A stretch of 64,000 nucleotides of DNA. Origin: Micromonospora sp. NBC_00389 (GTDB lineage Bacteria > Actinomycetota > Actinomycetes > Mycobacteriales > Micromonosporaceae). The DNA lies in NCBI RefSeq assembly GCF_036059255.1, contig NZ_CP107947.1, positions 2,480,001 to 2,544,000 of the forward strand, written 5' to 3'. The notes beneath the pieces were generated by a model, which was not told the DNA's origin, did not search any database, and worked only from the letters and a program-made list of their open reading frames with translations. How positions within the stretch are numbered: the stretch's first letter is position 1; each line of letters starts with the position of its first letter. Of the stretch, positions 1 through 64,000 are shown one piece after another. A program made the position numbers and the translations under genes.

Positions 1-60
1 GAGGCGGTCGTGCGCGTCCTGGGACAGCCAGGTGGCGGGCGCCTCGTTGCCAGTAGACAC
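1..60 (-). CDS. greA: Transcription elongation factor GreA, N-terminal fragment (runs off window start)
   Basis: Only the first 20 codons are inside the window. They start at a GTG at position 60, and a GAGGAG ribosome-binding site lies about 8 nt upstream. The predicted peptide begins STGNEAPATWLSQDAHDRL, which matches the start of actinobacterial GreA (a TWLSQ/TWLTQ-A-x-DRL pattern). GreA rescues backtracked RNA polymerase by stimulating transcript cleavage. The neighbours support the call: greA, a DUF4307 gene and mca lie together in this order in mycobacteria and other actinomycetes. The diagnostic acidic coiled-coil tip is outside the window, so the call rests on the N-terminus and the neighbours. 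Confidence 0.8.
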   Translation of the reverse strand, partial: MSTGNEAPATWLSQDAHDRL

Positions 61-227
61 AGGCGGTCTCCTCAGTTGTGCGTGGCTGGCTGACAGGTGA
101 ACTACCAAGTTACCAGTGCGGTACGACACAGCGTGTCGGCGATGACCGTTGGTGTCCGTATCCAACACCGCTGGTAGGCGTCCACCGGAACACCTCAGGT
201 GGCCTGCCGAGACGGCGTTCTGGCAGG

Positions 228-668
228 TCAGGCCGGGGGCCGGCAGCGCAGCACCTCGCCGATGAACGGCTTCGCGGAGGTGGCCAGGCGGTGCTGGGTG
301 GTGACGTGCCGGTCGCCGGGCTCGGCGGTCACGGTGACCTCCTCGCGGGCCACCTCCGCGCCGGCAAGGTCCCGCGCCCGCAGCACGCAGACCGCTGATC
401 CGCCCGGCGGCACGGTCACCCGGAAGGTGACCACCACCTGGTTGTCCGTGATGTCGGTGTAGGTGATCACCTGGCCGTCGTACTCCGGGTCGCCGTACTG
501 CTGGTAGAGCCGGACCGAGATCAAGGTCAGCGCTGCCAGCAGCACCACCAGCGCCAGCGCGGCCAGCAGCTTGCGGGGGCGGCCGCCCCCGGGCGCCCGG
601 CGCCGGCCGTAGCGACCGGCCGGAAAAACGGGCGCGCCCGGCGGAATTGTGGCGTGCGTCTCGGTCAC
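228..668 (-). CDS. DUF4307-type single-pass membrane protein
   Basis: A 146-residue protein. I chose the GTG at 668 because an AGGAGA ribosome-binding site lies about 10 nt upstream; longer versions of the frame run antisense through mca. After a short basic N-terminus (RPRK) there is one hydrophobic segment at about residues 34-54. The rest is an extracytoplasmic domain of about 90 residues rich in beta-strand patterns, with two cysteines (in AVCVL and VLRCRPPA) that could form a disulfide. The architecture and the position between greA and mca fit the DUF4307 family, whose function is unknown. It probably sits in the cytoplasmic membrane. It diverges from mca, and the two starts are about 200 nt apart. 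Confidence 0.8.
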
Positions 669-867
669 CGGCGGGTATCTCCTGGCGTTGTTGTCGGCGG
701 CATCAGCAAGAATGACAGGGTCCATCCTCCCAGCCCGGCTTAGCGGCAGGAATGGCAGGTCGAGCCCCCGTGGTGCCGACCGGCGACGGGGTGAGGAGGA
801 TCCCCGGCAGGTCAGCCGGTCGAGCCCGGTCGGGTCCACCGTCCGGCACAGACGAGGAGCGCCGAAG

Positions 868-1749
868 TTGGCAGAGCAACTGCGTCTCATGGCCGTGCAC
901 GCGCACCCAGACGACGAGTCGAGCAAGGGTGCGGCGACCACGGCGAAGTACGTCGCCGAGGGGGCGGATGTCCTGGTCGTGACGTGCACCGGCGGGGAGC
1001 GCGGCAGTGTGCTGAACCCCAAGCTCGACCGACCCGACGTGTGGGCCAACATCGCCGACATCCGGCGCGCGGAGATGGACGCCGCCCGGGCGATCCTCGG
1101 CGTCGAGCAGGCTTGGCTCGGCTTCGTCGACTCCGGGCTGCCCGAGGGCGACCCGCTGCCTCCGCTGCCGGAGGGCTGCTTCGCCCTCCAGGACGTCGAG
1201 GTGGCCGCCGGCCCGCTGGTGCGGCTGATGCGCGAGTTCCGTCCACACGTGGTGACCACGTACGACGAAGAGGGCGGCTACCCGCACCCCGACCACATCA
1301 TGTGCCACAAGGTGAGCGTGGCCGCCTTCGAGGCCGCCGGCGACCCGGAGCGCTACCCGGAGCTGGGCACCCCGTGGCAGCCGCTGAAGCTCTACTACGA
1401 CATCGGCTTCTCCAAGGCCAAGATCATGGCTCTGCACGAGGGCATGCTCGCCGCCGGCCTGGAGTCGCCCTACGAGGACTGGCTCAAGCGCTGGGAGGAG
1501 CGGCCGGACAAGGGCCCTCGGATCACCACCCGGGTGGAGTGCGCCGACTACTTCCCGGTCCGCGCCGACGCGCTGCGCGCCCACGCCACCCAGGTCGACC
1601 CGGATGGTTTCTGGTTCCACGTGCCGATGGAGCTCCAGCAGCGCGCCTGGCCGACCGAGGACTACGAGCTGGCCCGTTCGGTGGTGGACAGCCCGATGCC
1701 CGAGTCCGATCTCTTCGCGGGCGTGCGGGAGACGGCGCACGCGCGCTGA
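868..1749 (+). CDS. mca: Mycothiol S-conjugate amidase Mca
   Basis: A 293-residue zinc amidase that cleaves mycothiol S-conjugates of electrophiles and drugs to glucosaminyl-inositol plus a mercapturic acid, which is then exported. The sequence shows the LmbE/PIG-L-fold metal motifs AHPDDE (residues 12-17) and HPDH (140-143), and the length is typical of Mca. The open frame extends upstream to 649, but a TTG at 868 with GAGGAG 8 nt before it places [10 protein letters not shown] close to the N-terminus, as in the family. The related deacetylase MshB has the same fold; the greA/DUF4307 neighbourhood favours Mca. The gene indicates that this organism uses mycothiol. Confidence 0.9.
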
Positions 1750-1797
1750 TTCCGTACGGCGCTACTCTGGTAACCAGTCGCCCATCGGAGGAACACC

Positions 1798-2091
1798 ATG
1801 CTGACCGCTGCCGAGGTGCTCGCGGAGAACAACTTCGGGGATACCCGCACGGGTGGCCTGGCTGGGCCGATGGGCCTCTTCCTCATCCTGCTGCTGGCCA
1901 CCGCGACCATCCTGCTGATCCGCAACATGAACGCCCGGCTGCGCCGGCTGCCCGACCGGTTCCCGCAGCAGGCGCACCCGACCGACCCGACCAGGGCCGA
2001 ATCGGCAGTCGCTGATCCGACAGACGAGACCGCGGCGCACGATTCATCCACGCCCGCTCCCAACGGGCACCAGCAGCACCGGAACGGGTAG
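1798..2091 (+). CDS. Small single-pass membrane protein, conserved hypothetical
   Basis: A 97-residue protein starting at an ATG with a GGAGGAA ribosome-binding site. One strongly hydrophobic segment (about residues 24-41, GLFLILLLATATILLI) is followed by a basic stretch (RNMNARLRRLPDR) and a disordered cytoplasmic tail rich in Pro, Thr, Ala and Asp. The positive-inside pattern suggests N-out, C-in topology. Similar small proteins accompany mca in other actinomycetes, but I know of no function. A perfect hairpin just downstream (2112-2147) probably ends the transcript. Confidence 0.7.
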   Translation: MLTAAEVLAENNFGDTRTGGLAGPMGLFLILLLATATILLIRNMNARLRRLPDRFPQQAHPTDPTRAESAVADPTDETAAHDSSTPAPNGHQQHRNG

Positions 2092-2111
2092 TCCGCGCAT
2101 GATTCACGCCG

Positions 2112-2147
2112 AACCGGGTGGTCGACCCCTGTTGCGACCACCCGGTT
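2112..2147. terminator. Perfect hairpin, probable terminator after the 97-residue membrane protein gene
   Basis: A 13-bp perfect stem (aaccgggtggtcg, 2112-2124, with its complement at 2135-2147) and a 10-nt loop, 20 nt past the stop codon. The T tract is short (TTT), so termination may be partly rho-dependent. Confidence 0.65.
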
Positions 2148-2159
2148 TGGCTTAGCCTT

Positions 2160-2182
2160 CCGCCGGGGGGACCAAAAGTCCC
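2160..2182. promoter_or_regulatory. Palindrome upstream of the GGDEF-EAL gene (GGGGAC-CAAAA-GTCCCC)
   Basis: The inverted repeat GGGGAC-CAAAA-GTCCCC lies about 30 nt before the small leader ORF and about 95 nt before the GGDEF-EAL start. It could be an operator or a short RNA hairpin. It resembles NarL/DevR-type sites, but the 5-nt spacer differs from the 4-nt spacer of the DosR box. Confidence 0.35.
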
Positions 2183-2208
2183 CGAGCCGTGTGCGGAAGG
2201 GGGCGCCG

Positions 2209-2274
2209 ATGACCGTCACAGCACCGGCCGCCCGCCGTACCGTCGGTCGGTCGGCTGACGGGGGAGGTCGATGA
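2209..2274 (+). CDS. Possible 21-codon leader ORF translationally coupled to the GGDEF-EAL gene
   Basis: An ATG at 2209, preceded at good spacing by the purine-rich GGAAGGGGG, opens a 21-codon frame (MTVTAPAARR...). Its TGA overlaps the ATG of the downstream c-di-GMP gene (ATGA, 2271-2274), a classical coupling arrangement. The peptide matches no family known to me and may only control translation. Alternatively it is a chance frame in GC-rich DNA. The good ribosome-binding site and exact ATGA overlap are the support. Confidence 0.35.
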   Translation: MTVTAPAARRTVGRSADGGGR

Positions 2275-4802
2275 CCTCCGGCCCGGCCGGCGATCCGTTC
2301 GACCGGCTCGGGGTGCGCGGCATGCCTGCTCGGCTGCTCGTGTTCACCGCCGCCGTGACGCTGACCGCACTGGTCGCCGCCGGGGTCGGGCTGACCCTGC
2401 CGGATGGGCTGCCGGCCGACGATCCGCTCGGCGGTCCGGCCCGCTTCGGCATCGCCGTCGCCGTCCTCGCTGTCGCCCAGTTCGCCCGGCTGCGGTTCCG
2501 CTCGGCCGCCGGAATGGTCAGCATCACCTGGGGTGAGGCTGCGCTGATCGTCTGCCTCTACCTGGCGCCCGCCGGCTGGCTGCCGTCGGCCACCCTCCTC
2601 GGTGCCGGCCTGGCCTGGACGGTGCACTCACTGCACAACGACCGCCGCCCGCCGCTGGAGATCGTCCGGATCGCTGCGTCGCTGGCCGCCGCGTCGGCAC
2701 TGGCCGTGTCCGTGACCAGCGCGCTGGGGCAGCCGCTGCTCGCCCCGCCCACCCCGAGGCTGGCGCTGGCCGTGATCGCCGGGTCGGTGACCTACCTCCT
2801 GGTGACCGCCTGGCTCGGTGGGGTGACGCTGGGCCTGCGGCACGGAGTGCCGATCGGGCCACCACTGCTCGCCGCCCTGCGCGGCAAGCTGCTGATGTTC
2901 GTCGGCAACCTGGCGGTCGGCCTGGTGGTGGTCGCGCTGCTGGAGCTCGACCCACGGTGGCTGCTGCTGCTTCCGCCGCTGCTCTGGCTGCTTCAGCAGA
3001 CCTACCGCTACCGGTTGCGTTCCGACCAGGAACGCCGGACGTGGCGAGCTTTCGCCGAGGCCACCGCGGCCCTCAACCAGCTCGACGAGCGGGGCGTGGC
3101 CAGCGCGGCGGTGACCGGCGCGCTGACGCTGTTCAACGCCGAGCTGGTGGACGTCGACGTGGCTCGGGCCGACGGCCGGTGGCGCCGCTACCGGGGTGAC
3201 GCCGGTGGCCAGCTCGTCGATCGGGAGGTCGACCCGCCGCGCCCGTCCGCGCCCGATGAGGACGAGCTGATCCGTCCACTGACGGTGGGTGCCGCGCCGG
3301 TCGGTCAGCTGCGGATCCGGTTCCCCCGCTCCGCCCCGCCCGCCGCCCGGGAACGCGACGCGGTGGCCGCGTTCGGCGACGCGCTCGCGGCCGCGCTGCA
3401 CGACGCCGCGACCCACCGCGAGCTGCGGCTGGTCACCGCCCGCTCGTCGTACGAGGCGGTGCACGACCCACTCACCGGGCTGGCCAACCGGGCCGCCATG
3501 CTCGGCAAGGGCGATCAGTCGCTGCGGCAGCTCGCGCACGATCACCCGGTGGCGCTGCTGCTGTTGGACATCAACCAGTTCAAGGAAGTCAACGACACCC
3601 TCGGGCACGCCGCCGGTGACCAGCTTCTGCGGTTGACCGCGAACCGGCTCAGCGCGTTGGCTCGCCCCGGTGACCTGCTCGGCCGGCTCGGCGGCGACGA
3701 GTTCGCGCTGCTGCTCACCTCGGTGCCGGTGCTCGGTGACCGGGCCGCCCCGATGGCGCACGCGCTGCGCCAGGCCCGCGAGATCGCCGAGCGGCTCGCC
3801 GCGCCGACCGAGGTGGCCGGCGTACGCATGTCGATCGAGGTCTCCGTCGGGGTGGTCGTGGCCGACGCCGGCACCGCCGACCTGACCGAGCTGCTGCGCC
3901 GCGCCGACATCGCGATGTACCAGGCCAAGGAGGGCGGCGGCAGCGTCGCCGCCTACGACAGCGCCCGGGACGCGGCCAGCACCGATCAGCTCGCCCTGCT
4001 GGCCGAGTTGCGGGAGGCGCTGGAGGTCGACGACCAGCTGGTGCTGGCGTTGCAGCCGGCGGTCGACCTGGCCACCGGCGCGCCCACCGGGGTGGAGGCG
4101 CTGATCCGGTGGCGGCACCCCCGGCGTGGCTGGCTGAGCCCGGCCGACTTCATCCGCCCCGTGGAGAACAGCGAGCAGCTCGGCGCATTCACCCGGTACG
4201 TGCTGGACAAGGCGCTCGGTGTGGCCGCAGGCTGGGCCCTGGAGGGGCTGGACGTCCCGATCTCGGTGAACCTGTCGGCGCGCAGCCTGCTCGACCCCCG
4301 ACTGCCGGCGGAGATCGCCGACGCGCTGCGCCGGCACCAGGTCCCACCACACCGGCTGGTCCTGGAGATCACCGAGACGGTGGTGATGAGCGAGCTGGAG
4401 GTCATCGACGAGGTGCTGGCGACGCTCCGGTCGATGGGTGTGCAACTCGCGGTGGACGACTTCGGCACCGGCTTCTCCTCGCTGACGTTCCTCACCCGGA
4501 TCGCGGTGGACGAGTTGAAGGTGGACCGCTCGTTCGTGATCCGAATGGCCGACTCGCCCGAGGCGGCGGCGATCGTACGGACCACTGTGGGCCTCGCCCA
4601 CGAGCTTGGCCTGCGCGTGGTGGCAGAGGGGGTGGAGACCGCCGAGCAGCGGATCGCCCTGACCGAGCTGGGCTGCACCTCGGCGCAGGGATACCACTTC
4701 TTCAAGCCGATGCCGGCCGACAAGATCGGCGCGGTGCTCGGGTCGCTGCGCGACTCGGCGGAGTCGAACGTCTTCCGACTCCGCGCCGACGGCGCCTCCT
4801 GA
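2271..4802 (+). CDS. Membrane-anchored GGDEF-EAL cyclic-di-GMP turnover protein
   Basis: An 843-residue protein that probably both makes and degrades c-di-GMP. The first 250 or so residues carry several hydrophobic membrane segments, followed by a GAF-like sensory stretch (about 265-380). The GGDEF domain has an intact GGDEF at 474-478, preceded by DxNxFKxxND and HxxGD features. The EAL domain has EAL at 609-611, DDFGTG from 729, and VAEGVET near the end. Both domains therefore look catalytic; which activity dominates cannot be told from sequence. C-di-GMP controls BldD-dependent development in actinomycetes, which links this gene to the whiB promoter in the same window. The ATG at 2271 has GGGGGAGG before it and overlaps a small leader ORF. 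Confidence 0.92.
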   Translation: MTSGPAGDPFDRLGVRGMPARLLVFTAAVTLTALVAAGVGLTLPDGLPADDPLGGPARFGIAVAVLAVAQFARLRFRSAAGMVSITWGEAALIVCLYLAPAGWLPSATLLGAGLAWTVHSLHNDRRPPLEIVRIAASLAAASALAVSVTSALGQPLLAPPTPRLALAVIAGSVTYLLVTAWLGGVTLGLRHGVPIGPPLLAALRGKLLMFVGNLAVGLVVVALLELDPRWLLLLPPLLWLLQQTYRYRLRSDQERRTWRAFAEATAALNQLDERGVASAAVTGALTLFNAELVDVDVARADGRWRRYRGDAGGQLVDREVDPPRPSAPDEDELIRPLTVGAAPVGQLRIRFPRSAPPAARERDAVAAFGDALAAALHDAATHRELRLVTARSSYEAVHDPLTGLANRAAMLGKGDQSLRQLAHDHPVALLLLDINQFKEVNDTLGHAAGDQLLRLTANRLSALARPGDLLGRLGGDEFALLLTSVPVLGDRAAPMAHALRQAREIAERLAAPTEVAGVRMSIEVSVGVVVADAGTADLTELLRRADIAMYQAKEGGGSVAAYDSARDAASTDQLALLAELREALEVDDQLVLALQPAVDLATGAPTGVEALIRWRHPRRGWLSPADFIRPVENSEQLGAFTRYVLDKALGVAAGWALEGLDVPISVNLSARSLLDPRLPAEIADALRRHQVPPHRLVLEITETVVMSELEVIDEVLATLRSMGVQLAVDDFGTGFSSLTFLTRIAVDELKVDRSFVIRMADSPEAAAIVRTTVGLAHELGLRVVAEGVETAEQRIALTELGCTSAQGYHFFKPMPADKIGAVLGSLRDSAESNVFRLRADGAS

Positions 4803-4933
4803 CCGTCGGGGCGACCCCCGCTGATCGGTTTCGGACGGGGCGGCCAATCGCCCGCCGACCTTCTAGAGTCGATTGAGCTGCGCAGATGTGTCGATCTGTT
4901 CAGCGGGTCATGTTCACCTGCCGAAGGGGCAGC

Positions 4934-5821
4934 ATGCGACTCTCCCGGAAACGTTCCATCCTCGCGACGGCGCTCACGCTGACCACCGTGGCGCTCGGCG
5001 CGCTGGCCGTCGCCACCCCGGTGCAGGCCAAGGCGCCGCAGTCCGGCTCGCTGGTGGTCACCGGCGACCCGGATGACCCGGTCACCGAGGGCCGGGACTA
5101 CTCGTTCGCCACGCCGGACGGGGACGGCTTCAACGTCTGGGGTACGGCGAACCAACTCACCGTCGAGGTCTGGGACCCGCCCCTCGGCCCCTGGAGGATC
5201 GCGCTGAGCGCGCCGGTCGGTCAGCCGCTGACCGTGGGCACCTACACCGGCGCGACCGAGTATCTCTACGAGAGCCCGCTGCCCGGGATCGCCCTCAGTG
5301 GCAACGACCGGTTCTGTACGAACGGGCAGACCGGCTCCTTCACCGTCACCGACATCTCCTGGGGCCCACACGGCTACCTGGAGCGGTTCGACGCCACGTT
5401 CGATCAGCGCTGCAACTACAGCACGGGCTCGGCCCGCGGGGCGGTGCACATCGCCAATCCGCCCGCGCCGCCGGTGCTCGCCGTCGGCGTGGACGTGGCC
5501 AGGTCGGGCACGATCGACACCGGGACCGACGAGGTGACGGTGCACGGCACGGTGACCTGCACCGCACCGGCCACGGTCTACGTGGAGGGTCAGATCACGC
5601 AGACGCGGCACGGGCAGGTCGCCGAGGGCATCGTCCGGGCGGAGGTGGCGTGCACGCCCGGCGGGTCGATCGCTTGGACGTCACGGTCGCCCTCGTTCAC
5701 CTCCACCCCGTTCCGGTGGGGCGACGTGGCGGTGTCCGCCAACGCCAGCTCCTACGACACGACGTATGACATCTTTGTCAGCGACGCCGACTCCGCCGCG
5801 GTCCGGCTGAGGAAGGGCTGA
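4934..5821 (+). CDS. Secreted protein of unknown function
   Basis: A 295-residue protein with a clear Sec signal peptide (MRLSRKRS..., hydrophobic to about residue 25, likely cleaved near PVQAKA). The start at 4934 is chosen because it gives a proper signal peptide and has GAAGGGG upstream; the frame is open to 4886. The mature part looks all-beta: an N-terminal domain with two cysteines (FCTNGQ and QRCNYS) and a C-terminal Ig-like domain from about residue 175 with another cysteine pair (TCTAPAT, ACTPGG). I recognise no catalytic motif. A TAGAGT -10-like box lies at 4864-4869. A strong hairpin follows the stop codon. Confidence 0.7.
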
Positions 5822-5825
5822 CCCA

Positions 5826-5859
5826 CGTCCGGCCCGGGCCTCGCGGCCCGGGCCGGACG
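5826..5859. terminator. Strong GC-rich hairpin terminator
   Basis: A perfect 15-bp stem (cgtccggcccgggcc, 5826-5840, with its complement at 5845-5859) and a TCGC tetraloop, starting 5 nt after the stop of the secreted-protein gene. There is no T tract. Confidence 0.65.
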
Positions 5860-5925
5860 CTCCCGTGGCTGACCGGCCGGCCTGACCATCCGGGCGGAGC
5901 CTGCGCGGTCCGCGCCGGGGCTGGC

Positions 5926-5931
5926 TATGGT
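5926..5931 (+). promoter_or_regulatory. -10 box TATGGT of a leaderless transcript
   Basis: TATGGT ends 6 nt before the GTG start at 5938 and no Shine-Dalgarno sequence lies between. Transcription should begin at or next to the start codon. Confidence 0.55.
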
Positions 5932-5937
5932 CGTCGG

Positions 5938-7974
<2,037 letters not shown>

Positions 7975-8122
7975 GCGTCCCCGCCGTCCGGGTGCGGCCC
8001 GATGGTTGCCCGGAGTAGTGCCCGGGAGGTCGCTCAGGCCCCACGGCGGGCGCTGGCCGGCGGCGCCTGGACGGGTCGGGCACGAGCGCCGGCCCTCCGG
8101 TTGGCCGCGTCGGCGGCCCGGA

Positions 8123-8128
8123 TAGGCT
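8123..8128 (+). promoter_or_regulatory. -10 box TAGGCT of purK (leaderless)
   Basis: TAGGCT ends 9 nt before the purK ATG, with TTGGCC at 8101-8106 as a reasonable -35 at 16-bp spacing. No ribosome-binding site is visible. Confidence 0.6.
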
Positions 8129-8137
8129 GGCCGCGCT

Positions 8138-9313
8138 ATGGATTCCCGTACCGGTCTGCCCGTTGTCGGCATGGTGGGCGGCGGCCAGCTGGCCCGGATG
8201 ACCCACCAGGCCGCGATCGCCCTTGGCCAGTCACTGCGTGTGCTCGCGACCGCCCCCGACGACGGCGCGGCGCTGGTCGCCGCCGACGTCCAGTACGGCG
8301 ACCACACCGACCTGGCCGCCCTGCGGACCTTCGGCAAGGGCTGCGACGTGGTCACCTTCGACCATGAGCACGTGCCCACCGAGCACATCCGCACGCTGGC
8401 GGCGGAAGGCGTCACCCTGTACCCGCCGGCGGACGCGCTGCTGCACGCCCAGGACAAGCAGGTCATGCGGGAACGCCTGACCGAGCTGGGCGCGCCCAAC
8501 CCGGTGTGGCGGCCGGTCGGCGAGCCAGCCGACCTGGTCGGTTTCGGTGAGCAGGTCGGTTGGCCGGTGGTGCTCAAGGCGGCCCGGGGTGGCTACGACG
8601 GCCGGGGCGTCTGGCTGGTCGACGATGCCACCCAGGCTGTCGAGCTGGCACGGACGCTGCTCGCCGGCGGCACGCGGTTGATCGTCGAGGAGCGGGTGCC
8701 ACTGCGCCGGGAGCTGGCCGTGCAGGTGGCCCGCTCGCCGTTCGGCCAGGTGGCCGCGTACCCGGTGGTCGAGACGGTGCAGCGGGACGGCATCAACGTG
8801 GAGGTGCTCGCCCCGGCACCCGGCCTGGACGAGGAGCTGGCGGTCACCGCCCAGCAGCTCGCCATCGACCTGGCCACCGCGCTCGGCGTGGTCGGCCTGC
8901 TCGCCGTGGAACTCTTCGAGGTGCGCGACGAGGCCGGCCGACCGGCGATCGTGGTCAATGAGCTGGCGATGCGTCCGCACAACTCGGGGCACTGGACCAT
9001 CGAGGGGGCTCGGACCTCCCAGTTCGAGCAGCACCTGCGGGCGGTGCTGGACTACCCGATGGGCGACACCGCGTTGGCCGCGCCGGTCGTGGTGATGGCG
9101 AACGTGCTCGGCGGCGAGCCGGGCGGGATGTCGATCGACGAGCGGCTGCACCACCTCTTCGCCGCCGAGCCGGGGGCCAAGGTGCATCTCTACGGCAAGC
9201 AGGTACGACCCGGCCGCAAGATCGGGCACGTCACCGTGCTCGGGGACGACCTGGACGACGTACGGGCGCGGGCCGCGCGGGCCGCCCGCTGGCTGCGTGA
9301 GGGGCACGAGTGA
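8138..9313 (+). CDS. purK: N5-carboxyaminoimidazole ribonucleotide synthase PurK
   Basis: A 391-residue ATP-grasp enzyme that carboxylates aminoimidazole ribonucleotide with ATP and bicarbonate to N5-CAIR in purine biosynthesis. The N-terminal [12 protein letters not shown] motif is the PurK signature, [13 protein letters not shown] is the ATP-grasp loop, and [19 protein letters not shown] carries the metal- and substrate-binding residues. It forms an operon with purE: the TGA stop overlaps a possible GTG start of purE. The ATG is preceded by a TAGGCT -10 box rather than a Shine-Dalgarno sequence. Nothing is unusual apart from the leaderless start. Confidence 0.96.
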
Positions 9314-9351
9314 GCCCGAGTCCCGCAGTCGCGAACGAAGAGGGGACCGCA

Positions 9352-9843
9352 GTGACCACTGTCGGGTTGATCATGGGCAGCGACTCGGACTGGCCGACGA
9401 TGCGGGCCGCGGCCGAGGTGCTGGACGACTTCGGGGTGTCGTACGAGGTCCGGGTGATCTCGGCGCACCGGACCCCGGTCGCGATGATCGACTACGGCCG
9501 CGACGCCGTCGACCGGGGTCTCAAGGTGATCATCGCCGGTGCGGGCGGTGCCGCCGCCCTGCCGGGCATGGTCGCCTCGGTGACCCCGCTGCCGGTGATC
9601 GGCGTGCCGGTGCCGCTGAAGCACCTCGACGGCATGGATTCGCTGCTGTCCATCGTGCAGATGCCGGCCGGGATCCCGGTGGCCACCGTGTCGATCGGCA
9701 ACGCCCGCAACGCTGGCCTGCTGGCCGTGCGGATCCTCGGCGTCGCCGACGAGGACCTCCGCGCGCGGATGACGACCTACCAGCAGGACCTGGAACAGCT
9801 GATCGTCGCCAAGGACGCCGCCCTCCAGGCCACCCTCACCTAA
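9352..9843 (+). CDS. purE: N5-carboxyaminoimidazole ribonucleotide mutase PurE
   Basis: A 163-residue class I PurE that rearranges N5-CAIR to 4-carboxy-AIR. The motifs are complete: [10 protein letters not shown] near the N-terminus, SAHRTP (catalytic His), [12 protein letters not shown], and [23 protein letters not shown] chose the GTG at 9352 because AGAGGGG lies about 8 nt upstream and the protein then begins directly with the family N-terminus. A GTG at 9310 overlapping the purK stop would add 14 residues and is the alternative. It is cotranscribed with purK. Confidence 0.95.
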
Positions 9844-9881
9844 CCCCCCCCGGCACCAAGCGTCCGCCCCCGACCCGCTCC

Positions 9882-9938
9882 CCGCGCCGGACGTACGCAC
9901 CCGGCACACTCACCGCGCCGGACGTACGCACCCGGCAC
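9882..9938. repeat. Two 26-bp direct repeats separated by 5 bp
   Basis: The sequence beginning ccgcgccggacgtacgcacc and ending cggcac occurs at 9882-9907 and 9913-9938, with actca between. It lies in the 137-bp convergent gap between purE and the giant membrane protein gene. Function unknown. Confidence 0.8.
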
Positions 9939-9980
9939 GCTCGCCGTGCCAACTCACGCACGCCGCAGGACCCTCCGTTT

Positions 9981-12900
9981 TCATCTCATGCCGCGTAGCG
10001 CGGTCTGTAGGCGTTCCTGGGCGCGGCGGCGGCGCTCGTTGCTGGCGCCGAGGATCAGCAGCAGGATGCCCACCGGGATCAGCGCCAGCCATGGGCCGAG
10101 GCTGAACAGCGCGTGGATCGCGGTGATCGCGGTGACTGACGCGCCGACGATCACCGGCGCCTGCTGTCGGCTGGTCGAGCCGAAGATCAGCACTGCCACC
10201 GCGCCGAGCAGCAGCAGCATCTGCCGCAGCGTGCTGGATTCGGTGGCCAGCACGATCGCCAGGGTGGGTAGGAACGCGGCGACCAGCGCCGGCCCGTACG
10301 CCACCCAGCTGCTCAGGTCCGGCCGGTGGCGCAACTCGAGCACCCCCACCAGCAGGGCCAGCGCGGCGAAGGGCAGGGTGTACGCCTCGGGCAGCGCCAC
10401 GTCGGCGACGCGCATCAGGATCCACCAGGCGGTGATCTCGCAGACCACCACCGCCCAGAAGAGGATCCGGCGCTCCACCGGCCGCCGACCGGGCCGGGTC
10501 GCCGCCACGCCGAGGACCGCGCCCCAGGCGGCCAGCAGGGCGGCGATGTGGCGGGGCGAGTCGAAGGCGAGGGCGAAGGCGATCAGCGCCGCCGCGTACC
10601 CGCTCCACTCCACCGTGGAGGCCTCGCGCTGCGCCTCGGGACGGCGCAACCGGGGCAGGGTCGCGGCGAGCACCTGCAGGACCGCACCGACGGCCAGCAC
10701 ACCGAACGCGGACCAGACCGCAGCCAGGCCGGCGACCAGGCCGACGGTGAGCACGAAGAGCTGCGCCATCAGCGATGCGAAGAGCCAGCCGAGGATGCGC
10801 GCCCGCTGAGTGGTGCCGAACAGCGCCGCCACCGCGCCCACGCCGACCGCGCTGCCGAGGGTGAACAGGGTCAGCTGCCGGTCGGCCAGGCTGCCGGCCA
10901 GCCCGGCGCCGCCGCCGGCCAACCCGATGAGGAACACCAGCACCCGGGCCAGCCGTAGCGAACGGGCCGGCTCGACCAGCGGCGGCGGCGGGGTCAGCGC
11001 GAGGCCGAGCATCGCGATGGTGAAGACGGAGAGCGCGGCGACGGTGCTCGCCGGCCAACCCATGCCCAGCGCGATGGGCGCGATCAGCAGCGTGACGGCG
11101 GCGCCGGGCAGCACCACCGGTACGGCCCGGGACCGCCGCCCGCCGCTGAACCCGGTGGCGGCCAGCGCCGCGGTCGCGGTGAGCAGCAGCGCGGTCAGCA
11201 CGTGGGTCGGGTTGACCACGTCCGGGGGCGGGGTGAGCAGCTCCGGCGGCGGCCCCTGCCAGATGCGGGCCAATGTGCGGTGCGGTTCGACCAGGGCGGT
11301 GACCAGGGCGGGTCCGATCGAGGCGAGCGCCAGGGCGGTCGGTAGGGCCGCCGCGGCCAGCGCGCCGGCGGACGGGCTGACCCGCCATCGCCGACGGTCC
11401 GGGTCGTCCGGCAACCGCCGCATCGCGCCGCTGAACAGCACCGCCCAGCGGCGGACCGGCTGCGCCGAGCCGGTCGGCGGCACGGTGGCCGCCCGGATCA
11501 ACTCGGCGAGCACGCCGAGCAGGGCGGCGGCGGCCGCGTAGACACCCGAGGGGAGGCCGGTGGGGATGGCGGCGAGCGCGCTGATGGTGGCCCCGCCAAC
11601 CACGGCCACGCTGACCCAGGGCAGGTACTGCGGCACCTGCCGGCGGACTGCGGCCGCGGCGGCCAGGCCCAGGCTGGACGCGGCCAGCGCCGCGGTCAGC
11701 ACCACCTGCGCCGAGTGTTGGAACTCGGCGGACAGCGCGGCTACCGCGCCGGGGAGGGCCAGCAGCGCGGCACCGGTCGCCGCGCCGCCGATCTGCGCCA
11801 GGTGCGGTGGCATCCCGTCGGTTTCGATGTCGGTCACCTGCGGACCCGCCAGTACGCGGGCCAGGGCGGCCACCACCACGCCGATCAGTGCGATGCTGCC
11901 CAGCGCCAGCGCGGTGGTCCACGGCCGGACTAGGCCGGCGCCGGCCGCGTGCAGCGCGACCACCCCGGCCACGGTGGCCCGGGACAGCCCCGCCCGGGCC
12001 TCCTCCGTGGCCACGGCAGCCATGCCGAAGACGGTGGCGACCATCCCGCCGACCAGGACCGGCGACCACCAGGGCAGGTCGAAGGCGGTCGGTGCGCCGA
12101 TCGTGGCGAGCACCACCGCGGCCCCGGACACGTCCCACCGCCAGGGCGGCGGGAGCAGGATGCCGGCGGCGACGGCCAGCAGCGCCAGCGCGACCGGGGC
12201 CTGCCAGGTGGCGCCTCCGGTCGGCGCGGCCGGCCAGCCGGTCAGGTTGCCGTCCCAGATCGGACCGGGCGTGGCCAGCACGCCCAGCCCGCCGCGCAGC
12301 GCCGTCCAGCCGGCGAGGACGCCGATCAGTGCGCCGCCGACGGTGATGCCGAGGATTGGCCCGCGCCGCCACTCCTCGGGCATGGCGCGGGCACCTACGG
12401 CGACCACCAGCACCAGACCGGCGGCCACCGCCAACTGCCCGCCCGGGGTGAGTACCGAGGCGATCCGGACCAGCGTGGCGATCAGGGCGGTGGTCACCGC
12501 CGCAGCGGCCAGGTCGGAGCCGTCCAGGGTGAGGTCGGAGCGGCGTCCGGCGTCGATCGACGGTGCCAGGAAGAGCAGCACGGCGGCGACCAGCAGTATT
12601 GCGCCGACCCAGGCGTCGGCGACGGTCGCCCCGGGTGCGCCGAAGGCGGCGGCGGTGACCACCAGCGCGCCGAGACCGGTGCCGACGGACAGCGGTGTCG
12701 GGATGCGCCGCTGGGAGACCTGCACCACGGCGGCGTAGCCGAGGGTGACGCAGACCGCGAGGAAACTCGCCGCCAGCACCGGGACGGTCACCTCGCGCAG
12801 GCTGGCGGGGGTGGGGGTGGGATCGGTCGGCACGGTGGCGGCCACGAACGCGGCGACCGCCCCGGGCAGCGCGAAAGCGGCGCCCCCGGCGGCCCAGGCG

Positions 12901-14882
12901 GCGACCGTGTCGGCTGCGGCCGAGGCGATCCGAATCCGGGGTGCCAGCGCGACCAGCGCGCCGGCCGCGAAGAGGGTGAGCAGGACCGCGGCGGTGAGCG
13001 TCGGCCCGACCAGGCTGGCGCCCGCACCGAACATGCCCACCACGGCGGCCCCGATGCCATGCGCCAGGGCGGCCCGGCTGGTCCGCGCGGAGAGGCCGAT
13101 CACGCCGATGCCGACCGCGGTGAGCACCATCGGCCAGGGCGCATACGCCCAGCCGAGACCGAACGAGGCCGGCACGGCCAGCGCGGTCAGCGCCGCCCCG
13201 GCGACCGCGAACTCGCGGCGGATCTCCGGCGGCAGGGCCAGCACCGCGGCGATGGTGAGCAGGAACGCGGCGGCGGCGAGCTGCCAGGTGGTGGGGCCGA
13301 CCGCAGCGGCCAGTTCGGCCTGGTACTGGTCGAGGTCGGCGCCCCAGGCGGGCAGTGCCGCCTGGACCGGGGCCACTCCGGCGCGCAGCGCGCCCCCGGC
13401 GACCACCAGCCCGCTGACGGTGAGCGCCGCCGCTGAGGCGACCTGCGGGCCGCGCCGGGCGGCCTCGGGGACCGCGCGCACCGCCAGCCCGGTCACCGTG
13501 ATGACCGCCGCGATCAGCAGCAACGACCGGCCGGGCAGGGCCACCGAGGCGATCCGGCCGAGCGCGCCGATCACGGCCAGGGTGAGGATGCCGGCCGCGA
13601 CGTCGGGCAGCGGCGGGCGGCGCAGCACCAGCGCGCCGGCCAGCCCGACCGCGGCGGCCAGCAGCAGCGCCACCCCGGCGCCGGTCGCCGCCGGCACGGT
13701 CTCGGCCTGGAGCAGGGCGGTGACGGCGTACGCCAAGGCGACGGCGACCGCCACCGCGTGCAGCAGCCAGATCAGCTCGCGCAGCCCGGGCACCGGGCGG
13801 GTCGGCCGGGTGTCGGCGGCCCCGGCATCGGCGTTGAGCAGCTCCGCAGCCTCCTCCGGGTCGCCCTCGGGTCGGCTGTCGGCGCTGCGTTGCGGGGGCG
13901 CCGGGGGCATGCCGGGCTCCGGCAGGTCCTGCCGGACGGGCCGCTCCACGGCGACCCCGGTGCGGGTCAGCCAGAGGTCGAAGAGGGCGACCAGCGTCAG
14001 CAGCAGGGCCCAGCCACCCGGCCCGGTGATCCGGTCGTACGCGAGCAGCGGCAGCACCGGCTGCGCGGCGAGCACGGTGGCGAACCGGGGTGTGCGCAGA
14101 CCTGTCCACCTGGCGTACCCGAACGCGACGGCGGCGGTGAACGCGAAGATCACCCCGGCGAAGACCGCTCCGGAGGAGCCCCCGTTGCCGATCCGGTCCA
14201 CCGCCCACAGGGCGTTTCCGGCCAGCGGCACCAGCAGCAGGCCGACCGCGGAGATCGTCTCGGCGGTCGAGGTGAGCCCGCGCCGGGCCAGCGCCGGTGG
14301 GGCGAGCAGCATCAGGACGGTGGCGAGGAGCAGGATGCCGAGCCGGGCCAGCGCGTCCATCGAGCTGGTCGCCACCGCGGCGAAGACCACCGCGGCCACC
14401 CCGAGCAGCAACGCGCCCAGCCCGAGTGGGATGTTCTGCACCTCGCGGGAGGATGCCTCCGGCGGGTGCTCCGGGTCGTCCGCGTCCAGCCAGGACGCTC
14501 GGGGCGGTGGTGGTGGCGGCGGGGGGTCCTCCGGGGCGGGCGGGCTGCCCTGGCGGGGCACCCGGGGCGGGGCGCCGGTGGTGGCGGTCGGTGGCCGGCG
14601 GCCGGGTCGGCGGCGCAGCACCCGCCGTGGCCGGGTGGCCTGCTTGAGCCGCTCCTCACTGGCGTGCGCCAGGATGTCCCGCTGGAAGAGCGCGGCCTGC
14701 ATCTTGGCGGCGATCTGCCGCTGCTCGCTGGCGATGGCGGCGTCGCGCGCCTTCATCTCCGCGATCGAGCGCTCGATGTCCGCCAGGTGCTCGACCCACT
14801 GCGGCTGGTCGGCCCCGCAGTGTGGGCAGCGGACAGCCGGCTTGATCTCCTGGCCGCACGAGGAGCACTGAAACGTCGCCAC
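9981..14882 (-). CDS. Giant polytopic membrane protein with N-terminal zinc ribbon (SCO7613-like)
   Basis: A 1633-residue protein. I chose the GTG at 14882 because GGAGGG lies just upstream and the protein then starts VATFQCSSCGQEIKPAVRCPHCG, a double-zinc-ribbon pattern (CxxC...CxxC). A helical, charged stretch follows (about residues 28-75, ADIERSIAEMKARDAAIASE), then a Pro/Arg-rich linker, then about 1400 residues consisting almost entirely of hydrophobic helices, many tens of membrane segments with repeating Ala/Leu/Val composition. The layout matches what I recall of actinobacterial 'SCO7613 C-terminal domain' membrane proteins. The function is unknown; it may be a transporter or cell-envelope scaffold. 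It is transcribed alone and converges with purE. Confidence 0.82.
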   Translation of the reverse strand: MATFQCSSCGQEIKPAVRCPHCGADQPQWVEHLADIERSIAEMKARDAAIASEQRQIAAKMQAALFQRDILAHASEERLKQATRPRRVLRRRPGRRPPTATTGAPPRVPRQGSPPAPEDPPPPPPPPRASWLDADDPEHPPEASSREVQNIPLGLGALLLGVAAVVFAAVATSSMDALARLGILLLATVLMLLAPPALARRGLTSTAETISAVGLLLVPLAGNALWAVDRIGNGGSSGAVFAGVIFAFTAAVAFGYARWTGLRTPRFATVLAAQPVLPLLAYDRITGPGGWALLLTLVALFDLWLTRTGVAVERPVRQDLPEPGMPPAPPQRSADSRPEGDPEEAAELLNADAGAADTRPTRPVPGLRELIWLLHAVAVAVALAYAVTALLQAETVPAATGAGVALLLAAAVGLAGALVLRRPPLPDVAAGILTLAVIGALGRIASVALPGRSLLLIAAVITVTGLAVRAVPEAARRGPQVASAAALTVSGLVVAGGALRAGVAPVQAALPAWGADLDQYQAELAAAVGPTTWQLAAAAFLLTIAAVLALPPEIRREFAVAGAALTALAVPASFGLGWAYAPWPMVLTAVGIGVIGLSARTSRAALAHGIGAAVVGMFGAGASLVGPTLTAAVLLTLFAAGALVALAPRIRIASAAADTVAAWAAGGAAFALPGAVAAFVAATVPTDPTPTPASLREVTVPVLAASFLAVCVTLGYAAVVQVSQRRIPTPLSVGTGLGALVVTAAAFGAPGATVADAWVGAILLVAAVLLFLAPSIDAGRRSDLTLDGSDLAAAAVTTALIATLVRIASVLTPGGQLAVAAGLVLVVAVGARAMPEEWRRGPILGITVGGALIGVLAGWTALRGGLGVLATPGPIWDGNLTGWPAAPTGGATWQAPVALALLAVAAGILLPPPWRWDVSGAAVVLATIGAPTAFDLPWWSPVLVGGMVATVFGMAAVATEEARAGLSRATVAGVVALHAAGAGLVRPWTTALALGSIALIGVVVAALARVLAGPQVTDIETDGMPPHLAQIGGAATGAALLALPGAVAALSAEFQHSAQVVLTAALAASSLGLAAAAAVRRQVPQYLPWVSVAVVGGATISALAAIPTGLPSGVYAAAAALLGVLAELIRAATVPPTGSAQPVRRWAVLFSGAMRRLPDDPDRRRWRVSPSAGALAAAALPTALALASIGPALVTALVEPHRTLARIWQGPPPELLTPPPDVVNPTHVLTALLLTATAALAATGFSGGRRSRAVPVVLPGAAVTLLIAPIALGMGWPASTVAALSVFTIAMLGLALTPPPPLVEPARSLRLARVLVFLIGLAGGGAGLAGSLADRQLTLFTLGSAVGVGAVAALFGTTQRARILGWLFASLMAQLFVLTVGLVAGLAAVWSAFGVLAVGAVLQVLAATLPRLRRPEAQREASTVEWSGYAAALIAFALAFDSPRHIAALLAAWGAVLGVAATRPGRRPVERRILFWAVVVCEITAWWILMRVADVALPEAYTLPFAALALLVGVLELRHRPDLSSWVAYGPALVAAFLPTLAIVLATESSTLRQMLLLLGAVAVLIFGSTSRQQAPVIVGASVTAITAIHALFSLGPWLALIPVGILLLILGASNERRRRAQERLQTALRGMR

Positions 14883-14981
14883 GACATCCCTCCACCCGCA
14901 CTGTGGACATCCACTGTCGCAGCATGCCCAAAGCTGGCGCGGATTACGACACTTGTCGGCGGGTCCGGGGCAAACAAACGA

Positions 14982-15021
14982 CACCGGCCGGCCACGGAGG
15001 GTGCTCCGAGACCGGCCGGTG
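14982..15021 (-). terminator. Intrinsic terminator of the UDP-glucose dehydrogenase gene
   Basis: A 10-bp perfect stem (caccggccgg, 14982-14991, with ccggccggtg at 15012-15021). Read on the minus strand it is followed by the T-rich tail gtcgtttgtttg. It begins 13 nt past the stop codon at 15034. Confidence 0.75.
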
Positions 15022-15033
15022 GGGTTTGATCCG

Positions 15034-16461
15034 TCAGGGGCGGCCCATGCCCCGGTACTCCCAGCCGGCCTGGGTCCACAGTGTGGAGTCGAGGCAGTTG
15101 CGGCCGTCGACCACCTTGCGGCCGGCGACGAGCTCGCCGAGGGCGACCGGGTCGGCGTTGCGGAAGTCGGCCCACTCGGTGAGGACGCAGACCAGGTCCG
15201 CGCCGCTGACCGCCTCGTTGATGCCGGTCTCGTAGGTCAGCTCGGGTACGGCGCGGCGGGCGTTCTCGGTGCCCTGCGGGTCGTACACGTGCACGTCGGC
15301 GCCGGCCTTCTGCAGCAGCGCGGCGACGGCGAGCGCCGGGGCGTCGCGGACGTCGTCGGTGTTGGGTTTGAAGGTGGCGCCCAGCACGGCGATCCGGGTG
15401 CCGGAGAAGTCCGGGCCGGCCGGCCCGGAGCGGCGGCCGAGCAGGTCTGCGGCGAGCTGGAGCACCCGGGTCCGGCGGCGCAGGTTGATCAGGTCCACCT
15501 CGTGCAGGAAGCGAAGCGCCTCGCCAGCGCCCAGCTCCTGCGCCCGGGCCTGGAAGGCCCGGATGTCCTTGGGCAGGCAGGCGCCGCCGAAGCCGAGACC
15601 GGCCTGGAGGAACCGGTTGCCGATCCGCGGGTCGTAGCCGATCGCCCGGGCCAGCTGGGTCACGTCGCCGCCGGAGGCCTCGCAGACCTCGGCCATCGCG
15701 TTGATGAAGGAGATCTTGGTGGCCAGGAAGGCGTTCGCGGCGACCTTGACCAGCTCGGCGGTCGCGAAGTCGGTGACCACCAGGGGCACCTCGCGGTCCT
15801 CGGTGGCGGCCAGGTCGAAGACACCCTTGTGGGCGGCATAGAGCATGCCGTTGGCCCACTCGCTCTTCACGCCGACCACGATCCGGTTGGGGCGCAGCAC
15901 GTCGTCGACGGCGAAGCCCTCCTGGAGGAACTCGGGGCTCCACGCCACCTCGACGCCCAGGTCGTTGGGCGTGTGCTTGCCGACCAACTGCTCCACCCAC
16001 TCGGCGGTGCCCACCGGCACGGTGGACTTGCCGACGATCAGCGCCTTGCGGGTGAGGTGTTGCGCCAGGCTGGTCACCGAGGCCTCGACGTACGACAGGT
16101 CGGCGCCCATCCCGTCGGCGCGCTGGGGGGTGCCGACGCAGATGAAGTGCACGTCACCGAAGTCGGCGGTCTCGGCGATGTCGGTGCTGAACCGCAGCCG
16201 GCCGGCGGCCAGGTTGCGCCTGAGCAGCTCGTCCAGGCCGGGCTCGTGGATCGGCACCTGACCGGCGTTGAGCATCGCGATCTTGTCAGCGTCGACGTCG
16301 AACCCGAGCACCTCGTACCCCAGCTCGGCGTAGCAGATGGCGTACGTCGCACCCAGGTAACCGGTCCCCAGGAAGGTCACCCGCGGCCGGGCCGCACCCG
16401 AGGGCGGCGTCACCGCGGCGATGGCGGGGGTCGGCTGAATGGTGGGATAGGGGATCGTCAC
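15034..16461 (-). CDS. UDP-glucose/GDP-mannose dehydrogenase family protein (UDP-glucose 6-dehydrogenase)
   Basis: A 475-residue NAD-dependent dehydrogenase that oxidises UDP-glucose to UDP-glucuronate through two hydride transfers. The N-terminal Rossmann motif is VTFLGTGYLGATYA, the VGTPQ and STVPVGT segments are typical, and the catalytic cysteine sits in GFGGACLPKD. The C-terminal UDP-binding domain contains VLGATFKPNTDDVRDAPAL. I preferred the GTG at 16461 (GGAGAA upstream) over the in-frame ATG at 16506, which has no ribosome-binding site. The N-terminal 25 residues before the Rossmann fold are a family-atypical Pro/Thr-rich lead-in. The product would feed exopolysaccharide or glycoconjugate synthesis. 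UDP-glucose is the likely substrate but GDP-mannose cannot be excluded. Confidence 0.9.
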   Translation of the reverse strand: MTIPYPTIQPTPAIAAVTPPSGAARPRVTFLGTGYLGATYAICYAELGYEVLGFDVDADKIAMLNAGQVPIHEPGLDELLRRNLAAGRLRFSTDIAETADFGDVHFICVGTPQRADGMGADLSYVEASVTSLAQHLTRKALIVGKSTVPVGTAEWVEQLVGKHTPNDLGVEVAWSPEFLQEGFAVDDVLRPNRIVVGVKSEWANGMLYAAHKGVFDLAATEDREVPLVVTDFATAELVKVAANAFLATKISFINAMAEVCEASGGDVTQLARAIGYDPRIGNRFLQAGLGFGGACLPKDIRAFQARAQELGAGEALRFLHEVDLINLRRRTRVLQLAADLLGRRSGPAGPDFSGTRIAVLGATFKPNTDDVRDAPALAVAALLQKAGADVHVYDPQGTENARRAVPELTYETGINEAVSGADLVCVLTEWADFRNADPVALGELVAGRKVVDGRNCLDSTLWTQAGWEYRGMGRP

Positions 16462-16711
16462 GCCTGTCTTCTCCGCTCGCACTGGCGGCGCTTCGTCGCG
16501 TCGCATTTTGCTGCGGCGCCTGGCCGGGCACCGGAGGGGTGGCTCAACTGTCTTCTTCCATCATCGCGCAGCGGCCTGGGTGCTCCGTCATGTCTATACC
16601 TACGCGCCGGTAACATCACTTGAACTGCAGTCGCTAGTCTTCAGTCTGCGCGGTCGGCGGTCAGGAGACGCTACAGACTGCGCATGATAGCGGTGAAGGG
16701 GAGGGGCCGAC

Positions 16712-17881
16712 ATGGCCGCAGGGGAGTCGTTCGACGTCTACCGGTTGCCTGAGGAGCACGTGGCGATCCGGGAGGCGGTCCGCGAGGTCTGTACGGCGAA
16801 GGTGGCCCCACACGCCGCCGAGGCCGATGAGACCGGTGAGTTCCCGAAGGCGTCCTACGACGCGCTGCGGGCGGCCGACTTCCACGCCCCGCACATCCCC
16901 GAGGAGTACGGCGGTGCGGGCGCGGACGCGCTGGCCACCGCCATCGTGATCGAAGAGGTGGCCCGGGCCTGCGCGTCCTCCTCGCTGATCCCGGCGGTCA
17001 ACAAGCTTGGCACGATGCCGCTGCTGTTGTCCGGTTCCGAGGAGCTCAAGCGCCGCTACCTGACGCCGGTGGCGGCGGGGGACGCGATGTTCTCGTACTG
17101 CCTCTCCGAGCCGGAGGCGGGCAGCGACGCGGCGTCGATGACCACCCGCGCGGTACGTGACGGGGATCACTGGGTGCTCAACGGTGTGAAGCGCTGGATC
17201 ACCAACGCCGGCGTCTCCGAGTTCTACACCGTCTTCGCCGTCACCGACCCGACTGCCCGGTCCCGGGGCATCTCCGCCTTCGTGGTCGAGAAGTCCGATG
17301 CCGGGGTCAGCTTCGGCGCCCCGGAGAAGAAGCTCGGTATCAAGGGCTCGCCGACCCGTGAGGTCTACCTGGACAACGTGCGGATCCCGGCGGACCGGAT
17401 CATCGGCGCGGAGGGCACCGGCTTCGCCACCGCGATGCGGACCCTGGACCACACCCGGGTCACCATCGCCGCGCAGGCCATCGGGATCGCGCAGGGCGCG
17501 CTCGACTACGCCAAGGGGTACGTGGCCGAGCGCCGGCAGTTCGGCAAGGCGGTCGCCGAGTTCCAGGGCGTCCAGTTCATGCTCGCCGACATGGGCATGA
17601 AGCTGGAGGCGGCCCGGCAGCTCACCTACGCCGCGGCCGGCAAGTCCGAGCGGGGCGACGCGGACCTGACCTACTTCGGCGCGGCGGCCAAGTGCTTCGC
17701 CTCGGACGCCGCCATGGAGATCACCACCGACGCGGTGCAGTTGCTCGGTGGCTACGGCTACACCCGGGACTACCCGGTCGAGCGGATGATGCGGGACGCC
17801 AAGATCACTCAGATCTACGAGGGCACCAACCAGGTGCAGCGGATCGTCATGGCGCGGCAGCTGCTCAACGGCGTTGCCTAG
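16712..17881 (+). CDS. Acyl-CoA dehydrogenase (FadE25-like)
   Basis: A 389-residue FAD enzyme introducing a trans-2 double bond into acyl-CoA. FAD and substrate motifs are visible: [20 protein letters not shown], and near the C-terminus [16 protein letters not shown] with the catalytic glutamate in YEGT. The length is typical of short/medium-chain family members. The ATG has the strong ribosome-binding site GAAGGGGAGGGG. Its place near purE/purK and manC matches fadE25 of mycobacteria. The electron acceptor would be ETF; the chain-length specificity cannot be read from sequence. Confidence 0.93.
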
Positions 17882-17907
17882 GCTTTCCTCCCAGTCAGAT
17901 CCCGGGC

Positions 17908-17935
17908 GCCGACCGAGTTGAATTTCTCGGTCGGC
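17908..17935 (+). terminator. Hairpin terminator after the acyl-CoA dehydrogenase gene
   Basis: A 10-bp perfect stem gccgaccgag/ctcggtcggc (17908-17917, 17926-17935) with an 8-nt AT-rich loop, 27 nt past the stop codon and followed by a T/G-rich stretch. Confidence 0.7.
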
Positions 17936-18134
17936 TGCCTGTGTTGTGCCACGAGGGCACACGTGACTCCCCACACACCGAGCATTTCGTGCGGGTTCGT
18001 GTCGTTGACGAGCGGGGAGAATCAACGCACCTGACCTCCGGCTGATCCGTGCCGCCGTCCCTTGCCTTGTCCTCCACTCGCTGCCCAGCGTCGGGCGCGC
18101 CCAACGACGTCTACGAACACGCAGAGAGATCGAG

Positions 18135-19427
18135 ATGATGAAGCAGTTGGTGGACAAGACCGGCCCCGGTTCCGCCGCCGAGCAGGAGGTGCTGCCCGGC
18201 GACCTGATGACCAAACGCCAACGGGTGCAGCTCGTGCTCGTGCTGGGCGCGCTGATCGCGATCGGGCCGCTGACCATCGACATGTACCTGCCGGCGCTGC
18301 CCGCCATCACGGCCGGTCTGCAGACCACCGAGACCGCGGTGCAGTTGACGCTGACGGGCACCCTGGTCGGCCTCGCGCTGGGCCAGTTGCTGATCGGGCC
18401 GCTCTCCGACGTGGTCGGGCGGCGTACACCTCTGCTGGCCGGGCTGGTCGTGCACGTCGTGGCATCTGTGCTGTGCGTGTTCGCGCCCAGCATCGCCGTG
18501 CTCGGCACGTTGCGCGTGCTGCAGGGCCTCGGGGTGGCGGCCGCCACCGTGGTCGCCACCGCCGTCGTACGCGACCTGTTCAGCGGTGCCGCCTTCGCCC
18601 GGATCTTCTCCCGGCTGATGCTGGTCATGGGCCTGGCGCCGATCCTCGCGCCGACCCTGGGCAGCGGCGTGCTGCGCTGGACCGAGTGGCGGGGTGTCTT
18701 CGCGACGCTGGCGGTGCTGGGCGTGCTGCTGACCGTCGTGGCCGCGCTCCGGTTGCCGGAGACCCTGCCGGTGGCTCGCCGACGGCATGGCGGGGTGGGT
18801 GCGACGATGCGCGACTACCGGCGCTTGTTCAACGACCGGGCCTTCATCGGTCTGGTGCTGGTCGCCGGGCTGGCCATGGCCGCCCTGTTCGCGTACGTCT
18901 CCGGGTCGTCCTTCGTGCTGCAGGAGCAGTACGGCCTCGACGAGCAGCAGTTCGGCCTGGCCTTCGGGGCGGGTTCGGTCGGCCTGATCGGGGCCACCCA
19001 GTTCAACGTCCGGCTGCTGCGTCGCTTCACCCCACAGCAGATCCTGGTCAGCGCCCTGATCGCCGGGACGGCGGCCGGGCTGCTGCTGATTATGTTCGCT
19101 GTGACCGGCCTCGGTGGCCTGGGCGCCCTGTTGGCGTCGCTGTGGCTGGTCCTGGCCGCGGCGGGCCTGGCCCTGCCGAACGCGCCAGCGCTGGCGATGA
19201 CCCGGCACAGCGAGGCCGCTGGGACCGCCGCGGCGCTGCTCGGCGCCGTGCAGTTCGGCATCGGCGCGGTGTCGGCACCCCTGGTGGGGTTCCTGGGCAC
19301 CGGGAGCGTGCCGATGGCGATCGTGATCGCGGGCGGCATGGCCGCCGCGCTGGCGGTCATGCTCCTCGTCGTTCCCCGCGCCGACCTCGGCACCGTCGAC
19401 CCGGACCTGGCTGTCGCCGTGCACTAG
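18135..19427 (+). CDS. Bcr/CflA-family MFS drug exporter
   Basis: A 430-residue, 12-helix major facilitator. Its first helix contains IGPLTIDMYLPALP, the Bcr/CflA (DHA1) signature, and the loop between helices 2 and 3 reads GPLSDVVGRRTPLL (motif A). These proton-driven exporters act on bicyclomycin, chloramphenicol or similar compounds; the substrate here is unknown. A cytoplasmic N-terminal extension of about 30 residues precedes helix 1. The ATG at 18135 (or the next codon, 18138) has a modest GAGAGA upstream. It converges with the next gene over a shared terminator. Confidence 0.9.
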   Translation: MMKQLVDKTGPGSAAEQEVLPGDLMTKRQRVQLVLVLGALIAIGPLTIDMYLPALPAITAGLQTTETAVQLTLTGTLVGLALGQLLIGPLSDVVGRRTPLLAGLVVHVVASVLCVFAPSIAVLGTLRVLQGLGVAAATVVATAVVRDLFSGAAFARIFSRLMLVMGLAPILAPTLGSGVLRWTEWRGVFATLAVLGVLLTVVAALRLPETLPVARRRHGGVGATMRDYRRLFNDRAFIGLVLVAGLAMAALFAYVSGSSFVLQEQYGLDEQQFGLAFGAGSVGLIGATQFNVRLLRRFTPQQILVSALIAGTAAGLLLIMFAVTGLGGLGALLASLWLVLAAAGLALPNAPALAMTRHSEAAGTAAALLGAVQFGIGAVSAPLVGFLGTGSVPMAIVIAGGMAAALAVMLLVVPRADLGTVDPDLAVAVH

Positions 19428-19428
19428 G

Positions 19429-19454
19429 GGGCGGGCCGGTCACCCGGCCCGCCC
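19429..19454. terminator. Bidirectional terminator between convergent genes
   Basis: An 11-bp perfect stem gggcgggccgg/ccggcccgccc (19429-19439, 19444-19454) with a TCAC loop fills the gap between the MFS gene stop and the stop of the convergent membrane-protein gene. Confidence 0.75.
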
Positions 19455-19459
19455 GATGA

Positions 19460-20131
19460 TCAGCGGATTTCGGTGGTGTCCTCGGGGCGGGACTGGCCGC
19501 GCGGCGGCGCGGACCACGGCGACTCGCCACCCACCCGGCGGGGCAGCGGGTCGGTCGGTGTCGGATCGGCCGGGTAACCCAGGGTGACCGGGGTGGTGTC
19601 GCGCTCCGCGGGCTCGCGGGGCGGCCAGTCGGTCAGTGTGGGGTTGTCGCTCGGGGGGCCGTCCGTTGGCACGGGTGTTGGCGTCGCGGCCGGCTCGGTC
19701 GCCGGACGCGGCCAGGCCTGCCAGCGTTGCCTGCTGAACGTCGCCATCAGCAGCAGCAGGCCGATCAGGAAGAGGGTGCCGTTCTCCAGCGGTAGCCGCA
19801 GCGGCAGCGGATCGCCGAACAGTTTCCACCCCTGCGGGATCGCATCCCGCACCTCGAACGGTGCCATGAACATCCCGACGTACGGGATGGCCAGCAGCAG
19901 CCCGGCCACCAGCGGGCCCAGCGGCGAGACGCGCAGTGTGCCGAGCAGGCCGAGCAGGACAGCACCGACACCGAGGTACACAGCCGGCTCGATCAGGTTG
20001 GCCGTGTTGAAGGTGCCGATCTCCACCCAGCGGTCGACCGTCCGGCTCGACCCGTCCTGCCCCAGTGTGACCAACACCCAGGTGATGGGCGCCACCACCA
20101 GCCCGGCGAGGAAGCTCCAGAGATGTCGCAT
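19460..20131 (-). CDS. Four-helix membrane protein with proline-rich cytoplasmic tail
   Basis: A 223-residue protein. About four hydrophobic helices span residues 1-135 (LWSFLAGLVVAPITWVLVTL, EPAVYLGVGAVLLGLLG, GPLVAGLLLAIPYVGMFMAP, GTLFLIGLLLLMATF). A disordered tail of about 85 residues rich in Pro, Thr and Asp follows. Conserved in actinomycetes as far as I can tell, but I cannot name a function. The ATG at 20131 is 6 nt after a minus-strand TACGGT box, so the transcript should be leaderless. That box overlaps the promoter of the divergent thioesterase gene. Confidence 0.7.
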   Translation of the reverse strand: MRHLWSFLAGLVVAPITWVLVTLGQDGSSRTVDRWVEIGTFNTANLIEPAVYLGVGAVLLGLLGTLRVSPLGPLVAGLLLAIPYVGMFMAPFEVRDAIPQGWKLFGDPLPLRLPLENGTLFLIGLLLLMATFSRQRWQAWPRPATEPAATPTPVPTDGPPSDNPTLTDWPPREPAERDTTPVTLGYPADPTPTDPLPRRVGGESPWSAPPRGQSRPEDTTEIR

Positions 20132-20137
20132 CCGCGC

Positions 20138-20147
20138 ACCGTACCGT
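20138..20147. promoter_or_regulatory. Overlapping divergent -10 boxes in a 23-bp intergenic gap
   Basis: The sequence accgtaccgt contains TACCGT on the plus strand (20142-20147, 7 nt before the ATG at 20155) and TACGGT on the minus strand (20143-20138, 6 nt before the ATG at 20131). The two hexamers share the central TA. Both genes would be leaderless. Confidence 0.6.
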
Positions 20148-20154
20148 TTCCGGC

Positions 20155-20673
20155 ATGACCGAGCACCTCTCCGCCGCTCCGACCGGCAAGCCGACGTCGT
20201 ACTCCCGGGTCACGCTGAGTAAGATCATGACCGCCGTCGACGTGAATCTCTACGGCACCGTTCACGGCGGAGTCCTGATGAAGTTCGTCGATGACGTGGC
20301 GGGGGCCGCCGCCGCGCGGCACAGTGGCGGCACGGCGGTGACCGCGGCGATCGACGAGATCGTCTTCTCCGAGGCGGTCCGGGTCGGCGACCTGGTGCAC
20401 GCGCACGCCCAGGTGAACTGGACGGGGCAGACCTCGATGGAGGTGGGCGTGCGGGTGGTCGCCGAGCGGTGGGACTCGGCCGAGGACGCGCCGGTCCGGG
20501 TGGCCACCGCGTACCTGGTCTTCGTCGGGGTGGACGTGGGCGGGGCGCCGCGGATGGTCCGCCCGGTGCTGCCGGAGACGCCGGAGGACGAGCGCCGGTA
20601 CCGGGAGGCGGAGATCCGTCGCGCCCACCGTCTCGCTCGCCGCCGCGCCATCCAGGCGCACCGCGCGGGCTGA
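20155..20673 (+). CDS. Acyl-CoA thioesterase, hotdog fold (YciA-like)
   Basis: A 172-residue hotdog protein. Typical acyl-CoA thioesterase features are DVNLYGTVHGGVLMKFVDD (the helix with the HGG and catalytic Asp) and IDEIVFSEAVRVGDLV. The C-terminal 45 residues are Arg-rich and charged (EDERRYREAEIRRAHR...). It hydrolyses acyl-CoA to free acid and CoA, acting as a hexamer in homologues. The neighbouring acetoacetyl-CoA synthetase and acyl-CoA dehydrogenase suggest acyl-CoA pool management, but the substrate is unknown. A TACCGT box 7 nt before the ATG implies a leaderless message. Confidence 0.88.
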   Translation: MTEHLSAAPTGKPTSYSRVTLSKIMTAVDVNLYGTVHGGVLMKFVDDVAGAAAARHSGGTAVTAAIDEIVFSEAVRVGDLVHAHAQVNWTGQTSMEVGVRVVAERWDSAEDAPVRVATAYLVFVGVDVGGAPRMVRPVLPETPEDERRYREAEIRRAHRLARRRAIQAHRAG

Positions 20674-20848
20674 ACGCGGTCGGGCCGGGGCGGGTTGAGC
20701 GGCGGCCCACACAGGTCGCGGCTGGGGCATGTGGCGTGGGCACGCGTCGGTGGCCCTACCCGGTGCGCAGAATGGCGCTTCGAGGTAGGGCAAGATGGCG
20801 CCACGGCCCAATCACAGTGTCGTGCCGGGCCAGGGGGAGGGTGGAGCA

Positions 20849-22858
20849 GTGGGTGACGTGCTGTGGACGCCGCCGGCGGACGTACTGGAGCGGACCCGCA
20901 TCGGCGACTACCTGCGCTGGCTGCGGGAGCACCGTGGGCTGGACTTCGCCGACTACGACGCGCTGTGGCGTTGGTCGGTCACCGACCTGGACGCGTTCTG
21001 GCGCTCGATCTGGGACCACTTCGAGGTGGTGGCGCACACCCCGCCGACGGCGACCCTGGCCGAGCGGGGGATGCCCGGCGCCCGCTGGTTCCCCGGAGCC
21101 ACGCTCAACTACGCGGAGAACGTGCTGCGGATGCCCGGGCGGGCCGACGACGACCCGGTGGTGATCGCGCACGGGCAGACCCGGGCGCCGGTCACGCTGA
21201 CCGCCGCCGAGCTGCGCGAACAGGTCCGCCGGGTGGCGGCCGGGCTGCGCCGGCTCGGCGTCACCGCCGGTGACCGGGTGGCGGCGTACGCCCCGAACAT
21301 TCCCGAGACGTACGTCCTGCTGCTCGCCACCGCCAGTCTGGGGGCGATCTTCTCGTCCTGCGCGCCCGAGTTCGGCACCCGCAGCGTCGTCGACCGCTGG
21401 CAGCAGATCGAGCCGACCGTGCTGGTCGCCGTGGACGGCTACCGGTACGGCGACAAGCCGGTGGACCGGCGCGCCGAGGTCGCCGCCATCCGGGCCGCCC
21501 TGCCGTCGTTGCGGCACACCGTCGGGATCGGCTACCTGGACCCGGCGGAGGCCGCGCCAGTGGACGCGCTGGGCTGGGCCGACCTGGCCGCGCCCACCGA
21601 CGAGCCGCTGGCGTTCACGCCGGTGCCGTTCGACCACCCGCTGTACGTGCTCTACTCCTCGGGCACCACCGGGCTGCCCAAGCCGATCGTGCACGGCCAC
21701 GGCGGCATCCTGCTGGAGCACCTGAAGATGCTCGCCCTGCACCACGACCTGGGCCCGGCCGACCGGTTCTTCTGGTTCACCACCACCGGCTGGATGATGT
21801 GGAACTTCCTGGTCTCCGGTCCGGCGGTGGGCGCGACCATCGTGCTGTTCGACGGCAACCCGGCGGTCCGGGCGGAGCCCGGCCGGCCGGCTGAGCCCGA
21901 TCTGGGCGGGCTGTGGCGGCTGGCGGCGGAGACCGGCACCACGTACTTCGGTACCTCGGCGCCGTTCCTGCTGGCCTGCCGCAAGGCCGGTCTCGTGCCC
22001 CGCGAGGTCGCCGACCTGTCAGCGCTGCGCGGCGTCGGCTCCACCGGTGCGCCGCTGCCCGCCGAGGGCTTCACCTGGGTGTACGAGACCGTCGGCGACC
22101 ACCTCCAGCTCCAGTCGCTCTCCGGCGGCACCGACGTGTGCACCGGCTTCGTCGGTGGGGTTCCGCTGCTGCCGGTGTACGCCGGTGAGATCGCCTGCCG
22201 GGCGTTGGGCGCCAAGGTGGAGGCCCGATCCGCCGACGGCACCCCGGTGATCGGCGAGCTGGGTGAGCTGGTGATCACCGAACCGATGCCGAGCATGCCG
22301 GTGGGCTTCTGGAACGACCCGGACGGGACCCGCTACCGGGAGGCGTACTTCGACGTCTACCCGGGCGTCTGGCGGCACGGTGACTGGATCACCATCAACG
22401 CCCGGGGCGGCTGCGTGATCACCGGACGCTCGGACGCCACCCTCAACCGTGGCGGCGTGCGGCTGGGCACCGCCGAGTTCTACTCGGTGGTCGAGGGGCT
22501 GGACGAGGTGGTCGACTCCGTTGTCGTGCACCTGGAGGACGACGAGGGCGGCGCCGGCGAGCTGCTGCTCTTCGTGGTGCTCGCCGAAGGCCTGGAGCTG
22601 GACGACCCGATGCGCGCGAAGATCAGCCGCGAGCTGCGTACCGCCCTCTCGCCCCGGCACGTGCCCGACGAGATCCACCAGGTACGCGCGGTGCCCCGCA
22701 CCCTCTCGGCGAAGAAACTGGAGGTCCCGGTCAAGAAGATCCTCACCGGCACTCCGGTCGACTCGGCCGCCGCGAAGGGTGCCCTGGTCAACCCCGAGTC
22801 CCTGACCGCCTTCGCCACCTTCGCCCAACGCCGTGCCCCCAACAACACCCCCGCCTGA
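20849..22858 (+). CDS. Acetoacetyl-CoA synthetase (acetoacetate-CoA ligase)
   Basis: A 669-residue adenylate-forming enzyme that activates acetoacetate with ATP and CoA. It begins VGDVLWTPPADVLERTRIGDYLRWL, and contains LYSSGTTGLPKPIVHGHGG (P-loop) and the WMMWNFLVSG and LSGGTDVCTGFVGG segments characteristic of acetoacetate-CoA ligases. The GTG at 20849 is chosen because GGGAGGGTGGAG precedes it and it sits at the family start; an upstream ATG at 20795 lacks support. The product enters ketone-body use, leucine catabolism or polyketide and sterol-like precursors. Confidence 0.93.
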   Translation: MGDVLWTPPADVLERTRIGDYLRWLREHRGLDFADYDALWRWSVTDLDAFWRSIWDHFEVVAHTPPTATLAERGMPGARWFPGATLNYAENVLRMPGRADDDPVVIAHGQTRAPVTLTAAELREQVRRVAAGLRRLGVTAGDRVAAYAPNIPETYVLLLATASLGAIFSSCAPEFGTRSVVDRWQQIEPTVLVAVDGYRYGDKPVDRRAEVAAIRAALPSLRHTVGIGYLDPAEAAPVDALGWADLAAPTDEPLAFTPVPFDHPLYVLYSSGTTGLPKPIVHGHGGILLEHLKMLALHHDLGPADRFFWFTTTGWMMWNFLVSGPAVGATIVLFDGNPAVRAEPGRPAEPDLGGLWRLAAETGTTYFGTSAPFLLACRKAGLVPREVADLSALRGVGSTGAPLPAEGFTWVYETVGDHLQLQSLSGGTDVCTGFVGGVPLLPVYAGEIACRALGAKVEARSADGTPVIGELGELVITEPMPSMPVGFWNDPDGTRYREAYFDVYPGVWRHGDWITINARGGCVITGRSDATLNRGGVRLGTAEFYSVVEGLDEVVDSVVVHLEDDEGGAGELLLFVVLAEGLELDDPMRAKISRELRTALSPRHVPDEIHQVRAVPRTLSAKKLEVPVKKILTGTPVDSAAAKGALVNPESLTAFATFAQRRAPNNTPA

Positions 22859-22874
22859 CGCTGGCGGCGGTGGG

Positions 22875-23564
22875 TCAGGGCAGGGTGTGGGTCACCTGTT
22901 CGGTGGTGGTGCGGGCGGCCAGGCTGGCGGGGTTGAGGTTGGCGCAGAGGACGACGGTGGCGGCCTGGGTCAGCGGGGCGAGTAGCCAGTCCACCGGGTC
23001 CGGGTACCGGGCGGTGTCGATCAGGATGCGGGCACCGGGCGTGATGCCCAACTCCGTGGCGCGGGACTGGGCGCGGGCCAGCAGGGGCCCGTCGGCGGGG
23101 CCTGGCCCGGGCTGCGGGGTGAAGTGGTCGCCGTGCCGGCGTACCTCGACCACGTAGTCGGCGAACCCGGGTGGCACCTGTCGCAGCGGGGCGGCGAGTG
23201 GGGACAGCCCGAGGGCGTACCGCTCGTCGGCGGACCAGGACTGCGCCTCGTCGAGCCGGTCGGCGGCGGCGAAGAGCACGTCCACGTCGCCCGGCGTGTC
23301 GACCACGGCCAGTTTGGCCGACCAGCAACCCAGCAGCACCGCTGCGGTCTGCCAGTGCGGCGGCAGCAGCACCCCGGCCGGGGTGCCCGGTGCGAGGCCG
23401 ACCTCGTCGACGAGAAGGTTGGCGGTCTTCGCCACCCAGTTCGCCAGCGTGGCGCCGGAAAGCTCGGTGCGGTCGCCGCTGGCGTCGTCGTACCAGGTCA
23501 GCAACGGTCGGGTCGGGTCGGTCGTGATCGCGTCGGCGAACACCCGGGCAATGTTGTCGGCCAT
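22875..23564 (-). CDS. TIGR03089-family protein (adenylation-domain-like fragment)
   Basis: A 229-residue protein resembling the N-terminal part of acyl-CoA synthetases/AMP-binding enzymes: RPLLTWYDDASGDRTELSGATLANWVAKTANLL and PAGVLLPPHWQTAAVLLGCW. It lacks the ATP-binding P-loop and the C-terminal domain, so it is unlikely to be a functional ligase. This matches the TIGR03089 actinobacterial family, usually found near the glycosyltransferase/manC cluster. The function is unknown. The ATG at 23564 is preceded by TATCGT (23578-23573) at 8 nt and has no ribosome-binding site, so it is probably leaderless. Its 3' end is 16 bp from the convergent acetoacetyl-CoA synthetase gene. Confidence 0.8.
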   Translation of the reverse strand: MADNIARVFADAITTDPTRPLLTWYDDASGDRTELSGATLANWVAKTANLLVDEVGLAPGTPAGVLLPPHWQTAAVLLGCWSAKLAVVDTPGDVDVLFAAADRLDEAQSWSADERYALGLSPLAAPLRQVPPGFADYVVEVRRHGDHFTPQPGPGPADGPLLARAQSRATELGITPGARILIDTARYPDPVDWLLAPLTQAATVVLCANLNPASLAARTTTEQVTHTLP

Positions 23565-23719
23565 CGGCGCGAACGATACGCCCCTGTGGCCCGTACTCGA
23601 AGACGGTGACAAGTCGGCGTACCGTCGGGTCGCAGTCAGCGTCGGCCCTGTGCTCCAGCGTAGGCTTGGCCACCGGAGTGTTGTTGCCCACAGACCCGCC
23701 ATTTACAAGGAGTCGCCCC

Positions 23720-24865
23720 GTGACCGCCGGTCGCCCGCCCCGCGTGCTCATCGACGCCACGAGTGTCCCCGCCGACCGTGGTGGTGTCGGTCGATACGTC
23801 GACGGTCTGCTCGGTGCCCTCGGCAAGGTGTGCGGGTCGGGGGTGGAGCTGGCGGTGGTCAGCCTCCGCACCGACCTGGAGCGGTACACCCGGATGCTGC
23901 CCGGTGCGGAGATCATCCCCGCCCCGGCCGCCGTGGCGCACCGCCCGGCGCGGCTCGCGTGGGAGCAGACCGGGCTGCCGCTGCTCGCCCAGCAGGTTGG
24001 TGCGCACGTGCTGCACTCGCCCTTCTACACCTGCCCGCTGCGGGCCGGGTGTCCGGTGACGGTCACCGTGCACGACGCGACGTTCTTCACCGAGCCGGAG
24101 CATTACGACAAGTCCCGCCGGACGTTCTTCCGCAGCGCGATCAAGACCTCGCTGCGCCGCGCCGATCGGGTGATCGTGCCCAGCAAGGCCACCCGGGACG
24201 AGCTGATCCGGCTGCTCGACGCCGACCCGACCCGGATCGACGTGGCCTACCACGGCGTTGACCACGCCGCCTTCCACGCGCCCAGCGAGGAGGAGAAGGC
24301 CCGCGTGCGCGCCCGGCTGGGGCTGGGCAACAGCAGCTACGTGGCCTTCCTCGGGGCCAAGGAGCCACGCAAGAACGTGCCCAACCTGATCCGTGGCTGG
24401 GCCCGGGCGGTGGCCGATCGGGCCGACCCGCCCGCGCTGGTGATCGCCGGCGGGCAGGGGCACGACGACGACATCGACCGGGCGGTGGCCGAGGTCCCCT
24501 CCCACCTGCGGCTGCTGCGGCCCGGCTACCTGCGCTACGCCGACCTGCCCGGCTTCCTCGGCGGTGCGCTGGTGGCGGCCTACCCGTCCTATGGCGAGGG
24601 GTTCGGGCTGCCGATCCTGGAGGCGATGGCGTGCGCCGCCCCGGTGCTGACCACGCCCCGGCTCTCGTTGCCCGAGGTGGGCGGCGACGCGGTCGCGTAC
24701 ACCTCAGAGGACGCGGAGCAGATCGGCACCGACCTGGCCGCCCTGCTGGACGACGAGCAGCGCCGGTTGTCGCTGGCGAAGGCCGGTTTCGATCGAGCCA
24801 AGGAGTTCACCTGGGAGTCCAGCGCCGAGGTGCACATCGCCGCCTGGAGCCGCGCCCGCTCCTGA
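23720..24865 (+). CDS. Family 4-type glycosyltransferase (GT-B), probably mannosyl/rhamnosyl-type
   Basis: A 381-residue retaining GT-B enzyme. The N-terminal domain begins VLIDATSVPADRGGVGRYVDGLLG (glycine-rich acceptor loop). The C-terminal domain contains FLGAKEPRKNVPNLIRGW and the EX7E motif region SYGEGFGLPILEAMACAAPVL. It transfers a nucleotide-activated sugar; adjacency to GDP-mannose pyrophosphorylase 63 nt downstream suggests a mannosyl donor, but that is inference. I chose the GTG at 23720 because AAGGAG lies 7 nt upstream. A TAGGCT box at 23661-23666 is a likely promoter. Confidence 0.9.
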   Translation: MTAGRPPRVLIDATSVPADRGGVGRYVDGLLGALGKVCGSGVELAVVSLRTDLERYTRMLPGAEIIPAPAAVAHRPARLAWEQTGLPLLAQQVGAHVLHSPFYTCPLRAGCPVTVTVHDATFFTEPEHYDKSRRTFFRSAIKTSLRRADRVIVPSKATRDELIRLLDADPTRIDVAYHGVDHAAFHAPSEEEKARVRARLGLGNSSYVAFLGAKEPRKNVPNLIRGWARAVADRADPPALVIAGGQGHDDDIDRAVAEVPSHLRLLRPGYLRYADLPGFLGGALVAAYPSYGEGFGLPILEAMACAAPVLTTPRLSLPEVGGDAVAYTSEDAEQIGTDLAALLDDEQRRLSLAKAGFDRAKEFTWESSAEVHIAAWSRARS

Positions 24866-24928
24866 CCGGCCGGGCAGCCGGCTGCGGACCCGCCCACCCG
24901 GTCCAGGTCCTTCGGGCATGATGTGCGG

Positions 24929-26020
24929 ATGCTCTATGCGGTCATTCCGGCAGGTGGCAGTGGCACGAGGTTGTGGCCGTTGTCCCGCGCCGGTCATCCC
25001 AAGTTCCTCCATCCGCTGACCGGCTCCAACGCGTCGCTGCTCCAGGCGACCGTGGAGCGGCTGGCGCCGCTGGCCACACCGGATCACACCCTTGTGGTCA
25101 CCGGTGCCGCGCACGTCGCGGCGGTGGCGCGGCAGCTCACCGGGTTGCCCGAGGAGAACATCCTGGTCGAGCCCTCGCCCCGGGACTCCTGCGCGGCGAT
25201 CGCGCTGGCCGCTGCGGTGATCTCGCTGCGCGACCCGGAGGCGGTGATGGGCAGCTTCGCCGCCGACCACCTGATCGGCGACCCGGAGAGTTGGGTGCGT
25301 ACGGTCCGGGAGGCGGTCCGCGGAGCCGAGCAGGGCATGCTGATGACGGTCGGGATCACGCCGACCCGTCCGGAGACCGGCTACGGCTACCTGGAGACCG
25401 GCGATCCGATCGAGGGCGTTCCGTGGCGCCCGGTGGCCGAGTTCAAGGAGAAGCCGGCCGCCGAGGTCGCCGAGGCGTACGTCCGTTCGGGCCGGCACCT
25501 GTGGAACGCGAGCATGTTCGTCTGGCGGGTTGACGTGTTCCTCGAAGAGTTGGCCCGCCAGCAGCCCGCCCTGTACGCCGGGGTCACCGCGATCGCTGCC
25601 GCCTGGGGCACACCGGAGCAGGACGACATGCTCGGTACGGTCTGGCCGACGCTGCCGAAGATCTCCGTCGACTACGCGGTGATGGAGGGCGCGGCCACCG
25701 CCGGTCGGGTGGCGACCGTGCCGGGCGACTTCGGCTGGAACGATGTCGGCGACTTTCACACCCTCGGTGACGTGCTGCCGGCCGATGCGGCGGGCAACGT
25801 GGTGCTCGGCGCGGGCTCCAAGCCGGGTGTGCTGCTGCGGGACAGCGCCAACCTGGTGGTGGTGCCGCAGTCCGGCCGGTTGGTGGCGGTTCTCGGGGTG
25901 CGTGACCTGATCGTGGTGGACACACCGGACGCGGTGCTGGTCTGCCCACGCGACCGGGCCCAGGACGTCAAGGCCCTGGTCGACGAGCTCAAGGAGCGGG
26001 GCGAAGAGGGCTACGTCTGA
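24929..26020 (+). CDS. manC: Mannose-1-phosphate guanylyltransferase (GDP-mannose pyrophosphorylase)
   Basis: A 363-residue nucleotidyltransferase making GDP-mannose from mannose-1-phosphate and GTP. The signature AGGSGTRLWPLSRAGHPKFL sits at the N-terminus, and FKEKP, WNASMFVWR and DYAVME are typical active-site segments. It has no isomerase (PMI) domain, so it is the short monofunctional form. The ATG at 24929 is 6 nt after CATGAT, suggesting leaderless translation; a GTG at 24923 is an alternative two codons earlier. GDP-mannose feeds lipomannan and glycan synthesis. Its 3' end overlaps the convergent NUDIX gene by 32 bp. Confidence 0.93.
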   Translation: MLYAVIPAGGSGTRLWPLSRAGHPKFLHPLTGSNASLLQATVERLAPLATPDHTLVVTGAAHVAAVARQLTGLPEENILVEPSPRDSCAAIALAAAVISLRDPEAVMGSFAADHLIGDPESWVRTVREAVRGAEQGMLMTVGITPTRPETGYGYLETGDPIEGVPWRPVAEFKEKPAAEVAEAYVRSGRHLWNASMFVWRVDVFLEELARQQPALYAGVTAIAAAWGTPEQDDMLGTVWPTLPKISVDYAVMEGAATAGRVATVPGDFGWNDVGDFHTLGDVLPADAAGNVVLGAGSKPGVLLRDSANLVVVPQSGRLVAVLGVRDLIVVDTPDAVLVCPRDRAQDVKALVDELKERGEEGYV

Positions 26021-26597
26021 GGGCCGCGAGGGCCGGCGCGACCAGTTGCACGGTCCCGCCGGCCAGTGGCTCGGGCAGCCGGTCCGGCGGGAACCACCCC
26101 AGCGCCTCGGCCTCGTCGCTGACCTGCTCCACCGCGCCGGGCGGGGCGATCACCGCGAACCGGACGTCGTGGTGCAGCGAGCCGCCCTGGCAGCTCACCG
26201 GGTGGATGTCCACGTCGATAGGCACGGGGTCGATGCGCAGGCCGGCGATTCCGGACTCCTCGGTGGCCTCGCGCAGCGCGGCGCCGACCAGGGTCAGGTC
26301 GTCGGGCTCGCAGTGCCCGCCGAGCTGCACCCAGCGCCCGAACTTGCCGTGCAGGCAGAGCAGCACCCGCGAGCCGGTGTGGTCCAGCACGAGTGCGCTG
26401 GCGGTGACGTGCCCGGGGCGGTGTGGTCGGCTCATCGCGACGGGCCCGGCGGCGAGCAGCGCGAGGGTCCGGTCCCGCGCCTCGGCGGCGGCCGGGCCGG
26501 TGGGTCGCCAGCCGTCGAGCAGCGCGGTGGCGTCGGCGTGCAGCGTCGCGTAGGCGCTGGGGTGGGCGGCGGGTCCGGTGAACGCGGTGTCGGGCAC
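25989..26597 (-). CDS. NUDIX hydrolase
   Basis: A 202-residue protein with a NUDIX domain at about residues 62-180: GRWVQLGGHCEPDD...ALREATEESGI matches the NUDIX box core REUxEExGU, though the first box glutamate is not at its canonical place. A helical N-terminal segment of about 60 residues precedes it. NUDIX enzymes hydrolyse nucleoside diphosphate derivatives; the substrate is unknown. The GTG at 26597 lies 6 nt after TACAGT on the minus strand (26609-26604), so the message is likely leaderless. The last 32 bp overlap the end of manC tail to tail. Confidence 0.85.
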   Translation of the reverse strand: MPDTAFTGPAAHPSAYATLHADATALLDGWRPTGPAAAEARDRTLALLAAGPVAMSRPHRPGHVTASALVLDHTGSRVLLCLHGKFGRWVQLGGHCEPDDLTLVGAALREATEESGIAGLRIDPVPIDVDIHPVSCQGGSLHHDVRFAVIAPPGAVEQVSDEAEALGWFPPDRLPEPLAGGTVQLVAPALAALRRSPLRPAP

Positions 26598-26943
26598 CCC
26601 GCCACTGTACGAGCGCCTGGTCCGTAGGCTTGCGCGGTGACCCTGCGACTCGTCGAATTCGTGGGACGGCGTCATGATGAGACGACGGATGACCGGACGG
26701 CACCTCTGCGGAGCAAGGGCCGCAGACCCTCGTGGTGCCGCCCGATCACCGGTCCTCCCCGGTCCCGCGGTGCCGGGTGCGTGCGAGACGCGCCGGTGCC
26801 GTGTACGGGCAACTGGAAGCATGCCGAACCGCCCCGGAGGCGTCGAGGTTTTTCAGCTCTGGCTTAAAGATGGAGATAATTGCCGGCCAGGTAGAGTCGA
26901 ACGGTCGCCCGGCATCCCTCTGCTGGCGACACGGGAGCACTCC
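26598..26943. other. 346-bp intergenic region, divergent promoters
   Basis: It holds the TACAGT box of the NUDIX gene at its left end. A locally AT-rich patch (26849-26880) before the regulator gene contains GATAAT at 26875-26880, 5 of 6 matches to a -10 box, with TTCAGC at 17-bp spacing. No coding frame here looks real. Confidence 0.4.
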
Positions 26944-27942
26944 ATGCTGAAGATCCACTTTTCCGGCGAGGACATCCTCCGGACCCGGGTGGCGCCGGCG
27001 GCGGACCCGGTCTGGGAGTCGGTCCTCAGCCTGCACGTGTTGCAGGGCCGTACCCGCGATCCGCTGACGTCGAACTGGCGGCGCACCGTTGCCCGGCACC
27101 TGCGCCAGGACGTCGCCTCCGACCAGCTCCGGCTGCTCTTCGCGCTGAACCCGCCGCGCGGCTACTTCCCCGACTTCCTCACCCCGTACGCGAGTGTCCA
27201 CGGCTTCGAGGCCGGGCTGGACGCGGTCCGCAGCACTCCCAAGGAGGTGCTGCACCGGGACCTGACCGTGCTGGCCTCCGAGAACCCGCTGCCCTCCTCG
27301 GCCTCCGCACTGGCCCGGGGCGACGTGGACGTGCTGCGTCACCTCGCCGAGTCGATGGAGCAGTACCGGTCGCTGGCGATCGGCCCGTACTGGAGCCGGA
27401 TCCAGTCCGCGGTGGAGGCGGACCGGACCCGACGGGCCCGGGCCCTGCTCGACGGCGGTGTGGGGGGGCTGCTGGCCAGCCTCCGACCGGCGATGCGCTG
27501 GGAGGGCGGGGTGCTTGAGGTCCGCGACTACCCGCACAGCCGGGAGCTGCACCTGGACGGCCGGGGGCTGCTGCTGGTGCCGTCGTTCTTCTGCGCGGCT
27601 ACCCCGGTCGCCCTGCTCGACCCGGCGCTGCCGCCGGTGCTGGTCTATCCGGTGGACCGGTTGGGTGGGTTGGCGCCGGCCGACGGCGCCGCACCGACCG
27701 TGCCGGGCTCCGTCCGGGACTCGCTCGCCGCGTTGCTCGGCCGGACCAGGGCGGCGGTGTTGCAGGCCAGCGACGATGGCTGCACCACCGGCGAGGTGGC
27801 CCGCCGGCTCAACATCTCACCGGCGGCGGCCAGCCAGCACGCCACCGTGCTGCGCAACGCCGGCCTGCTGGTCAGTCACCGGGAACGCAACACCGTGCTG
27901 CACACGTTGACTCCGCTCGGCCGGGCCATGCTGGACGCCTGA
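26944..27942 (+). CDS. ArsR-type winged-helix transcription regulator (DUF5937-like)
   Basis: A 332-residue protein. The C-terminal 70 or so residues form a winged helix: AVLQASDDGCTTGEVARRLNISPAAASQHATVLRNAGLL is an ArsR-like helix-turn-helix with the typical A-A-S-Q-H recognition helix, followed by the wing. The long N-terminal part (about 1-255), starting MLKIHFSGEDILRTRVAP, resembles the DUF5937 domain found with such HTHs in streptomycetes and is presumably a ligand-sensing region. No metal-binding cysteines are seen. The ATG is preceded by GGGAG at good spacing. The target is unknown, and nothing next to it looks like an obvious regulated efflux gene. Confidence 0.82.
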   Translation: MLKIHFSGEDILRTRVAPAADPVWESVLSLHVLQGRTRDPLTSNWRRTVARHLRQDVASDQLRLLFALNPPRGYFPDFLTPYASVHGFEAGLDAVRSTPKEVLHRDLTVLASENPLPSSASALARGDVDVLRHLAESMEQYRSLAIGPYWSRIQSAVEADRTRRARALLDGGVGGLLASLRPAMRWEGGVLEVRDYPHSRELHLDGRGLLLVPSFFCAATPVALLDPALPPVLVYPVDRLGGLAPADGAAPTVPGSVRDSLAALLGRTRAAVLQASDDGCTTGEVARRLNISPAAASQHATVLRNAGLLVSHRERNTVLHTLTPLGRAMLDA

Positions 27943-27955
27943 CCCGGCCAGCCGT

Positions 27956-29044
27956 CTACAGGGCGAGCGCGGCGCTGGCCGGGCTGCCGGCGGGCGGGGG
28001 GAGCAGGGCCGAGCCGATGCCCTCGGCGGCCAGGGCGATGCGCAGCCGGTGCAGGTCGGCGCCGAAGCGGACCAGGTCCATTGGGTCGACCGGGGCCGGT
28101 GGTGAACCGAGCACCAGGGCGGTGGCGCCGGCCGGCCAGCCGGGCACCGCGGCGATCAGACCGGCCCGTACCTCCGCCTCGTCGACCAGGGTGAAGACCG
28201 TGCCGGGGGCGACCACCCCGGCGACCGCGTCGATCGCTCGCCGGGCGGCGGCCGGGTCGGCCGGCGTGGCGCCGGGCGCGTCGGCCAGGGTGGCGGCGTC
28301 GGCCAGCCCTGCGGCCCGGGCCTCGGCGGTGCCGAGCGAGAACAGATCCTGGGCGGCGTCGCGGACCAGCGCGCGCGCGCCAACGGAGTCGTCCGGGCGG
28401 GTGGCGGAGAGGTAGCCGCGCACCACCGCGACCGGGACCTGGTCGCACTTGCCCTTGATCAGCTCGCCGGCACCCGCCAGCTCGTCCACCACGGCCATCT
28501 GGGTCAGTTGCAGCTCGTTGCCGTACGGGTCCACCTCGCCCCGGTGATCGCGGATGGCCGGCATTCCGGCCACCCCGAGCGCCACGTCGGTCAGCCCGTT
28601 GCGCCAGGGGCGGCCCATGGTGTCGGTGATGATCACGGCGAGGTCCAGGTCGTAGCGCTCCTTCAGCGCGGCGCGCAGCGCCCGGGCCGAGGCGTCCGGG
28701 TCCACCGGCAGCAGGACCAACCGGGTCTTGTCCACGTTCGACGCGTCGATCCCGGCGGAGGCCATCACGAAGCCGTGGTGGGTCTGCACGATCCGGGTCG
28801 GCCCCCGGCTGGCCACCACCCGGGCGGTCTCCCCGGCCAGCACCTCGTCCCGCGCGGTGAGCCGTTCGGGCCCGTCCGCCGGGACGTCGACCAGCCGGCC
28901 CTCGGCCTTGGAGACGATCTTGCTGGTGACCACCAGCACGTCGCCGTCGCGCAGCCAGGGCGCGGCGTTGGCGATCAACGCGGCCAGGTCGTCGCCCTCG
29001 GTCACGTGGCCGATGCCCAGCACCGGCAGGATCTCCAACCTCAC
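27956..29044 (-). CDS. fbiB: Coenzyme F420-0:L-glutamate ligase FbiB with short C-terminal domain
   Basis: A 362-residue protein. Residues 1 to about 240 are a CofE-type ligase (RLEILPVLGIGHVTEGDDLA, LVVTSKIVSKAEGR, VIITDTMGRPWRNG, YGNELQLTQMAVVDELA), which adds glutamates to F420-0 using GTP. In mycobacterial FbiB a nitroreductase-like FMN domain of about 195 residues follows and reduces dehydro-F420-0. Here only about 120 residues follow, with a weak nitroreductase-like stretch (RFGADLHRLRIALAAEGIGSALLPP). The GTG start overlaps the fbiA stop (GTGA, 29041-29044), so the two genes are translationally coupled. Confidence 0.9.
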   Translation of the reverse strand: MRLEILPVLGIGHVTEGDDLAALIANAAPWLRDGDVLVVTSKIVSKAEGRLVDVPADGPERLTARDEVLAGETARVVASRGPTRIVQTHHGFVMASAGIDASNVDKTRLVLLPVDPDASARALRAALKERYDLDLAVIITDTMGRPWRNGLTDVALGVAGMPAIRDHRGEVDPYGNELQLTQMAVVDELAGAGELIKGKCDQVPVAVVRGYLSATRPDDSVGARALVRDAAQDLFSLGTAEARAAGLADAATLADAPGATPADPAAARRAIDAVAGVVAPGTVFTLVDEAEVRAGLIAAVPGWPAGATALVLGSPPAPVDPMDLVRFGADLHRLRIALAAEGIGSALLPPPAGSPASAALAL

Positions 29045-29988
29045 GACAACTCCACCGCGGCGCGGACCATCGCCGCCGTCGCCGCATCGTCGGTCATCCG
29101 CAACGGCACCGCGCGGACCGTCACCTCCGGCACCAGCGTGCCCGCGTCCTGCTCGTCCACGAGCCAGCCGTCCAGCAGCCCACCGGCCGTTCGGCCTCCG
29201 TAGAGCCGGCCCACGCCGGCCGCGCTGCACTCGACACCGAGAACGGCGAGGCAGCGGTCGGCCATCCCCCGGACCGGCGCACCGCCGATGATCGGCGAGA
29301 CGCCCACCACCCGGGCGGGCCCGTCGGCCACCGCCTCGCGCAGGCCCGGCACGGCCAGCACCGGTGCGACGCTCACCACCGGGTTGCTCGGCGCGATCAG
29401 CACCAGATCCGCCGTGCCGATCGCGTCCAGCACCCCCGGCGCCGGCTTCGCCGTCTCCGCGCCGACGAAGATGAAGCGGTGGGTGGGGATGTCGGCCCGG
29501 TACCGCACCCACCACTCCTGGAAGTGGATCGCCTGCTGGCCCTGGTCGCCGTCGACCACAGCATGCGTCTCCAGGCGGTCGTCGGTCGCCGGCAGCAGGC
29601 GTACGCCCGGCTCCCAGCGGGTCGCCAGTGCCTCCGTGACCGCGTGCAGCGGGTAGCCGGCGTTGAGCATGGTGCTGCGTACCAGGTGGGTGGCGATGTC
29701 CTTGTCGCCGAGGCCGAACCAGGTCGGCTCCGCCCCGTACGCGGCCAGCTCCTCCTTGACCGTCCAGGTCTCCCCGGCTCGGCCCCAGCCCCGCTCGGGG
29801 TCGGCGCCGCCGCCGAGGGTGTACATGACGCTGTCCAGGTCGGGACAGATCTTCAACCCGTGCAGCCACAGGTCGTCGCCGACGTTGACCACGGCGGTCA
29901 CCTCGGCGCCGACCTCGCGGGCGTACGCCCGGACGCCGAGCAGAAACCGGGCGCCGCCGATGCCGCCGGCCAGAACCACGATGCGCAT
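29041..29988 (-). CDS. fbiA: 2-phospho-L-lactate/PEP transferase FbiA (CofD)
   Basis: A 315-residue enzyme that transfers the phospho(enol)lactyl/pyruvyl moiety to Fo, giving (dehydro-)F420-0. The hallmarks are MRIVVLAGGIGGARFLLGV (glycine-rich N-terminus), VNVGDDLWLHGLKICPDLDSVMYTL, FGLGDKDIATHLVR, and APSNPVVSVAPVLAVPGLREA. I favoured the ATG at 29988 because GAGG lies 9 nt upstream; an ATG at 29997 is the alternative. It is first in an operon with fbiB. A TAGAGT -10 box at 30050-30045 abuts an IS607-family insertion. Confidence 0.95.
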   Translation of the reverse strand: MRIVVLAGGIGGARFLLGVRAYAREVGAEVTAVVNVGDDLWLHGLKICPDLDSVMYTLGGGADPERGWGRAGETWTVKEELAAYGAEPTWFGLGDKDIATHLVRSTMLNAGYPLHAVTEALATRWEPGVRLLPATDDRLETHAVVDGDQGQQAIHFQEWWVRYRADIPTHRFIFVGAETAKPAPGVLDAIGTADLVLIAPSNPVVSVAPVLAVPGLREAVADGPARVVGVSPIIGGAPVRGMADRCLAVLGVECSAAGVGRLYGGRTAGGLLDGWLVDEQDAGTLVPEVTVRAVPLRMTDDAATAAMVRAAVELS

Positions 29989-30044
29989 GTCGACCATCCT
30001 CGCGCACGTGACGCCTCCGGTCCGCTGGCGGCCCGGGAGCAGTG

Positions 30045-30052
30045 ACTCTAGG
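30045..30052. promoter_or_regulatory. fbiA -10 box and predicted left junction of the IS607 element
   Basis: On the minus strand TAGAGT (30050-30045) is a good -10 for fbiA with a leader of about 50 nt. Immediately to its right, GG at 30051-30052 is the predicted left crossover dinucleotide of the insertion. The native -35 region of fbiA would therefore have been displaced and replaced by element DNA. Confidence 0.45.
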
Positions 30053-30090
30053 GTTGATTTCTTGACTGGAAGTGGCTACAAGTGGGTGTA

Positions 30091-30312
30091 ATGAGCAGCG
30101 TTTACCGGATCGGGGGAGTTCGCAAACCGGGTGGGGCGGTCGACGTCGACCATCCGGCGGTGGGAGGCGGAAGGCAAGATCGCCGTCCGTTCCGGCAGGA
30201 GCTGGTGCAGGACCTACTGGCGATCGTGCACACCTTCTCCTGCCGCCTGTATGGACTACGCCGCTACGAGAAGCAGCTCACGTCAGTGGACCTGACCGAG
30301 GACCCGGCGTGA
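30091..30312 (+). pseudogene. IS607-family TnpA serine recombinase, frameshifted and internally deleted
   Basis: The ATG at 30091 starts MSSVYRIG, the usual IS607 TnpA N-terminus. An extra G in the G5 run at 30112-30116 shifts the frame; the MerR-like helix-turn-helix (EFANRVGRSTSTIRRWEAEG) continues in the next frame. After about residue 35 the whole catalytic resolvase domain is missing, including the active-site serine. The sequence resumes at the family C-terminus QELVQDLLAIVHTFSCRLYG, back in the ATG frame, and stops at 30312. It cannot catalyse transposition. The remnant length is 74 codons against about 190-200 for an intact TnpA. Confidence 0.8.
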
Positions 30313-31715
30313 AGACGACCCGGATCGCCTACTCGCACCGGCTCAACGCTGGCAAGTACGCCGCGCTCGTTGAGCAGGCTCGGCGGCTGGGGCGGGTGCG
30401 CTCCGAGGTGTGGCAGCGCTACGCCTCGGTTGGCGGTGCTCGGCTCACCGACCGGCAGGTCCGCGACGGCTGGCTGGCCGACGGCACCCACCGCCAGTTC
30501 GGGGTGTTGGCCAACGCGTGGAAGGAGACCGTCCGCGACGCGATGGCCGACATCACGGCGAACTTCGAGGCCGCGAAGGTGCCGGTGCGCAGGGCCATCC
30601 GACGCCACACCAGCGACCCTGCCCAGCGTAGGCGGCTGTTCGGTCTGCTCAAAGCTGATCGGTGGGCCGAGGACCCGTATCTGTCGCGGCTGATGCGCTC
30701 GCGCTGGCGGCGCGGGCACAACCGCACCCGCGACCAGATCGTGGTGCGCGCCGACCAGCACAACACGCGCGTCGACGCGCGTGGGCGGTTGTGGCTGGCC
30801 GTACCCGGCCTCGTGCGACGTCAGCTGGTCCGCATCCCGCTGAACACCACCTTCGTCCCAACGGGCACCTTGCGGCTGATCCTGCGCGGCGACCGGGTGG
30901 AGATCCACTACCAGATCGACGCCGCCATGATGAAGACCTCGCAGCGGCCGTGCGGTGAGGCGACAATCGGCGTGGACAAGGGCTACACGGAGGCGCTGAC
31001 CGACTCCGACGGCAACTACCACGGCGAAGGTCTCGGCCACCTGCTGACCACCGAGTCCGACCGCCTCAAGGAACGCAACCGCCGCCGTGCGAAGGTGCGG
31101 TCGGTCGCCAACACCGCCGCCCTGCGTGGCAACCACGCCAAAGCTGACCGGATTGCCCGCAACAACCTGGGCGCGATCAAGCGTGACCGGCAGGCCGGCC
31201 GTCACCAGGCGCGGGTGCGCACGGAGATCTTCACCGCCGTGCACCGGGTGGTCGACACCGCCGCCATCGTGGTGGCCGAAGACCTGACGAAGACGTTCGC
31301 CGGGCGTAAGCAGTTCGGCAGGAACACCAACCGGCGTCTCGCCGCGTGGACCAAAGGGGTCACCGCCGAGGCACTGACGAACGTGTCGGAGCGCAGAGGT
31401 TCTGCGCTCGTGCACGTCAACGCCGCCTACACCTCACAAGTCTGTCACCGCTGCGGCGCTCTCGGGCACCGCAGCGGGGACCGACTTCACTGCACCTCGT
31501 GCGGGGTGGTGTGGCAGGCCGACGTGAACGCCGCGATCAACGTCCTGCGACGACATGGTGATCCCGACATCACCCTGCACACCCCGCACCACGTGGTGAA
31601 GCAGATCGTGCAGGCGCGGGCCGATCGCCACCGGAGCAGACTGCCGCTCCCGGACTCCAGCCCGGCCCGCCAGGCGGAGAGCGAATCATCCGAAGTGCTC
31701 AGCAATGAGCAATGA
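30309..31715 (+). CDS. tnpB: TnpB RNA-guided nuclease, IS607 type, catalytic residues intact
   Basis: A 468-residue TnpB. RuvC acidic residues are present at D223 (GVDKGYTEAL), E324 (VAEDLTKTF) and D405 (QADVNAAINV). The zinc finger is C379-x2-C382...C395-x2-C398. TnpB proteins are omega-RNA-guided endonucleases that cut at a target-adjacent motif and favour retention of their element. The GTG start overlaps the tnpA remnant stop (GTGA). In known systems the guide RNA comes from the tnpB 3' end and the element's right end, here about 31600-31732. With tnpA destroyed the element cannot move by itself, yet tnpB shows no stop or frameshift. Confidence 0.88.
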   Translation: MKTTRIAYSHRLNAGKYAALVEQARRLGRVRSEVWQRYASVGGARLTDRQVRDGWLADGTHRQFGVLANAWKETVRDAMADITANFEAAKVPVRRAIRRHTSDPAQRRRLFGLLKADRWAEDPYLSRLMRSRWRRGHNRTRDQIVVRADQHNTRVDARGRLWLAVPGLVRRQLVRIPLNTTFVPTGTLRLILRGDRVEIHYQIDAAMMKTSQRPCGEATIGVDKGYTEALTDSDGNYHGEGLGHLLTTESDRLKERNRRRAKVRSVANTAALRGNHAKADRIARNNLGAIKRDRQAGRHQARVRTEIFTAVHRVVDTAAIVVAEDLTKTFAGRKQFGRNTNRRLAAWTKGVTAEALTNVSERRGSALVHVNAAYTSQVCHRCGALGHRSGDRLHCTSCGVVWQADVNAAINVLRRHGDPDITLHTPHHVVKQIVQARADRHRSRLPLPDSSPARQAESESSEVLSNEQ

Positions 31716-31728
31716 CAAGGAAGCAGAC

Positions 31729-31734
31729 TAGGCT
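31729..31734 (+). promoter_or_regulatory. -10 box TAGGCT rebuilt at the IS607 right junction
   Basis: TAGGCT is made of TA from the element's right end and GGCT from the target. Transcription would start near 31741, upstream of the GTG at 31774 with its GAGGGGGAG ribosome-binding site. Confidence 0.5.
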
Positions 31735-31773
31735 CACGTGCGCCCTGTCCGTCCATGCCCCGAGGGGGAGTTC

Positions 31774-32706
31774 GTGACCAGCCCCGCCGAGCCCGCGTCC
31801 ACCGACGCGACGCAGGCCCGCCAGCTGACCAAGCCACTACGGGAACTGGGTGCGCTCGCGCTGCTCGGCGCCAACGCGGTGTTCCTCTTCGTGGGCCTGC
31901 TGCGGCTGCTCATCCCGAGCGACTTCAGCGACTTCACCGACCGTTCGGGCAGCGCCTCTTTCACGTTCATCGGCTTCGAGGCGGCGGTCCTGCCGCTGCT
32001 GGCCGTGCTGCTGGCCACCCACATCTCGCCGGTGCTGCCGAAGGCGAAGCTGATCACGCAGGTGGCCCTCGGTGAGTACGCGTTCAGCGCGCTGCTCGGC
32101 ACGCTGACCATGCTGATCTGGATGGTGGGTCGGCTGGCCGAGGCCGAGGTGCTCGACGTGCTGCTCGGCGTACTCACCCGCTTCGCCTGGCTGATGATCT
32201 TCGCGGTCGCCGCCTGGGTGGTCTACACGATCTGGCGGAAGCTGTACTACGTGCCCCGGCCGAAGCCGCAGCCGGGCGTCTACGGCCAGCCCCAGCCGGG
32301 CTGGCCGCAGCAGCAGGGTGGCTGGCCCGCCCCGGGGCAGCCCGGCGGCCAGCCGGCGGGCGGATGGCCGGCCCCCGGCCAGCCCGGCGGCTACCCGCCG
32401 GCGCAGTACCCCGGCCAGTACGGCCAGCCCTCGCCGCCGTTCCAGCCGGCCCCGCAGTCTGCGCCGCCGTTCCCGCAGTCCGCCCCGCCGTTCCCGCAGT
32501 CCGCGCCGCCGGCCAACCCCGCCCCACAGTCCGCGCCGCCGATGCCGGCCGCACCGCCGTTCGGGCAGCCGCCGTCGGCCGACCCGACCCAGGCCATCCC
32601 GCGCCAGTCCGCCGACGCGACCGAGGCCATCGTCCTCCCCGCTGACGTGGACAGCGACCGTACCCAGCGGATCAACCCGGGCGAGCACCCGGAACAGCCG
32701 CGCTGA
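31774..32706 (+). CDS. Four-helix membrane protein with long Pro/Gln/Gly-rich tail
   Basis: A 310-residue protein. The GTG at 31774 follows GAGGGGGAG; a GTG at 31738 lies too close to the promoter. Four hydrophobic helices occupy about residues 20-155 (LGALALLGANAVFLFVGLLRLL, AVLPLLAVLLATHI, FSALLGTLTMLIWMVG, FAWLMIFAVAAWVVYTIW). A low-complexity cytoplasmic tail follows with repeats of GWPAPGQPGG and PPFPQSA and a final TQAIPR...DATEAI...DRTQRI region rich in possible phospho-threonines. Such tails are common in actinobacterial membrane proteins; the function is unknown. Its promoter adjoins the IS607 element. Confidence 0.7.
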   Translation: MTSPAEPASTDATQARQLTKPLRELGALALLGANAVFLFVGLLRLLIPSDFSDFTDRSGSASFTFIGFEAAVLPLLAVLLATHISPVLPKAKLITQVALGEYAFSALLGTLTMLIWMVGRLAEAEVLDVLLGVLTRFAWLMIFAVAAWVVYTIWRKLYYVPRPKPQPGVYGQPQPGWPQQQGGWPAPGQPGGQPAGGWPAPGQPGGYPPAQYPGQYGQPSPPFQPAPQSAPPFPQSAPPFPQSAPPANPAPQSAPPMPAAPPFGQPPSADPTQAIPRQSADATEAIVLPADVDSDRTQRINPGEHPEQPR

Positions 32707-32759
32707 TCAGCCGCGCCGCCCGCGCCTGACCGCGCGGGCCGCGTTGCGCACCAACACCC

Positions 32760-32812
32760 GCACGCCTCCCGTGACCGACCGCGCCCACCGTGGCCGGACG
32801 CGGGAGGCGTGC
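32760..32812 (+). terminator. Long-loop inverted repeat, possible terminator
   Basis: A 12-bp perfect inverted repeat gcacgcctcccg/cgggaggcgtgc (32760-32771, 32801-32812) with a 29-nt loop, followed by cctttccc, between the membrane-protein gene and fbiC. Confidence 0.5.
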
Positions 32813-32862
32813 CCTTTCCCACCCTGCGGGCTGGGACCAGTGGAGCAGCCGGGCGCAGCGCC

Positions 32863-32868
32863 TAGGCT
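32863..32868 (+). promoter_or_regulatory. -10 box TAGGCT of fbiC (leaderless)
   Basis: TAGGCT ends 6 nt before the fbiC ATG at 32875. No ribosome-binding site lies between. Confidence 0.6.
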
Positions 32869-32874
32869 GAGTGG

Positions 32875-35385
32875 ATGGTTGATCGCACCCACTCCGGTCC
32901 GAGCGAGGCGAGTGTGCGGCGGGCCCTGGGCCGGGCCGCGACCGGGCGAGCGCTGGACGTCGACGAGGCGACCGCGCTGCTCTCCGCCCGTGGTGACGCG
33001 CTCGACGAGTTGCTCCGGGTGGCCGGTGGGATCCGCGACGCGGGGCTGCGCGACGCCGGCCGGCCCGGCGTGGTCACGTACTCCAAGAAGGTCTTCATCC
33101 CGCTGACCCGGCTCTGCCGGGACCGCTGCCACTACTGCACGTTCGCCACCGTGCCGCACCGGTTGCCGGCACCGTTCCTGGACCGCGACGAGGTGCTGGC
33201 CATCGCCCGGGCAGGCGCCGCGCAGGGCTGTAAGGAGGCCCTGTTCACCCTCGGTGACCGGCCCGAGGAGCGCTGGCCGGCGGCCCGGACCTGGCTGGAC
33301 GAGCGTGGCTACGACTCCACCCTGGACTACCTGCGCGCCTGCGCGGTCGCGGTGCTGGAGGAGACCGGGCTGCTGCCGCACCTCAACCCCGGGGTGCTGT
33401 CCTGGTCGGAGCTGCAACGGCTCAAGCCGGTCGCGCCGAGCATGGGCATGATGCTGGAGACCACCGCGACCCGGCTCTGGTCCGAGCCGGGCGGCCCGCA
33501 CTTCGGCTCGCCGGACAAGGAACCGGCGGTCCGGCTGCGGGTGCTCGACGACGCCGGCCGGGTCGGGGTGCCGTTCACCACCGGCATCCTGATCGGCATC
33601 GGGGAGACCCAGGCCGAGCGGGTGGACGCACTCTTCGCGATCCGCCGCGCGCACCGGGAGTACGGCCACCTCCAGGAAGTGATCGTGCAGAACTTCCGCG
33701 CCAAGCCGGACACGGCGATGCGCGGCATGCCCGACGCGGAGCTGCACGACCTGGCCGCCACGGTGGCGGTGGCCCGGCTGCTGCTCGGCCCGAAGGCCCG
33801 GATCCAGGCCCCGCCGAACCTCATCGCCGGGGAGTACGGCCTGCTGCTGCGGGCCGGCATCGACGACTGGGGCGGCGTTTCCCCGCTCACCCCGGACCAC
33901 GTCAACCCGGAGCGTCCCTGGCCGCAGATCGAGGAGCTGGCCCGGCACACCGAGCTGGCCGGGTTCACCCTGCGCGAGCGGTTGACCATCTACCCCGAGT
34001 ACGTGCGCGCCGGTGACCCGTGGCTCGACCCGCGGCTGCTGCCGCACGTCAGCGCGCTGGCCGATCCGGCGACCGGGTTGGCGGTCGAGTCGGCCCGGCC
34101 GCAGGGCCGCCCGTGGCAGGAGCCGGAGGAGGTGTTCGGCGGGCGGACCGACCTGCATGCCACCATCGACACCACCGGTCGGACGGACGACCGGCGTGGC
34201 GACTTCGACAGCGTCTACGGGGACTGGGCGGAGGTCGCCACGAAGGTGACCGCCGGGCCGAGCGCCCTCGCCGGCGACCACGACCTGCGGGCCGGGCTGC
34301 GGCTGGCCGCCGACGACCCGGCCGCGCTGCTGGAGCCCCGGCACACCGATGCCGCGCTGGCCCTGTTCGGCGCGGACGGGCCGGCGCTCGACGAGTTGTG
34401 CCGGCTCGCCGACGAGGCGCGTCAGGGTGCGGTCGGCGACGACGTCACGTACGTGGTCAACCGCAACATCAACTTCAGCAACGTCTGCTACGTCGGCTGT
34501 CGGTTCTGTGCCTTCGCTCAGCGCGAGCGGGACGCCGACGCGTACCGGCTCTCCGTCGATCAGGTGGCCGACCGGGCCGAGGAGGCGTGGGCGGCCGGCG
34601 CCAGCGAGGTCTGCCTCCAGGGCGGCATCGACCCGAAGATGCCGGTCACCGGGTACGCCGACATCGTGCGCGCGATCAAGGCCCGGGTGCCGGAGATGCA
34701 CGTGCACGCGTTCTCCCCGATGGAGATCGTCACGGCCGCGGCGAAGGCGGGCGTGCCGGTGCGCGAGTGGCTGACCCAGCTGCGCGAGGCCGGGCTGGAC
34801 ACCATCCCGGGCACCGCCGCGGAGATCCTCGACGACGACGTGCGCTGGGTGTTGACCAAGGGCAAGCTGCCGGCCGCCGCCTGGGTCGACGTGGTCAGCA
34901 CCGCCCACGAGCTGGGCATTCGGTCCAGCTCCACGATGATGTACGGCCACGTCGACCATCCCGGGCAGTGGCTGGCGCACTTCCGGGTGCTGGCCGGTGT
35001 GCAGGACCGCACCGGTGGCTTCACCGAGTTCGTCGCGCTGCCGTTCGTGCACACCAACGCCCCGATCTACCTCGCCGGCATCGCCCGGCCGGGGCCGACC
35101 TGGCGGGAGAACCGGGTGGTGCACGCGATGTCCCGGCTGCTGCTGCACGGCCGGATCGACAACATCCAGTGCTCCTGGGTGAAGCTGGGCGACGAGGGCA
35201 CGGTGGCGATGCTCCGGGGCGGTTGCAACGACCTGGGCGGCACGCTGATGGAGGAGACCATCTCCCGGATGGCCGGCTCGGACAACGGCTCGGCGCGGAC
35301 CGAGGAGCAGTTGCGGGCCATCGCCACGGCGGCCGGTCGCCCGGCGCGCAAGCGCACGACCGCGTACGGTCACGTCCGGCCCTGA
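32875..35385 (+). CDS. fbiC: FO synthase FbiC (fused CofG-CofH)
   Basis: An 836-residue bifunctional radical-SAM enzyme that builds the deazaflavin Fo of coenzyme F420 from tyrosine and a pyrimidine precursor. The CofG half has the cluster motif C81-x3-C85-x2-C88 (CRDRCHYC); the CofH half has C538-x3-C542-x2-C545 (CYVGCRFC). Both halves are complete, with [11 protein letters not shown] and [15 protein letters not shown] segments in CofH. The fused form is typical of actinomycetes. With fbiA and fbiB nearby, the pathway from Fo to polyglutamylated F420 is nearly complete here; only the CofC/FbiD guanylyltransferase is not in the window. Confidence 0.96.
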
Positions 35386-35400
35386 GGTCGAACCTTTTCC

Positions 35401-35433
35401 CGCCGCCGGCCGTACCAAGCGGTGCCGGCGGCG
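35401..35433 (+). terminator. Hairpin terminator after fbiC
   Basis: A 10-bp perfect stem cgccgccggc/gccggcggcg (35401-35410, 35424-35433), 13-nt loop, 15 nt past the stop codon. Confidence 0.6.
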
Positions 35434-35543
35434 GTCGCGGCGAGGACCGCCGCCGGTGTCCCTGGGGCCCGGCGGCGTCGGTAGGCGGCGCGGGACCCGT
35501 CCGTCCCATCGGGCGCGTTGGCGCCGCCGCCGAAAGGTTGCCC

Positions 35544-35822
35544 ATGACCAGTGATCAGCGGAAGCGGCCCTGGCCGCGACTGACCCGCCGGCAGACGTTG
35601 ACCGCCGCGGCCAGCGCCACCCTCGGCGCCGCCGCGCTCACCGTGCCGGGCCTGTCAGCCGCACAGAACGCGCCGGGCGCGGCCGGCCGGGCCGACGACC
35701 CGATCGTCGTGCACCTGCGGGACGCCGCCTCCGGAACGATGGACATCTTCGTCGGTGAGTCCCGGATCGAGGTACGCGACCGCGGCCTGGCGGACCGGCT
35801 GCGGCGCGCCGCCCGGCGCTGA
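35544..35822 (+). CDS. Small exported protein with Tat-like signal
   Basis: A 92-residue protein starting at an ATG with GAAAGG upstream. The N-terminus has twin arginines followed by a hydrophobic core and AxA-like site (LTRRQTLTAAASATLGAAALTVPGLSAAQNA), resembling a Tat signal. The mature peptide of about 50 residues (DDPIVVHLRDAASGTMDIFVGESRIEVRDRGLADRL) looks like two beta-strand pairs and a basic tail. A very similar pattern (I-V-V-H/Y, DLL, GE) recurs in the protein at 37288, and both flank the DUF4331 gene. The function is unknown. Confidence 0.7.
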   Translation: MTSDQRKRPWPRLTRRQTLTAAASATLGAAALTVPGLSAAQNAPGAAGRADDPIVVHLRDAASGTMDIFVGESRIEVRDRGLADRLRRAARR

Positions 35823-35872
35823 CCCGACGCTCCGCCCGCCACCCTGTCCCCGCCCAGTGAGGTTGGTCCGCC

Positions 35873-37267
35873 ATGTCTTCCCACCGCGAGGCCCCGGAAA
35901 TAGCCAAGGATCCGGTCGCCGACAGCTCCGACCTGTACGCGTTCGTCAGCCCCGACAAGCCCGACTCGGTCACGCTGATTGCCAACTACGTGCCGTTGCA
36001 GCTCCCCTCCGGGGGCCCGAACTTCTTCGAGTTCGGTGACGACGTGCGCTACGAGATCCATATTGACAACGACGGCGATGGTCGTCCGGATGTCACCTAC
36101 CGGTTCGAATTCACGACCGAGATCACGAATCCGAACAGTTTTCTTTACAACACCGGCCCGATCGATTCGCTGGACAGCGAGAACTGGAACCGGCGGCAGT
36201 TCTACAGCCTGACCCGGGTGGCCGACGGCCGGGAGCATCGGCTGGCGCACAAGTTGCCCTGCCCGCCGTGCAACGTCGGCCCGCTCTCCACTCCGAAGTA
36301 CGCCGAACTGGTCCGACAGGCCACCTACTCGCTCTCCACCGGGGAGCGGGTCTTCGCCGGGCAACGCGCGGACGGCTTCTTCGTCGACCTGGGGGCGATC
36401 TTCGACCTCGGCACGCTGCGGCCGTTCCAGCAACTGCACGTGGCCGGCAAGAAGATCTTCAAGGCCGAGGGGGAGCCGGTCAACGCCACCGACCGGATGA
36501 ACGTGCACAGCATCGCCGTGCAGGTGCCGCTGAGCCGCGTGCGCCGGCGCGCCAACCGGTACGGCGCGGCCGACCGGGCGTCGGTGATCGGGGTGTGGAC
36601 GTCGGCGTCCCGCCGGCAGGTCCGGGTGCTCGGCGACAGAGGGGCCGCGGACACCGCGACCGGCCCGTTCACCCAGGTCTCCCGGCTCGGGAATCCGCTG
36701 TTCAACGAGGTCATCGTGCCGATGTCCAAGAAGGACCTGTGGAACTCGCTGCCGCCGTCGGAGGACAAGCGGTTCGCGCAGTTCGTCGAGCAACCCGAGC
36801 TGGCGGCGCTGCTGCCGGCGCTCTACCCGGACGTCTTTCCCAACCTGGACAAGCTCACCAAGGCCAAGAAGGCCCGCGCGGACCTGGTGGCGATCCTGCT
36901 CACCGGCGTGCCGGCCGGGCTGATCGACGGCTTCACCAACGCCACCGGGGATGTGCAGGCCGACATGCTGCGGCTGAACACCGCGATCCCGCCCAGTCGG
37001 CAGCCGGACCGGTTCGGCGTGCTCGGCGGTGACCTGGCCGGCTTCCCGAACGGGCGAAGGGTCGGCGACGACGTGGTGAGCATCGCGCTGCGGGCGATCG
37101 CCGGGTTGACCGTCCCGCTGGTGGACAGGACCTTCCGTCCGGACGCGGCGACCGCCGCGCTCACCCCGGGGCTGAGCGCCGCCGACGTGAGTGCCCCGTT
37201 CCTCGGGAACTTCCCCTACCTGGGTACGCCGTACGGCGGGTTCAACAACCCGTCGGCGTCGTCCTGA
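35873..37267 (+). CDS. DUF4331-family protein
   Basis: A 464-residue protein with the DUF4331 opening SSHREAPEIAKDPVADSSDLYAFVSPDKPDSVTLIANYVPLQ and DVRYEIHIDNDGDGRPDVTYRFEF. Further family segments are GLPNGRRVGDDV-like (FPNGRRVGDDVVSIALRAI) and the final FPYLGTPYGG. No signal peptide is seen, although many relatives are exported. A CPPCN cysteine pair is near residue 130. The biochemical role of DUF4331 is unknown. It appears to form an operon with the small genes on either side (gaps of 50 and 20 nt). Confidence 0.9.
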   Translation: MSSHREAPEIAKDPVADSSDLYAFVSPDKPDSVTLIANYVPLQLPSGGPNFFEFGDDVRYEIHIDNDGDGRPDVTYRFEFTTEITNPNSFLYNTGPIDSLDSENWNRRQFYSLTRVADGREHRLAHKLPCPPCNVGPLSTPKYAELVRQATYSLSTGERVFAGQRADGFFVDLGAIFDLGTLRPFQQLHVAGKKIFKAEGEPVNATDRMNVHSIAVQVPLSRVRRRANRYGAADRASVIGVWTSASRRQVRVLGDRGAADTATGPFTQVSRLGNPLFNEVIVPMSKKDLWNSLPPSEDKRFAQFVEQPELAALLPALYPDVFPNLDKLTKAKKARADLVAILLTGVPAGLIDGFTNATGDVQADMLRLNTAIPPSRQPDRFGVLGGDLAGFPNGRRVGDDVVSIALRAIAGLTVPLVDRTFRPDAATAALTPGLSAADVSAPFLGNFPYLGTPYGGFNNPSASS

Positions 37268-37287
37268 GCGGCGCGGGGGAGCAGCGG

Positions 37288-37617
37288 ATGCACGAGCACG
37301 CGTACGGGCCGTCGGAGACCGGGAGCGTCGTCCTCGATCTGGGCGGCGAGACCGGAGCCCTCATCGTCTACACCGGTCAGGATCTGCTCGGCCGCGAGAT
37401 CGAGATCAGCCGGGACGGTGCGCAGCGGACACATTCGGCGGTGCGGGAACGCCGGGTGCGGGACGGGTCGTTCCACACGGCGGTCTACCCCGATCTGCCG
37501 GCCGCCATCTATACCGTCTGGTGGGACGACGATGTACGAGTCGGGACGGTTTCTGTCCACGGTGGAGGGATAGCTGAGTTCGTGTGGCCGAGCAGGGATT
37601 TCGGGGCGACCGGCTGA
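37288..37617 (+). CDS. Conserved hypothetical beta-rich protein downstream of DUF4331
   Basis: A 109-residue protein, ATG with CGGGGGAGC upstream, 20 nt after the DUF4331 gene. It opens MHEHAYGPSETGSVVLDLGGETGALIVYT and contains strands ending IYTVWWDDDVRVGTVSV, suggesting a small beta-sandwich with an ether of charged loops. No signal peptide, no catalytic motif. Proteins of this look accompany DUF4331 genes in actinomycetes as far as I recall, so a joint function is likely but undefined. Confidence 0.72.
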   Translation: MHEHAYGPSETGSVVLDLGGETGALIVYTGQDLLGREIEISRDGAQRTHSAVRERRVRDGSFHTAVYPDLPAAIYTVWWDDDVRVGTVSVHGGGIAEFVWPSRDFGATG

Positions 37618-37640
37618 CCCCACGACACATTTTATCCGCT

Positions 37641-37669
37641 GCGCCCCGTCCACATTGTGGGCGGGGCGC
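37641..37669. terminator. Palindromic hairpin downstream of the DUF4331 operon
   Basis: gcgccccgtccaca pairs with tgtgggcggggcgc (37641-37654, 37656-37669) with one G-T wobble and a 1-nt centre, 23 nt past the stop codon at 37617. It may be a terminator or an operator. Confidence 0.5.
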
Positions 37670-37941
37670 GAGCGGTGTCCATGGCTCGACGGGCGGTCTG
37701 GGCCATGCCGCGTTAACCTGTCTCCCACCAAGATCAGCTTTTGTGGAGGGGGTCATTCGGTGTTCCTGGCGGCGTCGTGGTGGCGAGCCGTCGTGGGAGC
37801 GCCACGGCAGAAAAGTCGGGCAACTCGCCGGAGAGGGCGTTACTCGGCCGGGGTCTGAATCGATAGGGCAGGTTGCGAGGCTGGACGGTCCGAGTGTCCG
37901 GCCGGGTGTGTCGGGAGGGCGACTCCATTATCAAGTTTGGC

Positions 37942-37971
37942 TTGACGGCGCACGCATTACACGCGTGTAAT
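37942..37971 (+). promoter_or_regulatory. whiB promoter with BldD-like palindrome over the -10 box
   Basis: TTGACG (37942-37947), 18-bp spacer, TGTAAT (37966-37971). A perfect 16-bp palindrome attacacgcgtgtaat... centred on GC covers 37956-37971. Its half-sites TTACAC and GTGTAA fit the BldD half-site pattern TNACNC/GNGTNA, with a 2-nt instead of 1-nt centre. Confidence 0.55.
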
Positions 37972-38084
37972 TTGAATGGGGTTGTTCGCGCGGAACGCAA
38001 CAAACGGGACCGGACGGACAAGCACGCCTTTCGCGTGGGGGGTTGCAGCGGCGATGACGCCGGTGCGCGACAAGGAGGCATTTG

Positions 38085-38342
38085 ATGGACGGCCAGCTTG
38101 AGGTGGCCGACCTGCTCGGAAACGCGCCGGAGTGGCAGGAGCGGGCGCTGTGCTCGCAGACCGACCCCGAGGCGTTTTTTCCCGAGAAGGGCGGCTCGAC
38201 CCGCGAGGCGAAGCGGATCTGCTCGCGCTGCGAGGTCAAGACCGAATGCCTCGAATACGCTCTCGGTCACGACGAGCGGTTCGGCATCTGGGGTGGGCTC
38301 TCGGAGCGGGAGCGGCGCAAGTTGAAGCGGCGGGTCGCCTGA
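38085..38342 (+). CDS. whiB: WhiB-family iron-sulfur regulator, WhiB/WhiB2 type
   Basis: An 85-residue [4Fe-4S] regulator. Cluster ligands are C23, C46, C49 and C55, followed by the family turn FGIWGGLSERERR and a basic C-terminus KLKRRVA. ERALCSQTDPEAFFPEKGGSTREAKRIC and ECLEYALGHDERFGIWGG are closest to streptomycete WhiB and mycobacterial WhiB2/WhmD, rather than the WhiB1, 3 or 7 types. WhiB2-type proteins act with WhiA to control septation and sporulation. The ATG at 38085 has AAGGAGG 6 nt upstream. The neighbours (metallopeptidase-like, DUF3499, fbiA/B) match the whiB2 locus of mycobacteria. Confidence 0.94.
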   Translation: MDGQLEVADLLGNAPEWQERALCSQTDPEAFFPEKGGSTREAKRICSRCEVKTECLEYALGHDERFGIWGGLSERERRKLKRRVA

Positions 38343-38396
38343 GCGGTTTCGGGTCGGGGCGGTGGGGGCCGCCCGGCTCGCCCGTGCGGGGACGGC

Positions 38397-38846
38397 TCAG
38401 GCCAACTCGTCGGGGTCGACCCCGAGCAGGTTAGCTACCTGCTCGATGATCACATCATGCACGAGGTCGGCGAGGTCCTCGCGGTCCATCGCCCGGAATT
38501 CCAGGGGTCGCCGGTACAACACGATCCGCGGCGGCACCTCCTGCCGGCCCGGGCGGCCGGGCAGCAGCCGGGCCAGCGGGACCTCGCCGTCCTCCAGCAC
38601 GTCGGAGTCGTAGACGTTCAGGTCCGGCGGGACGTCCTCGACCGCGAACTCGACGCCGGCCAGCTCCTTGGCGAAGCGGCGCTCCAGCGTCTCGACGGTG
38701 TCCAGGACCAGGTCGTCGAAGACCTCCGCCTTGGTCCGCGCCAGTGGCACGGTTGCCGGCACCAGCCGCCCGCGCAGGCCGCGTCCATGCCGGTCGCGGT
38801 GAGCGCGCCGGCCGGAGCCGGGGCGGCGGTGTTCCGGGCTCGTCAT
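38397..38846 (-). CDS. Metallopeptidase-like (zincin-fold) protein with degenerate HExxH
   Basis: A 149-residue protein resembling the actinobacterial 'metallopeptidase family' next to whiB2 (Rv3259-type). After a basic N-terminus, FDDLVLDTVETLERRFAKELAGVEFAVEDVP and RIVLYRRPLEFRAMDREDLADLVHDVIIEQVANLLGVDPDELA follow. The latter is the zincin helix, but HExxH reads HDVIIE, so the catalytic zinc site is lost or altered. It may be structural or regulatory rather than a protease. The ATG at 38846 is 7 nt after TACCCT (38859-38854) with no ribosome-binding site, so it is probably leaderless. It converges with whiB and diverges from the DUF3499 gene. Confidence 0.85.
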   Translation of the reverse strand: MTSPEHRRPGSGRRAHRDRHGRGLRGRLVPATVPLARTKAEVFDDLVLDTVETLERRFAKELAGVEFAVEDVPPDLNVYDSDVLEDGEVPLARLLPGRPGRQEVPPRIVLYRRPLEFRAMDREDLADLVHDVIIEQVANLLGVDPDELA

Positions 38847-38986
38847 GAGGCAAAGGGTAGCGCCCGCGTCGGGCTGGCCAGCGGCAGCGCCGCTCCCGTG
38901 GCGCGGCGCGACGGGAGCGGCGGAATGTGATCACCACGACGGGCGTGTCGCAACGCGAAGCGGTGCGCCGGACCCGGTAATGGAGA

Positions 38987-38992
38987 TACCCT
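38987..38992 (+). promoter_or_regulatory. -10 box TACCCT of the DUF3499 gene (leaderless)
   Basis: TACCCT ends 6 nt before the GTG at 38999. The divergent metallopeptidase-like gene uses the same hexamer at 38859-38854. Confidence 0.55.
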
Positions 38993-38998
38993 GCCGCC

Positions 38999-39364
38999 GT
39001 GAGGTCACCACGGCGCTGCTCCCGTAACGGCTGCCCCCGGCAAGCGGTCGCCACGTTGACCTATGTCTACAACGAGTCGACAGCGGTGGTGGGTCCGCTG
39101 GCGGCCTTCGCCGAGCCGCACACGTACGACCTGTGTGAGCAGCACGCCCGCAGCCTGACCGCGCCACGGGGCTGGGACGTGGTCCGGCACGAGGGCGAGT
39201 TCGAGCCGCCGCCGCCCACCACCGACGACCTGGTCGCGCTGGCCGAGGCGGTCCGCGAGGCCGCCCGCCCGGCCCCCCGCCCCCCATCGGACGACCAGCA
39301 CCACGAAAACCCCCACCAAACCGGCCGCCGAGGCCACCTCCGCGTAATCCCCCCCAACCACTAA
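38999..39364 (+). CDS. DUF3499-family zinc-ribbon-like protein
   Basis: A 121-residue protein starting RSPRRCSRNGCPRQAVATLTYVYNESTAVVGPLA and containing TYDLCEQHARSLTAPRGWDVVRHE. The CxxxxC near the N-terminus together with CEQH forms a likely zinc site. This is DUF3499, an actinobacteria-specific family found beside whiB2. The C-terminal 45 residues are Pro/His-rich and disordered. The GTG start follows a TACCCT box by 6 nt, which implies a leaderless message. The function is unknown. Confidence 0.88.
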   Translation: MRSPRRCSRNGCPRQAVATLTYVYNESTAVVGPLAAFAEPHTYDLCEQHARSLTAPRGWDVVRHEGEFEPPPPTTDDLVALAEAVREAARPAPRPPSDDQHHENPHQTGRRGHLRVIPPNH

Positions 39365-39412
39365 CCCCCACCCTCCCGGCCTCCCGGCCTCCGCCCGGCC
39401 GTTTCTCGCCGG

Positions 39413-39469
39413 TGATCATGAAGTTATTGCCACTCGCCTCGGCGCGTCGTGGCAACAACGTCATGATCA
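39413..39469. repeat. Palindromic repeat element TGATCATGAaGTTaTTGCCAC
   Basis: Two arms of 21 bp (39413-39433 and 39449-39469) pair with two mismatches around a 15-nt GC-rich loop. It is clearly less GC-rich than the flanks and lies between the DUF3499 gene and the second IS607 element. I recall similar palindromes as widespread in Micromonospora intergenic regions, but that needs a genome count. Confidence 0.7.
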
Positions 39470-39578
39470 TCGGGGCTGAGGGGGCAGGGCGGGGTTGCTA
39501 ACTGCTTGTTGTGGGGTGTCCATGCGTGACTGTTAGGTGCTTTTAGTGTTGTTTGATCCTTGTTGTGATTCTGACGGA

Positions 39579-40139
39579 ATGGGCAAGGCGCAAGGTGTTG
39601 CACCGCGTACTGCGTATCGCTGGTTCCGTGAGGGCACGTTGCCGGTCCCTGCGCGACGGGTGGGGCCGCGCACGATCCTGGTGAACATCGAAGCGAACAC
39701 CGTGCCGGAAACGGTCGGTGGTGTCGGGTTGTATGCCCGTGTTTCCTCGCATGGCCAGAAGGACGATCTGGAGCGGCAGACCGCCCGCTTGGCCCGGTGG
39801 GCAGCGCAGGCTGGTCACCGTGTCGTCCGTGTGGAGTCGGAGATCGGCTCCGGGATGAACGGTGGCCGTTCCAAGGCCCGTCGGCTGCTGGCCGACCCGC
39901 AGGTGAGCATCGTGGTGGTGGAGCACAAGGACCGGCTGGGCCGGATGAATGTGGAGCTGGTCGAAGCCAGGCTCGCCGCCCACGGCCGTCGTCTCGTCGT
40001 CTTGGACGAAGGTGAAGTCGAAGACGACTTGGTGCGGGACATGGTGGAGATACTGACCTCGTTCTGCGCCCGCTTGTATGGCCGCCGGTCTGCGAAGAAC
40101 CGGGCGAAGGCCGCATTGGAGGCCGCGGCGCGTGCCTGA
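39579..40139 (+). CDS. IS607-family TnpA serine recombinase, N-terminal frameshift
   Basis: A 186-residue frame from the ATG at 39579. A MerR-like HTH comes first (KAQGVAPRTAYRWFREGTLPVPARR), then the resolvase catalytic domain with LYARVSSHGQKDDLERQ (active-site serine 56 or 57) and DRLGR, and the C-terminal CARLYGRRSAKNRA. The natural family start appears to be the GTG at 39565 (VILTEWA-KAQGV), but one A is missing in gggcaagg (39581-39588). The first seven or so residues are therefore in another frame. The protein could still be made from the internal ATG. It shares 8 nt with the tnpB start. Confidence 0.8.
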   Translation: MGKAQGVAPRTAYRWFREGTLPVPARRVGPRTILVNIEANTVPETVGGVGLYARVSSHGQKDDLERQTARLARWAAQAGHRVVRVESEIGSGMNGGRSKARRLLADPQVSIVVVEHKDRLGRMNVELVEARLAAHGRRLVVLDEGEVEDDLVRDMVEILTSFCARLYGRRSAKNRAKAALEAAARA

Positions 40140-41748
40140 CCTGCGTGATATCGCCCGGCCGTTCGTCGCCGACCCCGCCATGGGTGTGTGCATACGCGAC
40201 CGGCTCAAGGGCCTCACTGCGGAGGACGACAAGATCCTGCGTCTGGTCGGTGAACACCTGGGATCGCTCGCCTCCCGGGACCTGGCGCAGCGTTGCCGCG
40301 ACGGCCTCGAGCATTCCACCGACACCTGGGCACACCGGAAGCGGGAGCTCACCGGCGAATCGTCGTCCCGCTGGGCCGGGAGCATCACCAAGGCCACGCA
40401 CGACCAGTGGGGCCTGTCCCGCCGCGCTCAGTGGGCTCACATCGAGTCTCTGCGGGCTGGTATCCGCATGCTGCGGCACCGCCTGTCCCTGCCGATCGGC
40501 GAGAAAGGCAGCCGGGGCAAGCCCGGCGGCTACCGGTGCGAGCACGAGTGGTTCCACAAGTCCCGCCGCCTGGCACACCTGGAGCGCCAGCGCGAGCGCG
40601 TACTGGCCGAGCGCGACGCCGGTCAGGTCCGCGTAGTGCGCGGCGGCCAAAAGCTGCTCAAGACGCGGCACAACCTCGCCGCTGCCAATCTGACCGAGGA
40701 CCAGTGGCGGGAACGCTGGGAGGCGCAGCGCTGGTTCCTCGGTGCCGATGGCGAGTCCGGGAAGCGGTACGGCAACGAAACGATCCGCGTCACGCCCGAG
40801 GGCGAAGTATCGATCAAGCTGCCCGCGCCGCTGACGCACCTGGCGAACGCCAAGCACGGCCGGTATGTGCTGGCCGCCCGTGTCAGCTTCCCGCACCGGG
40901 GCGTGCAGTGGCGCGACCGGATCGAGGTCAACCGGGCGGTCGCCTACCGCATCCATCTGGATGTGACCAAGAGCCGCTGGTACCTCGATGCGTCCTGGCA
41001 GCGCAAGGATCTCCCGATCGTGCCGATCCAGACCCTGCGCTCGGGCGAGATCATCGGCGTGGACATGAACGCCGACCACCTCGCTGCCTGGCGACTCGAC
41101 ATCCACGGCAACCCGATCGGCCAGCCCCGCACCTTCGAGTACCAGTTGCGCGGGACAGCCGAGCGGCGCGACGCCCAGATCCGGCACGCCATCACCCGGC
41201 TGCTGCACTGGGCCAAGCACACCGGCTGCCGAGCCATCGCCATCGAAGACCTGGACTTCACCGATTCCAAGACCCGGGAGAAGCACGGCCGTAAGCGCCG
41301 CTTCCGGCAACTCATCAACGGCATGCCCACCGGCAAGCTGCGTGCCCGTCTGCTGGCGATGACCGCCGAGGCGGACATCAGCATCATCGCCGTGGACCCG
41401 GCCTACACCAGCATGTGGGGCGCCGAGCACTGGCAAAAGCCCCTGACCACCAAGAAACGCGCCACCACCCGCCACCAGACGGCCAGCGTGGCGATCGCAC
41501 GACGCGCCCTCGGACACCGGATCAGGCGACGGACGGCACCGCCCCGCCAGCACCAGAGCGACGCTGGCGGGCATCGGACCGCCCAGGCCCGACCCGGTGG
41601 ACGGGGACGTGAGGGAACCCGCCCTCCTCAGACCGGACCACGGACACGATCCGTGCCGCCGACCGCGGGAGCGAACGCGGGGGACCAGCCCATCCAAGAC
41701 CGTTCGGGATGGACGCAGTGTCAGTTTGATCTTCATGGTCACTTCTGA
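40132..41748 (+). CDS. TnpB-related protein without zinc finger (IS607 partner)
   Basis: A 538-residue protein starting at a GTG overlapping the tnpA end by 8 nt. The RuvC-I aspartate is D311 (GVDMNADHLAAW) and RuvC-II has E372 (AIEDLDF). After VDPAYTSMWGAEHWQ, where usual TnpBs have CxxC...CxxC and DxNAAxN, this protein has TRHQTASVAIARRALGHR (His448 region) and no cysteine pairs. It belongs to the group usually annotated 'TnpB-related accessory protein' in actinomycetes. The third metal ligand must be rearranged or absent. A basic tail of about 85 residues follows. Confidence 0.8.
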   Translation: MPDLRDIARPFVADPAMGVCIRDRLKGLTAEDDKILRLVGEHLGSLASRDLAQRCRDGLEHSTDTWAHRKRELTGESSSRWAGSITKATHDQWGLSRRAQWAHIESLRAGIRMLRHRLSLPIGEKGSRGKPGGYRCEHEWFHKSRRLAHLERQRERVLAERDAGQVRVVRGGQKLLKTRHNLAAANLTEDQWRERWEAQRWFLGADGESGKRYGNETIRVTPEGEVSIKLPAPLTHLANAKHGRYVLAARVSFPHRGVQWRDRIEVNRAVAYRIHLDVTKSRWYLDASWQRKDLPIVPIQTLRSGEIIGVDMNADHLAAWRLDIHGNPIGQPRTFEYQLRGTAERRDAQIRHAITRLLHWAKHTGCRAIAIEDLDFTDSKTREKHGRKRRFRQLINGMPTGKLRARLLAMTAEADISIIAVDPAYTSMWGAEHWQKPLTTKKRATTRHQTASVAIARRALGHRIRRRTAPPRQHQSDAGGHRTAQARPGGRGREGTRPPQTGPRTRSVPPTAGANAGDQPIQDRSGWTQCQFDLHGHF

Positions 41749-41765
41749 CCACTGTTCAGGAACGG

Positions 41766-43178
41766 TTAGTTGCCTAGGAGGCGGGAGAAGGTGGTGGCTC
41801 GGCGGGACGGGCGATTGGTGCGGGATTCCGCTGCGTCGGCGCTGGTCATGAGTCGTAGGCCGGCGTTGACCGCCAGCCAGCGCAGGGGCTCCGGCTCCCA
41901 GCGGGGGGAGCGGTGGTTGACCCAGGGCAGGGTGGTCAGCCCGGTGCGCTCGCCACGGATCAGGTCCGCCAGGGTGCGGCCGGCGAGGTTGCTGGAGCCC
42001 ACCCCGTCCCCGACGTAGCCGCCCGCCCAGGCCAGGCCGCTGGCCCGGTCGAAGCCGACCGAGGCGGCCCAGTCCCGGGCCACCCCGAGCGGCCCGCCCC
42101 AGGTGTGCGTCACCGGCACGTCCGGGCCGAGCACCGGGAAGAGCTCCCCGAGCGTCCGTCGTAGCGCGGCGAAGACCCGTGGCTCCCGGTCGTAGTCGGG
42201 GGAGACCCGGGACCCGAAATGGTACGGAGCACCGCGCCCGCCGAACGCCAGCCGACCGTCGGCGGTGCGCTGGCCGTAGATGATCACGTGTCGGTGGTCG
42301 GAGAACGTCTCGCGCTGGGCCAGCCCGATCCGTGCCCAGGTCTCCGTCGGCAGCGGTTCGGTGGCCACCATCAGCGAGTACACCGGTGCCACGGCCCGCC
42401 GCTGCCCGGGCAGCGTGGGCGTGTACCCCTCGGTCGCCCGGACCACCACCGGCGCCCGTACCGTGCCGGCGGCGGTGACCGCCGCGCCGGCCCGGATCGC
42501 GGTGACCGGGGTGCGCTCGTGGATGGTCACCCCGAGTCGTTCCACCACCCGGGCCAGGCCACGGACCAGCTTCGCCGGGTGCACGGTCGCGCAGTGCGGG
42601 GTGTACGTCCCACCGCGTACCCCCTCGGCGGCGCAGCGGGCGGCGGCCTCGCTGGCGTCGAGCAGCGCCAGGTGCTCCGCGCCGAAGCCGAAGGCGCGGG
42701 CCTCGTCCACGGCGGCCCGCGCGCGGACGAGTTGCGGGCCGGTGCGGGCCAGGGTGACCGTGCCGCCGTCGGCCCAGTCGCAGTCGATGCCCTCCGCCGC
42801 GACCACCCGACCCACCTCGCGGACCGTTTCGTGCAGGGCCTGCTGCATGGCGACCGCTGCGTCCCGTCCGTGCCGGCGGGCCAGCCCGGTCAGGGAGGTG
42901 GGGAAGAGCGCCGAGCACCAGCCGCCGTTGCGACCGGACGCCCCGTACCCGGCGATCTCCTTCTCCAGCACGATGATCCGGAGCCCAGGCTCGGCCCGGG
43001 CCAGGTGGTACGCCGTCCACAGCCCGGTGTAGCCGGCGCCCACGATCACCACGTCGGCGTCCGTGTCGCCGGGCAGCGTCGGTCGCGGGGTCAGCGACTC
43101 GTCCACGGCGGACAGCCAGTGCGACAGCTCCCGATAGCGGGGCATCCCGGCCGGATCGCCGGTCAGAGTCGTGCCCAT
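41766..43178 (-). CDS. FAD-dependent oxidoreductase, DAO/PuuB-like amine oxidase
   Basis: A 470-residue flavoprotein. The dinucleotide-binding motif is DADVVIVGAGYTGLWTAYHLA (about 40-60), followed by the DAO-family ASGRNGGWCSAL flavin loop and a C-terminal WAGGYVGDGVGSSNLAGR loop. Such enzymes oxidise N-substituted amino acids or amines; gamma-glutamylputrescine oxidase (PuuB) is the closest named type. Its ATG overlaps the end of the upstream aminotransferase gene by 16 nt, so the two are one operon. The polyamine/GABA context supports an amine substrate. No gamma-glutamylputrescine synthetase (PuuA) gene is visible, so the substrate is uncertain. Confidence 0.88.
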   Translation of the reverse strand: MGTTLTGDPAGMPRYRELSHWLSAVDESLTPRPTLPGDTDADVVIVGAGYTGLWTAYHLARAEPGLRIIVLEKEIAGYGASGRNGGWCSALFPTSLTGLARRHGRDAAVAMQQALHETVREVGRVVAAEGIDCDWADGGTVTLARTGPQLVRARAAVDEARAFGFGAEHLALLDASEAAARCAAEGVRGGTYTPHCATVHPAKLVRGLARVVERLGVTIHERTPVTAIRAGAAVTAAGTVRAPVVVRATEGYTPTLPGQRRAVAPVYSLMVATEPLPTETWARIGLAQRETFSDHRHVIIYGQRTADGRLAFGGRGAPYHFGSRVSPDYDREPRVFAALRRTLGELFPVLGPDVPVTHTWGGPLGVARDWAASVGFDRASGLAWAGGYVGDGVGSSNLAGRTLADLIRGERTGLTTLPWVNHRSPRWEPEPLRWLAVNAGLRLMTSADAAESRTNRPSRRATTFSRLLGN

Positions 43179-44509
43179 GCCTCGGTGAGCACCGTGCGCA
43201 GGATCTGCTCGATCTCGTCGAAGTGCTGCTGCTCGGCGATCAGCGGCGGGGCGAGCTGCACGACGGGGTCGCCCCGGTCGTCGGCCCGGCAGTAGAGCCC
43301 GGCCTGGAACAGTGCCGTGGACAGGAAGCCGCGCAGCAGCCGCTCCGACTCGGCCTCGTCGAAGGTCTCCCGGGTCGTCTTGTCCTTGACCAGTTCGATG
43401 CCGTAGAAGTAGCCGTCGCCGCGAACGTCGCCAACGATCGGCAGGTCGTACAGCTTCTCCAGGGTGGATCGGAAGGCGTCCTCGTTGGCCCGTACGTGCC
43501 CGATCAGGTCCTCGCGGGCGAAGACCTCCAGGTTGGCCAGGGCCACCGCGCAGGACACCGGGTGGCCACCGAAGGTCACCCCGTGGGCGAACATCCCGGT
43601 CTCGGTGAGGAACGGCTCCATCAACCGGTCGCTGGCGATCATCGCGCCGAGTGGGGCGTACCCGGAGGTGATGCCCTTGGCGGTGGTGATGATGTCCGGC
43701 TGGTAGCCGTAGCGCACGGCGCCGAAGTATTCGCCGAGCCGCCCCCAGGAGCAGATCACCTCGTCGGAGACGAGCAGCACGTCGTACGCGTCGCAGATCT
43801 CCCGGACCCGCTCGAAGTAGCCGGGCGGGGGTGGGAAGCAGCCGCCGGAGTTCTGCACCGGCTCCAGGAAGACCGCGGCGACAGTGTCCGGCCCTTCCCG
43901 CTCGATGGCCCGGCCGATCTCGTCGGCGGCCCAGCGGCCGAACGCCTCGGGCGAGTCGCCGTGCTCTGGGGCGCGGTAGAAGTTGGTGTTCGGCACCTTG
44001 ATCGCGCCGGGCACCAGCGGCTCGAAGTCGCTTTTGATGCCGGGCAGGCCGGTGATCGACAGCGCGCCCATCGAGGTGCCGTGGTAGGCGATGTACCGGC
44101 TGATCACCTTGTACTTGTTGGGTTGGCCGGTGCGCTTGAAGTAGGCCCGGGCGAGCTTCCACGCGGCCTCGACGGCCTCGGAGCCGCCGGTGGTGAAGAA
44201 GACCCGGTTCAGGTCGCCGGGGGCGAGCGTGGCGATCTTCTCGGCCAGCTCGACGGCCTTGGGGTGGGCGTACGACCAGAGCGGGAAGTACGCCAGCTCA
44301 CCGGCCTGCTTCGCGGCTGCCTCGGCCAGCTCGGTGCGGCCGTGGCCGGCGTTGACGACGAAGAGCCCGGCGAGCCCGTCCAGATAGCGGCGACCCTGGG
44401 CGTCCCACACGTATGCGCCCTCGCCGCGCACGATGGTCGGCACCTCGCCGGCGGAGTAGCTCGCCATCCGGGTGAAGTGCATCCACAGGTGGTCGGTGGC
44501 GTTGGCCAT
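43163..44509 (-). CDS. Class III PLP aminotransferase (putrescine/omega-amino acid:pyruvate type)
   Basis: A 448-residue aminotransferase of fold type I, class III. It has VFFTTGGSEAVEAAWKLARAYF, SRYIAYHGTSMGALS, SDEVICSWGRLGEYFG and the PLP lysine in ITTAKGITSGYAPLGA. This subgroup transfers terminal amino groups of omega-amino acids, diamines or polyamines to pyruvate. In context it could convert putrescine to 4-aminobutyraldehyde. It starts at the ATG at 44509, preceded by GGGGC. It leads an operon with the FAD oxidase. Upstream on the minus strand TTGCCT-N18-GATAAC (about 44598-44568) is a good promoter. Confidence 0.92.
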   Translation of the reverse strand: MANATDHLWMHFTRMASYSAGEVPTIVRGEGAYVWDAQGRRYLDGLAGLFVVNAGHGRTELAEAAAKQAGELAYFPLWSYAHPKAVELAEKIATLAPGDLNRVFFTTGGSEAVEAAWKLARAYFKRTGQPNKYKVISRYIAYHGTSMGALSITGLPGIKSDFEPLVPGAIKVPNTNFYRAPEHGDSPEAFGRWAADEIGRAIEREGPDTVAAVFLEPVQNSGGCFPPPPGYFERVREICDAYDVLLVSDEVICSWGRLGEYFGAVRYGYQPDIITTAKGITSGYAPLGAMIASDRLMEPFLTETGMFAHGVTFGGHPVSCAVALANLEVFAREDLIGHVRANEDAFRSTLEKLYDLPIVGDVRGDGYFYGIELVKDKTTRETFDEAESERLLRGFLSTALFQAGLYCRADDRGDPVVQLAPPLIAEQQHFDEIEQILRTVLTEAWARL

Positions 44510-44761
44510 GTCAGCCCCATCGGTTCGTCGGGCCGGTCAAAGGGGTGACGCCGGCCGCTCTGCCAACGGTTATCGCACAGTCTTGTGCTCCGAGGCAAGT
44601 GGTATCGGTGGCGCACTGGCCCGAGCGCAACGGATTCAGCGAGGGGTTACAGTATGCGCAACGGAATTCGTATCACGGGCGGCCGGCCTGGTCGGCGGGT
44701 GCCTGCCCTGTGACCCGGCGGGTGTGGTCGCGCCCCGCTGTCGAGCTGCCCCAAATATGAG

Positions 44762-44960
44762 CACCCGCCGCCGCCCGCCACGCCCCACGCCGCCCGCCGA
44801 CGGTCGCCCCGCGCTGCCCGCCGCCGGCCACGCCCCGCGCCGCCCGCCGACGGTTGCCCCGCCCCGCCAGGCCCCGCGCCGGCCGCCGCCCGCCGCCCGC
44901 CGCGCCCCGCGCCGCCCCGCGCCCCGCGCCGCCTGTCGACGGCTGGCCCGCCCGCCGTCG
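44762..44960. repeat. C-rich low-complexity tract
   Basis: About 200 bp made of degenerate repeats of cgccccgcgccgcccgccg with the motif gccgacggt recurring. It has almost no A or T. It probably arose by slippage, and has no fixed unit or spacer. Confidence 0.75.
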
Positions 44961-44972
44961 GGCGTTGGTAGC

Positions 44973-45056
44973 GGGTTGATCCACTCCATATCGCCGATGT
45001 GGGGACTTGGGGCGAGGTTGATGCCGCGATATCGGGGATGTCGAGTGGATCAACCC
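44973..45056. repeat. 84-bp palindromic MITE-like repeat, copy A
   Basis: 14-bp perfect terminal inverted repeats gggttgatccactc/gagtggatcaaccc enclose ccatatcgccgatg... and ...atatcggggatgtc. A second copy in the same orientation lies at 46195-46271. Confidence 0.8.
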
Positions 45057-45242
45057 GGCGGGGTCGGCGCGGCGCGGGGGGTGGGCGCGCGGGGGACGGT
45101 GGCAGAGCACCTTCGGGGCTGTTGCGGAGCGTCTTGGATGCGCGCCAACACGTCCACCGCAACACGCCGGTAGTCGGCGGACGCGGACACGGAGCGTGGC
45201 TACTGTGCGCCGCAGTGTGCACCTGGCTGGCAGGAGGATCCG

Positions 45243-46012
45243 GTGGCGAACGAGGCGTTGCGGGTGGCGATGGCCCAGGCGGGGGAGACGGTCGAGTCGC
45301 TGGCCGAGAAGGTCGACGTCCATCCGAAGTCGGCGGCGCGGTGGCTCGCCGCGGGCGCATTCCACACCCGCGTACCCGGGTCGCGGTTGCGGAGGTGCTG
45401 CGCCGGGACGCCGCCGACCTCTGGCCCGAGCCGTTCCGCCGCCGCGACCTGCCGTGGTTTCGCCCCTGGGCCGAGCTCGAACAGGACGCCACCTCGATCC
45501 GGTCCTATCAGCCGCTGCTGGTGCCGGGCCTACTCCAGACCGAGGGGTACGCCCGCGCGGTGCTGGGCACCGGCGGGCTGGTCGCGCCGGCCGAGGTGGA
45601 CCAGATCGTGACGAGCCGGTTCGAGCGTCAGTCCGTCCTCGCCGCTGACAACCCACCGCAACTCGTTGCGGTGATCGACGAGGTGGTGCTTCGCCGACCG
45701 GTCGGCGATGGATCGGTGATGGCCGGACAACTGGCACATCTCGTGGCGGTGGCTGACTGGGAGCACGTGCAGGTCCGGGTGATTCCGGCCGACAGTCCGT
45801 GGCACACCGGGCTCGCCGGGCCCTTCGTTCTGGGCCGGCTGCCCGACGGGACGGAATTGGCGTATCTCGACAATCAGCTACGCGGTCAGGTCGTGACCGA
45901 TCCCATCGACGTCGCTAGCCTGGGACGCAGGTGGGAGAGCGTCACCGGCGAGGCGTTCCCCCAACGCCGGTCGATCGAGCTGATCAGGGAAGTGGCCAAG
46001 ACATGGACATGA
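45243..46012 (+). pseudogene. XRE-family HTH/DUF5753 regulator, frameshifted
   Basis: The GTG at 45243 follows AGGAGG and encodes MANEALRVAMAQAGETVESLAEKVDVHPKSAARWLAAG, an XRE-like N-terminal helix-turn-helix. At 45353-45355 one G appears to be missing. The continuation (RIPHPRTRVAVAEVLRRDAADLWPEP) and the DUF5753 ligand-binding part (SYQPLLVPGLLQTEGYARAVL) lie in another frame, ending at 46012. As written the protein is truncated; with one extra G it would be about 256 residues, normal for the family. A sequencing error in the G run is possible. It is coupled to a DUF397 gene by ATGA. Confidence 0.8.
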
Positions 46013-46197
46013 CCGACGCCCGCTGGCGTACCGCGACCCGCAGCAGCAACAACGGCGGCGACTGCGTTGAGGTGGCCGACAACCTGCCCGGCCGGGTGCT
46101 GGTCCGGGACAGCAAGGACCGCGACGGCGGCATCCTGACCTTCGCTCCGGCCGCCTGGGCGTCCTTCGTCGACGCTCTTCGCCAGACGACCCACTGA
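46009..46197 (+). CDS. DUF397 protein
   Basis: A 62-residue protein with the complete DUF397 pattern: ARWRTATRSSNNGGDCVEVADNLPGRVLVRDSKDRDGGILTFAPAAWASFVDALR. The ATG at 46009 overlaps the stop of the XRE/DUF5753 gene (ATGA); an ATG at 46003 is possible. XRE-DUF5753/DUF397 pairs are abundant in mycelial actinomycetes (the BldB/WhiJ-type families) and act in developmental control; a toxin-antitoxin-like relation has been proposed. The stop codon TGA (46195-46197) is the first three bases of a palindromic repeat. Confidence 0.88.
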   Translation: MTDARWRTATRSSNNGGDCVEVADNLPGRVLVRDSKDRDGGILTFAPAAWASFVDALRQTTH

Positions 46198-46271
46198 TCC
46201 ACTCCATATCGCCGAAACTGCGGTGTCAGGGCAGGGTTGATACGGCGACATCGGGGATGTCGAGTGGATCA
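46195..46271. repeat. 77-bp palindromic MITE-like repeat, copy B
   Basis: 10-bp terminal inverted repeats tgatccactc/gagtggatca enclose catatcgccga... and ...acatcggggatgtc, parallel to copy A at 44973-45056. The left end overlaps the DUF397 stop codon. Confidence 0.8.
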
Positions 46272-46281
46272 AGGGCGTGTG

Positions 46282-46794
46282 TCAGGCCGTACCCCAGGTG
46301 TAGGTCTGCTTGCGCAGCTTGAGGTACACGAACGCCTCGGTGGAGAGCACCCCGGGCACCGCGCGCAGCCGTTGCAGGATCTCCAGCAGGTGGTCGTCGT
46401 TGCGGCAGACCACCTCGGTGAGCAGGTCGAACGACCCAGCGGTGATCACCACGTAGTCGACCTCCACCAGCTCGGCCAGCCGGTCGGCCACCGCCTCCAG
46501 GTCGCCGTCGGTACGCAGGCCGATCATCGCCTGCCGGGGAAAACCGAGCTGGAGTGGATCAGTCACCGCGACGATCTGCATCACGCCGGAGTCGAGCAGC
46601 CGCTGCACCCGCTGGCGGACCGCCGCCTCGGAGAGCCCGACCGCCTTGCCGATGGTGGCGTACGGCCGGCGGCCGTCCTCCTGGAGCTGTTCGATGATCT
46701 GTTTGGCCACGTCGTCCAGCAGAGCGTGATTGGCACCTTCACGGACAGCTACCCGTCGCCCGCCGGTGCCGTTCTCATGCTGTCGGTTCGTCAT
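46282..46794 (-). CDS. Lrp/AsnC-family transcription regulator
   Basis: A 170-residue regulator. The N-terminal HTH (AKQIIEQLQEDGRRPYATIGKAVGLSEAAVRQRVQRLLDSGVMQ, about residues 30-75) and the C-terminal RAM ligand domain (MIGLRTDGDLEAVADRLAELVEVDYVVITAGSFDLLTEVV) are complete. A basic 25-residue lead-in precedes the HTH. The ATG at 46794 has GGGGAACGG upstream. It is divergent from the PotD-type transporter operon and lies beside the aminotransferase operon, so it is the likely regulator of polyamine uptake and breakdown. Candidate sites are CGCAACGGAAT at 46878-46888 and 44657-44667. Confidence 0.9.
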   Translation of the reverse strand: MTNRQHENGTGGRRVAVREGANHALLDDVAKQIIEQLQEDGRRPYATIGKAVGLSEAAVRQRVQRLLDSGVMQIVAVTDPLQLGFPRQAMIGLRTDGDLEAVADRLAELVEVDYVVITAGSFDLLTEVVCRNDDHLLEILQRLRAVPGVLSTEAFVYLKLRKQTYTWGTA

Positions 46795-46872
46795 CGTCCG
46801 TTCCCCATGTCCCGAATCGTGATGTCGCGCGTGTGTCCCCGCGCAGTCTGGCGTATTTCGTCGTGCATCGCT

Positions 46873-46888
46873 ATTCCCGCAACGGAAT
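46873..46888. promoter_or_regulatory. Palindrome ATTCC-N6-GGAAT, candidate Lrp/AsnC operator
   Basis: attcccgcaacggaat lies between the divergent regulator and potD-like genes. The right half CGCAACGGAAT recurs exactly at 44657-44667 in front of the aminotransferase gene. Confidence 0.4.
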
Positions 46889-46897
46889 CCCTTGTAA

Positions 46898-46946
46898 GGG
46901 AGGTCACCTCATGTCAGGATCAGTCGTCCTTGGCACCTGACCTCCC
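46898..46946 (+). promoter_or_regulatory. Possible structured 5' leader of the Pot-type operon
   Basis: gggaggtca (46898-46906) pairs with tgacctccc (46938-46946). Inside, gtcagg (46913-46918) could instead pair with cctgac (46936-46941), giving two exclusive folds before the ribosome-binding site of the transporter operon. Confidence 0.3.
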
Positions 46947-46999
46947 GCCGGCGCGCCACCCCCGTCCCGCCCGCCGACGATGACCCCCTAGGAGTCGTC

Positions 47000-48184
47000 A
47001 TGCGTACTCCCCTCCGGCCCCTCACCCGGCGTGGACTGCTCACCGGCACTCTCGGTTCGGCTGCGTTGCTCGCCGCTGGCGGCAGCCTCGCCGGCTGTGG
47101 CACCAAGGGTGCCCAGCAGACCGAGGCCGGCTGCGTCAGCGAGGACCTCTCCGGCACCGAGAAGAAGCTTGCCTTCTCCAACTGGCCGCAGTACATGGAC
47201 GTGGACGAGAAGGACGAGTCCAAGCGGCCCAGCCTGGACGGGTTCATCACCAAGAGCGGCATCCAGGTCACGTACACCGAGGACATCAACGACAACAACG
47301 AGTTCTTCGGCAAGGTGCAGAACCAACTCGCGGCCTGCCAGAGCACCGACCGGGACATCATCGTGCTGACCGACTGGATGGCGGCCCGGATGATCCGGCT
47401 CGGCTGGATCCAGAAGCTCGACCCGGCGAAGATCCCGAACGTCCAGGCCAACCTGCTTCCGTCACTGCTCAACCGCTCCTTCGACACCGAGAACCGGATC
47501 TCCATCCCGTGGCAGTCCGGCCTCGCAGGGTTGGCGTACAACGGCAGTGTCACCAAGGAGCTGCGCACTGTGGACGAGCTGCTCACCCGCCCCGATCTCA
47601 AGGGCAAGGTGACGGCGCTCAGCGAGATGCGCGACACCATGGGCCTGCTGATGCAGTCCAACGGGCACGACCCGGCCAACTTCACCACGGCCCAGTTCGA
47701 CGACGCGCTCAACAAGCTCAAGAAGGCCGTCGACTCGGGGCAGATTCGCAAGTTCACCGGCAACGACTACGCACCCGACCTGGCAAAGGGCGACATCGCC
47801 GCGTGCATCGGCTGGTCCGGCGACGTCATCCAGCTCTCCAGCGAGAACGAGAAGGTGCAGTTCGTCGCACCCGACTCCGGCGTGATGCTGTTCAGCGACA
47901 ACATGATGGTCCCCAACAAGGCCACCCACAAGGGCAACGCCGAGGCGCTGATCAACTACTACTACGAGCCGGCCGCCGCCGCGACGCTCGCCGCGTACGT
48001 CAACTACATCTGCCCCGTCAAGGGCGCCCAGGCCGAGATGGAGAAGATCGACCCGGAGCTGGCCGCCAACCCGCTGATCTTCCCCGACGAGGCGCTGCTG
48101 TCGAAGTCCAAGGTGTTCATGGCCCTGGACGAGAAGCAGGAGAAGGAGTTCGAGGGCAAGTTCCAGCAGGTCATCGGAGCGTGA
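47000..48184 (+). CDS. PotD-like polyamine ABC transporter substrate-binding lipoprotein
   Basis: A 394-residue extracellular binding protein. The N-terminus combines a twin-arginine pattern (LTRRGLLTG) with a lipobox LAGC (lipidated C33). The body is PotD/PotF-like: LAFSNWPQYMD, TYTEDINDNNEFFGKV, DWMAARMIRLGW, IPWQSGLAGLAYN and GWSGDVIQL. It binds spermidine, putrescine or a related cation and delivers it to the permease encoded downstream. The ATG has AGGAG at good spacing. It leads a seven-gene run in which every junction overlaps by 1-4 nt. The exact ligand is unknown. Confidence 0.93.
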   Translation: MRTPLRPLTRRGLLTGTLGSAALLAAGGSLAGCGTKGAQQTEAGCVSEDLSGTEKKLAFSNWPQYMDVDEKDESKRPSLDGFITKSGIQVTYTEDINDNNEFFGKVQNQLAACQSTDRDIIVLTDWMAARMIRLGWIQKLDPAKIPNVQANLLPSLLNRSFDTENRISIPWQSGLAGLAYNGSVTKELRTVDELLTRPDLKGKVTALSEMRDTMGLLMQSNGHDPANFTTAQFDDALNKLKKAVDSGQIRKFTGNDYAPDLAKGDIAACIGWSGDVIQLSSENEKVQFVAPDSGVMLFSDNMMVPNKATHKGNAEALINYYYEPAAAATLAAYVNYICPVKGAQAEMEKIDPELAANPLIFPDEALLSKSKVFMALDEKQEKEFEGKFQQVIGA

Positions 48185-49341
48185 CGGGGATGGCGCGCGA
48201 GACACCCGCCGGCGACCTGCGCCTGGCCAACCTCACCAAGCGGTTCGGCATCTTCACCGCCGTCGACGACCTCAGCCTGACCGTCCCGCAGGGCTCGTTC
48301 TTCGCCCTGCTCGGCGCGTCCGGCTGCGGCAAGACCACCACGCTGCGGATGATCGCCGGCCTGGAGGAGCCGACCAGCGGCCAGGTGCTGCTCGGCGACC
48401 GGGACATCGCCCGGCTGCGGCCGTACAAGCGCCCGGTCAACACCGTCTTCCAGAGCTACGCGCTCTTCCCGCACCTGAACATCTTCGAGAACGTGGCCTT
48501 CGGGCTGCGTCGGCGTGGCATCCGCTCGGTCGACAACGAGGTCATGCGGATGCTGTCGCTGGTGCAGCTCGACGACTACGGCAACCGACGCCCGGCCCAG
48601 CTCTCCGGCGGCCAGCAGCAACGGGTCGCGCTGGCCCGTGCGCTGATCAACCAGCCGCAGGTGCTGCTGCTCGACGAGCCGCTCGGCGCGCTCGACCTGA
48701 AGCTGCGTCGGCAGATGCAGATCGAGCTGAAGCGAATCCAGACCGAGGTGGGTATCACCTTCGTGCACGTCACGCACGACCAGGAGGAGGCCATGACCAT
48801 GGCCGACACCGTCGCGGTGATGAACGCCGGCCGGATCGAGCAGCTCGGCACCCCGGCCGACATCTACGAGTTCCCGGCAACCGCCTTCGTGGCGAACTTC
48901 CTCGGCCAGTCCAACCTGCTCGCCGGCGAAGCCGCCGGCACCGGCGGCGGCGAGGTCGCGGTGACCGCGCACGGCGCGCGCTTCTCGGTGCCCGCCGGCC
49001 GCGCCCGGGCCGACCAGGGCCCGGTCCACCTGGGGGTACGCCCGGAGAAGCTCCACCTGGTCGGCTCCGCCGACCAGGTGCCCGCGGGCCACCAGCACGT
49101 CACCGGGGTGGTCACCGACGCCTCCTACGTCGGAGTCAGCACGCAGTACCTCCTGCGCACCGGCTGGGGCACCGAACTGTCGGTCTTCGCGGCCAACAGC
49201 GGTGCGGTGGCGCAGGTTCCGGTCGGCAGCGAGGCGGTGGCGTACTGGGATCCGCGGCACGCGTTCCTGCTGCCCCGGGACGCCGCCGACACCGATCGGA
49301 CCTCCCCGGTGCTCGACGAGCCGGTGGGTGCGTCGTCGTGA
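48181..49341 (+). CDS. PotA-like ABC transporter ATP-binding protein
   Basis: A 386-residue ATPase: Walker A GASGCGKT (45-52), signature LSGGQQQR (from 141), Walker B VLLLDEP (161-167), H-loop [10 protein letters not shown]. The C-terminal TOBE-type domain (about 250-370) is typical of PotA/MalK subfamilies. The GTG start overlaps the preceding stop (GTGA), and an ATG at 48190 is an alternative. The protein powers polyamine import with the two following permeases. Confidence 0.94.
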
Positions 49342-50252
49342 CCCTCCTGGCCCAGGTGCCCACCGGATCGGGGCAGCCGCCGCCCACGCCGCCGGCCGCC
49401 CGGTCCGGGAAGTACCGCCTGCTGCCGTACCTGCTGCTGCTGCCCGGCGCGGCCTGGCTGCTGGTCTTCTTCGGCGTGCCGCTGGTGCAGCTCGCCTCGG
49501 CCAGCCTCTACGACCCCAGCGGCTCGCTCTCCACCGGGTACGCGATGACCTGGGCGTTCGGCAACTACCCGGACGTGTTGCAGGCGTACTGGCCGCAGTT
49601 CCTCCGCTCGTTCGGCTACGCCGGCCTGGCCCTGGTGCTGGCGCTGCTGCTCGGCTACCCACTGGCGTACGCCATCGCACAGAAGGCCGGCCGGTGGAAG
49701 AACCTGCTGCTCGTCTGCGTGGTCGCGCCGATGTTCACCAGCTTCCTGGTCCGCACGCTGGCCTGGAAGACCATCCTGTCGGACAACGGCGCGCTGGTCG
49801 GCCTGCTGCGCGACGTGCACCTGCTCGCCCCGGACGGCCGGCTGCTGGCCACCCCGTTCGCGGTGGTGCTCGGCCTGACGTACAACTTCCTGCCGTTCCT
49901 GGTGCTGCCGCTGTACGCGAGCCTGGAACGGCTGGACTACCGGCTGCTGGAGGCGGCCAGTGACCTGTACGCCAGCCCGGTGCAGGCGTTCCGCCGGGTG
50001 ACCCTGCCGCTGTCCATGCCCGGCCTGATCGCCGGCACGCTGCTGTTCTTCATTCCGGCCAGCGGTGACTACATCAACGCCGAGCTGCTCGGCACCCCGA
50101 ACGAGTACATGATCGGCAACGTCATCGACTCGGCGTTCCTGGTCCGGCTGGACTACCCGCAGGGCGCGGCGCTGTCGTTCCTGCTGATGGCGGCGATCCT
50201 CGCGGTGGTCTTCGGCTACCTGCGCAAGGCCGGCACGGAGGAGGTTCTCTGA
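49338..50252 (+). CDS. PotB-like ABC transporter permease
   Basis: A 304-residue inner-membrane permease with six predicted helices. The EAA-like loop reads LLEAASDLYASPVQAFRRVTLPLSMPGLIAG. It starts at a GTG overlapping the ATPase stop (GTGA). PotB-type proteins combine with PotC-type proteins to form the translocation pore for spermidine/putrescine. A short Pro-rich N-terminus precedes helix 1. Confidence 0.93.
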   Translation: MTLLAQVPTGSGQPPPTPPAARSGKYRLLPYLLLLPGAAWLLVFFGVPLVQLASASLYDPSGSLSTGYAMTWAFGNYPDVLQAYWPQFLRSFGYAGLALVLALLLGYPLAYAIAQKAGRWKNLLLVCVVAPMFTSFLVRTLAWKTILSDNGALVGLLRDVHLLAPDGRLLATPFAVVLGLTYNFLPFLVLPLYASLERLDYRLLEAASDLYASPVQAFRRVTLPLSMPGLIAGTLLFFIPASGDYINAELLGTPNEYMIGNVIDSAFLVRLDYPQGAALSFLLMAAILAVVFGYLRKAGTEEVL

Positions 50253-51094
50253 TGAGAGTGTCCCGCTGGCTGGCCGACCGCTGGGTGATGATCGTGGCGC
50301 TGCTGGTGCTCGGCTACCTGGCGCTGCCGATCCTGGTGGTGGCCGGGCTGTCGTTCAACCGGCCGTCGAGCCGGCTGTCGTACGACTTCGACGAGTTCAC
50401 CCTGGACAACTGGCGTCAGCCGTGCGCCACCTCCGACATGTGTGACGCGGTCGTCCGGAGTGTGCAGATCGGCTTCATCGCCACCGTGGTCGCCACCGTG
50501 CTCGGCACCCTGATGGCGTTCGCGCTGGTCCGGCACCGCTTCCGCGGCCGGTCCGGCATCAACGTGCTGATCTTCCTGCCGATGGCCACCCCGGAGCTGG
50601 TGATGGGCACCTCGCTGCTGGCCCTCTTCGTCTCCGCCGGGGTGCCGCAGGGCTTCTGGACCATCGTCATCGCGCACGTGATGTTCTGCGTCTCGTTCGT
50701 GGTGGTCACGGTCAAGGCGCGGCTGGCCGGGATGGACCGGCGGCTGGAGGAGGCCGCCATGGACCTCTACGCCAGCGAGTGGCAGACCTTCCGGCGGATC
50801 ACGCTGCCGCTGGTGCTGCCCGGCATCGTGGCCGCCGCGCTGCTGGCCTTCTCGCTGAGCTTCGACGACTTCATCATCACGAACTTCAACGCCGGCACCA
50901 CCGTCACGTTCCCGATGTACGTGTGGGGTGCCGCCCAGCGGGGCATCCCGCCGCAGGTCAACGTCATCGGCACCGCGATGTTCGCGATCGCGCTGCTGCT
51001 GGTCGGGCTCAGCTCGCTGCGCGGCCGGCGATCCCGCCGGGCCAACCTGCTGGCCGGCACGGCATCGGGCCGTCAGACGCGCCGGTCGTCATGA
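50252..51094 (+). CDS. PotC-like ABC transporter permease
   Basis: A 280-residue permease with about six helices and the EAA loop RLEEAAMDLYASEWQTFRRITLPLVLPGIVAA. The ATG overlaps the previous stop (TGATG). The loop between helices 1 and 2 contains a cysteine pair (QPCATSDMC). It pairs with the PotB-like subunit. It ends in a basic tail (GRRSRRANLL). Confidence 0.93.
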   Translation: MRVSRWLADRWVMIVALLVLGYLALPILVVAGLSFNRPSSRLSYDFDEFTLDNWRQPCATSDMCDAVVRSVQIGFIATVVATVLGTLMAFALVRHRFRGRSGINVLIFLPMATPELVMGTSLLALFVSAGVPQGFWTIVIAHVMFCVSFVVVTVKARLAGMDRRLEEAAMDLYASEWQTFRRITLPLVLPGIVAAALLAFSLSFDDFIITNFNAGTTVTFPMYVWGAAQRGIPPQVNVIGTAMFAIALLLVGLSSLRGRRSRRANLLAGTASGRQTRRSS

Positions 51095-52545
51095 CCCTGC
51101 CGCATACCGGCCGGGCGCTGGCCGACGCGGCGCCCGTGCCGTACTGGCTCGACCGCCCGGACCGCCCCGACCCGCTGCCGCCGCTCGCCGGCCCGCAGGA
51201 CGCCGACCTGCTGGTGATCGGTGGCGGGTACAGCGGGCTCTGGGCCGCCCTGCTGGCGAAGCAGGCCGACCCCGACCGCGACGTGCTGCTGGTCGACGCC
51301 GGTACCTGCGGCTGGGCCGCGTCTGGGCGCAACGGCGGTTTCTGCGCGGCCTCGCTCACCCATGGGCTGGCCAACGGCGTCGACCGGTTCCCCGGTGAGA
51401 TCGGCGAGCTGGAACGCCTTGGCCGGGAGAACCTGGACGCCATCGCCGCCACCGTCGCCGATTTCGGCATCGACTGCGACTTCGAGCGCACCGGGGAGCT
51501 GGCCGTCGCCGTCGCGCCGTACCAGGTGGCCGGGCTGGCCGCCGACGCGGAGCTGGCCCAGCGGTACGGCCACCACGTGCGGCTGCTGGACCGCGACGAG
51601 GTGCGCGCCGAGGTCAACTCACCGACGTACCTGAGTGGGATGTTCGACGCCGACCGGGTGGCCATGCTGGACCCGGCGAAGCTGGCGTGGGGGCTGCGCC
51701 GCGCCTGCCTCGACCTCGGCGTGCGGGTGCACGAGCACACCCGGGTCACCGGGCTGCGCGCCGACGGTGCCGCGCTGTACGCCAGCACCCTCGGCACCGA
51801 TCCCGCCGACGCCGGTATGGCCGGTGCGCCGGCCGCAGGTCGGCCCGGGTCGGTGCGGGCCCGACGAATCGTGCTGGCCACCAACGCCTTCCCGCCGCTG
51901 CTGCGCCGGCTGCGGGCGTACCTGGTGCCGGTCTACGACCACGTGCTGATGACCGAACCGCTCACCCCGGCCCAGCGGGACGCGATCGGCTGGCGCAACC
52001 GGCAGGGGCTGGCCGACACCGGCAACCAGTTCCACTACTACCGGATCACGGCCGACGGGCGGATCCTCTTCGGCGGCTACGACGCGGTCTACCACTACGG
52101 CAACCGGGTAGCGCCGGAGCTGGAGCAGCGCCCGGCCACCTTCGCCGCCCTCGCCGCGCACTTCTTCACCACCTTTCCGCAGCTCGCCGACGTGAGCTTC
52201 AGCCACCGCTGGGGTGGCGTCATCGACACCTGCACCCGGTTCTGCCCGTTCTTCGGCACCGCGTACGGCGGCCGGCTGGCGTACGCGGCCGGCTACACCG
52301 GTCTCGGCGTGGGGGCCACCCGCTTCGCAGCCCGGGTACTGCTCGACCTGCTGGCCGGCGGGGACACCCCGCTGACCCGGCTCGACCTGGTCCGCAGCAA
52401 GCCACTGCCGTTCCCGCCGGAACCCGTCCGCGCGATCGGCATCAACCTCACCCGCTGGTCAATGGCCCGTGCTGACGCGCGCGACGGCCGTCGCGACCTC
52501 TGGCTCCGTACTCTCGATCGTCTCGGTTTGGGGTTTGATTCCTGA
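51091..52545 (+). CDS. FAD-dependent oxidoreductase, PuuB-like (second copy)
   Basis: A 484-residue flavoprotein paralogous to the one at 41766. It has ADLLVIGGGYSGLWAALLA, then GWAASGRNGGFCAASLTHGLANG, and a C-terminal AYAAGYTGLGVGATRFAARVLLDLL loop. It begins with a WLDRP-type N-terminus (VPYWLDRPDRPDPLPPL), seen in gamma-glutamylputrescine oxidase-like proteins. Coupled to the transporter (ATGA, 51091-51094), it probably oxidises the imported amine, producing an aldehyde, ammonia or amine, and H2O2. Confidence 0.88.
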   Translation: MTLPHTGRALADAAPVPYWLDRPDRPDPLPPLAGPQDADLLVIGGGYSGLWAALLAKQADPDRDVLLVDAGTCGWAASGRNGGFCAASLTHGLANGVDRFPGEIGELERLGRENLDAIAATVADFGIDCDFERTGELAVAVAPYQVAGLAADAELAQRYGHHVRLLDRDEVRAEVNSPTYLSGMFDADRVAMLDPAKLAWGLRRACLDLGVRVHEHTRVTGLRADGAALYASTLGTDPADAGMAGAPAAGRPGSVRARRIVLATNAFPPLLRRLRAYLVPVYDHVLMTEPLTPAQRDAIGWRNRQGLADTGNQFHYYRITADGRILFGGYDAVYHYGNRVAPELEQRPATFAALAAHFFTTFPQLADVSFSHRWGGVIDTCTRFCPFFGTAYGGRLAYAAGYTGLGVGATRFAARVLLDLLAGGDTPLTRLDLVRSKPLPFPPEPVRAIGINLTRWSMARADARDGRRDLWLRTLDRLGLGFDS

Positions 52546-53747
52546 TGCGTGTCCTCCTCGTCGGCGCCGGTGGCGTCGGCTCCGCCGCCGTAGCCATCGC
52601 CGCCCGACGCTCCTACTTCGAGACCATGGTGGTCGCCGACCACGACCCGGGCCGCGCCGAGCGGGCGATCGCCGGGCACGGTGACCGCTTCGTCGCCGCC
52701 CAGGTGGACGCCTCGTCGGCCGACGCGGTCGCCGCGCTCTGCCGGGAGCACCGGATCACCCACGTGCTCAACGCCGTCGACCCGCGCTTCGTCATGCCGA
52801 TCTTCGACGGTGCGTTCGCGGCCGGTGCGGACTACCTCGACATGGCGATGTCGCTGTCGCACCCGCACCCGTCCCACCCGTACGCCGAGACCGGGGTGAT
52901 GCTCGGCGACGAGCAGTTCGCGGTGTCCGATGCGTGGTCCAGGGCCGGTCGGCTGGCGCTCTGCGGCATCGGCGTCGAACCCGGCCTGTCCGACGTGTTC
53001 GCCCGGTACGCCGCCGACGAGTTGTTCAGCGAGATCGACGAGATCGGCGTCCGGGACGGCGCGAACCTCACCGTCGACGGCTACGACTTCGCGCCCTCGT
53101 TCTCCATCTGGACCACCATCGAGGAGTGCCTCAACCCGCCGGTGGTCTGGGAGAAGGATCGGGGCTGGTATACAACCGAGCCGTTCTCCGAGCCGGAGGT
53201 CTTCCACTTCCCCGAGGGGATCGGGCCGGTCGAGTGCGTCAACGTCGAGCACGAGGAGGTGCTGCTCATCCCGCGCTGGGTCAAGGCCCGCCGGGTCACC
53301 TTCAAGTACGGCCTCGGCGACGAGTTCATCGAGGTGCTCAAGACGCTGCACAAACTCGGCCTGGACGCTGCTTCCCCGGTCCGGGTGCGCGGCGTCGAGG
53401 TGTCCCCGCGCGACGTGGTCGCGGCCTGTCTGCCCGACCCGGCCACCCTCGGCGAGCGGATGCGCGGCAAGACCTGCGCCGGCACCTGGGTGCGCGGTCT
53501 CGGCCCCGACGGGCAGCCCCGGGAGGTCTACCTGTACCACGTGGTCGACAACGAGTGGTCGATGCGGGAGTACGGCCACCAGGCGGTGGTCTGGCAGACC
53601 GCGGTCAACCCGATGGTCGCGTTGGAGCTGCTCGCCACCGGCGTCTGGTCCGGCGTCGGCGTGCTCGGCCCGGAGGCGCTGCCCCCGATGCCCTTCCTCG
53701 ACCTGCTGACCGCCTACGGCTCGCCGTGGGGAATGGAGGAGCGATGA
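52545..53747 (+). CDS. Saccharopine dehydrogenase-family protein
   Basis: A 400-residue NAD(P)-dependent protein with Rossmann motif MRVLLVGAGGVGSAAVAIAARR and the saccharopine-dehydrogenase segments ITHVLNAVDPRFVMPIFDGAFAAGADYLDMAM and GIGVEPGLSDVFARYAADELF. Family members include saccharopine dehydrogenase, lysine 6-dehydrogenase and carboxynorspermidine dehydrogenase. The polyamine operon suggests reductive or oxidative C-N chemistry on a polyamine intermediate. The start overlaps the previous stop (TGATG). The substrate is not determined. Confidence 0.85.
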   Translation: MRVLLVGAGGVGSAAVAIAARRSYFETMVVADHDPGRAERAIAGHGDRFVAAQVDASSADAVAALCREHRITHVLNAVDPRFVMPIFDGAFAAGADYLDMAMSLSHPHPSHPYAETGVMLGDEQFAVSDAWSRAGRLALCGIGVEPGLSDVFARYAADELFSEIDEIGVRDGANLTVDGYDFAPSFSIWTTIEECLNPPVVWEKDRGWYTTEPFSEPEVFHFPEGIGPVECVNVEHEEVLLIPRWVKARRVTFKYGLGDEFIEVLKTLHKLGLDAASPVRVRGVEVSPRDVVAACLPDPATLGERMRGKTCAGTWVRGLGPDGQPREVYLYHVVDNEWSMREYGHQAVVWQTAVNPMVALELLATGVWSGVGVLGPEALPPMPFLDLLTAYGSPWGMEER

Positions 53748-54757
53748 GCCGCTACGGGGCCATGTACGGGCCGGACGTCACCTTTCTCGGGGTGGACCGG
53801 TGCACGCTCGACGACCCCGCCTCGTACGCCGACGCCGACGTGGTGATCATCGGGGCGCCCTTCGACGGCGGCACCTCGCACCGGCCCGGCACCCGGTTCG
53901 GGCCGTCGGCGATCCGCCAGGCGTGCTACCTGGCCCACGACGGCTCCCGCCCATCGCTCGCGCTGCGCGTCGACGCGCTCCGCGACCTGCGGGTGTACGA
54001 CGCCGGCGACGTCGAGATGTTCTCCGGCGACATCGAACGCTCGCTGGCCGCCCTGGAAGCAGCGGTCTACGCCGCGTCATCCGCCGGTGCCATCCCGGTG
54101 GTGCTCGGCGGGGACCACTCCATCGCGCTGCCCGACGCCACCGGCGTGGCCCGGCAGCACGGGCACGGCCGGGTGTCGCTGGTGCACTTCGACGCGCACG
54201 CCGACACCGGCGAAATCGAGTTCGGCTCGCTGCACGGGCACGGCCAGCCGATGCGCCGGCTCATCGAGTCCGGCGCGGTACGCGGAGACCGTTTCCTTCA
54301 GATCGGGCTGCGCGGCTACTGGCCGGGCCCGGACATGCTGTCCTGGATGGCTGAGCAGCGGATGCGGTCCTACGAGATGACCGAGCTGGTCGCCCGCGGA
54401 CTCGACACGTGCCTCACCGAGGCGTTCACGATCGCCGTCGATGAGTGCGAGGGAGTGTTCCTCTCCGTCGACGTGGACGTGGTCGACCCCGGGATGGCAC
54501 CCGGCACCGGCACCCCGGAACCAGGCGGCCTGACCTCCCGGCAGTTGCTCGACGCCGTCCGCCGGGTCTGTTACGAGCTGCCCGTGGTCGGGGTGGACGT
54601 GGTCGAGGTCGCCCCGCCGTACGACCACGCCGACATCACCGCGTACCTGGGGAACCGGGTGGTCCTGGAGGCGCTCTCGGCAATCGCCCGCCGCCGCCGC
54701 GATGCCGCCGGTGGTTCACCATGGAACCCGAACCAACCCCTACTCGACGCCCGCTGA
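53744..54757 (+). CDS. speB: Agmatinase-family ureohydrolase
   Basis: A 337-residue binuclear-manganese enzyme. Metal-ligand motifs are complete: GGDHS (122-126), DAHAD (150-154), and SVDVDVVDPG with D243 and D245. It hydrolyses a guanidino compound to an amine and urea; agmatine to putrescine is the textbook reaction. Guanidinobutyrase or guanidinopropionase activity cannot be excluded on sequence. No arginine decarboxylase gene is in the window, so the substrate probably enters through the transporter of the same operon. It is the last gene; the ATG overlaps the previous stop (ATGA). Confidence 0.9.
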   Translation: MSRYGAMYGPDVTFLGVDRCTLDDPASYADADVVIIGAPFDGGTSHRPGTRFGPSAIRQACYLAHDGSRPSLALRVDALRDLRVYDAGDVEMFSGDIERSLAALEAAVYAASSAGAIPVVLGGDHSIALPDATGVARQHGHGRVSLVHFDAHADTGEIEFGSLHGHGQPMRRLIESGAVRGDRFLQIGLRGYWPGPDMLSWMAEQRMRSYEMTELVARGLDTCLTEAFTIAVDECEGVFLSVDVDVVDPGMAPGTGTPEPGGLTSRQLLDAVRRVCYELPVVGVDVVEVAPPYDHADITAYLGNRVVLEALSAIARRRRDAAGGSPWNPNQPLLDAR

Positions 54758-54995
54758 CCAGCGGATTGACGGCAACCCGACACGTCAGGGCCCCAACCAC
54801 GGACCTCCTTTGTGGATTACGCGCAACGGTGGTCGGTAAATGGTGATTCGCGGATCTGGTGCCCAGGTCGGCCGCACGATCAGCCCGCCCGGTTCGGCCA
54901 AGCGGATGCCTGGCCTGTCGTCCCGTCAGTGGTCCGCAACGTGTCGGTGGCAGGGCCGCCGCTCATCGATGGCCGGTGACGAGCGAACGGCGTAG

Positions 54996-55826
54996 GTGAC
55001 GAGCGCGACGGCGGATATTGCACACAGTGTTTGCGACGACACTCATCGCCGTCACGATGCGACCACCGCCGAATCCTGGCCCGCCGCACCCGCCGTCGTT
55101 CGGTCGCGGGCCCCGCCCGCCCCGAACTGGTTCCGCCGAGCCAGTCCGGGCCGCCGCGTCGCCGTCGTCCTCGGTTCGATCACCCTGTCGATCCTGCTGC
55201 TCTGCTGCACCGGCACCGCCATCATCGGCGCGATGGTCGACGAGCCGACCCCGACCCGGACCGGCACCGCCGCCGAGGAGCCGCAGCAGCCCATCGTGGC
55301 GGCGCCCGCCGAGCCGACCGACGCGGCCGCCGCGCAGGACGCGTCGCCGGTGGCGGCACCCTCCGACTCCGCCGCGACCCCGCCGGCCTCGACCCCGTCC
55401 AGCGTCGCGCCCTCGCCGGTCGTGCGGGTGACGACCGTGACGGAGCGAGCCGTGGTCAGACACGGTGTTCGCACCGTGAAGGACTCGTCCCTGGCCGAGG
55501 GCAAGCGGGTGGTCCGGACCAAGGGTGTGGACGGCGTGAAGACGCTGACCTACCAGGTGACCACCACGGACGGGGTGCAGACGGGCAAGACGCTGGTCAA
55601 GTCCGTCGTGACGAAGCAGCCGGTGACCGAGGTCGTCGCCGTCGGCACCAAGAAGCCGCAGGCGAATTGCGACCCGAACTACAGCCCCTGCGTCCCGATC
55701 GCCAGCGACGTCGACTGCGCGGGCGGAAGCGGGGACGGCCCCGCCTACGTCAGCGGAACCGTCAAGGTCACCGGCAACGACATCTACCGCCTGGACAACG
55801 ACAACGACGGCTACGGCTGCGACTGA
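54996..55826 (+). CDS. G5-domain membrane-anchored protein with Ca-binding-like tail (start uncertain)
   Basis: A 276-residue frame. A hydrophobic anchor (VAVVLGSITLSILLLCCTGTAIIGA, about 54-80) is followed by a Pro/Ala/Thr-rich linker. Then comes a G5 domain (TVTERAVVRHGVRTVKDSSLAEGKRVVRTKGVDGVKTLTYQ...) and a C-terminal Cys-rich part ending DIYRLDNDNDGYGCD, the excalibur-like/nuclease-tail motif. The N-terminus is doubtful: the usual cytoplasmic lead MRPPPNPGPPHPPSFGRGPRP occurs in another frame from 55057 and would join APNWFRRASPGRR if one C were added near 55113. Either the gene is frameshifted or it starts at the GTG at 54996. Confidence 0.7.
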   Translation: MTSATADIAHSVCDDTHRRHDATTAESWPAAPAVVRSRAPPAPNWFRRASPGRRVAVVLGSITLSILLLCCTGTAIIGAMVDEPTPTRTGTAAEEPQQPIVAAPAEPTDAAAAQDASPVAAPSDSAATPPASTPSSVAPSPVVRVTTVTERAVVRHGVRTVKDSSLAEGKRVVRTKGVDGVKTLTYQVTTTDGVQTGKTLVKSVVTKQPVTEVVAVGTKKPQANCDPNYSPCVPIASDVDCAGGSGDGPAYVSGTVKVTGNDIYRLDNDNDGYGCD

Positions 55827-55866
55827 TCCCGTGCCGTGTCACTCGCGAGGTGGATGACTGGGTATA

Positions 55867-55914
55867 GAGCGTGATACCTCTGAGTCATATTGATGCCTCA
55901 GAGGTATCACGCTC
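55867..55914. repeat. Strong palindromic repeat GAGCGTGATACCTCTGAG
   Basis: 18-bp perfect arms (55867-55884, 55897-55914) around a 12-nt loop that can pair three more bases. It sits between convergent genes and has no T tract on either side. It could act as a bidirectional terminator but looks like a dispersed repeat. Confidence 0.8.
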
Positions 55915-55966
55915 TCCAGCCCGAGTGCTCCCGGCGCCCACGTCCCACCCGTGCCCGGCGTCGACG

Positions 55967-56311
55967 TCAGACGGCGAGGTGGGAGCGGATGAGGAAGCGG
56001 AGGCCGTCGGGGGCCTCCAGGGAGAAGCCACTGCCTCGGCCGGGGACCACGTCGACGGTCAGGCGGGTGTGCTTCCACAGCTCCCATTGGGACTTCGACA
56101 TCCAGAACTCGACCGGCTCGGACACTCCGTCGACCGCGAGCGAGGCGAGCAGCACGTCGGACGAGCCGGTGCGGAACTCGCCCGCCGGGTAGCACATCGG
56201 GGCGCTGCCGTCGCAGCAGCCGCCGGACTGGTGGAACATCAGCGGTCCGTGCCGCTCCCGCAGCGACCGGATCAGGTCGGCCGCTGCGGGGGTCACGGAG
56301 ACGAGGTTCAT
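55967..56311 (-). CDS. DUF779 protein
   Basis: A 114-residue protein with the DUF779 pattern: LRERHGPLMFHQSGGCCDGSAPMCYPAGEFRTGSSDVLL (three cysteines) and FWMSKSQWELWKHTRLTVDVVPGRGSGFSLE. DUF779 proteins accompany ExaC/AcoD-type aldehyde dehydrogenases; the function is unknown and may involve a metal or redox site. Its ATG overlaps the aldehyde dehydrogenase stop (TAATG, 56311). Confidence 0.9.
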   Translation of the reverse strand: MNLVSVTPAAADLIRSLRERHGPLMFHQSGGCCDGSAPMCYPAGEFRTGSSDVLLASLAVDGVSEPVEFWMSKSQWELWKHTRLTVDVVPGRGSGFSLEAPDGLRFLIRSHLAV

Positions 56312-57816
56312 TAGAAGAAGCCGAGCTTCTGGGTGGAGTAGCTGACCAGCAGGTTCTTGGTCTGCTGGTAGTGCTCCAGCATCATCTTGTGGTTTTCCCG
56401 GCCGATGCCGGACTGCTTGTACCCGCCGAAGGCGGCGTGCGCCGGGTACGCGTGGTAGCAGTTGGTCCACACCCGGCCGGCCTGGATGGCCCGCCCGGCC
56501 CGGTACGCGGTGTTCATGTCCCGGGTCCAGACGCCCGCGCCCAGCCCGTACAGGGTGTCGTTGGCGGTCTTGACGGCGTCGTCGAGGTCGGCGAAGGAGG
56601 TCACCGAAACCACCGGACCGAAGATCTCCTCCTGGAAGATCCGCATCGAGTTGTCGCCCTCGAAGATCGTCGGCTCGACGTAGTACCCACCGGACAACTC
56701 GCCGCCCAGGTCCGCGCGGGACCCGCCGGTGAGCACCTTGGCGCCCTCCTGCCGACCGATGTCCAGGTAGGACAGGATCTTCTCCAACTGGTCGTTGGAT
56801 GCCTGCGCCCCGATCATCGTGTCGGTGTCCAGCGGGTGCCCGGCGACGATCGCCTGCGTGCGCTCGACGGCTGCGGCGAGGAAGTCGCTGTAGTGACCCT
56901 GCTGGATCAGCGCCCGCGACGGGCAGGTGCAGACCTCACCCTGGTTGAGCGCGAACATGGTGAAGCCTTCGAGCGCCTTGTCGAAGAAGTCGTCGCGGGA
57001 CGCGCTGACGTCGTCGAAGAAGATGTTCGGGCTCTTGCCACCCAACTCCAGGGTGACCGGCTTGATGTTCTCACTGGCGTACTGCATGATCAGCCGCCCG
57101 GTGGTGGTCTCGCCGGTGAACGCCACCTTGGCCACCCGGGACGAGGACGCCAGCGGCTTGCCGGCCTCCACGCCGAAGCCGTTGACGATGTTGAGCACGC
57201 CCGGCGGCAGCAGGTCCGCCACCAGCGACAGCCAGTAGTGGATGGACGCCGGGGTCTGCTCGGCCGGCTTGAGCACCACGGCGTTGCCGGCGGCCAGCGC
57301 GGGTGCCAGCTTCCAGGTCGCCATCAGGATCGGGAAGTTCCACGGGATGATCTGCCCGACCACGCCGAGCGGCTCGTGGAAGTGGTACGCCACGGTGTCG
57401 TCGTCGAGCTCGCCGAGCGAGCCCTCCTGGGCCCGGATGGCCCCGGCGAAGTAGCGGAAGTGGTCGATGGCGAGCGGGATGTCGGCCGCCAGCGTCTCCC
57501 GGATCGGCTTGCCGTTCTCCCAGCTCTCGGCGATGGCCAGCGATTCCAGGTTCTCCTGCATCCGGTCGGCGATCCGGTTGAGGATCAACGCCCGCTCGGC
57601 CACCGAGGTGCGGCCCCAGGCGTCGGCCGCGCCGTGCGCGGCGTCCAGGGCCTTCTCCACGTCCGGGGCGGTGCCTCGGGCCACCTCGGTGAACGTCTGC
57701 CCGGTGACCGGGGTGGGGTTCTCGAAGTAGTCGCCGCCGTGCGGCTTGACGTATTCGCCGCCGATGAAGTGGTCGTACCGGGACTGCCAGTGGGTGGGCG
57801 CGTCGTAGCGCGTCAT
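56311..57816 (-). CDS. Aldehyde dehydrogenase, ExaC/AcoD type
   Basis: A 501-residue NAD-dependent aldehyde dehydrogenase. [37 protein letters not shown] (general base Glu) and the catalytic cysteine in [11 protein letters not shown] are present. C-terminal [24 protein letters not shown] is typical of the acetaldehyde/ethanol-inducible class. It is coupled to DUF779 downstream. A GAF-domain regulator lies directly upstream on the same strand. It likely oxidises acetaldehyde or another small aldehyde to the acid. GAGGTAACC precedes the ATG. Confidence 0.94.
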
Positions 57817-57864
57817 GGTTACCTCCGCCGTCGTTGTGCGGGTGTGCCGACGGCGACGTTAGTT

Positions 57865-59142
57865 TCAGGAACGTTGCAGCCACGTTGCGCGCGGTAGGTC
57901 GTACTCCCCGGCGAGCTGGTCGATGCGGGCGAGGGCGAGCGGCCGGCGTGGCGCGCCCACCGGCAACGCCCGCGCAAGGGCCTGCCAGGCGGTCAGGTCG
58001 TCGGCGCCGGCGGGCGTCGCGGTCCAGGCCGCGAGCAGCGCCGGGTCCGTGGCGGCCAGCACGGCCGCGCGGAGCTGGCCGTCGATCAGCCGGCGCAGTC
58101 GGGTCACTCCCGGTGCGTCCGAGCCGGGCAGCAACGGCCCGGGGTACGCGTCGAGCGCGCCCGCCGGATCGCCCTGCTCCAGCCGGTCGGCGACGGTGGT
58201 GAAGTCGGCCCGGACGGTGCCGCGCAGCCGGTACGGGCGCGAATCGAGCAGTTCGGGGCCGAGCACCCGGCGCAGCCGGGACAGCTCAGCGCGCAGAGTC
58301 ACCGGGTGCAGCCGGTCGTCGCCGTACAGGTCGAGGCCGAGCTGTTCGCCGGTGCGCCCCTCCGGATGGTGGAGCAGCAGCACCAGCAGCTCGCTGTGCC
58401 GCCGGCCGAGCCGGAGGCGCCGTCCGTCGACCCGCAGCTCCGCTTCGTCCCGGCCGAGCGCGGTCACGATGGCGACGCCGGGCTCCACCGGACGGTCGGC
58501 GGCCAGCTGTGCCTCGGCGGCCCGGGCGGTGGCCCGGACCAGCGCCAGGCTGTGCGGGTTGGCCAGGTGGTCGCCGCCGGTGATGTCGACCGCGCCGAGC
58601 AGCCGCCCGGTGACCGGGTCGTGGATCGGCGCGGCGGCGCAGGTCCAGCGCTGCACCGGCCGGCTGAAGTGTTCGGTGGCGAAGATCTGCACGCTGTGGT
58701 CGACGGCCAGCGCGGTGCCGGGGGCGTTGGTCCCGGCGTGCGTCTCGTCCCACCGGGCGCCGGGCACGAAGTTCATCCGCTCGGCGTGCCGGAGCACCCC
58801 CGGATGTCCCTCCACCCAGAGCAGCCGCCCGTACGCGTCGCACACCGCCATCAGGTGCGCGCCGTCCTGCGCGATGCCGCCGAGCAGGTCCCGGAAGAGT
58901 GGCAGCACCCGGGCCAGCGGGTGGGCGGCCCGGTAGGCGGCCAGCGCGTCGTCGACCAGGTCGACCGGTGGGGTGGCCTCCGGGTCGAGTCGCGCCGAGC
59001 GTTCCCATGAGCGGCGCACCACCTCCCGCACCCGGTGCGGCGCGGCGCCGGCGGTGAGGAACGCCTCGTGGGCGGCGCCGACCTGCGCGATCCGCTCTGC
59101 CGGATCGACGCCGAACTCCAGGGCGAGCCACGGGTCAGCCAT
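57865..59142 (-). CDS. GAF-domain transcriptional regulator (AcoR-like sensor, winged-helix C-terminus)
   Basis: A 425-residue protein. ATG at 59142, GAGGAGG upstream. The N-terminus (SWERSARLDPE) and GAF domain (about 70-210; MAVCDAYGRLLWVEGHP..., GTNAPGTALAVDHSVQIFATEHFSRPVQRWTCAAAPIHDPVTGRLLGAVDITG) are those of AcoR-type activators. There is no AAA+ sigma-54 domain. Instead the C-terminus carries an OmpR/SARP-like winged helix (LRLGRRHSELLVLLLHHPEGRTGEQLGLDLYG...VTLRAELSRLRRVLG). It probably senses an aldehyde/alcohol metabolite and controls the adjacent aldehyde dehydrogenase/DUF779 operon, 48 nt downstream. Confidence 0.88.
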   Translation of the reverse strand: MADPWLALEFGVDPAERIAQVGAAHEAFLTAGAAPHRVREVVRRSWERSARLDPEATPPVDLVDDALAAYRAAHPLARVLPLFRDLLGGIAQDGAHLMAVCDAYGRLLWVEGHPGVLRHAERMNFVPGARWDETHAGTNAPGTALAVDHSVQIFATEHFSRPVQRWTCAAAPIHDPVTGRLLGAVDITGGDHLANPHSLALVRATARAAEAQLAADRPVEPGVAIVTALGRDEAELRVDGRRLRLGRRHSELLVLLLHHPEGRTGEQLGLDLYGDDRLHPVTLRAELSRLRRVLGPELLDSRPYRLRGTVRADFTTVADRLEQGDPAGALDAYPGPLLPGSDAPGVTRLRRLIDGQLRAAVLAATDPALLAAWTATPAGADDLTAWQALARALPVGAPRRPLALARIDQLAGEYDLPRATWLQRS

Positions 59143-59328
59143 CGGGCGACCTCCTCGGCCCCCATCGTGACGCAGCTCACCCCCGTTCGCCAACCGCCGG
59201 GTCCCCGAGGGTGGAAAGGGTCGGCGAACCTGGCCGTTTCGGGGATCGGTGCGCGTGCCGGCTGAACGGTAGGGCGCTCCCGTCCGTACCAGGCGGTGAA
59301 GGACACACCGAGGACGGGAGTGACGGCG

Positions 59329-60006
59329 ATGAGGGTGCAGCGCAAGCACGTGCTGGCGGCGACCGTGGCGGTGCTCGCCGCGGCGGGAGTGGCGGTGGGG
59401 ACCGGTTTCGGGTTCGCCGGCACCGCCCCGACGGGGCAGTCCGCCTGCTCGGGCTCGGTCACCTTCTCGGCGGAGGGCGGTGCGCCGGCGGCGACCAGTG
59501 ACCGGTTCCCGGTGGGTACCCGGCTGCGGGTGACCAATCTGGACAACAACCGGGCGGCCACGGTGACGGTGACCGGCCCGTCGGGCAGTTGTGTGCTGCT
59601 CAACGCCGCAGCCATGGAGCTGGTCCGGGAGCCGGGGAAGAACGTGATCCGCCGCAACGTGGTGGAACGCCTGGACGGCGCCGCCGCGCCGCCCGCCGGG
59701 CAGCCGGCCGCCGGCACGGTACGTCCCGGCGCCGCATCGCCCGGCGTGCCCGGTCCGGCGCCCCGCTCGGCCTGCCAGGGCTCGATCACCTTCTTCGCCG
59801 AGGGCGGGGCTCCCGCGGCGACCAGTGGCCAGTTCCCGGTGGGCACCCGGCTGCGGGTCACCAACCTGGACAACAACCGGGTGACCACGGTGACGGTGAC
59901 CGGCCCGTCGGGCAGTTGCGTGCTGCTCAACTCCGCCGCCATGGATCAGATCCGCGAGCCGGGCAAGAACCTGGTCCGCCGCAACACCGTCGAGGTGCTG
60001 CGCTGA
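59329..60006 (+). CDS. Secreted protein with two duplicated double-psi-barrel-like domains
   Basis: A 225-residue exported protein: signal peptide (MRVQRKHVLAATVAVLAAAGVAVGTGFGFAG), then two nearly identical repeats at about residues 38-113 and 147-225. Each repeat reads SACxGSxTFxAEGGAPAATSxxFPVGTRLRVTNLDNNR...VTVTGPSGSCVLLN, then a RExGKNxxRRN end. The pattern resembles RlpA/expansin-like double-psi beta-barrels, but the catalytic DRGP aspartate is replaced by TGPSG. Each repeat has two cysteines. A Pro/Ala linker separates them. I chose the ATG at 59329 for its GGGAG; a GTG at 59296 is possible. The role is unknown; cell-wall binding is a guess. Confidence 0.8.
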   Translation: MRVQRKHVLAATVAVLAAAGVAVGTGFGFAGTAPTGQSACSGSVTFSAEGGAPAATSDRFPVGTRLRVTNLDNNRAATVTVTGPSGSCVLLNAAAMELVREPGKNVIRRNVVERLDGAAAPPAGQPAAGTVRPGAASPGVPGPAPRSACQGSITFFAEGGAPAATSGQFPVGTRLRVTNLDNNRVTTVTVTGPSGSCVLLNSAAMDQIREPGKNLVRRNTVEVLR

Positions 60007-60019
60007 CGTTGCCGGGTTC

Positions 60020-60051
60020 GGAAGGGCACCTTCTTGGGAAGGTGCCCTTCC
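60020..60051. terminator. Bidirectional hairpin terminator
   Basis: A 13-bp perfect stem ggaagggcacctt/aaggtgcccttcc (60020-60032, 60039-60051) with a 6-nt loop lies between the convergent repeat-protein gene and gabT. Confidence 0.75.
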
Positions 60052-60056
60052 CGCAC

Positions 60057-61328
60057 TCAGCCGAAGGCGGCGTCGAGGATGTCGGCGCCCCGGGTGAGGT
60101 GCGCGTCGGAGATCACCAGCGGTGGCAGGAAGCGCAGCACGTTGCCGTACGTGCCGCAGGTCAGGGTGAGCAGGCCGGCGGCGTGACAGGCGGCCGAGAC
60201 CGCCGCCGTGCCGACCGGGTCGGGGATGAGCGTGCCGGGCTGCACCAGTTCCACGGCGAGCATCGCGCCCCGCCCGCGTACCTCGGCGATCCGGGGGTCC
60301 CGCTCGGCGATGGCCCGTAGCCGGGGGGTCAGCACCGCCTCGATCCGGCGGGCCGCGCCGGCCAGGTCCAGCTCGTGCATGGTCTCGATGGTGGCCAGCG
60401 CGGCGGCACAGGCGATCGGGTTGCCGCCGTAGGTGCCGCCGAGCCCGCCGACGTGCACGGCGTCCATCAGCTCGGCCCGACCGGTGACCGCCGCCAGCGG
60501 CAGGCCGCCGGCGATGCCCTTGGCCAGGGTGACCAGGTCGGGTTCGACGCCCTCGTGCTGGCAGGCGAACCAGTCCCCGGTGCGGCAGAAGCCGGTCTGG
60601 ATCTCGTCGGCCACGAAGACCACCCCGGCCGCCGTGGCCCAGGCCCGTAGCGCCGGCAGGAAACCGGGCGCGGGCACCACGAAACCGCCCTCACCCTGGA
60701 TCGGCTCGATCAGCAGTGCGGCGACGTTCTCCGCGCCGACCTGCTTCTCGATCATCTCGACCGCCCGGGCCGCCGCATCCGCGCCGGACAGCCCGCCGTC
60801 GCGCAGCGGGTACGACATCGGCACCCGGTAGATCTCCCCGGCGAACGGCCCGAACCGGTGCTTGTACGGCATGTTCTTCGCGGTCAACGCCATGGTCAGG
60901 TTCGTGCGGCCGTGGTACGCGTGGTCGAAGACCACCACCGCCGGTCGGCCGGTGGCGTGCCGGGCGATCTTCACGGCGTTCTCCACCGCCTCGGCGCCGG
61001 AGTTGAACAGCGCCGAGCGCTTCTCGAACCCGCCCGGCGTCAGCGCGTTGAGCTGCTCGCACACCGCCACGTACGACTCGTACGGTGCGACCATGAAGCA
61101 GGTGTGGGTGAACCGCTCGACCTGCGCCCGTACCGCCTCGACGACCTTCGGTGCGGAGTTGCCGACGCTGGTCACCGCGATGCCGGCGGCGAAGTCGATC
61201 CACTCCCGGCCGTCGACGTCGGTGATCGTTCCGCCGGAGGCTCTGTCCACGTAGGACGGCACGACACTGCTGACGCCCCGGGCGACCGCCGCGCCGCGTC
61301 GCTTGTGCAACTCGTCAGATGTGGTCAC
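60057..61328 (-). CDS. gabT: 4-aminobutyrate transaminase
   Basis: A 423-residue class III PLP aminotransferase. ALFNSGAEAVENAVKIARHATGRPAVVVFDHAYHGRTNLTMALT, VFVADEIQTGFCRTGDWFA and the PLP lysine in VTLAKGIAGGLPLAAVTGR are the GabT pattern. It converts GABA and 2-oxoglutarate to succinate semialdehyde and glutamate. It lies 5 nt downstream of the aldehyde dehydrogenase gene in the same operon. It is distinct from the other class III aminotransferase at 43163. Confidence 0.93.
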   Translation of the reverse strand: MTTSDELHKRRGAAVARGVSSVVPSYVDRASGGTITDVDGREWIDFAAGIAVTSVGNSAPKVVEAVRAQVERFTHTCFMVAPYESYVAVCEQLNALTPGGFEKRSALFNSGAEAVENAVKIARHATGRPAVVVFDHAYHGRTNLTMALTAKNMPYKHRFGPFAGEIYRVPMSYPLRDGGLSGADAAARAVEMIEKQVGAENVAALLIEPIQGEGGFVVPAPGFLPALRAWATAAGVVFVADEIQTGFCRTGDWFACQHEGVEPDLVTLAKGIAGGLPLAAVTGRAELMDAVHVGGLGGTYGGNPIACAAALATIETMHELDLAGAARRIEAVLTPRLRAIAERDPRIAEVRGRGAMLAVELVQPGTLIPDPVGTAAVSAACHAAGLLTLTCGTYGNVLRFLPPLVISDAHLTRGADILDAAFG

Positions 61329-61333
61329 CGGTG

Positions 61334-62770
61334 TCAGCCTTCGATGTTGTGCATGACGTGCTTGATCCGGGTGTAGTCCTCCAGGCTGTAGACCGACAGG
61401 TCCTTGCCGTGCCCGGAGTGCTTGAAGCCGCCGTGCGGCATCTCGGAGACGAACGGGATGTGCGTGTTCACCCAGACGCAGCCGAAGTCCAGCCGCCGGG
61501 TCATCCGCATCGCCCGCCCGTGGTCCTTCGTCCAGACCGAGGCGGACAGGCCGTAGTCGACGCCGTTGGCCCAGCGCACCGCCTCGTCCTCGTCGGAGAA
61601 GCGCTGCACGGTGATGACCGGCCCGAACACCTCGTCCTGGATGATCTCGTCGGCCTGGCGCAGCCCGGAGACCACGGTCGGCGCGTAGAAGTAGCCGCGC
61701 TCGCCCTGCCGGGACCCGCCGCTCTGGATCGCTGCGTGGTCCGGCAGCCGGTCGACGAAACCGCTGACCCGGGCGAGCTGGTTGGCGTTGTTCAGCGGGC
61801 CGTAGAGCACATCGGCGTCGTCCGGGGCGCCGGTCTTTGTGTTGCGGGCCTGCTCGGCGAGCGCCGCCACGAAGTCGTCGTGGATCCCCGGACCGGCCAG
61901 CACGCGGGTGGCGGCCGTGCAGTCCTGCCCGGCGTTGAAGTAGCCGCCCATCGCGATGGCCTCGGCTGCCGCCGCCACGTCCGCGTCATCGAAGATCACC
62001 ACCGGGGCCTTGCCGCCCAGCTCCAGGTGGGTCCGCTTCAGGTCGGGGGCCGCCGCGCCGGCGACCTCCATGCCCGCGCGGGTCGAGCCGGTGATCGAGA
62101 CCAGCTGCGGGGTCGGGTGCGAGACGAGGGTACGACCGGTGTCCCGGTCGCCGCAGACCACGTTGAACACGCCCGGCGGGAAGAACTCAGCGGCGATCTC
62201 CGCGAGCAGCAGCGTCGACACCGGTGTGGTGTCCGACGGCTTGAGCACCACCGTGTTGCCGGCGGCGAGCGCCGGGGCGATCTTCCAGACGGCCATCATG
62301 AGCGGGTAGTTCCACGGGGTGACCTGGGCGCAGACGCCGATCGGCTCGCGCCGCACGTACGAGGTGTGCCCTGCCAGGTACTCCCCGGCGGACCGCCCCT
62401 CCAGCAGCCGGGCGGCGCCGGCGAAGAAGCGGAACTGGTCCACCGCCGGCGGCAGCTCCTCCTCGGCGGTGAGCTGGCGCGGCTTGCCGGTGTTGCGGAC
62501 CTCGGCGTCGACCAACTCGGCTGCGCGGGCCTCCACCGCGTCGGCGAGCTTGAGCATGGCCCTCTGCCGCTCGGCCGGGGTGACCTCCCGCCAGCTCTCG
62601 AACGCGGTGGCGGCGGCGGTCATGGCCGCGTCCACGTCGGCGGCGCCGGAGACCGGGGCCTGGGCGAACACCTCACCGGTGCAGGGGTCGATCAGGTCGG
62701 CGTAGCCACCGTCGGCCGGTTCGACGTAGGAGCCGTTGACGAAGTTGCGCAGCTGCTGCTGGTCACTCAT
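61334..62770 (-). CDS. Gamma-aminobutyraldehyde-type dehydrogenase
   Basis: A 478-residue NAD-dependent aldehyde dehydrogenase. It shows [47 protein letters not shown], and the catalytic cysteine in NAGQDCTAATR; the C-terminal PFVSEMPHGGFKHSGHGKDLSVYSLEDYTRIKHVM is typical of the YdcW/4-aminobutyraldehyde dehydrogenase group. It oxidises 4-aminobutyraldehyde to GABA, which GabT then uses. ATG at 62770 with GGAGAGATCC upstream. Upstream lie TGCGATAACCG (62822-62812) and an inverted repeat. Confidence 0.92.
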   Translation of the reverse strand: MSDQQQLRNFVNGSYVEPADGGYADLIDPCTGEVFAQAPVSGAADVDAAMTAAATAFESWREVTPAERQRAMLKLADAVEARAAELVDAEVRNTGKPRQLTAEEELPPAVDQFRFFAGAARLLEGRSAGEYLAGHTSYVRREPIGVCAQVTPWNYPLMMAVWKIAPALAAGNTVVLKPSDTTPVSTLLLAEIAAEFFPPGVFNVVCGDRDTGRTLVSHPTPQLVSITGSTRAGMEVAGAAAPDLKRTHLELGGKAPVVIFDDADVAAAAEAIAMGGYFNAGQDCTAATRVLAGPGIHDDFVAALAEQARNTKTGAPDDADVLYGPLNNANQLARVSGFVDRLPDHAAIQSGGSRQGERGYFYAPTVVSGLRQADEIIQDEVFGPVITVQRFSDEDEAVRWANGVDYGLSASVWTKDHGRAMRMTRRLDFGCVWVNTHIPFVSEMPHGGFKHSGHGKDLSVYSLEDYTRIKHVMHNIEG

Positions 62771-62811
62771 GACTGGATCTCTCCGAGGGGGCCGGGGGTG
62801 CGCTTCTGCGG

Positions 62812-62861
62812 CGGTTATCGCAATCTGTCTGCCATCTTGGCTACTGAATTCGCGGCAGACA
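62812..62861. promoter_or_regulatory. Divergent control region: shared CGGTTATCGCA element and TGTCTGCC inverted repeat
   Basis: CGGTTATCGCA (62812-62822) also occurs at 44567-44577 before the other aminotransferase operon; read on the minus strand it includes a GATAAC -10-like box. TGTCTGCC (62826-62833) and GGCAGACA (62854-62861) form an 8-bp inverted repeat that may be an operator. Confidence 0.45.
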
Positions 62862-62913
62862 AGGGCTCCGGCGACTGTTTCCGTCGGGTGCTTCCTCGTC
62901 TACGCTGCTCGGC

Positions 62914-64000
62914 GTGGAGTCCGCAGCCTTCTTCGTCGCCTCCCGCCCCGCCCACGGCGAGGGGGAGCTGACCGTCCACCACCCGTACGACGGTCGCCTG
63001 GTGGGGCGTACCACGCTGGCCACCGCCGACCAGGTCGAGGCCGCCGTCGCCGCGGCGGCCGGAGTGGCCGCGCAGGCCGCGGCCCTGCCCGCGCACGCCC
63101 GCGCGGCGGCCCTGGACCACGTGTCCCGGCGGCTCGCCGAACGCGCCGAGGAGGTCGCGGCGCTGATCACCGCCGAGAACGGCAAGCCGGTGAAATGGGC
63201 CCGAGCCGAGGTCGGACGGGCGGTGTCCACCTTCCGGTGGGCCGCAGAGGAGGCCCGACGCTTCTCCGGGGAACTGCAACGACTCGACACCGACCCGGCC
63301 GCCAGCGGGCGGATCGCGCTGGTCCGGCGGGTGCCGAAGGGGCCGGTGCTGGGCATCGCGCCGTTCAACTTCCCGCTCAACCTGGTCGCGCACAAGGTGG
63401 CACCGGCCATCGCGGTCGGCGCGCCGATCATCGTCAAGCCGGCCCCGGCGACCCCGCTGTCCGCGCTGCTGCTGGGCGAGTTGCTGGCCGAGACCGAGCT
63501 GCCCGCCGGGATGTTCTCGGTCCTGCCGCTGCCGAACTCCCGTGCCGCCGAACTGGTCACCGACCCCCGGCTGCCGGTGGTGTCGTTCACCGGATCCGGG
63601 CCGGTCGGCGCGGCCATCCGTCGCCAGGTGCCGGAGAAGCACGTGACGCTGGAGCTGGGCGGCAACGCGGCGGCGGTGATCTGCGCGGACTGGACGTCGG
63701 ACGAGGACCTGGCCTTCGCCGCGCAGCGCATCGCCACGTTCGCCAACTACCAGGCCGGCCAGTCGTGCATCGCCGTCCAGCGGGTGTACGTGCACCACGC
63801 GCTCTTCGCCGACTTCCTGCCCCGGCTGGTGGCGGCGGTGCGTGCACTGCGCACCGGTGACCCCTCCTCGGAGCTGACGGACGTGGGGCCGATGGTGTCC
63901 GAGGACGCGGCCCGCCGGGTCGAGACGTGGGTGGCCGAGGCGGTCGCGGCCGGCGCCACCGTCGAGGTGGGCGGGGCCCGTGACGGCGCCACCTACCCGC
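62914..64000 (+). CDS. Aldehyde dehydrogenase, 3' end beyond the window
   Basis: 362 codons are visible before the window ends. The GTG at 62914 is 7 nt after TACGCT (62901-62906), so the message is probably leaderless. It has APFNFPLNLVAHKVAPAIAVGAPIIVKP, FTGSG, LELGGNAAAVICADW and the catalytic cysteine in YQAGQSCIAVQRV. It belongs to the ALDH superfamily subgroup with short-chain or semialdehyde substrates. Divergent from the aminobutyraldehyde dehydrogenase/gabT operon, it could be the succinate-semialdehyde dehydrogenase completing the GABA route, but the substrate is inferred from position only. Confidence 0.88.
   Translation, partial: MESAAFFVASRPAHGEGELTVHHPYDGRLVGRTTLATADQVEAAVAAAAGVAAQAAALPAHARAAALDHVSRRLAERAEEVAALITAENGKPVKWARAEVGRAVSTFRWAAEEARRFSGELQRLDTDPAASGRIALVRRVPKGPVLGIAPFNFPLNLVAHKVAPAIAVGAPIIVKPAPATPLSALLLGELLAETELPAGMFSVLPLPNSRAAELVTDPRLPVVSFTGSGPVGAAIRRQVPEKHVTLELGGNAAAVICADWTSDEDLAFAAQRIATFANYQAGQSCIAVQRVYVHHALFADFLPRLVAAVRALRTGDPSSELTDVGPMVSEDAARRVETWVAEAVAAGATVEVGGARDGATYP

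Follow-up and report, generated by a model that had tools for sequence, protein, structure and literature searches.

Our main reading, to which we assign a probability of roughly 0.78, is that a non-autonomous IS607-type element entered the conserved promoter region between fbiA and a divergent membrane-protein gene at the AG of GGGAG^ACTAGG (the caret marks the junction), and that there were at least two independent entries at this same base. The element lies in what we call the window (the whole 64,000-nt stretch of Micromonospora DNA that was analyzed), within an F420 locus at 27956-35385. In this locus, fbiB and an intact fbiA lie to the left of the element on the minus strand, and the membrane-protein gene and fbiC lie to its right on the plus strand (Table 1). 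Pfam and NCBIfam searches returned no match for the membrane-protein gene, and its start was chosen from GAGGGGGAG and from a non-conserved frame upstream. The element itself is of a known type, and of greater interest is that a conserved promoter was entered repeatedly at a single base. An initial annotation of this DNA had recognized an IS607-type element between the two divergent genes, interrupting a compact intergenic region with two -10-like boxes that share a TA, and had proposed that element DNA replaced the DNA upstream of fbiA. The place, the kind of element, and the kind of promoter were all borne out, whereas the junctions and the surviving box were wrong.

Table 1. Features of the F420 locus and the inserted element (window coordinates)
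Feature	Position	Strand	Evidence
fbiB / CofE (coenzyme F420-0:L-glutamate ligase), downstream of fbiA	27956..29044	-	NCBIfam TIGR01916 and PRK13294 above cut-off
fbiA / CofD, intact; possible start 29988	29041..29997	-	Pfam PF01933, E 1.1e-61; TIGR01819, E 6.1e-116
Host GGGAG, the target and a presumed TAM; dinucleotide common to both junctions at 30038-30039 (AG)	30035..30039	+	Empty alleles, 2-bp overlap
IS607-type element, 1,687 bp	30040..31726	+	Split against empty allele; L034 copy; right end common to 28 other copies
TAGAGT, element DNA, -10-like box now nearest fbiA	30045..30050	-	Same letters in L034
tnpA remnants in different frames: HTH part 30110-30199, C-terminal part 30175-30300	30110..30300	+	Translated matches to L043 TnpA
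tnpB, 468 aa, open	30309..31715	+	NF040570 guided_TnpB, 110 bits (cut-off 100); PF07282; motif positions
Element right end AGGAAGCAG, final AG is the shared dinucleotide, Shine-Dalgarno-like	31718..31726	+	GGAAGCAG in 29/29 right-end rows
TAGTCT, native fbiA -10-like box, last two letters from element end	31725..31730	-	38/39 empty alleles
Presumed TnpB guide stretch, host DNA right of element	31727..31746	+	Inferred from published IS607 TnpBs; conserved in relatives
TAGGCT, host -10-like box of rightward gene, untouched	31729..31734	+	32/39 empty alleles
Rightward gene; hydrophobic stretches suggest a membrane protein by eye	31774..32706	+	ORF list
fbiC / CofGH	32875..35385	+	NCBIfam PRK09234, 1489 bits

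The element and its deleted transposase gene

The element is IS607-like and non-autonomous: its tnpA carries a deletion, and its tnpB, which probably encodes an RNA-guided nuclease, is open. An intact relative (L043) encodes a 205-aa TnpA with MerR and Resolvase domains, and the window's remnants match residues 7-36 and 160-201 of this protein, the middle of which is missing. The nearest copy (L034, in genome G056; 92% identity over its full length of 1,687 bp) lies at another locus and carries an identical tnpA deletion, so the deleted form has probably moved. It presumably did so with TnpA supplied in trans, in which case this serine recombinase would have exchanged a circular element at the AG. 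TnpA-like genes elsewhere in the genome are at best 39% identical, and the 16 TnpA-like genome matches include the two remnants and some matches to the HTH only.

Within tnpB, we take D223, E324, and D405 to be candidate RuvC residues and the CxxC..CxxC pattern to be a zinc ribbon. A PDB search with the TnpB sequence returned nine distant chains of Cas12/TnpB types (best E = 2.6e-6), and PADLOC reported only Cas12-type and Csx1-labelled matches, as expected of a TnpB. The final 220 nt of the element are well conserved across 24 aligned copies, and covariation at the right end is weak (53 predicted pairs, seven with both sides changed, covariation term -0.26). An Rfam search gave nothing above threshold (two sub-threshold microRNA matches were taken as chance) and no RAGATH-18-type reRNA at E up to 1. 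The element may carry a diverged reRNA, which we place at its right end on the assumption that it resembles the rest of its family.

Related loci were seen as well. A second IS607-type locus in the window (39537-41748) encodes a TnpA-like 200-aa serine recombinase (Pfam Resolvase, E 1.2e-20), overlapped by a 556-aa ORF that is TnpB-like by eye and has zero Pfam matches. The window's genome holds a second copy of the element (L002 1420-2956; G000:C1, ~7.06 Mb) that is 85% identical and has lost most of tnpA. Short copies with only ~50 bp from the left end to tnpB, L050 in G138 and L054 in G039, occupy corresponding sites in two species and apparently lack tnpA.

The empty site and the ends of the element

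To locate the empty site, we used a naturally occurring empty allele (L005:1797-2203) as the query against 160 genomes of the genus. The fbiA/membrane-gene junction was uninterrupted in 152 genomes, interrupted in five (G000, which is the window's own, G049, G085, G100, and G138), and without a usable match in three (G028, G059, and G115). A single match spanned the junction in 148 of the 160; four genomes whose matches fell below the cut (G006, G067, G071, and G140) had their loci retrieved, were all empty, and are counted among the 152. G112 is also counted there, with ATGCAG instead of CGGGAG and zero net extra length, a difference that may be plain divergence rather than an insertion. A family-wide search covered 250 genomes, part of them from the same genus, and found a match in 243, with the junction spanned in some other genera too.

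The commonest empty allele reads GGGAG^ACTAGGCTCACG. The initial annotation had predicted gactctaGGctcacgtg and proposed aligning uninterrupted relatives; that alignment refutes the prediction. In all 29 nearest retrieved relatives (L004-L032), the intergenic region is uninterrupted and reads ...AG^ACTAGGCTCACG. Directly 5' of the junction, 18 of them have GGGAG, 2 have AGGAG, and the remaining 9 have different five-letter sequences. Against the window, query positions 1-201 of the empty allele end at 30039 and positions 200-405 begin at 31725. Because the two halves overlap by AG alone, we set the element's boundaries as in Table 1, with exchange at this AG. The true entry point is therefore a few bases to the left of the GG at which the initial annotation had placed it.

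Other copies were used to define the ends. Searching the 160 genomes with the element gave some match in 115, many of them short and at chance level. Thirty loci were obtained, and these together with L002 made up the 31 examined, 29 of which provided a right-end row. Similarity stops at GGAAGCAG in 29/29 rows (28 besides the window), and beyond it the right flanks of the 28 other copies diverge. Alignment fixed the position of nine left ends, eight of which directly follow GGAG; L002 is the exception. We rely on this 8/9 as the less biased count, since another left-end matrix contains GGAG and is partly circular. The left-end letters gactcta are element DNA, being the same in L034 at its own locus and matched less exactly in L002, and actaGG at the right junction is host DNA. 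The joined flanks of L034 (GAGAGGAG^AGTCACATG) were found exactly in two empty alleles (L109 and L111) of the eight loci retrieved; L110 and L112 each have a single mismatch next to the junction, and the pattern located no match in the remaining four.

The -10-like boxes and the DNA upstream of fbiA

The native region contains overlapping divergent -10-like boxes, TAGGCT and TAGTCT, with a common TA. Of 39 empty alleles, 32 have TAGGCT and 7 have TACGCT as the plus-strand box, and on the minus strand 38 carry TAGTCT and 1 carries TAGTCG; the pattern used to locate these alleles presupposes ACTA[GC]GCTCA and failed in none. A sigma-70 consensus scan of the empty and occupied alleles yielded zero promoters or consensus pairs, and the argument for promoter function therefore comes from conservation, which suggests that the block acts as a divergent promoter in both directions.

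The conserved block ACTAGGCT is host DNA in empty relatives and is kept by the rightward gene after insertion. fbiA is separated from its native TAGTCT box and from all DNA upstream of that box. The insertion split this box, which now lies ~1.7 kb away, where the terminal AG of the element keeps it readable at the right junction. Bordering fbiA instead is element DNA, in which TAGAGT sits 7 bp further from the gene than the native box did. Transcription of fbiA would start from TAGAGT or from within the element, and its expression may have changed. The exact empty sites define a lesion that deprives an F420 gene of its native promoter-like box and leaves the common block with its neighbor.

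We also considered whether an fbiA -10 box had been rebuilt by selection at this site, and rejected the idea since TAGAGT is already present in L034 at another locus. No TANNNT is present in the left ends that G049, G085, and G138 have at this site. It occurs in 3 of 18 left ends compared to 0.8% of random window 24-mers, which is unusual, but it was brought by the element. As a separate observation, an inverted pair, GCGCACGTGA at 30002-30011 and TCACGTGCGC at 31734-31743, flanks the native promoter in near relatives and now has the element between its halves; it is possibly a regulator site.

Insertions at the same base in other species

A copy or remnant of the element occurs at the same host base in four other species. 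G138 has a ~1.65-kb copy with an open TnpB-type frame between GGGGAG and ACTACG, and remnants of ~329 bp (G049), ~326 bp (G085), and ~66 bp (G100) are joined to the same base, with a single different letter at the joint in G100. In a tree of the host flanks (45 rows), the other inserted genomes fall in a 15-row clade (100/100) and the window falls outside it; the rows nearest to the window (G119, G125, G027, and G105) are all empty. The insertion label requires five changes on this tree, at least four of them forced, with G112 doubtfully counted as an insertion. Shuffling the label 500 times gave as few changes in 116 cases, which means that clustering of the label is not clear.

Target preference and Shine-Dalgarno cores

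It is possible, although we consider it unlikely, that the insertion in the window is a decayed and inactive one that occupies one GGAG among a great many and leaves regulation unaffected, the common site being due to coincidence or mere integration preference. The broken tnpA fits such an account, as do the intact TAGGCT box and fbiA, and GGAG is common (639 in the 64-kb window, both strands). However, tnpB is open with candidate active-site motifs, and the native upstream DNA of fbiA is gone. Moreover, a genome would contain ~78,000 GGAGs by proportion (a rough estimate), making two entries at the same base unlikely under uniform choice.

Across copies, the right end tends to lie just before a gene. 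An ATG or GTG 3-12 nt past the right end and opening at least 100 codons was found at 23 of 30 distinct sites outside the fbiA site, compared to 100 of 630 window GGAGs (Fisher p 2e-12) and 1,221 of 10,000 random positions, with start calls made mechanically in the controls as well. This count is an uncorrected 24/32 minus the row of the fbiA site (GTG 31738) and L074, an unmerged copy at the same site. Under a looser start rule, the counts were 35 of 43 copies vs. 148 of 639 window GGAGs and 295 of 816 in fbiA loci. Statistically, then, these copies usually separate a Shine-Dalgarno core from its start codon. The family targets GGAG, usually as the Shine-Dalgarno core of a gene, and the right end AGGAAGCAG could replace the sequence lost there. 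We read the fbiA site as an exception, because the frame opened by GTG 31738 is non-conserved, even though this codon passes the mechanical rule. By eye, L002 sits just before the start of a kinase-like gene, and L036 (G021) precedes the same gene.

The preference for GGAG fits the AGGAG TAM given for IS607 TnpBs in PMC11061315, whose main text lacks the word stem "ribosom." In the open-access literature, we found neither a link between IS607 or TnpB and Shine-Dalgarno sequences or ribosome binding sites nor any account of IS607 in Micromonospora. Repeated entry at one base, combined with the Shine-Dalgarno preference, offers a natural system for asking whether TnpB guides steer the persistence of IS607 elements, and whether the end of a transposon can take the place of a ribosome-binding site.

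The presumed TnpB guide and possible homing

By analogy with published IS607 TnpBs, a guide beginning ACTAGGCTCACG..., copied from the right flank, would recognize the empty allele beside GGGAG and direct its cutting, which would favor retention of the element. A more far-reaching proposal, of which we are rather doubtful, is that the fbiA promoter is a recurrent homing site for an IS607 TnpB whose guide, ACTAGGCTCACGTGCG, matches other species, and whose TAM is a Shine-Dalgarno core with the replacement AGGAAG at the right end. Since the divergent fbiA promoter is conserved, the guide would match the empty alleles of other species beside GGAG, and through this match RNA-guided cleavage would favor both re-entry at the same base and retention. 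Homing endonucleases favor conserved sites, and the proposal extends this to TnpB elements at the fbiA promoter. If it is true, a TAM that is a Shine-Dalgarno core, together with the AGGAAG end, would let the lineage sit directly before genes.

The first 16 letters of the presumed guide stretch match exactly in 23 of the 29 near relatives, and the 10 second-clade alleles examined differ from it by two to five letters. GGAG at the junction is absent in 9 of the 29 near relatives and in all 10 second-clade alleles, a lack that would restrict the alleles open to recognition by this TnpB. The mismatches and missing GGAG in the second clade make homing by this guide between the two clades unlikely; within a clade, it is possible.

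One entry or several

We consider it improbable that a single old insertion in an ancestor of both clades was precisely lost many times, in place of repeated entry. Remnants of 66-329 bp do show decay in place, many losses are compatible with any tree, and element trees would lose clarity if copies in the same genome had undergone gene conversion. However, all 29 retrieved near relatives of the window are empty, and the element nearest to the window's lies at another locus. In the tnpB tree, which has 35 rows, this nearest element, L034, forms a pair (100/100) with the window's inside an eight-row group, and G138 falls among the other 27 rows, across a 100/100 split from the window's group. 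In the tree built from right ends (38 rows and 287 columns, with one long branch), four changes are required for the four fbiA-site elements, and at least three of these are forced. Two independent entries at this base are thus well supported by the trees. More than two are likely, although the same pattern could arise by gene conversion within a genome.

Far less credible still, and already refuted by the empty alleles, is the model of the initial annotation, in which entry at a common GG was followed by rebuilding of TAGGCT with a TA from the right end and TAGAGT was the surviving host box: the quoted letters exist at the junctions and TAGG stands in both flanks, but empty alleles have ACTAGGCT and no CTCTAGG, in 28 other copies the right end extends no further than GCAG, and L034, which lies elsewhere, carries TAGAGT too.

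Three loci carry sequences at the fbiA site that may be footprints of excision: L082 (G095; GGAGCAGACTAGG), L077 (G112; CATGCAGACTAGG), and L087 (G046; GGAGCGACTAGG). These are ambiguous, because empty relatives are only one or a few letters away; in the clade of G095 and G046, the empty alleles read GGAGAGACTA. Typical left ends (L039, L042, and L043) read GGAGCAGCGACTAG and the fbiA target reads GGGAGACTAG, a resemblance that might add to the hotspot.

Comparison with known systems

Like members of the IS607 family (IS607, IS1535, and ISC1926, with a serine TnpA and a TnpB), the element has tnpA sequence upstream of a tnpB that belongs to the guided-TnpB family (NF040570 above cut-off). A TnpA combining a MerR-type HTH with a resolvase domain is encoded by the intact relative L043; the window copy has two remnants of the gene. 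Insertion was likewise simple, with an AG dinucleotide common to both ends, no longer target duplication, and, by eye, no terminal inverted repeats, as in the family. The window copy differs in its deleted tnpA. The exchange dinucleotide also differs, being AG inside GGAG here and GG in IS607, according to PMC6188088 and PMC10711439. We regard this as a difference between sub-lineages; anyone who takes GG to define the family would have to call the element IS607-like and not IS607-family.

PMC11061315 gives the TAM of IS607 TnpBs as AGGAG in 18 of 22 strains and GAGGG in 4 of 22, with these AG-rich TAMs adjoining the left end. In the RAGATH-18-associated TnpBs described there (ISFba1), AGGAG stands by the left end, as GGAG does here, and RuvC and zinc-ribbon motifs are found in both, here by sequence. 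Those TnpBs come mostly from Firmicutes, unlike this element, for which Rfam shows no RAGATH-18 RNA and the TAM and guide are predicted from sequence. As for the promoter, two-way transcription in our locus is suggested by conservation within the genus, and PMC12825309 describes the same arrangement in the bidirectional (pseudo-symmetrical) promoters of Escherichia coli, where divergent -10-like hexamers also overlap with a common TA.
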